Positions 1 to 37,970 of a stretch of 37,970 nt of DNA are shown here, piece by piece. The notes beneath the pieces were generated by a model. That model was not told the DNA's origin. It ran no database searches and saw only the letters and a program-made list of their open reading frames with translations. The translations under genes and the position numbers were made by a program. This DNA is from Oscillospiraceae bacterium (lineage in GTDB: Bacteria; Bacillota; Clostridia; Oscillospirales; Ruminococcaceae). Position 1 is the stretch's first letter. Each line of letters starts with the position of its first letter. The stretch lies in assembly GCA_029267825.1 (NCBI GenBank), contig JAJUHO010000006.1, positions 1 through 37,970 on the forward strand, written 5' to 3'.

Positions 1-475
1 ATACTTTGGGCTTATGATTACCCCAAACGGGCCTAAGGTCATAGAGTATAATTGCCGATTTGGTGATCCTGAAACACAGGTTGTACTGCCGTTGCTTAAA
101 ACCGACCTACTTGAAATTTTTGAAGCGGTATATGATGAGCGCCTTTCGGAAATAAAAATCGAATGGAAAAATGAAAGTGCAGCTTGTGTTATTATGGCAA
201 GCGGAGGATATCCTCAAAAATATTCTACAGGATTTGAAATATCCGGCCTTGATGATAAAGGCCAAGTGGAAGATGCTTTTGTATACCATGCCGGAACTAA
301 ATTTTTGGATGGGAAATTTCTTACTTCCGGCGGAAGGGTTTTGGGTGTTGCTTCAACTGGCAAGTCGCTTGAAAAAGCGCTTGAAAGCGCTTATGAAGCT
401 CTTGATGGCATTGCCTTTGATGGCATGCACTTCCGAAAAGATATAGGACAAAAAGCGTTAAAAGCATATGAATAA
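1..475 (+). CDS. purD: Phosphoribosylamine-glycine ligase, C-terminal part (5' end outside window)
   Basis: Reading frame is open from the window edge. PNGPKVIEYNCRFGDPETQVVLPLL is the GARS ATP-grasp signature. Confidence 0.93.
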   Translation, partial: YFGLMITPNGPKVIEYNCRFGDPETQVVLPLLKTDLLEIFEAVYDERLSEIKIEWKNESAACVIMASGGYPQKYSTGFEISGLDDKGQVEDAFVYHAGTKFLDGKFLTSGGRVLGVASTGKSLEKALESAYEALDGIAFDGMHFRKDIGQKALKAYE

Positions 476-477
476 CA

Positions 478-516
478 AAAAACAGCCGGAACTGAAATAT
501 TTCCGGCTGTTTTTTC
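478..516 (+). terminator. Rho-independent terminator after purD
   Basis: aacagccgga-N10-tccggctgtt hairpin followed by a T run. Confidence 0.85.
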
Positions 517-551
517 ATATATTTTTTAAAATAATAGTATAATGTTGCGGA

Positions 552-580
552 TTGACTTTAATAGTTTGCCGTGCTATACT
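552..580 (+). promoter_or_regulatory. SigA-type promoter for the feo operon
   Basis: TTGACT (552-557), 17-nt spacer, TATACT (575-580). Confidence 0.7.
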
Positions 581-624
581 TTTGTAAGCTGAAGCTAACG
601 TGTGTTTGGCGAGGAGGTTTTTTA

Positions 625-864
625 ATGGGTGAATTGACCCTTAATGATATAAAAACAGGTTCAAGCGCTGTTGTGACCAAAATAGGAAGCCTTGGGCCTT
701 TAAAGAGACGGCTCATTGATATGGGAATAACTCCCGGAGTAAGAATTTTTGTGAAAAAAGTTGCTCCTTTGGGGGATCCTATTGAAATAAGACTTAGAGG
801 TTATGAACTTTCAATCAGACGGACTGAAGCAAAGAATATTTTTGTTAAAAAGGACAATGAATAA
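625..864 (+). CDS. feoA: FeoA-family ferrous iron transport protein
   Basis: ATG at 625 preceded by gaggagg; MGELTLNDIKTGSSAVVTKIGSLGPLKRRLIDMGITPG is FeoA-like; followed by feoB. Confidence 0.9.
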   Translation: MGELTLNDIKTGSSAVVTKIGSLGPLKRRLIDMGITPGVRIFVKKVAPLGDPIEIRLRGYELSIRRTEAKNIFVKKDNE

Positions 865-881
865 AGGAAGGTCTTAAAGCA

Positions 882-2903
882 ATGGGCAGCAATATAGCTT
901 TAATAGGGAATCCGAACTGCGGAAAGACAACGCTTTTCAATGCCTTAACTGGAAGCAACCAATATGTCGGGAATTGGGCGGGTGTTACAGTAGAGAAAAA
1001 AACAGGCAGGACGATAAAGGGCAATTTTAATATTACGGATCTTCCCGGAATATATTCGCTTTCACCGTATTCACTGGAAGAAAGAATTACAAGAGATTTT
1101 GTTATAAATGAAAATCCTGATGCAATAATCAATATTATAGATGGAACAAATATAGAGAGAAACCTTTACTTAACCGTTCAGCTTATTGAACTTGGAAAGC
1201 CTATGGTGCTTGTTGTAAATATGATGGATGATGTTGAGGCAAAGGGATGGAGTATAGATTGTGATTACCTTTCAAAGCTTTTGGGAATGCCGATTGTTCC
1301 AATATCGGCAAGAAAAAGTGAAAATATCGACGAGGTATTAAAACAAGTCGAATATGTAATAGAACATAGGATAATCCCTCCTGAAATAACCTATGATTTA
1401 AAAACTCAAAATGCATTAAATGAGATATATTCGGTGATAGTTAAAAATATTTGTGATGCCGGAAAAATTCCGTATAATTTTTATGCCGCAAAGCTTTTGG
1501 AAGGCGATATGGAGAGCGTAAAAACTTTAAAGCTTGATAATGTCCAGCTTGGAGCGGTTGAAAAAATTGTTCGTGGATATGAGAAAAGTTCGGAATGCCA
1601 TGACAGAGAGGCAATGCTTGCAGATGCAAGGTATAAATTTATTGAAGAAGTTGTAAGAAAAACAGTTGTTAAAAATGAATCGGAAGAAGCGTTGACAATT
1701 TCGGATAAAATTGATGCGATAGTTACAAACAGATTTTTAGCAATACCGGTTTTTTTGCTTATAATGTTCTTAATGTTTTCTTTTACATTTGGCCCGGTAG
1801 GGAAATTTTTAAGCGATATAATAGAAATTCTTGTGAATGATGTGATTGCTTCTTTTATAAGCGGAATTCTTGAAAAAGCAAATGCTCCGCAGTGGACGTA
1901 CAGGCTTTTGTTGGACGGGGTTGTTTCAGGAGTCGGCGGGATTTTGACATTTTTGCCGCAAATAGCAATTTTGTTTTTTTGCCTTTCCATTCTTGAAGAC
2001 AGCGGATATATGGCAAGGGCGGCATTTATAACAGATAGGTTTTTAAGGCGTCTTGGACTTTCGGGAAAATCATTCATACCAATGATAATGGGTTTTGGCT
2101 GTACAACGCCGGCTGTTATGGCTACAAGGACTCAGGAAAATATAAATGAGCGAAGAATGACGATTATGCTTGTGCCGTTTATGTCTTGCGGTGCAAAGCT
2201 TACGATATATGCTCTTTTTGCGGGGGCTTTTTTCAAAGGAAATAAAGGGCTTGTAATTTTCAGCATGTACATTTTGGGCTTTTTAGTTGCAATAGCTGTT
2301 GGGCTTTTGCTTAAAAAGACTGTTTTTAAAGGCAATATGGCACTTTTTGTTATGGAACTTCCTCCATATCGCATGCCGATGCCGAGGTCGGTTTTAAAAA
2401 ATACTTGGGATAAATGCAAGGGCTTTCTTGTTAAGGCAGGAACGGTTATCTTTTCAATGAGCATTGTAATATGGCTGCTGCAAAATTTTTCACCATCCCT
2501 GCATATGGTTAATGACAGTTCTCAAAGCATTTTTGGAGTTATAGGCACAACAATTGCTCCTATTTTTGCCCCGCTTGGCTTTGGAACATGGCAGGCAAGC
2601 GTGTCGCTGCTTTCAGGGCTTGTGGCAAAAGAAGCGGTTGTTTCAAGTCTTGGCGTGCTGTATGGGGCTGGCGGAGACAGCCTTTCAGCGGTAATTTCTT
2701 CGGTATTTACCCCACTTTCGGCATACAGCTATATGGTTTTTTGCCTTTTGTATGTTCCGTGCGTATCTGCTTTTGTAACAATAAGGCGTGAGATGGGCAG
2801 CTTTAAATGGGCGCTTGCTTCGGCGGCAATGCAGATAGGCGTTGCATATGTGGTGTCTTTGTTTATTTATCAGGCAGGAAGCCTTATAGAAAGGATGTTT
2901 TAA
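882..2903 (+). CDS. feoB: Ferrous iron transport protein B (GTPase permease)
   Basis: G1 motif GNPNCGKTTLFN, DLPGIYSLSPYSLEE, and permease region with GFGCTTPAVMATRT. Confidence 0.97.
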   Translation: MGSNIALIGNPNCGKTTLFNALTGSNQYVGNWAGVTVEKKTGRTIKGNFNITDLPGIYSLSPYSLEERITRDFVINENPDAIINIIDGTNIERNLYLTVQLIELGKPMVLVVNMMDDVEAKGWSIDCDYLSKLLGMPIVPISARKSENIDEVLKQVEYVIEHRIIPPEITYDLKTQNALNEIYSVIVKNICDAGKIPYNFYAAKLLEGDMESVKTLKLDNVQLGAVEKIVRGYEKSSECHDREAMLADARYKFIEEVVRKTVVKNESEEALTISDKIDAIVTNRFLAIPVFLLIMFLMFSFTFGPVGKFLSDIIEILVNDVIASFISGILEKANAPQWTYRLLLDGVVSGVGGILTFLPQIAILFFCLSILEDSGYMARAAFITDRFLRRLGLSGKSFIPMIMGFGCTTPAVMATRTQENINERRMTIMLVPFMSCGAKLTIYALFAGAFFKGNKGLVIFSMYILGFLVAIAVGLLLKKTVFKGNMALFVMELPPYRMPMPRSVLKNTWDKCKGFLVKAGTVIFSMSIVIWLLQNFSPSLHMVNDSSQSIFGVIGTTIAPIFAPLGFGTWQASVSLLSGLVAKEAVVSSLGVLYGAGGDSLSAVISSVFTPLSAYSYMVFCLLYVPCVSAFVTIRREMGSFKWALASAAMQIGVAYVVSLFIYQAGSLIERMF

Positions 2904-3083
2904 ATGGGTCTTGGAGCAATTATTGTGGTTGTTTTTTGCATAGCTTTAATTATTTTAGGAATTTTTATTTTTATAAGGATTGTCGCAAGGGCTTTAAAAG
3001 GTAAATCTTCATGTGGAGATTGCCAAAATTGCCGAATGGCAAATTGTCCTTCAAGGAAAGAAGAGAATTCAAAAAATGAATAA
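2904..3083 (+). CDS. Small FeoB-associated Cys-rich membrane protein (59 aa)
   Basis: ATG directly abuts the feoB stop. MGLGAIIVVVFCIALIILGIFIFIRIVARALKGKSSCGDCQNCRMANCPSRKEENSKNE has one TM helix and CGDCxxCxxxxC. Missing from the ORF track because it is under 60 aa. Confidence 0.85.
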   Translation: MGLGAIIVVVFCIALIILGIFIFIRIVARALKGKSSCGDCQNCRMANCPSRKEENSKNE

Positions 3084-3096
3084 AAGGATTTAGTTC

Positions 3097-3128
3097 AAAA
3101 AACTTTGGCACTTACAGCCAAAGTTTTT
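3097..3128 (+). terminator. Rho-independent terminator of the feo operon
   Basis: aactttggc-N7-gccaaagtt followed by TTTTT. Confidence 0.85.
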
Positions 3129-3129
3129 G

Positions 3130-3183
3130 TTGACAATAGGAGGTAATTGTGCTATTATTGCAAATGCAAACCATTAGCATTTG
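3130..3183 (+). promoter_or_regulatory. SigA-type promoter with a palindromic operator immediately downstream of the -10
   Basis: TTGACA (3130-3135), 17 nt, TATTAT (3153-3158), then inverted repeat CAAATGC (3161-3167) N9 GCATTTG (3177-3183) over the expected start site. Confidence 0.7.
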
Positions 3184-3198
3184 TGTCGGAGGTTTAAA

Positions 3199-4215
3199 AT
3201 GTCGGGAAAGAATTTAAAAATATTTGACAAGCTTATTTATGGACTTGTTTTGATTTTTGCCGTTTATATGATTTTTTCAATTATGCGTGTAAAGCAAATT
3301 GATTTGTCAGGCTTTGAAAGCTTTAATATGGTTTTTATAAGCATATTAATGCAAGCATTTCCGTTTATGATTCTCGGGATTTTCATTTCGTCGGTTGTGC
3401 ATGTTTTTGTCCCAAATGAAGTGCTTTTAAAGATTTTTCCGACTAAGAACGGGCTTGGCTTTATTGCTGCAATGTTTGCAGGAATTTTGCTGCCGGTTTG
3501 CGAATGCGCCACGGTTCCTTTAATGAAAGGGCTTGTTAAGAAAGGAGTAAAACTTCCGATTGCAATTACTTTTATGCTTTCGGCCCCGATAGTTAATCCG
3601 ATAGCCATAATGTCAACTGTTTATGCTTTTCCGTCCATGCCGTTTGTAGTATTCATAAGACTTGGGCTTGGACTTTTTTGTGCTTTGGTTATAGGTCTTT
3701 TGTTTTTTATTCCGGCACTTGGCGAAAATGTTTTTCAAAATTGCGAAAATGATGATTGTGAAGAGCATTCGTGCTGCTGTGGATGCCATAGTAATAATGA
3801 TAAGAGTATATTTGAAAAAATAAAATTAGTTTTTATACATATAACCGAGGAATTTTTTAGTGCGGGGAAATATCTTATAATAGGGGCTTTTCTTGCTTCG
3901 GCAATGCAAAGATTTGTTCCGGAAGGCATAATTTCCGGATTTTCTTCAAACGAGGCAGTTTCTTTAACTGTAATGATGCTTATGGCATTTTGTTTTTCGG
4001 CATGTTCAACATCGGATGCTTTTATTGCCCGCAGCTTTTCAAACAGTTTTTCGCTGAATTCTTTAATGGGTTTTATGGTATTTGGGCCCATGCTTGATAT
4101 AAAAAATATGTGCATGCTTTTTGATGGGTTTAATAAAAAATTTGTTTTAAAGTTGTGCGCAGTAATTTTTGCTGTTGATTTTTTAGTTTTGATTATTGCA
4201 TCAATTTTTATTTGA
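3199..4215 (+). CDS. Permease of the YcgR/YraQ (DUF318, COG0701) family with a Cys/His-rich cytoplasmic loop
   Basis: ATG at 3199 with RBS ggagg; VCECATVPLMKGLVKKGVKLPIAITFMLSAPIVNPIAI motif; loop NCENDDCEEHSCCCGCHSNN. The track start at 3181 (TTG) is less likely. Confidence 0.85.
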   Translation: MSGKNLKIFDKLIYGLVLIFAVYMIFSIMRVKQIDLSGFESFNMVFISILMQAFPFMILGIFISSVVHVFVPNEVLLKIFPTKNGLGFIAAMFAGILLPVCECATVPLMKGLVKKGVKLPIAITFMLSAPIVNPIAIMSTVYAFPSMPFVVFIRLGLGLFCALVIGLLFFIPALGENVFQNCENDDCEEHSCCCGCHSNNDKSIFEKIKLVFIHITEEFFSAGKYLIIGAFLASAMQRFVPEGIISGFSSNEAVSLTVMMLMAFCFSACSTSDAFIARSFSNSFSLNSLMGFMVFGPMLDIKNMCMLFDGFNKKFVLKLCAVIFAVDFLVLIIASIFI

Positions 4216-4248
4216 TGATGTAAAATTAAGTATATATTTGGAGGATTT

Positions 4249-4995
4249 ATGTCAAAAGCAAAACTTAATTTAAATGTATTGTTGAAAATCCTTTTGCTTT
4301 TAGGCTTCTCAATTTTATTTATTTTTAAAATAGCGAATGGGACGGCAAATAAATATGTAAATCCGCGAATTTTTATTTTTATGGTTTTTTCATCGGTATT
4401 AATGTTAATATGTGCCGGAATTCTTTGTTTTAAGTTGTTTGAAAACAGCAATGAGAAGTTTAAAAAATCACTTTTTATTTATTTTTTCCCTTTGCTTTTG
4501 GCATTTGTATTTCCGGCGGTGTCTTTTAATGCCGCATCTGCTTCGGATTATGGAAATTCAGCATATGTTTCCCAAAAAACAAATACCATCTTAAAAAAGG
4601 AAAATAAACAAGAAGAAACAATAAAAGAAAACAGCGGGAAATTGGTGCTGGATGAAAAAAATTTTTATACGGAAATGTACTCGATTTATTCAAATCCGGA
4701 ACTTTATTTGGGCAAAGAGATAGAAGTTGTTGGCTTTGTTTTTAAAGATGATAATTTTTCTAAAAATCAATTTGTTCCGGCCAGACTTGTTATGGTTTGC
4801 TGTGCGGCTGATATGGTGACTTCCGGGCTTGTTTGCAATTATGATAAGGCATATGAACTTGAAGAAAATTCATGGGTAAAAGTTAGCGGAGTGATTGAAG
4901 AAACAGAAATAAATGGTGAAACTTTGCCTTGTATAATGGCTAAAAGCGTGGAGAGCGTTTCAAAGCCGCAGCAGGAATATATTTATCCATATTAA
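4249..4995 (+). CDS. TIGR03943/DUF1980 family membrane protein (YcgQ-like), partner of the upstream permease
   Basis: N-terminal TM helices and a C-terminal domain containing ARLVMVCCAADMV...WVKVSGVIEE, typical of the permease partner; gene adjacency. Confidence 0.8.
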   Translation: MSKAKLNLNVLLKILLLLGFSILFIFKIANGTANKYVNPRIFIFMVFSSVLMLICAGILCFKLFENSNEKFKKSLFIYFFPLLLAFVFPAVSFNAASASDYGNSAYVSQKTNTILKKENKQEETIKENSGKLVLDEKNFYTEMYSIYSNPELYLGKEIEVVGFVFKDDNFSKNQFVPARLVMVCCAADMVTSGLVCNYDKAYELEENSWVKVSGVIEETEINGETLPCIMAKSVESVSKPQQEYIYPY

Positions 4996-5069
4996 GTAAA
5001 ATTTTCCCTTATAAATATTACAAAACGGATACAAATGATTTCATAAAGAATACATTAACTATTTACATG

Positions 5070-5098
5070 TTGACTTTTAGATGAAATCTTGCTATTAT
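5070..5098 (+). promoter_or_regulatory. SigA-type promoter for the kinase-like gene
   Basis: TTGACT (5070-5075), 17 nt, TATTAT (5093-5098). Confidence 0.65.
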
Positions 5099-5151
5099 TA
5101 CAATAATACATATTATACCTAAAATGTATTTTGTATAGGAGAACTTTTTAT

Positions 5152-6891
5152 ATGGGAGAAAATTTTAAACTCTGTCTGGGCTGTATGGAGCCAAAAACAG
5201 CTGACGGTGTTTGCCCGAATTGCGGTTATTCGGATGATGCCCCTTATTTGCCGTCTTATATTGCTCCGGGCACGGTGCTAAGCGAGCGCTATCTTGTCGG
5301 CAGGCTATTAAAGTATAATGGAGAAGGGGCGACATACATTGCTTATGATACTGTTACTGACCGCAAAGTTTTGATAAAGGAATATATGCCCGATACATTA
5401 TGCAGCAGGGTAAAAGGAAGCGCGGTAATAAGCGTAAATCCGAAGCATTTGGTGCAGTATAAAGCGTTTATGTCCGAATTTACTGAACTAAATCAAGTGC
5501 TGTCAAGGATGAGGACATTAAATCATATAAATCCTGCGTTGGAGCTTTTTGCTGAGAATAATACGACATATGTTGTTTTTGCATATATAAAGGGTAGACC
5601 TTTGAAGGACTATCTTCAAGAAAATGCGGGGGAATTGTCTTGGGAAGACGTTAAAAAAATTTTCCCGCCTATTTTTACGACTTTAAGCCTTGTTCATAAT
5701 GCAGGACTTATACATCGTGGGATTAGCCCTGAAACAATTTGGGTGACTGATAATGGGGAATTAAAGCTTACGGATTTTTGCATTGCAGCTGCAAGAACTG
5801 CAAATACAGAACTTGCTTCGGAAGTTTTTGCTGGATATGCGGCCCCAGAACAGTATTCTTCAAGCAGTTGGCATGGAACATGGACGGATGTTTATGGAAT
5901 ATCCGCTTTGCTTTATAGGATTTTAACGGGCAGTATGCCTACTGAGGCAATGAGCAGAATAGGAAACGATAATTTGTGCGAACCTGCCAAGCTCAATCCT
6001 AATATTCCGCCAAATGTTTCAAAGGTGATTATGGCAGGCCTTAAGCTTTCGGGTGAAGTTAGAATTCAAACCATAACCGAATTTGTTACAAGACTTTTTG
6101 AACAGCCAGAATATCTTGAACGTGGAACTGAAAAAACAATTTCCATGCAAATACCAAAACAACCTTCAAGGAGCGGCACTTCAAAGAATATGGGGAAAAA
6201 CTTACATTCGAAAAAGAAAAATGCAAAAGTAAAGCAAGTAAAAGTGGGACTTATGGTATTTTCAATAGTGCTTGTAATACTTGCCGCTGCGGGGACAATT
6301 TCGCTTGTTTTTTTAAATGGTTCGGGAGGAAATAGCCTTTCTGATGATTTGACTTCGGATGTTTCGCAAGAAACAATTCTTTCATCTTCTGAGATTTCAT
6401 CTTCTGAAACTTCCGAAACTGCATCAAGCGATGAAGACCAGACTTCATCACAAGATGAGAAAAAATATGAAATGCCTTCTTTTATAAATAAAAATTATGA
6501 GGCAATAAAAAATTCTGAAACTTATAAGGGTTGGCTTAAATTTGTTCCTGAATATGAATATAATGATTCGTATGAAAAAGATACTATTTTTTATCAGTCA
6601 ATAGAAGAAGGGGAACTGATAGCCGAAGGCACTGAGGTCGTATTAAAAATTTCCCTTGGGCCTCAAAATGTTTCTGTACCTGATTATTACGGCCTCACTG
6701 AAAAGGATTATGCAAAGATACTTAATGATAACAATATAAAGTTTTCAGTGGTTTATCGGGCAAATAATGATTACGTAAACGGGTATGTTTTTAAAACAAG
6801 CAAAGAACCGGGAGAAACAATAAATGTTGCCAAGGGTGAGGAACTTGTTGTTTATGTAGCTAAAAATGACAACTATTCGAGTGGTGATTAA
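5152..6891 (+). CDS. Zinc-ribbon, protein kinase-like (probable pseudokinase), TM, PASTA-repeat protein
   Basis: N-terminal CLGC...CPNCGY; kinase fold with IKEYMPD, IHRGISPETIW, LTDFC, GYAAPEQYS; TM around aa 370-390; Ser-rich linker; two PASTA-like repeats at the C-terminus. ATG at 5152 with an aggaga RBS. Confidence 0.85.
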   Translation: MGENFKLCLGCMEPKTADGVCPNCGYSDDAPYLPSYIAPGTVLSERYLVGRLLKYNGEGATYIAYDTVTDRKVLIKEYMPDTLCSRVKGSAVISVNPKHLVQYKAFMSEFTELNQVLSRMRTLNHINPALELFAENNTTYVVFAYIKGRPLKDYLQENAGELSWEDVKKIFPPIFTTLSLVHNAGLIHRGISPETIWVTDNGELKLTDFCIAAARTANTELASEVFAGYAAPEQYSSSSWHGTWTDVYGISALLYRILTGSMPTEAMSRIGNDNLCEPAKLNPNIPPNVSKVIMAGLKLSGEVRIQTITEFVTRLFEQPEYLERGTEKTISMQIPKQPSRSGTSKNMGKNLHSKKKNAKVKQVKVGLMVFSIVLVILAAAGTISLVFLNGSGGNSLSDDLTSDVSQETILSSSEISSSETSETASSDEDQTSSQDEKKYEMPSFINKNYEAIKNSETYKGWLKFVPEYEYNDSYEKDTIFYQSIEEGELIAEGTEVVLKISLGPQNVSVPDYYGLTEKDYAKILNDNNIKFSVVYRANNDYVNGYVFKTSKEPGETINVAKGEELVVYVAKNDNYSSGD

Positions 6892-6913
6892 GTTGTTTAT
6901 TTGTACTGATGGC

Positions 6914-6942
6914 TTGACAAAAGCTTTAAGTTGATGTATTAT
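6914..6942 (+). promoter_or_regulatory. SigA-type promoter for the thi operon
   Basis: TTGACA (6914-6919), 17 nt, TATTAT (6937-6942). Confidence 0.75.
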
Positions 6943-6952
6943 TTAGAAAACT

Positions 6953-7050
6953 TAATAGTCGGGGGGCTTGCACATGCAGGCTGAGATAAAGCGAAATGTA
7001 GCTTTGACCCGTTAACCTGATTTGGATAATGCCAACGTAGGGAACTATCA
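6953..7050 (+). ncRNA. TPP riboswitch aptamer (THI element)
   Basis: GGGGGG...CTGAGA...ACCCGTTAACCTGATTTGGATAATGCCAACGTAGGGAAC consensus; P1 atagt/actat; directly upstream of thiC. Confidence 0.96.
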
Positions 7051-7086
7051 TTAAAGATGTGTTTTGATTTTTTAATGGTTTTAGTG

Positions 7087-7126
7087 ATAAGGTATGCCTG
7101 CGTGAAGGCATACCTTATTTTATTTT
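7087..7126 (+). terminator. Riboswitch expression-platform terminator
   Basis: Perfect 12-bp stem ataaggtatgcc / ggcataccttat plus T-rich tail, between the aptamer and thiC. Confidence 0.88.
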
Positions 7127-7142
7127 TAAGGGGAATTTAAAA

Positions 7143-8456
7143 ATGGAATTTAAAACTCAAATGGAAGCTGCTAAAAAAGGTATAATTACAAAAGAAATGA
7201 AAATTGTTGCAGAAAAGGAAAAAATCCCGCCAGAAAGTCTTGTTGAACTTATAGCCAAAGGAGAAGTTATAATTCCTGCGAATGTAAGGCATAAATCAAT
7301 TTCTCCTGAGGGGATAGGCAAAGGCCTTAAAACAAAAGTAAACGTAAATCTTGGGATTTCAGGTGATAAGGCTGATTATGAGCTTGAAATGGAAAAGGCA
7401 AAGCTTGCCGTAAAATTTGGGGTAGAGGCAATAATGGACCTTAGCAATTACGGCAAGACAAATGTTTTTAGAAAAAAATTGATAGAATTTTCTCCTGCAA
7501 TGATAGGAACTGTTCCGATTTATGATGCAATAGGATATCTTGAAAAGGAGCTTTTAGAAATTACTGCAAAAGATTTTCTTTCTGTGGTGAAAGCACATGC
7601 AGAAGAAGGCGTGGACTTTATGACAATACATGCCGGAATAAACAAAAGGGCAGTTGAAGCTTTTAAACGTACAAAAAGACTTACAAATATTGTTTCAAGG
7701 GGAGGAGCTTTGCTATTTGCTTGGATGGAAATGACAGGCAATGAAAACCCCTTTTATGAATATTATGATGAAGTGCTTGAAATTCTTAGAGAATATGATG
7801 TCACCATAAGCCTTGGAGATGCTTTAAGGCCAGGCAGTATAAATGACAGCACGGATGCAGGACAGATAAGCGAACTTATTGAGCTTGGAAATCTTACAAA
7901 ACGTGCTTGGGAAAAAGATGTTCAGGTTATGGTTGAAGGGCCGGGACATATGGCAATGAATGAAATTGCCGCTAATATGACTTTGCAGAAAAAACTTTGC
8001 CATAATGCTCCTTTTTATGTGCTTGGTCCAATTGTAACTGATATAGCTCCGGGATATGATCATATAACTTCCGCAATAGGAGGAGCAATTGCTGCCGCAA
8101 ACGGTGCAGATTTTCTTTGCTATGTCACTCCGGCGGAACATTTAAGGCTTCCGGATATAAACGATGTAAAAGAGGGTATAGTGGCTTCAAAAATAGCGGC
8201 TCATGCAGCTGATATTGCAAAGGGGATTTCCGGTGCAAGGGAAATTGACAATAAGATGAGCGATGCAAGAAGAAGGATTGATTGGGAAGAGATGTTTTCT
8301 TATGCTATTGACCCTCAAAAAGCCAGGGAGTATTTTGAAAGCACCCCGCCGTCAGATAGGCATACTTGTTCCATGTGCGGGAAAATGTGTGCAATGAAAA
8401 CTACAAATATGATTTTAAACGGCGAAAAGATAGAACTTTGCGGAAAGGGCGAATAG
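7143..8456 (+). CDS. thiC: Phosphomethylpyrimidine synthase (radical SAM)
   Basis: [36 protein letters not shown]-terminal [11 protein letters not shown] cluster motif; TPP riboswitch upstream. Confidence 0.97.
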
Positions 8457-8457
8457 C

Positions 8458-9102
8458 ATGAAGAAATTTAATCCTTTGCTTTACCTTGTTACAGACAGCT
8501 CCGGACTTGATGAAAAGGATTTTTTAAATAGGATTGAACAGGCATTAAAAGGCGGAGTTACGCTTTTGCAGTTAAGGGAAAAGGAAAAAAGCGGACTTGA
8601 ATTTTATAATTTGGCGCTGAAAGTAAAAAAAATTGCAGACTTTTATAATGTGCCTCTTATAATAGACGATAGGGTAGATATAGCTTTGGCGGCAAATGCC
8701 GATGGAGTTCATTTAGGACAAAGCGATATTCCGGTATTTGAGGCAAGAAAAATGCTTGGCAATGATAAAATAATAGGCGCCAGCACAAAAACAGTTGAAC
8801 AAGCTGAAAAAGCTGAAAAAGATGGTGCGGATTATCTTGGAGTGGGTGCAATTTTTCCGACAACCACAAAGGTAATAACCGTAATTACTCCTGTAAAAAC
8901 GCTTGATGAAATATGCAGGAACGTAAAAATACCTGTGGCCGCAATAGGTGGGCTTAATATAGGGAATATAAATGTTTTAAAAAATGTTCCAATAAGCGGA
9001 ATATGTGTTGTATCGGCAATAATGAAAAGCAAAAATCCATTTAATGCGGCAAAAGACTTAAAAGCAGCCATAATCAAACTTTTAAACGGAGATATGCAAT
9101 GA
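8458..9102 (+). CDS. thiE: Thiamine-phosphate synthase
   Basis: LQLREKEKSGLEF, IIDDRVDIALAANADGVHLGQSD, GVGAIFPTTTK, VAAIGGLN. Confidence 0.95.
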   Translation: MKKFNPLLYLVTDSSGLDEKDFLNRIEQALKGGVTLLQLREKEKSGLEFYNLALKVKKIADFYNVPLIIDDRVDIALAANADGVHLGQSDIPVFEARKMLGNDKIIGASTKTVEQAEKAEKDGADYLGVGAIFPTTTKVITVITPVKTLDEICRNVKIPVAAIGGLNIGNINVLKNVPISGICVVSAIMKSKNPFNAAKDLKAAIIKLLNGDMQ

Positions 9103-9878
9103 AAAAAGTGCTTGCCATTGCCGGATCTGACCCAAGCGGCGGTGCCGGAATTCAAGCGGATATCAAAACAATTTCGGCCCATGCTATGTATGCCATGTCA
9201 GTTGAAACCGCATTAACTGTTCAAAATACTATGGGCGTTTATGAAGTAATTGGACTGCCTGCCGATTTTGTAAAAAAACAGCTTGAATGTGTTTTGGATG
9301 ACATTCCTCCGGATGCAATAAAAATAGGGATGCTTTTTTCGTCTGATATAGTGGACTGCATAACGAAAGTGCTTGGCAAATTTGGGATGAAGAACATTGT
9401 GCTTGATCCTGTTATGATTTCCACAAGCGGCAAAAGGCTTTTGGACAAAACAGCTGAAAATGCTTTGATAGACAAGCTTTTTCCGCTTTCAGATTTGATA
9501 ACCCCAAATATACATGAAGCGGAAAAAATCAGTGGAATGATAATAAATTCATTGGAAGATATGAAAAAAGCTGCGGTTTTAATTTCGCGCTTTTGTAAAG
9601 GTGGAGTGCTTGTCAAAGGCGGACATTTTGGAAATTGTACCGATGTGCTTTATTTTGAAAATCAATTTTTTGTTTTTGAAGGGGAAAGGATAGATAATCC
9701 TAATACTCATGGCACAGGCTGTACGCTTTCCTCGGCAATAGCCTGCAATCTTGCCGCAGGTAGGAATTTGCCTGAAAGCGTCATGCTTGCAAAAGAATAT
9801 GTAACCGGAGCTATAAAAGCCATGCTTGATATTGGAAAAGGCAGAGGACCGCTTAATCATTTCTGGAAATTAAAATAA
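9099..9878 (+). CDS. thiD: Hydroxymethylpyrimidine/phosphomethylpyrimidine kinase
   Basis: AIAGSDPSGGAGIQADIKT, LDPVMISTSGKRLL, NTHGTGCTLSSAIA; overlaps the thiE end (ATGA-type coupling). Confidence 0.95.
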   Translation: MKKVLAIAGSDPSGGAGIQADIKTISAHAMYAMSVETALTVQNTMGVYEVIGLPADFVKKQLECVLDDIPPDAIKIGMLFSSDIVDCITKVLGKFGMKNIVLDPVMISTSGKRLLDKTAENALIDKLFPLSDLITPNIHEAEKISGMIINSLEDMKKAAVLISRFCKGGVLVKGGHFGNCTDVLYFENQFFVFEGERIDNPNTHGTGCTLSSAIACNLAAGRNLPESVMLAKEYVTGAIKAMLDIGKGRGPLNHFWKLK

Positions 9879-9887
9879 TTTTAATAA

Positions 9888-9924
9888 CAAAAACGGCTGA
9901 ATATAAAAGTTCAGCCGTTTTTGC
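9888..9924. terminator. Bidirectional terminator between thiD (+) and the SASP gene (-)
   Basis: aaaaacggctgaa-N8-ttcagccgttttt, flanked by A and T tracts. Confidence 0.85.
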
Positions 9925-9966
9925 ATTTTAATCAATTTTTAGAAATTCAATTTTCTTTTAGACAGG

Positions 9967-10149
9967 TTATTTTTGGGTCTTGTAGGCGTCTATCATCTTT
10001 TTAACCATACGTCCGCCTATCGATCCTGCCTGCTGTGAAGTCAAGTCACCGTTGTATCCGGGCTTGAGGGTTACCCCTACTTCGTTTGCAGACTCCATCT
10101 TGAAACGTTCTAAAGCTTCTCTGCCTTGCGGTGTTGTTACGCCTTTCAT
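9967..10149 (-). CDS. Small acid-soluble spore protein, alpha/beta type
   Basis: FKMESANEVGVTLKPGYNGDLTSQQAGSIGGRMVKKMIDAY is the alpha/beta SASP signature. Confidence 0.95.
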   Translation of the reverse strand: MKGVTTPQGREALERFKMESANEVGVTLKPGYNGDLTSQQAGSIGGRMVKKMIDAYKTQK

Positions 10150-10201
10150 AACACTTACAACTCCTTAAAAAATAATTTTTGAAGCATGGGGTTTGCTTTA
10201 T

Positions 10202-10230
10202 TAGTATTGCATAACTTATTGTGTTTATAA
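10202..10230 (-). promoter_or_regulatory. Candidate SigG-type (forespore) promoter for the SASP gene
   Basis: On the minus strand: TTATA, 17 nt, AATACTA, close to GHATR-N17/18-CATWHTA; about 50 nt upstream of the SASP start. Confidence 0.5.
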
Positions 10231-10279
10231 GTGTAATTTTTTATCAACATCACCAAATTTTATCATTGACAAATCAAAT

Positions 10280-11869
10280 TCAAAATGGAGCAAAATTTTC
10301 CATTATTTTAAGAGCAATCCGTATCCCGTCAACAGCGGCACTCATTATTCCGCCTGCATATCCGGCGCCTTCTCCGCAAGGATAAAGATTTTCGACGTTT
10401 ATTGACTGTAAAGTTTCATTTCTTGTGATTCTTATAGGTGAGGAAGTTCTTGTTTCAGGGGCAGTAAGAATGGCATCCTTTTCACCAAAGCATTTCATGC
10501 TTTTTGAAAATTTTTCTATGCCTACTTTCATCGTATCGATTATAAATTTTGGAAAAATTTCATTGAAATCCGCTTCTTTTATGCCAATTGAATAGGATGG
10601 TAGAACGTTTTTAATTGTAATTCCGGATTTCCCTTCAAGAAAATTTCCAACTGAAACCGCAGGGGCCTTGTAGCCTTTTGTACCGGAAATATAAGCTTTG
10701 CGTTCAATTTCTCTGGCGAAATTCATTCCATCGAAAATGTTTTTCCCAAAGTCATCCGGAGAAACCGATACAACCAGAGCTGAATTTGCATTTTGCTTGT
10801 TTCTTAAAAATTCACTCATTCCGTTAGTTACTACTGTTTGAAGTTCGCTTGATGATGGTACAACAACTCCTCCCGGGCACATGCAAAATGTGTATACGGC
10901 ACGTTCTGCCGTGCGGTATGAAAGCTGATATTCCCCCTGAGGCAGCAAAGGGTTGTCAAAATGCTTTCCGTAAAGGCTTTTATTTACACTTTCTTGGGTA
11001 TGTTCAATTCTTGCGCCGACTGAAAATGCTTTGGGCTCCATAAAAACCCCTTTTTGAGCAAGCATTTCAAACGTGTCCCTTGCACTGTGACCGACCGCAA
11101 GAATTAAAGCTCCGGTTTTAATTTTTTCATTTCCAAGTGAAACAGAACAAAGCCTGCCGTTTTTTATTTCAATGTCAGAAAGCTTGGTATCAAACCGAAT
11201 TTCTCCGCCAAGACTTATTATTTTTTCTCTTAAAGCTTTTACCACTCTGCGCAGATTATCCGTTCCTATGTGAGGCTTTGCTTTTACCAGAATTTCTTCG
11301 GGAGCGCCAAATTCAACAAATTTTTCAAGTATATGCCTGCAAAGAGGATCTTTTATTCTTGTGGTAAGCTTTCCGTCTGAAAAAGTTCCTGCACCGCCCT
11401 CTCCAAATTGTACATTACATTCACAATCGAGCACTTCATTTTCCCAAAAATTATTTACCTTTTGGATTCTTTTTTCTACATTTGAGCCGCGTTCTATTAT
11501 AAGCGGTTTGTATCCGTATTCCGCAAGGGTAAGTGCTGCAAAAATTCCGGCCGGCCCAAAGCCTGCTATTACAATTTTCCCGTCAGGTTTTTGTGAACCT
11601 ATTTTAGGCTCTAATTTTGAAATTGCCGCGGGTGAGCAGTTTTTAAATTTTTCACAAAGACCTGTTTCAAGCTTTTCAGATTTAAGTTCAGCGTATATGC
11701 TGCTTACAAATTTAATTTTATCATGTTTTCTTGCATCGAGAGATGTTTTGTGTATTTCCGCTTTAAGAACGTCGGAGCATGAAATTCCGACTTTTTTAAA
11801 GGCAAGCTCTATTATGTCATTTTTGGATGCTTCAATAGGTGTTTCTATTTCTGATATTATTATTGCCAC
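10280..11869 (-). CDS. FAD-dependent oxidoreductase (COG2509-type uncharacterised flavoprotein)
   Basis: VIAGFGPAGIFAALTLAEYGYKPLIIERG dinucleotide-binding motif; VQFGEGGAGTFSDGKLTTR; C-terminal YPCGEGAGYAGGIMSAAVDGIR. Confidence 0.9.
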   Translation of the reverse strand: MAIIISEIETPIEASKNDIIELAFKKVGISCSDVLKAEIHKTSLDARKHDKIKFVSSIYAELKSEKLETGLCEKFKNCSPAAISKLEPKIGSQKPDGKIVIAGFGPAGIFAALTLAEYGYKPLIIERGSNVEKRIQKVNNFWENEVLDCECNVQFGEGGAGTFSDGKLTTRIKDPLCRHILEKFVEFGAPEEILVKAKPHIGTDNLRRVVKALREKIISLGGEIRFDTKLSDIEIKNGRLCSVSLGNEKIKTGALILAVGHSARDTFEMLAQKGVFMEPKAFSVGARIEHTQESVNKSLYGKHFDNPLLPQGEYQLSYRTAERAVYTFCMCPGGVVVPSSSELQTVVTNGMSEFLRNKQNANSALVVSVSPDDFGKNIFDGMNFAREIERKAYISGTKGYKAPAVSVGNFLEGKSGITIKNVLPSYSIGIKEADFNEIFPKFIIDTMKVGIEKFSKSMKCFGEKDAILTAPETRTSSPIRITRNETLQSINVENLYPCGEGAGYAGGIMSAAVDGIRIALKIMENFAPF

Positions 11870-11890
11870 TTTTCAAAAATCCTTTCTTTA

Positions 11891-11927
11891 AAAAAACAAC
11901 GCCCATGCGAGCGTTGTTTTGGTTTTA
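11891..11927 (-). terminator. Rho-independent terminator of cdaA-cdaR
   Basis: Minus strand: aaaacaacgc-N8-gcgttgttttttt, immediately after the cdaR stop. Confidence 0.8.
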
Positions 11928-13241
11928 TTGGGCTGTGCTTTTAGCTTTAAAAGTAGCCGTATAGCTGTCGTATGCCCATACGCAGCCTTTATTTGGTACG
12001 ATAAAAGTTATCGGATTATTAAAGTATTCACCATTTTTCAAATTAAGCCCAAGCAAATCAACTTGTGCCACAACGTCTTGAGCAGACAAGTCTTTTATTA
12101 TGTCCTCATATCCGATAAATGTAACGGTCCAACCTGACGTTACCGTTTCCACTTCAAAATTTGCCGGAACGTTTATAAACGAAATATTTTTGTTTTTTAT
12201 GTTTAAAGTTTTCTTTGCAAGTCCTTCGCTTTCAAAAGATACTGAAACATTTTGTATTCCTGATAGATTTTGAAAATCACTGTCAAGTTCCACAGGGAAA
12301 TTAAATACCGAACCTATGTCTATATCCCTTAAATCAATATACCCAAGAAGATAATCATTTATGTTTTGTATTTTGCTGCTTGGGCCTGCAACTTCAATAG
12401 AAGAATAATCCATATTGAATTTTAAATCTTCCAGCGGAAATCCTGTCGGGAGATTAGTAAATCTAACTTTAAATGTCAGCGTTTTTTTCATATATATTGG
12501 TATGGACACAGAGAAATTTGTTTGGTTTATATTTAAGTCTGATGTGTCCATAACCTTGTCGCCGCTGTATAAGATTAATTGGTTTCCGGAAGTCACTTCA
12601 TACGATTCTGTAAGAGGCTGCTTGTCAGTTCCGTAATCAGTTTTTACAACGCATTTTGTAATTTTGTTGATTTGCTCTTCAGGACCGGTAATGGTTACGG
12701 TGTTGGGGGAAACAATAGGAGTGCCTTTCATATAGCCATCTGCCGCATTGGCGTTAGGCGCTTCCGCTTCAAGTGGGAAATTCTTTGAAACTATTTTATC
12801 AAACGTCACCGGAATTGTAGATGGTCTTACTGAAAGGACGTTGAATTGTTTTCCGCTTTTGCTTGTAACTTCAAGTGAAAGCTGATATTTTCCAGCGGAA
12901 GTAATGTTTTCAATTATTGCTTTGGCCACAAGGTCTGATGAAGTTAAATCTCCTATTTCAGAGCGATTTCCTTCAATTTGAACGGTTACGTTTTCAAATT
13001 CCTGCCGGATTACTGAAAGCCCGTTTCTTTCGGCTGATGTACCGCTTAAATCTATTTTTACCGGAACATCTTTTATTGTCGGTGTTATTATTGGATAGAC
13101 TGTGGCAGAAATAAAAAACCAAACTATGATTGCCATTATCATAGAATAAATTATAAGCTTTATGTTATCTTTGAAGGAAATCCTAAAACGCTTTAAAAGT
13201 GCGAGTATGGATTCAAGATTCATTTTGTTTTTGTCCTCCAA
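11925..13241 (-). CDS. cdaR: YbbR-domain protein, CdaA regulator
   Basis: N-terminal TM followed by repeated YbbR-like segments (VPVKIDLSG, TITGPEEQINKI, VEVAGPSSKIQNI); overlaps the cdaA 3' end. Confidence 0.9.
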   Translation of the reverse strand: MEDKNKMNLESILALLKRFRISFKDNIKLIIYSMIMAIIVWFFISATVYPIITPTIKDVPVKIDLSGTSAERNGLSVIRQEFENVTVQIEGNRSEIGDLTSSDLVAKAIIENITSAGKYQLSLEVTSKSGKQFNVLSVRPSTIPVTFDKIVSKNFPLEAEAPNANAADGYMKGTPIVSPNTVTITGPEEQINKITKCVVKTDYGTDKQPLTESYEVTSGNQLILYSGDKVMDTSDLNINQTNFSVSIPIYMKKTLTFKVRFTNLPTGFPLEDLKFNMDYSSIEVAGPSSKIQNINDYLLGYIDLRDIDIGSVFNFPVELDSDFQNLSGIQNVSVSFESEGLAKKTLNIKNKNISFINVPANFEVETVTSGWTVTFIGYEDIIKDLSAQDVVAQVDLLGLNLKNGEYFNNPITFIVPNKGCVWAYDSYTATFKAKSTAQ

Positions 13242-14095
13242 AAGCTGATCTTTTTTTCTTTTTGGACTATTGGTTTTTCGGGTATAAGCCTTGTCCTCAA
13301 ATATTTTTTAAGAGTGTCGCGTGTAAAGCCTCTTGAAAGCTCTCCGTTTTCGGCAATTGAAATTGTTCCCGTTTCTTCGGAAACAACTATTACTATTGCG
13401 TCAGAATTTTCACTCATGCCTATTGCGGCACGATGTCTTGAACCAAGCTGCTTGTTTATAAGTTCTTCCTTTTGCGGTTTTGGCAAAAAGCATGCCGCAG
13501 CAAGTATCATTCCGTCGCGTATTATTACAGCACCGTCATGCAGCGGGGTTTTTGGATAGAAAATGTTCCCCAGCAGTTCTCTTGAAGGTGTAGCATTTAA
13601 AATTGTACCCGTATCTATTTGTTCTCCAAGCTTTGTTTGCCGTTCAATTACAATCAAAGCTCCGGTAGTTGTTTCGGAAAGTTCTTCGCAGGAATCAACT
13701 ATAGCATCAATTGCTGCTTCCCACCTTGCAATAAGTGTTTCATCATCTTGTATTCCCAGCGAAAAGATGCCTATTCTTTTCACTTTGGTCCTGCCCACTT
13801 TTTCAAGGGCTCTTCTAAGCTCCGGCTGGAATATTACGAACAGTGCAAAAAGGCCTATATCAAAGGTCTTGCTTAGTATGAATGTCAAAGTTTTCAATCC
13901 AAGCTGACTTGCCACAAGGTATGCAAGTATAAGCAGCAAAATGCCCTTTACAAGCTGAAAAGCCCTTGTTTCCCTAATCATTTTCCAGCCTTTGTATATT
14001 AAATATGAAAGGAGCGCGATATCCAAAAAGTCAATCGGCTTTATGGACCTTAGTATGCTCCAAATGCTTGAAAAAGTTGAAATAATAAAGTCCAA
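13220..14095 (-). CDS. cdaA: Diadenylate cyclase
   Basis: TM N-terminus; FQPELRRALEKVGR; DAC motifs LHDGAVIIRDG and GSRHRAAIGMSE; adjacent to cdaR. Confidence 0.95.
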   Translation of the reverse strand: MDFIISTFSSIWSILRSIKPIDFLDIALLSYLIYKGWKMIRETRAFQLVKGILLLILAYLVASQLGLKTLTFILSKTFDIGLFALFVIFQPELRRALEKVGRTKVKRIGIFSLGIQDDETLIARWEAAIDAIVDSCEELSETTTGALIVIERQTKLGEQIDTGTILNATPSRELLGNIFYPKTPLHDGAVIIRDGMILAAACFLPKPQKEELINKQLGSRHRAAIGMSENSDAIVIVVSEETGTISIAENGELSRGFTRDTLKKYLRTRLIPEKPIVQKEKKISFWRTKTK

Positions 14096-14223
14096 CCAGT
14101 CACGTCCTTTCTTTTTCTTGCTTTTAAAAAGTCATAATATAATTTTATCATAAAACGGCAAATTTTCAAGGCTTTTTAATAGTTTGTAGTTAAATTGTAA
14201 TAATATTTCTTTAAGTGCAGTTA

Positions 14224-14260
14224 GTCCCGCTGCAAAATTGCATTGACTTTGCAGCGGGAC
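14224..14260. repeat. Perfect 13-bp inverted repeat (hairpin) between cdaA and the cysteine desulfurase gene
   Basis: gtcccgctgcaaa (14224-14236) / tttgcagcgggac (14248-14260). No strong T run on the minus-strand side. Confidence 0.8.
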
Positions 14261-14265
14261 CGGAT

Positions 14266-15393
14266 TTATTTTTTAATTTGTTTTAAAGTTTTGACAATGG
14301 CGTATACCTGTTCTTCCGTGTTAAATAAAGACGGTGCGAAGCGAACGGTGCCTTCCGGAGCGCTGCCTATTGTTTTGTGAGCAAGCGGGGCGCAGTGCAG
14401 TCCGCCTCTTAAAGCAAAACCTTTGTCGCTCAAAGCTTTTGCAAGTTCTTCCGGTGAGAAGCCGTCAATATTGAAAGACACTATGGGAACATAATTGCAG
14501 TATGGTTTTCTGTATATTTTTATACCTTTAATAGGCGAAATCCCCTTGATAAACATATCGCAGAGCTTTTTTTCGTGAGCAAAAATTTTGTTTATTCCGA
14601 TTTTGTTTACAAAGGAAATTCCTGCGCCAAGCGAAAGTACTCCGACGGTATTTACGGTTCCGGATTCAAATCGGTCCGGAAGAAAATCAGGCTGTTCAAG
14701 ACTGAATGAGGAAGAGCCTGTTCCGCCTTCTATAATTGGGCTTAAAGGAAACTTTCCGTCGGTTATCATAAGTCCGGTTCCTGTTGTGCCGAAAAGTCCC
14801 TTGTGGCCTGATGTGCAAAGGATGTTTATGCCGTCTGAGAGTTTTAGAGGTATTATTCCGCAGGCTTGAGCCCCATCGGCTATAAAGCAAATGCCATGCC
14901 TCTTGCAAATTTCTCCAATTTTTTTAAACGGAAGTATTTGACCGGTGACATTGCTTGCTATCGTGCATACAATTGCTTTCGTATCGCTTTTTATCAGTTT
15001 TTCAAAATTATAAATAGTAATATTGTCATTTTCAGATGTTTTTGCAATGTCAAATGAGCAATCTTTTTTTGAAGATAACGAAAAAACCGGACGGGCAACA
15101 GAATTGTGCTCCAAATCTGAGATGATGACGTGTCCTCCGTCCGATAGCAAGCCTTTTATGGCAAAATTAAGCGCATGCGTGCAATTGTGGGTAAAAATTA
15201 CGTTTTCAATTTGGCTTCCAAAAAAATCTGCACAGATATTTCTGGCGTTATAAACAGCCATGGCTGTTTGCATTGAAAGCTTGTGCCCGCTTCTTCCGGG
15301 ATTGCCTCCGTATTTTGAAAACGCCGTCAAAACGGCGTTTTTTACACTTTCCGGTTTTGGGAAAGAGGTAGCCGCATTGTCAAAATTAATCAA
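14266..15393 (-). CDS. Cysteine desulfurase family protein (aminotransferase class V)
   Basis: INFDNAATSFPKP; THNCTHALNFAIKG; ADGAQACGIIPL; TSGHKGLFGTTGTG; ALRGGLHCAPLAHKTIG. Confidence 0.92.
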   Translation of the reverse strand: MINFDNAATSFPKPESVKNAVLTAFSKYGGNPGRSGHKLSMQTAMAVYNARNICADFFGSQIENVIFTHNCTHALNFAIKGLLSDGGHVIISDLEHNSVARPVFSLSSKKDCSFDIAKTSENDNITIYNFEKLIKSDTKAIVCTIASNVTGQILPFKKIGEICKRHGICFIADGAQACGIIPLKLSDGINILCTSGHKGLFGTTGTGLMITDGKFPLSPIIEGGTGSSSFSLEQPDFLPDRFESGTVNTVGVLSLGAGISFVNKIGINKIFAHEKKLCDMFIKGISPIKGIKIYRKPYCNYVPIVSFNIDGFSPEELAKALSDKGFALRGGLHCAPLAHKTIGSAPEGTVRFAPSLFNTEEQVYAIVKTLKQIKK

Positions 15394-15626
15394 ATTTTAC
15401 CACCCGTTTCAATAAATCCGTTTTGCTTAATAGAGGCGTTTTCAAGGATTTTTAATATGCTTCTGATATCGCCTTTCACCCTGATGCTGTATCCGCATCC
15501 GGTAGCCAATTCTTTTGGGGTTCTTTGTATTTCGCAATAGTACCCCATTGATTTTAGCAGGTTCTGAGCCTTGATGGCGTAAGTTATTGAAGTAAGGGCA
15601 ATCAAATAAAAAGAAGAAGCCGCCAT
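15390..15626 (-). CDS. DUF3343-like (putative Se/S carrier) small protein
   Basis: 78 aa; YLIALTSITYAIKAQNLLKSMGYYCEIQRTPKELATGCGYSIRVKGD; overlaps the cysteine desulfurase start. Confidence 0.8.
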   Translation of the reverse strand: MAASSFYLIALTSITYAIKAQNLLKSMGYYCEIQRTPKELATGCGYSIRVKGDIRSILKILENASIKQNGFIETGGKI

Positions 15627-15695
15627 AAAAAATCACCTCTGGTAGTAGTGCAGGGGATATTTTATTTTATGCGGCTTTTATATAATTTGATATAT

Positions 15696-16172
15696 TTAAA
15701 ATTTATTTTTTAAAATGCAGACTGCATGTGCGCTTATGCCAAGAAGTTCTCCGGTAAAGCCAAGTTTTTCTTCTGTGGTTGCCTTTACGCTTATGTTGGA
15801 AATATCAGTATTGCAGACATTTGCAATATTTTCCCTCATTGTTTGAATGTAAGGAGAAAGTTTAGGAGCTTGTGCTATTATTGTGGAATCTATATTGCCG
15901 ATTTCAAATCCTTTGTCGTTTATTAAATCTGTTACTTGCTTTAAAAGTATAAGACTGTCAGCACCCTCATATTCTTTTGAAGTATCCGGAAAAAGCTTTC
16001 CTATGTCGCCAATAGCAAGTGCGCCTAAAATTGAGTCCATAATTGCATGTACTAAAACGTCGGCATCAGAATGTCCCAAAAGCCCTTTTTCGTATGGGAT
16101 TTCCACTCCGCCGATTATAAGTTTGCGGTCCGGTACAAGCCTGTGCACATCATATCCATGCCCTATACGCAT
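15696..16172 (-). CDS. ispF: 2-C-methyl-D-erythritol 2,4-cyclodiphosphate synthase
   Basis: [51 protein letters not shown]. Start trimmed from the track ORF to the conserved Met. Confidence 0.96.
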
Positions 16173-16855
16173 CCTGTTCCCTCCATTAAAGCTCTTGCAA
16201 TGAAAATATCTTCGGACGTGGTTATTTTTATGTTTTTGTAGTCTCCTTGCGTAAGGCATATTTTTATGCCAACAGCTTCAACCAGCTGGCAGTCGTCGGT
16301 AAAATCAAGCCCATGTGAGATGGCGAAATTTACTCCTTCAAAATAAACTGATTTTTTAAAAGCCTGCGGGGTTTGAATAAGATAAAGCTTTGAACGGTCG
16401 GGAGTATCTATAATAAGCCCGCCGCTTACAGTTTTTACAGTATCCTTTGTCGGCACTCCAAGAGTTGCCCCGCCAAAAACCCTTGCATCCGCTATTGTTT
16501 TTGAAATAAGCTCAGACATTATTAAAGGCCTTGCCCCGTCATGGATGCAAAGCATTGAGGTTTCTTTTGAAACGGCTTTTAAGCCGTTTATTACCGATTC
16601 CTGCCTTGTGCTTCCCCCGGGAACAACTGTCGAAAGTTTTGATATTCCGGCGGATTTTGCAATTTCCTGCATTTTAGGAATATCTTCGGCGCGTGCCACA
16701 AGGATTATTTCGGCTATGTCATTGCAATTTTGAAAAGCAAGCATGCTTCTTGCAATAACTGGCATTCCGCAAAGGTCTAAAAACTGCTTGTTTTCTCCAC
16801 CCATTCGGCTGCTGCTGCCGGCTGCAGCAATTATTGCGGAAGTATCGGCTGCCAT
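16163..16855 (-). CDS. ispD: 2-C-methyl-D-erythritol 4-phosphate cytidylyltransferase
   Basis: [54 protein letters not shown]. Confidence 0.95.
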
Positions 16856-17967
16856 TATAATACCTCCCCGTAATTGCCAAGAAATTTAAAATAAGAAAGT
16901 TCCTTTTGAAGTTCAGCAAGCAGTCCTGATACTTTTGATTCTCTTATGTCCCCTGAAAAATCAAGGTAAAATATCACATCAAAGCTTCCGTTGGCAACAG
17001 GCTTGCTTTCAATGTGTTCCAAATCAAGACTGTTTACTGAAAACCTGGTAAGCAATCTTAAAAGAGACCCCTTTACGTTTGGAATGGAAAGTGAAACCGA
17101 AACAGTTTTTGGGGTTGATGGCATTTGAAATTTTTTTGATATACATATAAATCTTGTATAATTTGGAAAAACATTTGAAATTCCGGTTTTAAGGATTTCA
17201 AGCCCATATTGTTTTGCACATTGTTCGGAGCATATTGCGGCAATCGGTTCGCTGCTTTGTGCGACAAGCTGAGCTGCTGCTGCGGTATTTATATATGCTA
17301 TTTTTTGCAGATTGTTTGACTTTAGAAATTCTGAGCATTGAGAAAGTGCCTGTTCATGCGAATAGACTTTTTGCACACTTTCAAAACTTGTTCCGTTTCG
17401 CACGGCAAGGCAGTTTGTGATTTCGATTTGAGTTCTTGCAGCAATATAAAAATTATATTTCCGCATAAGGTCATAGGTTTCCGCTACGCTTCCTGCGGTT
17501 GAATTTTGTATAGGCAGTACTCCATAATCGATTTCGCCATTTTCTACAGCTTTAAAAACGTCTTCAAAGCTGTAAAAGAATGTAATCGGCTTTTCGCCGA
17601 AAATTTTTTTGCAAGCTTGTTCCTGATATGAGCCGCTGACTCCTTGGCATCCTATTTTTAATGCTTTTTCGGGGGCAAACTCATTAGGTTCCATAAAAAT
17701 ATCGGAGTGGATTTCTTGCTGTTGTAAAGCTTTGCTTATATCCATTATATTTTCAAAAAGAACTGCGGCCCCATTGGCGAGGTGCGGCGGAGAAAGTTTT
17801 TTTATGTTTTCAATTACCTCTTTTTCGCGCCCGCCTTGGAAAACCGGCAGATTATTTTGCTTTTTAAATTCAGCGACCCTTTTTACAACATCCATTCGTT
17901 TTACAAAAAGGGACAGCATTTCTTTATCTATTTGATCTATTTCATTTCTCAAATCTTTAAGGTCCAT
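16855..17967 (-). CDS. pheA: Bifunctional chorismate mutase / prephenate dehydratase
   Basis: N-terminal chorismate mutase (LRNEIDQIDKEMLSLFVKRMDVVKRVAEFK); dehydratase IGCQGVSGSYQEQAC, YGVLPIQNSTAGSV; ACT domain with LEHIESKP. Confidence 0.95.
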   Translation of the reverse strand: MDLKDLRNEIDQIDKEMLSLFVKRMDVVKRVAEFKKQNNLPVFQGGREKEVIENIKKLSPPHLANGAAVLFENIMDISKALQQQEIHSDIFMEPNEFAPEKALKIGCQGVSGSYQEQACKKIFGEKPITFFYSFEDVFKAVENGEIDYGVLPIQNSTAGSVAETYDLMRKYNFYIAARTQIEITNCLAVRNGTSFESVQKVYSHEQALSQCSEFLKSNNLQKIAYINTAAAAQLVAQSSEPIAAICSEQCAKQYGLEILKTGISNVFPNYTRFICISKKFQMPSTPKTVSVSLSIPNVKGSLLRLLTRFSVNSLDLEHIESKPVANGSFDVIFYLDFSGDIRESKVSGLLAELQKELSYFKFLGNYGEVL

Positions 17968-18086
17968 AAAATCCCCCAGTTTTTATTATTTGCTTTTTTA
18001 ATTATACTTTAAAAAGAGATTTTGCACAAGACAAAAATTATTTAAGCAAATATTTTTCTTTAATTTGTAAATATTAAAAATATTCC

Positions 18087-18115
18087 TTGTAATTATAAAC
18101 CAAAAGTCTTATAAT
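18087..18115 (+). promoter_or_regulatory. SigA-type promoter for the small-gene cluster
   Basis: TTGTAA (18087-18092), 17 nt, TATAAT (18110-18115). Confidence 0.65.
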
Positions 18116-18207
18116 TAAAGCAATAACTGCTGAATACATATGGAAAGTGGTATTAAAAAGTGAAGACCACGCTGTTGGCAGCATGGGCTTGATGAGGGGT
18201 ATGGCAA

Positions 18208-18417
18208 ATGAGCAAATATGAACCGCTATGGAAATACATACAAGAAAATGGTGGCAATTTGTTTAAGCTTACATTTTCAGATATTGAACATATAGTTGGC
18301 ATACCTGTTGACCACTCATTTCTAACATACAAAAAAGAACTTTTGACTTATAGTTATAAGGTTAAAAAAATTTCAATAAAGGAGCAGACTGTGTTGTTTG
18401 AAAAATTAAGTTAATCC
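18208..18417 (+). CDS. Small uncharacterised protein (68 aa), resembling the N-terminus of MSKYDPLWEYI-type (DUF7662-like) proteins
   Basis: MSKYEPLWKYIQENGGNLFKLTFSDIEHIVGIPVDHSF; gaggggt RBS 7 nt upstream. Family assignment is from memory. Confidence 0.65.
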
Positions 18418-18464
18418 TGCCGTAAGGCTTGATTTATATAAATTTATTTTAAGGAGAATGTTGC

Positions 18465-18500
18465 ATGAAAAAGAATAACACATTGGAGATTGTAGGCTGA
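18465..18500 (+). CDS. Putative 11-aa leader peptide MKKNNTLEIVG
   Basis: aaggag RBS 8 nt before the ATG; stop codon 2 nt before a stable hairpin; upstream of the RNHCP gene. Confidence 0.45.
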   Translation: MKKNNTLEIVG

Positions 18501-18502
18501 CC

Positions 18503-18560
18503 GGGAGGGTTTGCCAGTACAATATTTGCAAAACCTCCCAAAAGTTTTAATTTTACTTTT
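18503..18560 (+). terminator. Terminator-like hairpin upstream of the RNHCP gene (possible attenuator)
   Basis: gggagggtttgc (18503-18514) / gcaaaacctccc (18528-18539), 11 of 12 paired, then a T-rich stretch. Confidence 0.5.
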
Positions 18561-18575
18561 AGGAGGATAATCCCG

Positions 18576-19004
18576 ATGAACAGGGAAAATAAGAAAAAAT
18601 CATTTGAAAAAGGCTATTATAAAACTCATGCTTGCAGCGATATTTTTACTTGCAAGGTATGTGGAAGAATTGTGGTTCCATATGGTGCCGGAACTGAGCA
18701 TCGTAATCATTGCCCAAATTGTTTGAGCAGTCTTCATGTTGACAATGAACCTGGTGACCGTGAAGCAAATTGCGGCGGAATTATGGAACCGATAGCCGTT
18801 TGGGTTCGCAAAAATGGTGAATGGGCAATTATTCATAGATGTCGGATTTGCGGGCACTTAAGTTCCAATCGTATTGCCGCGGATGATAACCCGATGAAAT
18901 TGATGTCATTGGCTATGAAACCGGTGGCGCAACCTCCTTTTCCACTGGAATGTATTGAAGAGATGACAAATTTAATGGGTGGAGAAGGCCGGTTAAAAGA
19001 ATAA
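18576..19004 (+). CDS. RNHCP-domain protein (zinc-ribbon-like)
   Basis: FTCKVCGRIVVPYGAGTEHRNHCPNCLSSLHVDNEPGDREANCGGIMEPIAVW...HRCRICGHLSSNRIAADDNP matches the RNHCP family motif. Confidence 0.9.
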   Translation: MNRENKKKSFEKGYYKTHACSDIFTCKVCGRIVVPYGAGTEHRNHCPNCLSSLHVDNEPGDREANCGGIMEPIAVWVRKNGEWAIIHRCRICGHLSSNRIAADDNPMKLMSLAMKPVAQPPFPLECIEEMTNLMGGEGRLKE

Positions 19005-19017
19005 AATAACTTCAAAC

Positions 19018-19060
19018 AAAAGTCGGCGAGCCTGTTATCGGTTCATCGGCTTTTGTATTT
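19018..19060 (+). terminator. Probable terminator after the RNHCP gene
   Basis: aaagtcggcgagcc-N7-ggttcatcggcttt stem with G-U pairs and a T-rich tail. Confidence 0.6.
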
Positions 19061-19090
19061 TATTAAAACCGACCAAACAATCTTAAAAAC

Positions 19091-19119
19091 TTGATATAAT
19101 AGGAATAATGTGATATAAT
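19091..19119 (+). promoter_or_regulatory. SigA-type promoter for the ruv operon
   Basis: TTGATA (19091-19096), 17 nt, TATAAT (19114-19119). Confidence 0.65.
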
Positions 19120-19176
19120 AAATCATTAATGTGGGATTAACATTTAAAGATTATTATGGAACAAAGGAATTGCCAA

Positions 19177-19698
19177 ATGAGAATTATAGGGATAGACCCC
19201 GGTTATGCAATTGTAGGCTTTGGTATACTTGAATATACGGGGATTGATTTTAAGGTAGTGGAATATGGAGCTATCACCACTCAACCTGATATGGAATTTT
19301 CCGATCGCCTTAAAACAATCTATAATGACCTTTCTTTCGTGTTGAAAAGATACGGCCCGCATAGCATGGCTATTGAAAAGCTTTATTTCAATACAAATCA
19401 AAAGACGGGAATTGATGTTGCACAGGCAAGGGGAGTTATAATGCTTTCGGCGGCGCTTAACGATATTCCTGTGTCGGAGTATACTCCTTTGCAGGTAAAG
19501 CAATCTGTTGTAGGGTATGGGAAAGCGGATAAAATTCAGGTTATGGAAATGACTCGCAGGATTTTGGGGCTTGAAAAAATCCCAAAGCCGGATGATACGG
19601 CGGATGCTCTTGCAGTGGCAATATGTCACGGACACTGCTCACACTCGCTTTCGGGAGAAGAATTTAAAAAAATGTACAGAAGGGCTAGTTTAAGATGA
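19177..19698 (+). CDS. ruvC: Holliday junction resolvase RuvC
   Basis: MRIIGIDPGYAIVGFGILEY; AIEKLYFNTNQKTGIDVAQARGV; KPDDTADALAVAICH. Confidence 0.95.
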   Translation: MRIIGIDPGYAIVGFGILEYTGIDFKVVEYGAITTQPDMEFSDRLKTIYNDLSFVLKRYGPHSMAIEKLYFNTNQKTGIDVAQARGVIMLSAALNDIPVSEYTPLQVKQSVVGYGKADKIQVMEMTRRILGLEKIPKPDDTADALAVAICHGHCSHSLSGEEFKKMYRRASLR

Positions 19699-20297
19699 TT
19701 TACAGCGTAAAAGGTGAAATTGTACATATTGAACCATCGCTTGCGGTTATTGAATGTGGCGGCGTAGGTTATGCTTGTAAAACAACATCGTCTACTTTGT
19801 CACAAATAGGTGGAACCGGCTCTTTGGCAATGCTTTATACATATCTTTATGTAAGGGAAGACAATGTTGAGCTTTTTGGCTTTGCAACGCTTCAAGAGCT
19901 TAACTGCTTTAAAATGTTGATTTCAGTGTCTGGCGTGGGGCCAAAGGCGGCGCTTTCAATTCTTTCCGATACTTCTCCGGAAAGATTTGCGCTTGCGGTG
20001 GCGTCAGGTGACAGTAAAGCTTTTACAAAGACAAAAGGCATAGGTTCAAAACTTGCACAAAGAATTGTGCTTGAACTTAAAGATAAAATTGCGAAAGAAC
20101 AGCTTTCTGACGGACTTGCGGATTTGCCGGATAATTTTTCGGCGGTATCAGGAAACGCTTCCGAGGCGGTTTCGGCACTGGTTGTTTTGGGGTATTCCCA
20201 GTCTGAGGCGTCAGCGGTTGTTTCAAGGCTTGACCAAAGCCTTCCCGTACCGGAACTTATAAAGCTTGCGCTTAAAGCGATAGGCAAAAAATTATGA
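19695..20297 (+). CDS. ruvA: Holliday junction DNA helicase subunit RuvA
   Basis: MIYSVKGEIVHIEPSLAVIECGGVGYACKTT; LISVSGVGPKAALSILS; IGSKLAQRIVLELKDK; ATGA overlap with ruvC. Confidence 0.96.
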   Translation: MIYSVKGEIVHIEPSLAVIECGGVGYACKTTSSTLSQIGGTGSLAMLYTYLYVREDNVELFGFATLQELNCFKMLISVSGVGPKAALSILSDTSPERFALAVASGDSKAFTKTKGIGSKLAQRIVLELKDKIAKEQLSDGLADLPDNFSAVSGNASEAVSALVVLGYSQSEASAVVSRLDQSLPVPELIKLALKAIGKKL

Positions 20298-20313
20298 TAA
20301 AGAGGAATTGTTT

Positions 20314-21060
20314 ATGAAATTGGAAGAATTGTTGGAACAGGCTTATTCAAATCCGGAGAAAAGAATGGAATTTATAAATACCCTTATAAATTCAGAGGTT
20401 ATTTTAATAGGGACAAAGGCAACGCAGAAAAACGAAAACGGTGAGGAATTTGAAGGACTTAATATGTTTTCGGTAAAAAATAACGAAGATAAAAATATAG
20501 TACCGTTTTTCAGCGATGTGGAACCTTTGAAGCTTTTTGCATCAAAAGTGGCTACCGGCAATCCTCCCGCAGTAAAACTTTCGTGCATAAATTTCTTTAA
20601 GATGGTTGCTGCAAATAACGCGGGAGCAGTTTTAAATCCAAATTCAAAGTACAGCAAAGAGTTTTCGGCAGAAGAAATACAAGCAATTTTAGGCAGCATA
20701 AAGCAGGCGGTTTCGGTCCCCGATGCATCTTCGGGTGAAAACGTGCTTATAACGCAACCTAAAAATCCACCGGAGGAATTGATAAAGGAGATTAAAAAAT
20801 TCTGCGGGACAAGGCTTGATATTTTAAACGCCTATGCCTTTGATATAGTTTATCCTGGCAAAAAGCCGCATTTTTTGCTTGTTTTGGATTGCGAATTTGA
20901 ACGTGAAGAACTTTATGAGAAAGTTAAAGAATTACTTGACAAGCACTTTTTAAACGAAGACGACGAGTATGAGGTTATGTCGGCAAAACAAGAACTTATA
21001 AGAAATTTTGTAAGAAGTCAAATTCCATTTTATTCAAAATTTGGTGAGGTTAAGCGGTAA
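20314..21060 (+). CDS. SseB-family protein
   Basis: MKLEELLEQAYSNPEKRMEFINTLINSEV...FFSDVEPLKLF...MVAANNAGAVLNPNS, with SseB-type C-terminal domain (ILNAYAFDIVYPGKKPHFLLVLDCE). Confidence 0.75.
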   Translation: MKLEELLEQAYSNPEKRMEFINTLINSEVILIGTKATQKNENGEEFEGLNMFSVKNNEDKNIVPFFSDVEPLKLFASKVATGNPPAVKLSCINFFKMVAANNAGAVLNPNSKYSKEFSAEEIQAILGSIKQAVSVPDASSGENVLITQPKNPPEELIKEIKKFCGTRLDILNAYAFDIVYPGKKPHFLLVLDCEFEREELYEKVKELLDKHFLNEDDEYEVMSAKQELIRNFVRSQIPFYSKFGEVKR

Positions 21061-21089
21061 TTTGGACTTTTTTGTAAATCCGGAAAGGA

Positions 21090-22151
21090 ATGGTTTTTGT
21101 CGTGCTTGAAACAAGCGAACTTGATTTTGAAAATAGAATAGTGTCGCCGGATGCGGACAAGTCCGACAATGATATGGACTATTCCTTGCGCCCGAAAACT
21201 CTTGGCGAGTATATAGGGCAGGATAAAGTAAAGGAAAACTTACGAATTTTTATTGAAGCCGCAAAGGGCAGAGATGAACCTCTTGACCATGTTTTGCTTT
21301 ATGGCCCTCCGGGGCTTGGAAAGACAACTCTTTCGGCAATCATTGCCCATGAGATGGGGGTGAATATCCGCATTACCTCCGGTCCGGCCATAGAAAAGCC
21401 GGGGGATTTGGCGGCTTTGCTTACCAACTTGGCAGAAAATGATGTGCTTTTTATTGATGAAATACACAGGCTTTCACGTTCGATAGAGGAAATACTTTAT
21501 CCTGCGCTGGAAGATTTTGCTTTGGATATAATTATTGGGAAAGGCCCATCTGCACGTTCAATCAGGATAGATTTGCCTAAATTTACGCTTATAGGTGCTA
21601 CCACAAGGGCAGGACAGCTTACATCACCTTTGCGTGATAGATTTGGTGTGGTTTTTAGACTTGAACTTTATACACATGAACAGCTTTGCGATATAATTAT
21701 GCGCAGCAGCGTCATTCTTGGGATAGCTTGCGATAAGGAAGGCGCAATGGAGATTGCAAAACGTTCAAGGGGAACGCCGAGAATTGCAAACAGGCTTTTA
21801 AAGAGGGTGCGTGATTTTGCCGAAGTTATGGGTAATGGAAAAATAACCGAAAATATCGCTAAAATTGCCCTTGACAGGCTGGAAATAGATTCTCTTGGGC
21901 TTGACAGCCTTGACAAACGTGTGCTTAATATGATAATAAAAGGCTATGGCGGCGGACCTGTAGGCTTGGAAACCCTTGCTTCCGCAATAGGGGAGGAAGC
22001 GGTAACTATTGAGGACGTTTGCGAGCCATATCTTATGCAGCTTGGATTTCTTTCAAGGACTCCGAGGGGAAGATGTGCGACAAATTTGGCATATAGACAT
22101 TTGGGATATGCACTAAAAACTGATGATTGTGAACAGCAAAGCCTTATTTGA
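21090..22151 (+). CDS. ruvB: Holliday junction branch migration helicase RuvB
   Basis: [62 protein letters not shown]. Confidence 0.98.
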
Positions 22152-22202
22152 GTATAATATATAGAGAGTTTTAATAAAAAAGATTTAACGGGAGATAATT
22201 AT

Positions 22203-23558
22203 ATGGCAAGATTATTTGGCACAGACGGTGCAAGAGGGATTGCCGTAACTGAATTGACATGTGAACTGGCAATGCAGATAGGAAGGGCGGCGGCTTTGGT
22301 TCTTACAAAGAAAATGTCGCATAAGCCTACTATTTTGGTTGGAAAAGATACAAGAATATCTTCGGATGTGCTCGAAGCAGCGCTTGTATCAGGAATTTGT
22401 TCGGTGGGAGCCGACGCATGCATTCTTGGCGTGGTGCCGACACCTGCAGTAGCAATGCTTGTAAGAAAACGTGGCGCCGATGCGGGAGTCATGATTTCGG
22501 CATCGCACAACAGTGTTGAATTTAACGGAATAAAGCTTTTTTCAAATACAGGGTATAAACTTTCTGATGAAATTGAAGAGGAAATAGAAAGATTGATTCT
22601 TGATGACCCTGATGAAATAGCGCTTAAAAGCGGAACGGAAATAGGCAGGATTACATATGACAAAAATGCCGGATGGGATTATGTAAGATATATCATGAAA
22701 ACACTTGAAGGCGATTTGTCCGGTATAAGGGTGGCTATTGATTGTGCAAACGGCAGCGCATGTGCCACGGCTGAGAATCTTTTTTCCGGGCTTGGAGCAA
22801 CTTGCTATCTGATAAACTGCAATCCGGATGGAACCAATATAAACGAAAAATGCGGTTCTACACATATGGAAGGCCTTATGAAATTTGTGCGCGAAAATAA
22901 ATGCCATGTCGGCATTGCTTTCGACGGTGATGCGGATAGATGTCTTGCCGTTGACGAAAACGGTATGCTTGTTGATGGAGATAAGATGATAGCCATATTT
23001 GCAAAAGATTTAAGCGAGCAAGGCAAATTAAAAAACCAAACTGCCGTCGTTACTGTCATGACAAATCTTGGTTTTTCGATTTTTGCTGAAAAGAATGGAA
23101 TAAATGTTGTTACTTCAAAAGTTGGTGACAGATATGTGCTTGAAAAAATGCTTGAAGGCGGATATAATCTTGGTGGAGAACAGTCGGGGCATATCATTTT
23201 CCTTGACGACGCTACCACAGGCGACGGCCAGCTTTCCGCAGTAAAATTGCTTGGGATACTTGCAAAGTCAGGCAAAAAAATGTCTGAGCTTGCAGGAATT
23301 ATGGAACGTTTGCCACAGGTCATGATGAATGTAAAGCTGCCTTTAAAGTGGAAAAATGAATGGAAGAATGATTTTGAAATTCAAAGCGTAATTGAAGAAA
23401 ACCAGAAAAAACTTGGAGCAGACGGAAGAATCCTTGTAAGAGAAAGCGGGACAGAGCCTCTTGTAAGGGTTATGGCAGAGGGAAGGCAATTTGATTTAAT
23501 AAACCAAATTGTGCTTGAAATAGCTGAAAAAATAAGCCAAAGATGCGGCTCAAATTAA
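22203..23558 (+). CDS. glmM: Phosphoglucosamine mutase
   Basis: MARLFGTDGARGIA; GVMISASHNSVEFNGIKLF; FDGDADR; RESGTEPLVRVMAEG. Confidence 0.96.
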   Translation: MARLFGTDGARGIAVTELTCELAMQIGRAAALVLTKKMSHKPTILVGKDTRISSDVLEAALVSGICSVGADACILGVVPTPAVAMLVRKRGADAGVMISASHNSVEFNGIKLFSNTGYKLSDEIEEEIERLILDDPDEIALKSGTEIGRITYDKNAGWDYVRYIMKTLEGDLSGIRVAIDCANGSACATAENLFSGLGATCYLINCNPDGTNINEKCGSTHMEGLMKFVRENKCHVGIAFDGDADRCLAVDENGMLVDGDKMIAIFAKDLSEQGKLKNQTAVVTVMTNLGFSIFAEKNGINVVTSKVGDRYVLEKMLEGGYNLGGEQSGHIIFLDDATTGDGQLSAVKLLGILAKSGKKMSELAGIMERLPQVMMNVKLPLKWKNEWKNDFEIQSVIEENQKKLGADGRILVRESGTEPLVRVMAEGRQFDLINQIVLEIAEKISQRCGSN

Positions 23559-23576
23559 AAAGAAAAGGAAAGTTTA

Positions 23577-24443
23577 ATGAGAACGGCAGATAAATGGAAA
23601 GATTACCGCTTGATAGATACAACTTGCGGGGAAAAGCTTGAGTGCTGGAAGGATATAATTTTAATCCGCCCCGATCCGCAAATAATTTGGAAAACACCTA
23701 AAAGGTCTGGTTTTTGGGAAAAATCTCACGGAAGATATATCCGTTCGAGCAGCGGTGGCGGGAATTGGGACTTTTATAAAAAGTTTCCTGAAGCTTGGAA
23801 GATTTCTTATGGCAATTTAACCTTCAATATAAAGCCAACAGGATTTAAGCATACCGGACTTTTTCCGGAACAAGCCGTAAATTGGGATTATATGAGTGAA
23901 AAGATAAGGTCGGCTGGGCGGCAGGTAAACGTGCTTAACCTTTTTGCCTATACTGGGGGAGCGACACTTGCATGCGCCGAAGCAGGGGCAAGCGTTTGCC
24001 ATGTTGACGCATCAAAAGGGATGGTTTCTTGGGCAAGAGAAAATGCCGAAGCATCGGGACTTTCTGAAAAGCCAATAAGATGGATAGTTGATGACTGTGA
24101 AAAATTTGTCGGCAGGGAAATAAAAAGAGGGCGCCGCTATGACGCTGTGATTATGGATCCGCCGTCATATGGCAGAGGCCCCGGCGGAGAAGTTTGGAAG
24201 CTTGAGGACAGTATATATGATCTTGTAGAGCTTTGTTCAAAGGTTCTATCTGAAAAGCCGTTGTTCTTTTTGCTTAACAGTTATACAACAGGACTTTCTC
24301 CATCAGTAATGGCCTATATCTTGGGTGAAACTTTAAAAAAGAAATTTGGCGGAAGGGTTTGGGCAGATGAAATAGGACTTCCTTGCGAGGAGAGCGGCTT
24401 TGTACTGCCTTGTGGCTCTACGGCGGTTTGGGAAAACGAATAA
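23577..24443 (+). CDS. Class I SAM-dependent methyltransferase (RlmI/PF10672-like)
   Basis: [66 protein letters not shown]. Confidence 0.88.
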
Positions 24444-24463
24444 ATCCAAAAAAGGGAATGGGC

Positions 24464-25327
24464 ATGGGAAATATAATTGAGGCACGTGAAGTGCGATTTC
24501 ATTATAGGAACGAGTTTGAAGAAAATGCCGGACAAAAACCGATAAAGGAAATATTGAAAGGCATAAATTTGGATATAAAAAAGGGTGAATTTGTTGCAAT
24601 CCTTGGACATAACGGTTCGGGAAAGTCTACGATTGCAAAGCATTTTAATGCTGTGCTTCTGCCATGCGGCGGAACGGTTTATGTCGAAGGCATTGACACA
24701 AAGGATGAAACAAGGCTTTTTGATATAAGACAGCGTGTGGGGATGGTCTTTCAAAATCCAGATAATCAGATTGTCGCCACGATAGTTGAGGAGGATGTTG
24801 CATTCGCTCTTGAAAATCTTGGCGTTGAGCCTGATGAGATGAGAAAAAGGGTGGATGAGGCTTTAAAGGCTGTCGGCATGTACGAGTATAGGGAGCATGC
24901 CCCTCATCAGCTTTCGGGAGGGCAAAAGCAAAGAGTGGCCATAGCGGGAATTATTGCAATGCGTCCCGAATGTATTGTTCTTGACGAACCAACGGCAATG
25001 CTTGATCCAAAGGGAAGAAGGGAAGTTCTTAAAACCATAAGGGAACTAAATAGGGAATATGGCATTACTATAATACTTATTACTCATTATATGGACGAAG
25101 CTGCAAAAGCTGACAGGGTTGTTGTAATGGATGATGGAAGAATTATTTTTGACGATGTCCCAAGGGAAGTTTTTTCCCATGTGGAAGAGCTTAAAGCAGT
25201 TGGATTGGATGTCCCGCAGGTCACTGAACTTGCTTATGAGCTTAAAAAGAACGGCTTGGAAATAGATGGCCATATAATAACGGAAGAAGAATGTATAGAG
25301 GCTTTAGTAAAGATACTTAAAGATTAA
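24464..25327 (+). CDS. ecfA1: ECF transporter ATPase A1
   Basis: [65 protein letters not shown]; followed by ecfA2 and ecfT. ATG at 24464 best fits the RBS. Confidence 0.94.
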
Positions 25328-25346
25328 ATTTATGGAGGACTGAAAA

Positions 25347-26213
25347 TTGCCTATCATAAAAACCGAAAACCTGACCTATACATATAGTCAGGGCACGCCT
25401 TTTGAAAAAACTGCCGTTGATAATGTAAATATTGAAATAGAGGCTGGCGAATTTGTCGGGATAATAGGACATACCGGTTCAGGAAAATCAACTTTGATAC
25501 AGCATTTAAACGGACTTTTAAAACCGACTTCCGGAAAGGTTTATATAGACGGACAGGATATTTGGGAAAGCAAAGAAATAACAAAAGCCGCAAGATTTAA
25601 AGTGGGACTTGTTTTTCAGTATCCTGAATATCAAATTTTTGAGGAGACCGTTTATAAGGATATTGCTTTTGGCCCTAAGAATATGGGGCTTTCCGATGAT
25701 GAGATAGATAAAAGGATAAAGGAAACGGCACGCATAGTCGGCCTTGGCGAGGAATTGCTGGATAAATCTCCGTTTGAACTTTCTGGTGGTCAAAAAAGAA
25801 GAGTTGCCATTGCCGGGGTTATGGCAATGGAACCTCAGGTGCTTATACTGGACGAGCCTACCGCGGGACTTGACCCAAAAGGCCGTGACAGAATTTTGGA
25901 CCAAATAAAGCTTTATCATGAGGAAAAGAAAAGAACTGTTCTTTTGGTTTCTCATAGCATGGAAGATGTTGCGAAATATTCCACTAAAATACTTGTGATG
26001 AATAAGGCCAAGGTATTTTGTTATGATGAGCCTCCAATGGTGTTCAGACGCGCCGAGGAAATTTCCAAGATGGGGCTTGCGGTGCCGCAGATAACGAAAG
26101 TTTTTAATGCACTTAAAGAACAGGGATTTAATATAGCCGAGGATGTTTATACGGTGGATTATGCAAAACGTAAATTTTTGCAGTATATTGCCGCAAAGAG
26201 AGAAAAATCATAG
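25347..26213 (+). CDS. ecfA2: ECF transporter ATPase A2
   Basis: IGHTGSGKSTLIQHLNGLLKPTSG; VFQYPEYQIFEETVYKDIAFGPKNMGL; TTG start with ggagg RBS. Confidence 0.94.
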   Translation: MPIIKTENLTYTYSQGTPFEKTAVDNVNIEIEAGEFVGIIGHTGSGKSTLIQHLNGLLKPTSGKVYIDGQDIWESKEITKAARFKVGLVFQYPEYQIFEETVYKDIAFGPKNMGLSDDEIDKRIKETARIVGLGEELLDKSPFELSGGQKRRVAIAGVMAMEPQVLILDEPTAGLDPKGRDRILDQIKLYHEEKKRTVLLVSHSMEDVAKYSTKILVMNKAKVFCYDEPPMVFRRAEEISKMGLAVPQITKVFNALKEQGFNIAEDVYTVDYAKRKFLQYIAAKREKS

Positions 26214-26240
26214 CGTGGCGGAAAGGCAGATTTAAACAGG

Positions 26241-27041
26241 ATGCTTAAAGATATAACAATAGGCCAGTATTTTCCGGGAAAGTCATTTGTTCACAGACTT
26301 GACCCGAGATTTAAGATAATAATTACTGCTTTTTATATAACCATTCTTTTTTCGGCAAAGGAAATGATAGGCCTTTTTGCAGGGATTGTTTACCTTGTGG
26401 TGGCATTTTTGATGTCAGGAATACCTTTTAAGATGATGCTTAAAGGGTTAAAGCCGATTGTGCCAATAATTATTTTTACTTCGATTTTAAATTTGTTTTT
26501 TATTGATGGAATAATTGTATTTAGACTTTGGATACTTAAAATAACCGATGAAGGCATAAGGATGAGCGTTTTTATGGTGATAAGAATTATATGCCTTATT
26601 GCGGGAACATCGCTGCTTACTTATACAACATCTCCAATAGCGCTTACTGATGCCATAGAGAGGCTTTTTTCTCCGCTTAAAAAACTTAAAGTTCCTGTGC
26701 ATGAGCTTGCAATGATGATGACGATAGCGTTGAGATTTATTCCTACGCTTATTGAGGAAACCGATAAAATCATGTCGGCGCAAAAGGCAAGGGGAGCCGA
26801 CCTTGAAACAGGTGGATTGATGCAGAGAGCAAAGGCACTTGTGCCGATATTGATTCCGCTTTTTGTTTCGGCTTTCAGGCGTGCTGAGGAGCTTGCCCTT
26901 GCAATGGAATGCCGTTGCTATCATGGCGGTGAAGGCAGGACAAGGTTAAGGCAGCTTAAATCAGGTTGGGCGGACTATGTTTCACTTGGAGTAACGCTGT
27001 TTTTCCTTGACGCAGTTGTGGCAATAAATTGCTTTTTTTAA
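26241..27041 (+). CDS. ecfT: ECF transporter transmembrane protein EcfT
   Basis: FVHRLDPRFKI; MTIALRFIPTLIEETDKIMSAQKARGAD; RRAEELALAMECRCY. Confidence 0.94.
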   Translation: MLKDITIGQYFPGKSFVHRLDPRFKIIITAFYITILFSAKEMIGLFAGIVYLVVAFLMSGIPFKMMLKGLKPIVPIIIFTSILNLFFIDGIIVFRLWILKITDEGIRMSVFMVIRIICLIAGTSLLTYTTSPIALTDAIERLFSPLKKLKVPVHELAMMMTIALRFIPTLIEETDKIMSAQKARGADLETGGLMQRAKALVPILIPLFVSAFRRAEELALAMECRCYHGGEGRTRLRQLKSGWADYVSLGVTLFFLDAVVAINCFF

Positions 27042-27050
27042 GGGAGATTT

Positions 27051-27785
27051 ATGAGAAACATTAAAGTTTTCATGGCATATAGAGGGACAAATTACCATGG
27101 ATTTCAAAGGCAGGAAAACGCACTTACCGTACAGGAAGTTGTGGAGGACTGCCTTGAAAAAATTTTAGGGGAAAAAACTCAAATTTGCGGCTGTTCAAGA
27201 ACCGATACCGGAGTTCATGCTCTTGAATTTTGCTTTAATTTTTTTACTGATAAGAATATCCCCAAAGCCGGACTTTTAAAAGGAATGAATACAATTTTGC
27301 CTGATGATATTTCCATACTTTCGTGTGAGGAAGTCCCGAAGGATTTTCATGCAAGGTATTCCTGCAAGGCGAAGGAGTATATTTATAAAATATATAATGC
27401 CGAGAGTAAAAATCCTTTTACTTCTGATTTGGCATTGCATTATAAAAAGCCTTTTGATGTAGAGCTTGTTTCAAGGGCTTGCAAAGCTTTTATAGGCACA
27501 CATGATTTTAAGGCTTTTTGTGCATCAGGCTCAAATAAGGAATCAACAGTAAGGACGATATATGATTTTTCTGTGTCAAAAAACGGAAATGAAATCATTA
27601 TGCTTGTAAAAGGCGATGGTTTTTTGTATAATATGGTTAGGATTATGGTGGGGACTTTGCTTTGCGTAAATGAGGGGAAAATTGACGCCGGAGAAATAGA
27701 AAAAATAATTCTTTCCAAGAACAGAATTTTAGCGGGCCGTACGGCAAAGCCTCATGGACTTTATTTAAGTCGGGTGTATTATTGA
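27051..27785 (+). CDS. truA: tRNA pseudouridine(38-40) synthase
   Basis: YRGTNYHGFQRQENALTVQ; CGCSRTDTGVHALEF; FLYNMVRIMVGTLL. Confidence 0.95.
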   Translation: MRNIKVFMAYRGTNYHGFQRQENALTVQEVVEDCLEKILGEKTQICGCSRTDTGVHALEFCFNFFTDKNIPKAGLLKGMNTILPDDISILSCEEVPKDFHARYSCKAKEYIYKIYNAESKNPFTSDLALHYKKPFDVELVSRACKAFIGTHDFKAFCASGSNKESTVRTIYDFSVSKNGNEIIMLVKGDGFLYNMVRIMVGTLLCVNEGKIDAGEIEKIILSKNRILAGRTAKPHGLYLSRVYY

Positions 27786-27827
27786 CTGCTTGACGGCGGC
27801 ATAGTGCAAAAGCTTGGAGGTGTTTTG

Positions 27828-29006
27828 TTGGCACAGGAAATAGACGTAAAAGATTTGAAACGCCGCCGCAGGGCAAAAAAGGCGAAAAAATTTTTCAAGA
27901 AATTGATAGGAGTTTTGCTGATTGCCGTTTTTGGTGTGCTTGTTTATTATACAAGAGATAGATGGATTCCTTTTTTTGATGGTATAGCCACAAGATATTT
28001 GCCCACGGCACAAAATAACGGGGAACTTGCCGCCGGAAATTTTCCGATTAAAATTACAGGCAGTTCAGATTATAAAGTCGGAACAATGGAAGGTGCTTTT
28101 GCCCTGCTTGATGATACAAATTTTTGTGTTTATTCGGTCAATGGGGAAAGAATGATTTATAAACAGCATCATTATGCAAATCCATTTTTTTGCACAAACA
28201 ATAAAAAAGCATTGATTTATGATATGGGCGGGAAGACATTTAGCCTTGAAAGCAAGTATAAAACTGTTTATGAAAAGACAATTGAAGATGCAATAATTTT
28301 TGCAAGACTTGGCGGCAACGATTATGCTGCGGTGGTGACAAAATCAGACAGTTTTGTTTCAGTAATGACGATTTATAATAGCTTTGGCGAAGAAATTTTT
28401 AAATGGAAAAGCGTTGACAGCAGAATTGCAGATGTGGATTTTTTGCCGTCAGGAAGCGGATGTGTGGTAGCAACTGTTGATGCTTCAAAGGGGCAGCTTG
28501 TTTCCAAATTGCATAGATTTAACTTTGACCAAAAAGATGAAATTTGGGCTTCAAGCGATATTGACACCATGATTTTGTCATTAAAGATTATGGACGATGG
28601 CAGGATAGCTGAAATTGGGGATACAAAATGTGCTTATTACAGCAGTACCGGAGAATATATAGGAAGCTATGCTTATAAGACAAGCCTTGTGGATTATTCG
28701 GTTTCTGGAAAGCAGACAGCACTTTTGTTTGAAAACGAGGAAAGAAGAAAATCATCGCTTGTGATAATAGGGGATATTAAAGAAAATATAAAGGAAATAA
28801 GCACATCAGATTCATCAAAACAAGTTTTGGCGGAAGATGAGAAAGTCTTGCTTATGACCGAAAAAAGCATTGATGAATATGCGTCAGATGGCAGTATTAG
28901 AACAGACGTAAAAATAAGCGATGATTACATAGATTTTCATAAGATAGGAAACTATATTTTTCTTTTAGGATATTCCGACATAAACCGGATTGATTTTAAT
29001 GGGTAA
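27828..29006 (+). CDS. DUF5711-like membrane-anchored beta-propeller protein
   Basis: TTG start with ggagg RBS 7 nt upstream; Arg/Lys-rich N-terminus, single TM, repetitive beta-rich ectodomain; adjacent to cvpA. Confidence 0.7.
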   Translation: MAQEIDVKDLKRRRRAKKAKKFFKKLIGVLLIAVFGVLVYYTRDRWIPFFDGIATRYLPTAQNNGELAAGNFPIKITGSSDYKVGTMEGAFALLDDTNFCVYSVNGERMIYKQHHYANPFFCTNNKKALIYDMGGKTFSLESKYKTVYEKTIEDAIIFARLGGNDYAAVVTKSDSFVSVMTIYNSFGEEIFKWKSVDSRIADVDFLPSGSGCVVATVDASKGQLVSKLHRFNFDQKDEIWASSDIDTMILSLKIMDDGRIAEIGDTKCAYYSSTGEYIGSYAYKTSLVDYSVSGKQTALLFENEERRKSSLVIIGDIKENIKEISTSDSSKQVLAEDEKVLLMTEKSIDEYASDGSIRTDVKISDDYIDFHKIGNYIFLLGYSDINRIDFNG

Positions 29007-29029
29007 TTTTTAAGAAAAGAGGTAATATT

Positions 29030-29917
29030 TTGGGAAGTCAATTTGCTTGGTTTTTTGATGCCTTTACGGTGGCTTTGATTTTGATATTTATGTATGTAGG
29101 CGGGAAAAGGGGATTTATACGTTCGTTCTTGATGATAGCCGGTTATTTTCTTTCTCTTGTTGCGGCATACTATGTCAGCAGGGCGACTGCTCCGATTATA
29201 TATGACAAATTGCTTAGCGAGAGGATTGTTTCATCAATAGAGGGAAAAATTGAGAATATAAATGTGGCCGATGAGGTAAAAAAAGCACTTAACCTTGAAG
29301 GTTCAGGTGTTACACTGGAAGATGAAGAAGTAAAGAGCGTAGTTGAAAACAGCTCCGGGAATTTAGGAGAAGAAATAAGACAGTATATTCTTCAAAAAAC
29401 GGGTGTTGATATTTCGCAAAACGAGATAACCGAAAATTTGAAAAAAATGTTTAATGAAAATATATACGGAGAATATATAAAATCTCTCCCTGAATATATG
29501 ACAAAAAATTCCGCTCAATATTCTGATAGTGGTCTTATATCATCAGCAATAAAAGCTTTTGCTTCAAGCAAGGCGGATGCGGCACGGTATATAGAGCAAA
29601 CAGTCGTAAGAGGGAGCATTATCGCTATTTTGGAACCTATATTGTTTATTTTGGTATTTACAATTGCAATGATTGCTGTTAAAATAGTTACAAGACTTTT
29701 CTCGGTTGTTAATAGGGTCCCGTTTATAGGCACTGTAAATTCGCTTTTTGGAGCTTTAATGGGAGTCGCTGAGGCTTTGCTTGTAGTTTATATTATTGCG
29801 GTTGTAATCAATATTATAATTTATTTAAGCGGAAGTGAAATGATAGTTTTTAACGATGAAACAATTCAAAATACTTATCTCTTTAAATACATCTATAATT
29901 TTAAATTGATAAAATAG
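29030..29917 (+). CDS. CvpA-family membrane protein
   Basis: FDAFTVALILIFMYVGGKRGFIRSFLMIAGYFLSLVAAYYVS; C-terminal VNRVPFIGTVNSLFGALMGVAEALLVVY. Confidence 0.88.
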   Translation: MGSQFAWFFDAFTVALILIFMYVGGKRGFIRSFLMIAGYFLSLVAAYYVSRATAPIIYDKLLSERIVSSIEGKIENINVADEVKKALNLEGSGVTLEDEEVKSVVENSSGNLGEEIRQYILQKTGVDISQNEITENLKKMFNENIYGEYIKSLPEYMTKNSAQYSDSGLISSAIKAFASSKADAARYIEQTVVRGSIIAILEPILFILVFTIAMIAVKIVTRLFSVVNRVPFIGTVNSLFGALMGVAEALLVVYIIAVVINIIIYLSGSEMIVFNDETIQNTYLFKYIYNFKLIK

Positions 29918-29935
29918 TTTTGTTTTGGATATAAA

Positions 29936-29964
29936 GGCAGAAATTCTGCCTGCGGCATGCCGCA
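29936..29964. repeat. Two abutting perfect palindromes upstream of the ClpE-like gene
   Basis: GGCAGAAATTCTGCC (29936-29950) immediately followed by TGCGGCATGCCGCA (29951-29964); RBS aaggagg starts 4 nt later. Confidence 0.85.
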
Positions 29965-29984
29965 ATTAAGGAGGATAACACAAT

Positions 29985-32273
29985 ATGATTATGTGCACAA
30001 GATGCAGAAAAAGGCCTGCTGTTGTTTTTATTACAGCTATGCAGGGGAACGAAAAAAAGAATGAGGGACTTTGTTTGGTATGCGCAAAGGAACTCGGTGT
30101 TCCTCAGGTTAGCGAATATATTGAGCAAATGGGCCTGACTGAAAATGATATAGAAGATTTTTCAAATCAAATGATGGATATGAGCTATGGCGATAATTTT
30201 GAAATGGGTGGCGCTGGAACGCTTCCGTCATTTATACAAAATTTGCTTGGAACAAATAATAATATGCCATCAAAACCAAGCCAAGAAAATATGGGGGATT
30301 TCTTTACCGAAAAAAGGGAAGATAAATTCGAAAAGCGCAAAAAGACTGAAAAAGAAAAAAAGCATAAATTCCTTGATACGTATTGCACAAACCTTACAAG
30401 CAGAGCAAGGAATAATGAGCTTGATAGAATAGTAGGGCGTGATAAGGAGATTTCGAGGGTAATACAAATACTTTCGAGGCGTACTAAAAATAATCCTTGC
30501 TTGATAGGTGAACCGGGTGTTGGTAAAACTGCAATAGCTGAGGGCATTGCCCAAAAAATAGCTGCAGGGGAAGTTCCCTTCCACATTGCAGATAAAGAGC
30601 TGTACCTTCTTGACTTGACAGCTCTTGTAGCCGGAACCCAGTTTAGGGGCCAGTTTGAAAGCCGCGTTAAAGGGCTTATAGATGAGGTTAAGGCTGAGGG
30701 AAATATTATACTTTTTATTGATGAGGTTCATAACCTTGTCGGTACGGGCGACAGCGAGGGTTCAATGAATGCCGCAAATATACTTAAACCGGCGCTTTCA
30801 AGGGGCGAGGTTCAGGTTATAGGAGCGACCACATTTAAGGAATATAGAAAGTATATTGAAAAAGATAGTGCGCTTGAAAGGCGTTTCCAGCCGGTTACAA
30901 TAAATGAACCGACCGTTTCTGATACTTTTGAAGTACTTTTTGGTATAAGGGATTATTACGAGAAACACCATAAAGTTAAAATTAAAGATGATACCTTAAA
31001 ACTGTGTGCGATACTTTCAGAAAGATATATAAATGACCGTTTTTTGCCGGATAAGGCAATAGACCTTTTGGATGAGGCTTGCGCCTGCGCCAGCATAAGG
31101 AGCCCTGAACTTGCCGAATTTGAATCTCTTAATGCAAAACTCAAAGAATTGCATGATGATGAGAAAGCAATAGAGGATGCGGATGATGTTCCGGATTTTG
31201 AAAGGCTTGCAAAGGTTAAAGCAGAAATAATCAAAATAAATGCAAAGCTTGAAAAAGTTGAAGAAGCAATTCAGAATGTCTATGTTACAGAAGAGGATAT
31301 TTCAAAGGTAATTGAACTTTGGACGGGAATTCCGGCAAATAAGATAATCCAAAGCGAATATAAGAAAATAGCTTCGCTTGAAGCAAAACTCAAAGAAAGA
31401 ATTATAGGCCAGGATGAAGCGGTTGAACTTGTGGCGAAAGCAATAAAGCGTACGAGGGTTCAACTTGCATCACGTCGCAGGCCGGCATCGTTTATTTTTG
31501 TGGGACCTACCGGAGTTGGAAAAACTGAGCTTGTAAAGGTTCTTGCATCAGAATTGTTTGATAGTACAGAACCGCTTATAAGACTTGACATGACTGAATT
31601 TATGGAAAAACATTCAGTTTCAAGGATTATCGGTTCTCCTCCGGGATATGTCGGTTATGATGACGCGGGACAGCTTACCGAAAAAGTCCGCAGAAGACCA
31701 TATTCAGTCGTGCTGTTTGATGAAATTGAAAAAGCCCATCCGGATGTGATGAATATTTTGCTTCAAATTTTGGATGAGGGCAAGGTTAATGACGCTCAAG
31801 GCAGGAGCATCAGTTTTGAAAATACTGTCATAGCAATGACGTCAAATGCCGGTTCAACTGATAAAACCACGGGAGTGGGATTTAATAAGACACAAGCTGA
31901 GATTTCATCAGAAAAGGCAATAAAGGCGCTTTCTGAGTTTTTGCGTCCGGAATTTCTCAGCAGAATTGATGAAGTAGTAGTGTTTAAGCCGCTTACTTTG
32001 GAAAATTATCAAAAAATAGCTGCCCTTATGCTTGATGAAATGAAAGAACCGCTTTCAGAAAAAGGAATATCGCTTGCATATGATGATGCGGCGCTTGCAA
32101 AAATAGCCGAAAAGTCCTTTGGCGGAAAGTTTGGCGCAAGGGATATAAGAAAGGTTATACGCAAGGAAATTGAGGATAAGGTGGCATCTCTTATCATTGA
32201 TAAAGCCGAAATGGGAATAAGCACTATAAAAGTGACTGTTGTTGATGATAAACTTGAGGTGCTTGCAATTTAA
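29985..32273 (+). CDS. ClpE-like AAA+ ATPase (N-terminal zinc finger, two NBDs)
   Basis: CTRCRKRPAVVF...GLCLVCAKELG; IGEPGVGKTAIAEGIAQKI; VGPTGVGKTELVKVLASELF; no Clp_N repeats before the first NBD. Confidence 0.9.
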   Translation: MIMCTRCRKRPAVVFITAMQGNEKKNEGLCLVCAKELGVPQVSEYIEQMGLTENDIEDFSNQMMDMSYGDNFEMGGAGTLPSFIQNLLGTNNNMPSKPSQENMGDFFTEKREDKFEKRKKTEKEKKHKFLDTYCTNLTSRARNNELDRIVGRDKEISRVIQILSRRTKNNPCLIGEPGVGKTAIAEGIAQKIAAGEVPFHIADKELYLLDLTALVAGTQFRGQFESRVKGLIDEVKAEGNIILFIDEVHNLVGTGDSEGSMNAANILKPALSRGEVQVIGATTFKEYRKYIEKDSALERRFQPVTINEPTVSDTFEVLFGIRDYYEKHHKVKIKDDTLKLCAILSERYINDRFLPDKAIDLLDEACACASIRSPELAEFESLNAKLKELHDDEKAIEDADDVPDFERLAKVKAEIIKINAKLEKVEEAIQNVYVTEEDISKVIELWTGIPANKIIQSEYKKIASLEAKLKERIIGQDEAVELVAKAIKRTRVQLASRRRPASFIFVGPTGVGKTELVKVLASELFDSTEPLIRLDMTEFMEKHSVSRIIGSPPGYVGYDDAGQLTEKVRRRPYSVVLFDEIEKAHPDVMNILLQILDEGKVNDAQGRSISFENTVIAMTSNAGSTDKTTGVGFNKTQAEISSEKAIKALSEFLRPEFLSRIDEVVVFKPLTLENYQKIAALMLDEMKEPLSEKGISLAYDDAALAKIAEKSFGGKFGARDIRKVIRKEIEDKVASLIIDKAEMGISTIKVTVVDDKLEVLAI

Positions 32274-32286
32274 TTTTTTAAAAGGC

Positions 32287-32333
32287 CTCCCGCCGGACAA
32301 TTTTCAAAATTCATCTCCGGCGGGAGTTTTTGT
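32287..32333 (+). terminator. Rho-independent terminator of the ClpE-like gene
   Basis: ctcccgccgga-N18-tccggcgggag followed by TTTTTGTTTT. Confidence 0.9.
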
Positions 32334-32428
32334 TTTAAAAAAGCTTTAATTTAATAAAAAAATTTGATATAATTATTTTGTATATTAAAATAAAGGAATT
32401 AAATTTTGCTTTTTTAGGGAGAGTGCAT

Positions 32429-33766
32429 ATGAAAAAAATTTCGGCAATTTTATCTATATTTGTTTTATTGAGTTTTATTTCATCTTTTAAAATAAATGCG
32501 GTTTCGTTTACCCCAAATAATGAAATTTACAGCGAGGCTGTTTACCTTAAAAATTTAGATACCGGAGAAGTTATTTATCAGAAAAATGCCGATAAAAAGG
32601 AGTATCCGGCTTCACTTACAAAAATCATGACGGCAATACTTGTTCTGGAAAACGTGCAGGATATTGACAATACAATGGTTACTGCGCCTGCATATGTTTT
32701 TGATGAGCTTTATAAAACCGGAGCCTCAACTGCGGATTTCCGTCCGAATGAAACCGCATCGGTAAAGGATTTGATGTACGGTATGATTTTGCAGTCTGCT
32801 TGCGAAGCGGCAAGCATTCTTGCTGATTATGTCGGAGGAGGAAGTATCAGCAAATTTGTTCAAATGATGAACGAAAAGGCAAAAGCGCTTGGAGCAACCT
32901 CAACTAATTTTACAAACCCGCATGGGCTTTTTGATGAAAATCAATATACAACCGCTCATGATATGGCAATTATAACCGAATATGCTATGTCACTGTCAAG
33001 GTTTAATGAAATTGCAGATACAAAAACTTATACCATAGGGCCGAGCAATAAGCATTCTGAGCCGCGTACTGTTTCGCATACGAATTTAATGCTTGATAAA
33101 GTAAAGGGTGGAGAATATTATTACCCTTACGTTAAAGGAATAAAGACAGGCACTCTGGATGAGGCTGGCAGGTGTCTTGTTTCATCGGCAAGCAAAGATG
33201 GGTATAATTATTTGCTTGTGACTCTCAATGCGCCGCTGAAAGATTCAAATGGCAATAATAAATATTATAACTTTGTAGATGCAATAACGCTTTATGAATG
33301 GGCATTTAAATATTTTAAAAATACCGCTTTGCTTAATTCTTCGGAAGAGGTGGGCGAAGTTCCGGTAAGATTTTCGGCAGGGAACGATTATGTTCTTGTT
33401 TGTCCTAAGGAATCTTTTTCTGCGCTTTGGCCTTCAACACTTGACACATCAGCAATACAAAGGGTTGTCAACCTTGAACAGGAGGTCGATGCTCCCGTTA
33501 AAAAAGGAGATAAGCTTGGAACAATGGAGCTTAAACTTTCAGGTGAAACTCTTTTTACTGTTGACCTTGTGGCAAAAGATGGCGTAGAACGTTCTGAACT
33601 TGAATATAATCTTTATCTTGCAAAGCAGTTTGTTTCGTCGACATGGTTTAAAGCTACGGTTGCTTTAATTGTTGCACTTATAATAATTTATCTGATAATC
33701 CATGGAATTTCTTCAAGAAAAAAGAGGAAAAAGATAAAGAGGATATCAAAAAGAAGGCAATTTTAA
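32429..33766 (+). CDS. D-alanyl-D-alanine carboxypeptidase (DacF/PBP5-type)
   Basis: Signal peptide MKKISAILSIFVLLSFISSFKINA; SLTKIMTA (SxxK), KGIKTGTLDEAG (KTG), C-terminal TM. Confidence 0.92.
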   Translation: MKKISAILSIFVLLSFISSFKINAVSFTPNNEIYSEAVYLKNLDTGEVIYQKNADKKEYPASLTKIMTAILVLENVQDIDNTMVTAPAYVFDELYKTGASTADFRPNETASVKDLMYGMILQSACEAASILADYVGGGSISKFVQMMNEKAKALGATSTNFTNPHGLFDENQYTTAHDMAIITEYAMSLSRFNEIADTKTYTIGPSNKHSEPRTVSHTNLMLDKVKGGEYYYPYVKGIKTGTLDEAGRCLVSSASKDGYNYLLVTLNAPLKDSNGNNKYYNFVDAITLYEWAFKYFKNTALLNSSEEVGEVPVRFSAGNDYVLVCPKESFSALWPSTLDTSAIQRVVNLEQEVDAPVKKGDKLGTMELKLSGETLFTVDLVAKDGVERSELEYNLYLAKQFVSSTWFKATVALIVALIIIYLIIHGISSRKKRKKIKRISKRRQF

Positions 33767-33787
33767 TAATTTAAAATGTTTTTAAAT

Positions 33788-33827
33788 AAAAAATCCCATG
33801 ACAAAAATTTGTTCATGGGATTTTTTA
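33788..33827. terminator. Bidirectional terminator between the carboxypeptidase gene (+) and the repeat protein gene (-)
   Basis: aaaaaatcccatgac-N8-gttcatgggatttttt. Confidence 0.85.
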
Positions 33828-33829
33828 TA

Positions 33830-34774
33830 TTATTTGCAAATTCGGCAAGATGAACAATCGGTGCATGATGAACTGCATAAGGTACTTTTGACAATGGAAA
33901 AAGTGCAGTCATTTATTTTAAAAGTTTTTGTTTTGTCAGATGAAATTGTAACACTATCAGCACCAAAATCAATTTTTATTGGAATTAAAATTTCTTCTTC
34001 CGGATTTAATGGAGATGGGATTTTCAATGGAGAGAAAAATACTGGTTTTTCATTTTTAGGATAGACGGCAATAGAGTTTGTTGCACAAAGCATAGAGGAA
34101 ATGGTACCGTCTTCATTAAAGCAAAGAGAATTGCTGTCTGCACAAATTGCTATTGCGTTTGGGTCGTAAGCTTCTAAGGCTCCAATCGGTGTATTTATTT
34201 TTATAGGGAAATCCGGTTCAGTTGATTTTAAAATCCCGCTTTCAAAAAGGGCGAAACCTTTTTTGGTGCTTATTTTTCCTACGGGTGTAATAATATCTAT
34301 TTTTTCGCCGGGAAACAGGGTAAGACTTTTTATTGTTCCACTGCGGTAAAAGCATATGCCATTTACCATTGCCGTAAAATCAGCAAAATCAAAGCTGAAA
34401 TTTAGGGGGATATTAAAATTCCTTTCATCATCTTCTGACCAATATCCGCTTATTTTCCCATTTGTCGGGAAAACCCGTTTTACTTCGCCTGTGTTATAAA
34501 AAGTCACAAGTTCCGCCGGCATTTCGCCGATTGGAGTTAAAATTTCGGTCTGATTTTCAAGCGATACTGCTTTTAAATTGCCATCCGGGTAAAAAGATAT
34601 TGATTTTGTATATTTTCTGCGCAGGGTTTCTTCACCATATTGCGGTATAAGAGGTCCGCATTCGGTAAATACAATATTTTCTTTATTAAGAATGCATTCT
34701 TTTAATGTTCCGTCTGGATAATATTCGGCTCTTTCAATTCCGTCAAGCGTTCCGAATTTTGTTTTTGCTTCCAT
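33830..34774 (-). CDS. Uncharacterised repeat protein (YwqK/MORN-like strand repeats) with C-terminal CX3CX2CX2CX2C tail; cotranscribed with the AnfO-like gene
   Basis: About six degenerate repeats of the type xFYxxGxxKs...xTPIGxx (YYPDGTLKE, FYPDGNLKA, FYNTGEVKR, FYRSGTIKS, LFESGILKS, FNEDGTISS) and terminal CSSSCTDCSSCRICK. Confidence 0.8.
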   Translation of the reverse strand: MEAKTKFGTLDGIERAEYYPDGTLKECILNKENIVFTECGPLIPQYGEETLRRKYTKSISFYPDGNLKAVSLENQTEILTPIGEMPAELVTFYNTGEVKRVFPTNGKISGYWSEDDERNFNIPLNFSFDFADFTAMVNGICFYRSGTIKSLTLFPGEKIDIITPVGKISTKKGFALFESGILKSTEPDFPIKINTPIGALEAYDPNAIAICADSNSLCFNEDGTISSMLCATNSIAVYPKNEKPVFFSPLKIPSPLNPEEEILIPIKIDFGADSVTISSDKTKTFKINDCTFSIVKSTLCSSSCTDCSSCRICK

Positions 34775-35386
34775 TTAAATCGGCTCCTTTCCGCATAATT
34801 TATTTTTAATGACTGCAACAGTTTTTCCGTCTTGTTTTTTTAAGGTTATATCATACCCAAATTCATTAATCCAAGGCGGCAAATGGGTGCATACAAGTTC
34901 AAGTTCCCAAAATGGTGTTTCTTTAAAAAATTTCCGCAAAGCTTTTTTTGATGATATTTCAGGAAAATTTTCCTGCAACATGGCAAGGTCAAAATAATAT
35001 TTTCCGGGAATTGAGGTTTCAATAGGCTTTTGCGGAATTTTATTATTTTCGTCATTTGACCGAATATCTTCAATTATTCCGTCAAGAGAAGCGTCGTTTA
35101 ATTCGGATATAGAAAAAATATGGAATCCAAGTGAATCAAATACAGTAAATGGAAGTCCTGTAATTTCTATTCCTGCTATTATTTTGCATTTGCCAAGTTT
35201 CTTTGAAAGAGAAAGCAGTTCGCTTCTTAAAGAAGCAATACCGCTTTTGTTATTGAAATTTATAGGCAATTCGCTTGAAACTGCCCAGCCGTTTTCATCC
35301 TTTGACATTACAATGATATGACTCGACTCAAAAAATGAATTTGATACACTATAATCTTTCATTATGATTGCGATGCTTTCGTCCAT
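34775..35386 (-). CDS. AnfO-family nitrogenase-associated protein
   Basis: GLPFTVFDSLGFHIFSI; PGKYYFDLAMLQENFPEISSKKALRKFF; FWELELVCTHLPPWINEFGYDI resembles AnfO (PF09582) as recalled; located next to nifH. Confidence 0.65.
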   Translation of the reverse strand: MDESIAIIMKDYSVSNSFFESSHIIVMSKDENGWAVSSELPINFNNKSGIASLRSELLSLSKKLGKCKIIAGIEITGLPFTVFDSLGFHIFSISELNDASLDGIIEDIRSNDENNKIPQKPIETSIPGKYYFDLAMLQENFPEISSKKALRKFFKETPFWELELVCTHLPPWINEFGYDITLKKQDGKTVAVIKNKLCGKEPI

Positions 35387-35537
35387 AATCGCACCCTCCT
35401 TTATTATGTTTTAGTATATATCTTGCTTTAAATAAGTGTCAAGAGATTTTGGTAGAAAAATGTTTTTGCAAGTTTAATATATATAAATTGCATAAAATGC
35501 TTTGCCTAAAATTGCAATTTATCTAAAAACCAATGTA

Positions 35538-35566
35538 TTGATACTTTTGGCAAAAAGCCGTATACT
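35538..35566 (+). promoter_or_regulatory. SigA-type promoter for the nif operon
   Basis: TTGATA (35538-35543), 17 nt, TATACT (35561-35566). Confidence 0.65.
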
Positions 35567-35605
35567 TTAAGCATAGCAAAAACAATTTATAAAAATCATA
35601 AAGAC

Positions 35606-35655
35606 AACGGGGTCTGAAAATGCCAAAGGCGGCTTTTCAGGCCCCGTTTCTTTAA
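35606..35655 (+). promoter_or_regulatory. Terminator-like hairpin in the nifH 5' leader
   Basis: aacggggtctgaaaa (35606-35620) pairs with ttttcaggccccgtt (35634-35648) using one G-U, then tctttaa; lies between the promoter and the nifH ATG (35691). Confidence 0.7.
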
Positions 35656-35666
35656 GATAGCTTTAA

Positions 35667-36509
<843 letters not shown>

Positions 36510-36528
36510 TTTGAAAGGGGAATAAATT

Positions 36529-36855
36529 ATGTTGCTTGTCAGAGCCATTATAAGACCTGAAAAAACCGGAATAGTTATGTCAGAGCTTCTTGCGGCCGGA
36601 TTTCCTGCAATAACCAAAATGGATGTTTACGGACGTGGAAAGCAAAAGGGGATTACAGTAGGAGATATTCATTATGACGAAATACCAAAGGAAATGCTCT
36701 TAATTGTAGTAAATGATGATGATAAAGACGATGTCGTAAAAGTCATCATGAGAACAGCCCGTACCGCTCCAAACGGCACATACGGCGATGGAAGGATTTT
36801 TATAAGCCCCGTTGAGGAGGCATATACAATCAGCACAGGCAAAAAAGGCTTGTAA
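36529..36855 (+). CDS. nifI1: PII-family nitrogen regulator NifI1
   Basis: MLLVRAIIRPEKTGIVMSELLAAGFPAITKMDVYGRGKQKGI; GDGRIFISPVEEAYTISTG; located between nifH and nifD. Confidence 0.93.
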   Translation: MLLVRAIIRPEKTGIVMSELLAAGFPAITKMDVYGRGKQKGITVGDIHYDEIPKEMLLIVVNDDDKDDVVKVIMRTARTAPNGTYGDGRIFISPVEEAYTISTGKKGL

Positions 36856-36868
36856 GGGGGGATTTTTA

Positions 36869-37249
36869 ATGAAAGAGATAATGGCTATAATAAGGGTTAA
36901 CATGGTAAATCCGACCAAAGAAGCCCTTGCCAAAGCCGGTTTTCCGGCGCTTTCCTGCCGCAAATGTCTTGGCAGAGGGAAAAAAGGCATTGACCCGGCA
37001 GTGCTTCAAGCCGTTGTAGATTCAGGTGAAATTCCCGCGAATTCAGTTGGCGAACATATGACAGAAACGCAAAGGCTTATTGCCAAAAGATTTTTTACAA
37101 TAATAGTTGATGATGATAAAGTTGATTTGGCGGTAAAAACGATTATTGATACAAATCAAACCGGAAATCCGGGCGACGGAAAGATTTTTATATTGCCTGT
37201 ATGCGAAGCATATACCGTAAGAACCGGCGAACGCAACGATCAGGTTTGA
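36869..37249 (+). CDS. nifI2: PII-family nitrogen regulator NifI2
   Basis: MKEIMAIIRVNMVNPTKEALAKAGFPALSCRKCLGRGKKG; GDGKIFILPVCEAYTVRTGE. Start moved to ATG 36869 with an aaggggg RBS. Confidence 0.93.
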   Translation: MKEIMAIIRVNMVNPTKEALAKAGFPALSCRKCLGRGKKGIDPAVLQAVVDSGEIPANSVGEHMTETQRLIAKRFFTIIVDDDKVDLAVKTIIDTNQTGNPGDGKIFILPVCEAYTVRTGERNDQV

Positions 37250-37265
37250 TAAAGGGGTGGGAATA

Positions 37266-37970
37266 ATGGATGAACGCACAAAAATACTTGAAAAATACAG
37301 TTCAAGGGTATATAGGAATAGGAAAGAGCATGTGCTTCAAATAGAGGAAGAGGGGTTAAATCCAAGCATAATGGCAAATACCCGCTCTGTTCCCGGAATA
37401 ATGACAAATAGGGGATGCTGTTATGCCGGCTGCAAGGGCGTTGTTCTTGGCCCTCTTAAAGATGTTGCGATAATCACTCATGGACCGATAGGCTGCGGAT
37501 TTTATTCATGGGGAACAAGAAGGCATAAAGGCAAATGTGAGGATGGAAGGAATTTTCTTGAATATTGTCTTTCTACCGATATGCAGGAACCGGATATTGT
37601 TTTTGGAGGAGAAAAAAAATTAAAGCAGGCTATTGCTGAAACAGTGGATATATTCAATCCAAAATGCATAATGATATGTTCAACTTGTCCGGTGGGCCTT
37701 ATTGGGGATGATATCCATGCGGTTGCTTCTTGGGCTGAAAAGGAATACGGCATAAAATGCATAGCATTCAGTTGTGAGGGATATAAGGGTGTCAGCCAGT
37801 CGGGTGGGCACCATATAGCAAACAATGGGCTTATGAGACATGTAATAGGCACAGGAGATGCTCCTCCTTCAAAAAGGTACTCTGTAAATATTTTGGGTGA
37901 ATACAATATAGGCGGCGACGGTTGGGAAACATCAAGAATTTTAAAGAGGATAGGTTATGATGTCATATCA
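37266..37970 (+). CDS. nifD: Nitrogenase molybdenum-iron protein alpha chain, N-terminal 235 codons (3' end outside window)
   Basis: ANTRSVPGIMTNRGCCYAGCKGVV, THGPIGCGFYSWGTRRH, STDMQEPDIVFGG, CPVGLIGDDI, CEGYKGVSQSGGHHIANN; open to the window end; absent from the ORF track because it lacks a stop. Confidence 0.95.
   Translation, partial: MDERTKILEKYSSRVYRNRKEHVLQIEEEGLNPSIMANTRSVPGIMTNRGCCYAGCKGVVLGPLKDVAIITHGPIGCGFYSWGTRRHKGKCEDGRNFLEYCLSTDMQEPDIVFGGEKKLKQAIAETVDIFNPKCIMICSTCPVGLIGDDIHAVASWAEKEYGIKCIAFSCEGYKGVSQSGGHHIANNGLMRHVIGTGDAPPSKRYSVNILGEYNIGGDGWETSRILKRIGYDVIS

Follow-up and report, generated by a model that had tools for sequence, protein, structure and literature searches.

A probable and so far overlooked component of nitrogenase assembly: a repeat protein with a cysteine-rich tail, encoded beside AnfO-family genes

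The anfO-RP locus

The window analyzed here is a 37,970-nucleotide stretch of an Oscillospiraceae bacterium genome (assembly GCA_029267825.1, contig JAJUHO010000006.1). One of its genes encodes a 314-residue repeat protein that has no name, and for which we use the label RP. The stop codon (TAA) of an AnfO-family gene abuts the ATG of the RP gene with a gap of zero, as a preliminary description of this DNA had reported along with the RP reading frame itself. The resulting anfO-RP operon is divergent from nifH-nifI1-nifI2-nifD (35,691 onward), and the 3′ end of RP meets a hairpin. The features of the locus are collected in Table 1. A promoter-like sequence lies 5′ of the operon and may be its promoter, in a region where the number of such sites does not exceed what is expected by chance.

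Table 1. Features of the anfO-RP locus and of the adjoining nif genes, with positions in the window.
Feature	Position	Strand	Basis
Hairpin that probably terminates both RP and a convergent D-Ala-D-Ala carboxypeptidase gene	33786..33828	.	-21 kcal/mol, z -6.45
RP, repeat protein with Cys-rich tail	33830..34774	-	314-aa ORF, ATG start
C-terminal Cys tail CSSSCTDCSSCRICK, residues 300-314, predicted disordered	33833..33877	-	pLDDT < 50
Six degenerate MORN_2/YwqK-like repeats, predicted all-beta body (residues 18-226)	34097..34723	-	Motif count and AlphaFold2
AnfO-family gene, 203 aa, upstream partner of RP	34775..35386	-	PF09582, E = 1.6e-40
C-x-H-x-P-P-W motif of the AnfO-like protein (C166, H168)	34871..34891	-	H168 invariant in 20 aligned sequences
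Promoter-like TTGACA-18-TATACT, 5′ of anfO-RP	35413..35442	-	11/12 matches
nifH, divergent from anfO-RP	35691..36509	+	TIGR01287, 465 bits, above cut-off
nifI1 (P-II)	36529..36855	+	PF00543
nifI2 (P-II)	36869..37249	+	PF00543; start inferred from the L002 orthologue
nifD, cut by the contig end	37257..37970	+	Open ORF matching the complete nifD of L002

RP is under purifying selection, with a dN/dS of 0.08 against its closest relative (locus L002). None of the NCBIfam models matches it, and its score against the Pfam MORN_2 family (PF07661), 24 bits, is under the gathering cut-off of 29.6, in keeping with the preliminary description, which had recognized no named family for it. A tblastn search of plasmids with RP and an anf-linked AnfO as queries gave no matches. 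A literature search returned no paper on the gene, and AnfO and RP-like genes are both missing from the gene table of a catalogue that in 2026 listed 93 nitrogen-fixation genes (PMC12903952). The RP family looks undescribed in the literature searched.

The window holds other genes of some interest. The FeoA-FeoB ferrous iron uptake genes (571-2903) lie on the same contig about 33 kb upstream. An ArsP_1 (DUF318-type) permease gene is followed by one for a protein with a DUF1980 C-terminal domain (3181-4995), a pair that recurs. At 29985-32273 there is a ClpC-like AAA+ protein in which an N-terminal, zinc-finger-like CxxC...CxxC segment (MIMCTRCRKRPAVVFI...CLVCAKELG) replaces the usual Clp N-domain.

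A repeat body and a flexible cysteine tail

The motif F-Y-x-x-G-x-[ILV]-K occurs six times in RP, at residues 18, 61, 92, 142, 176, and 219. The preliminary description had spoken of about six degenerate repeats, and the count stands well clear of that in 2000 shuffled sequences (mean 0.22, maximum 2), with the motif having been fitted to RP. Homologs from other genera carry 3-5 repeats of the same pattern. The AlphaFold2 model, which was built from four sequences only, predicts an all-beta body with a pLDDT of 83.3 and a pTM of 0.78.

What kind of fold is it? Weak MORN_2 matches are found in 6 of 10 RP members, with a best E-value of 1.2e-5. When the RP model is compared to a viral structure library, the top named matches are MORN-repeat and YwqK proteins with E-values from 9e-5 to 1.3e-3, for which the match probability is mostly 0.9-1.0 and the TM-scores are low (0.1-0.3). 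A fold search of the PDB gave no match at E < 1e-3, and a search of solved structures by sequence found no relative. As a result of those low TM-scores and of the lack of a PDB match at that threshold, we describe RP as MORN/YwqK-like only. A beta-repeat fold resembling that of MORN/YwqK proteins is supported at the level of the predicted fold, and the label denotes that likeness and not a proven homology. Of the two scaffolds that had been proposed for RP, the YwqK/MORN-like one holds up at this level, and a classic beta-solenoid is not indicated, given the PDB search. RP has the repeat motif and the predicted beta fold in common with MORN_2/YwqK-type proteins, and it differs from them by the sub-cut-off score, by conserved non-repeat residues of its own, by the Cys tail, and by being limited, among the surveyed genomes, to those with nitrogenase.

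The C-terminus of RP in the window reads CX3CX2CX2CX2C, just as the preliminary description had it. Across the family, 25 of 27 RP proteins carry CxxC in the tail and 20 of 27 carry CxxCxxC, while the residues around the cysteines vary. The number of tail cysteines ranges from 2 up to 5 in the proteins that have a tail (or six with a Cys that precedes them), and a cysteine in the body, C27, is kept in 22/27. The two RPs without CxxC are those of loci L004 and L063. The other frames of L004 encode no frameshifted Cys tail, and the L063 protein has a tail-less end followed by two stops. In genomes G008 and G033, three of the four RP copies have a single CxxC and the fourth has CX3CX2C. Because the tails of G008 and G033 are cut down and two other members are tail-less, a four-Cys [4Fe-4S] site within one protein is not, judging by these tails, a family-wide property of RP. 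What the family conserves is thus a pair of thiols near the end of a flexible arm, in many members with further cysteines, and not the precise motif of the window protein; of the Cys tail noted earlier, the terminal CxxC is widely kept, and the full multi-Cys form is not universal. Binding of a metal or of an Fe-S cluster by the tail is plausible.

The AnfO-family partner

The partner of RP in the window is a member of PF09582, with 138.9 bits against a cut-off of 30.3, and it shows no detectable similarity to RP. It scores under the cut-off of the NCBIfam AnfO equivalog, TIGR02940 (74.7 vs. 129.15 bits), and the anfHDGK-linked AnfO of locus L054 is likewise below it, at 112.8 bits. In A. vinelandii, AnfO is a tethered maturation factor that captures FeMo-co or FeV-co (PMC11938142, PMC9310841). 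Its N-domain tethers it to the immature (apo-)FeFe protein, and its C-domain captures the cofactor, for which His203 is essential (PMC11938142). The C-x-H-x-P-P-W motif of the window protein, with its invariant His, is kept in the clostridial AnfO proteins, and besides the 20 aligned sequences it is visible in four further ones. Its H168 is probably equivalent to His203, going by the C-x-H spacing (C201/H203, PMC11938142) and not by an alignment to the A. vinelandii protein.

The model of the window AnfO is modest (pLDDT 74.7, pTM 0.47) and has a NifX/NafY-like domain. It matches NifX in the NifEN-NifX complex, the NafY core, and other structures of the FeMo-co family with probabilities of 0.93-1.0 and E-values between 3e-3 and 4e-2.

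In the sampled genomes, RP occurs only together with nitrogenase

We surveyed 295 genomes of the order, 391 of the class, and 200 of the phylum, in addition to the L002-L004 loci, so that one phylum is sampled. Counting the window genome once, RP is found in 23 genomes from at least 14 genera, and in the sampled genomes of this phylum all 23 have a nifH above the curated cut-off. Full-length RP occurs in 5 of the 295 genomes of the order survey, all of them within the 10 that have nifH (p = 1.4e-8), and in 14 of the 391 genomes of the class survey, all within the 43 that have nifH at E < 1e-105 (p = 4.4e-15); both hypergeometric p-values ignore shared ancestry. The phylum survey added two further RP genomes, both with nifH, and the genomes behind L002-L004 have it as well. 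The surveys also covered many genomes without nifH. As the preliminary description had pointed out, homologs spread widely among such genomes and never adjoining nif/anf genes would have spoken against the link with nitrogenase, and no such pattern was seen. Within the sampled genomes, RP is found only in nitrogen-fixing bacteria.

The reciprocal is not true. RP is present in 18 of 52 nifH-bearing genomes, and since about two thirds of them are without it, RP is not generally required in diazotrophs.

One weak match, in genome G027 (E = 5e-4, 66 aa, with internal stops), was rejected as generic repeat similarity; the best nifH-like sequence of that genome is far below the cut-off.

RP and AnfO go together

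We mapped 27 RP loci, 21 of which are in nif, anf, or vnf blocks. Likewise in 21/27 loci, anfO is directly beside RP, tightly spaced or overlapping, and where the two adjoin the order is nearly always anfO and then RP. RP is not adjacent to anfO in the other 6/27. The two proteins are read through in frame in only two sequences.

The pairing also holds at the level of whole genomes. Among the 52 nifH-bearing genomes, 16 have both RP and AnfO, 2 have RP only, 1 has AnfO only, and 33 have neither, so that presence agrees in 49/52 (Fisher p = 2.4e-10). Both genes are present on different contigs in G616, G408, and G352, and no AnfO was found in the RP-bearing genomes G228 and G468. Four genomes (G008, G033, G383, and G577) have two copies of each. 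Pairwise distances of RP and AnfO are correlated with r = 0.87, a value not reached in any of 2000 permutations, and part of this correlation must be common species history. The association of RP with nitrogenase and with AnfO is well supported. The suggestion that RP is a nitrogenase accessory factor has gained strong support from the nifH genes of all RP genomes, the nif/anf/vnf blocks, and the co-occurrence with AnfO.

Other genes recur near RP. At L013, RP overlaps modA of a co-directional modABC operon (RP-modABC), and L046 has modA-modB-modC-RP in one direction, away from nif genes. Genes with HTH_17 and PBP_like (PF12727) domains are found near AnfO-RP at L004 (3000-3965), L045, and L054 (18679-19665), and these are possibly metal-oxyanion sensors. 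Proteins of about 800-900 residues with a NifK/NifN-like N-terminus are encoded after a NifE-like gene at L013 (1-2398), L015 (13182-15905), and L052 (15006-17720), which suggests NifN-B fusions in clostridial clusters.

Which nitrogenase does RP accompany?

AnfO has been described for the Fe-only enzyme. The AnfO of the window, on the other hand, adjoins nifHDK; in this genome (G000) we detect no AnfG, and a single nifH at E < 1e-105. The AnfG/VnfG delta subunit is detectable in four of the 18 RP genomes, with none detected in the other 14, and it therefore appears that in most RP genomes, including that of the window, AnfO and RP accompany the Mo nitrogenase only.

RP is also found with alternative nitrogenases. 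At L054, RP and AnfO follow an anfHDGK cluster whose AnfG matches the equivalog model, and at L017, RP lies beside a gene for a VnfG-like subunit. G008 and G033 belong to two genera, yet their vnf-linked RPs form one cluster with support of 100/100, separate from the nif-linked RPs that these genomes also have; in the two genera, the copies thus sort by isozyme and not by genome.

Some further observations concern the isozymes. Most genomes with AnfO-family genes have no AnfG/VnfG that we can detect and are apparently Mo-only diazotrophs, although the published role of AnfO is that of a fidelity factor for the Fe-only enzyme. The vnf-like block of G577 (L045 and contig C18) has nifI1/nifI2 homologs and a VnfG-like subunit, and AnfO-RP is divergent from the nifH of the block. 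Contig C2 of the same genome has a further alternative-type nifH/AnfG locus.

A proposed role for RP, and the alternatives

We favor, with some confidence, the reading that RP is a nitrogenase maturation factor partnered with AnfO, and that its flexible tail handles a metal or a cofactor. RP would act together with the AnfO-family protein of the same operon. Its beta-repeat body would be a docking scaffold for AnfO, for the cofactor-free NifDK, or for both, a binding that we infer. The tail, whether CxxC or longer, would give thiolate ligands for a metal or an Fe-S-containing cofactor, and these would hold or pass on a cofactor that is moving into, or is being kept out of, the cognate nitrogenase. 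In RP-bearing bacteria, AnfO and RP would then be the two halves of one module. The role proposed for the pair, cofactor carrying and binding to apo-nitrogenase, is the one that NafY and NifX have. RP is different in that it is predicted to be an all-beta repeat protein without a match to either of them, Pfam scans of RP and its homologs having found no Nitro_FeMo-Co (PF02579) domain, and in that its candidate ligands are the tail cysteines, whereas the ligand in NafY and NifX is a His (PMC11938142).

A more ambitious version of this proposal, which we put forward tentatively, has AnfO and RP as a hitherto unrecognized, isozyme-specific module for cofactor sorting or delivery that would also serve the Mo nitrogenase of anaerobic Firmicutes without alternative nitrogenases. 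RP would then be a new class of carrier, with a MORN-type scaffold and a swinging Cys tail.

RP could instead donate or handle Mo, as an analogue of NifQ whose Cys tail gives Mo or a Mo-Fe-S species to NifEN. Like NifQ, RP would be a Cys-based accessory protein linked to Mo supply: at two loci it stands next to genes for molybdate transport and in the same direction, it has an HTH-PBP_like gene nearby in three (L004, L045, and L054), and a search of the 18 RP genomes detected no NifQ, an absence that is not proved since the controls gave no signal. But Mo transport genes are common near nif genes anyway, Fe-only and V-type loci, which have no need of a Mo donor, have dedicated RP copies too, and Pfam scans of RP and its homologs found no NifQ (PF04891) domain, the predicted fold being different. 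We consider a Mo donor unlikely. We give a similarly low standing to RP being a structural chaperone, an anti-aggregation partner of AnfO or of apo-NifDK in which the tail binds Zn or serves as a redox switch and carries no cofactor. The repeat scaffold would suit that function, two members dispense with the tail, and the tails with CxxC only are too short for an Fe-S site within a single protein; against it, keeping the tail cysteines in nearly all members amid residues that vary favors their use as ligands.

The position of RP, which in most cases lies near nifH-nifI1-nifI2 or is divergent from it, together with the HTH-PBP_like genes at three loci, could also be that of a regulator, one that senses the status of a metal or cofactor and adjusts nitrogenase expression or activity. 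We find this quite improbable, as domain scans of RP found no DNA-binding or nucleotide-binding domain, and the strongest association of RP is with AnfO, which is a maturation factor. Finally, the weak similarity to MORN_2 might mean that RP is a generic protein of the MORN/YwqK type, a passenger that in one lineage came by chance to lie near nif genes. Very little speaks for it: nifH is there in every RP genome, the linkage is seen repeatedly, with different gene orders, in at least 14 genera, the AnfO copy number matches that of RP in most genomes, and the low dN/dS is that of a constrained protein.

Implications

The known components of nitrogenase maturation have been worked out mostly in Azotobacter. 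The RP family is probably one more component of this assembly machinery, one that has gone unnoticed. For AnfO, it is a surprise that AnfO-RP occurs chiefly in genomes in which no alternative nitrogenase is detected, and the 14 of 18 RP genomes without a detectable AnfG/VnfG call into question that AnfO is solely a fidelity factor of the Fe-only nitrogenase. A helper gene that has been missed could be of consequence when clostridial gene sets are used to engineer nitrogenase. And for anaerobic diazotrophs, RP, with its AnfO partner and its separate copies for separate isozymes, is a directly testable candidate for the routing of cofactors.
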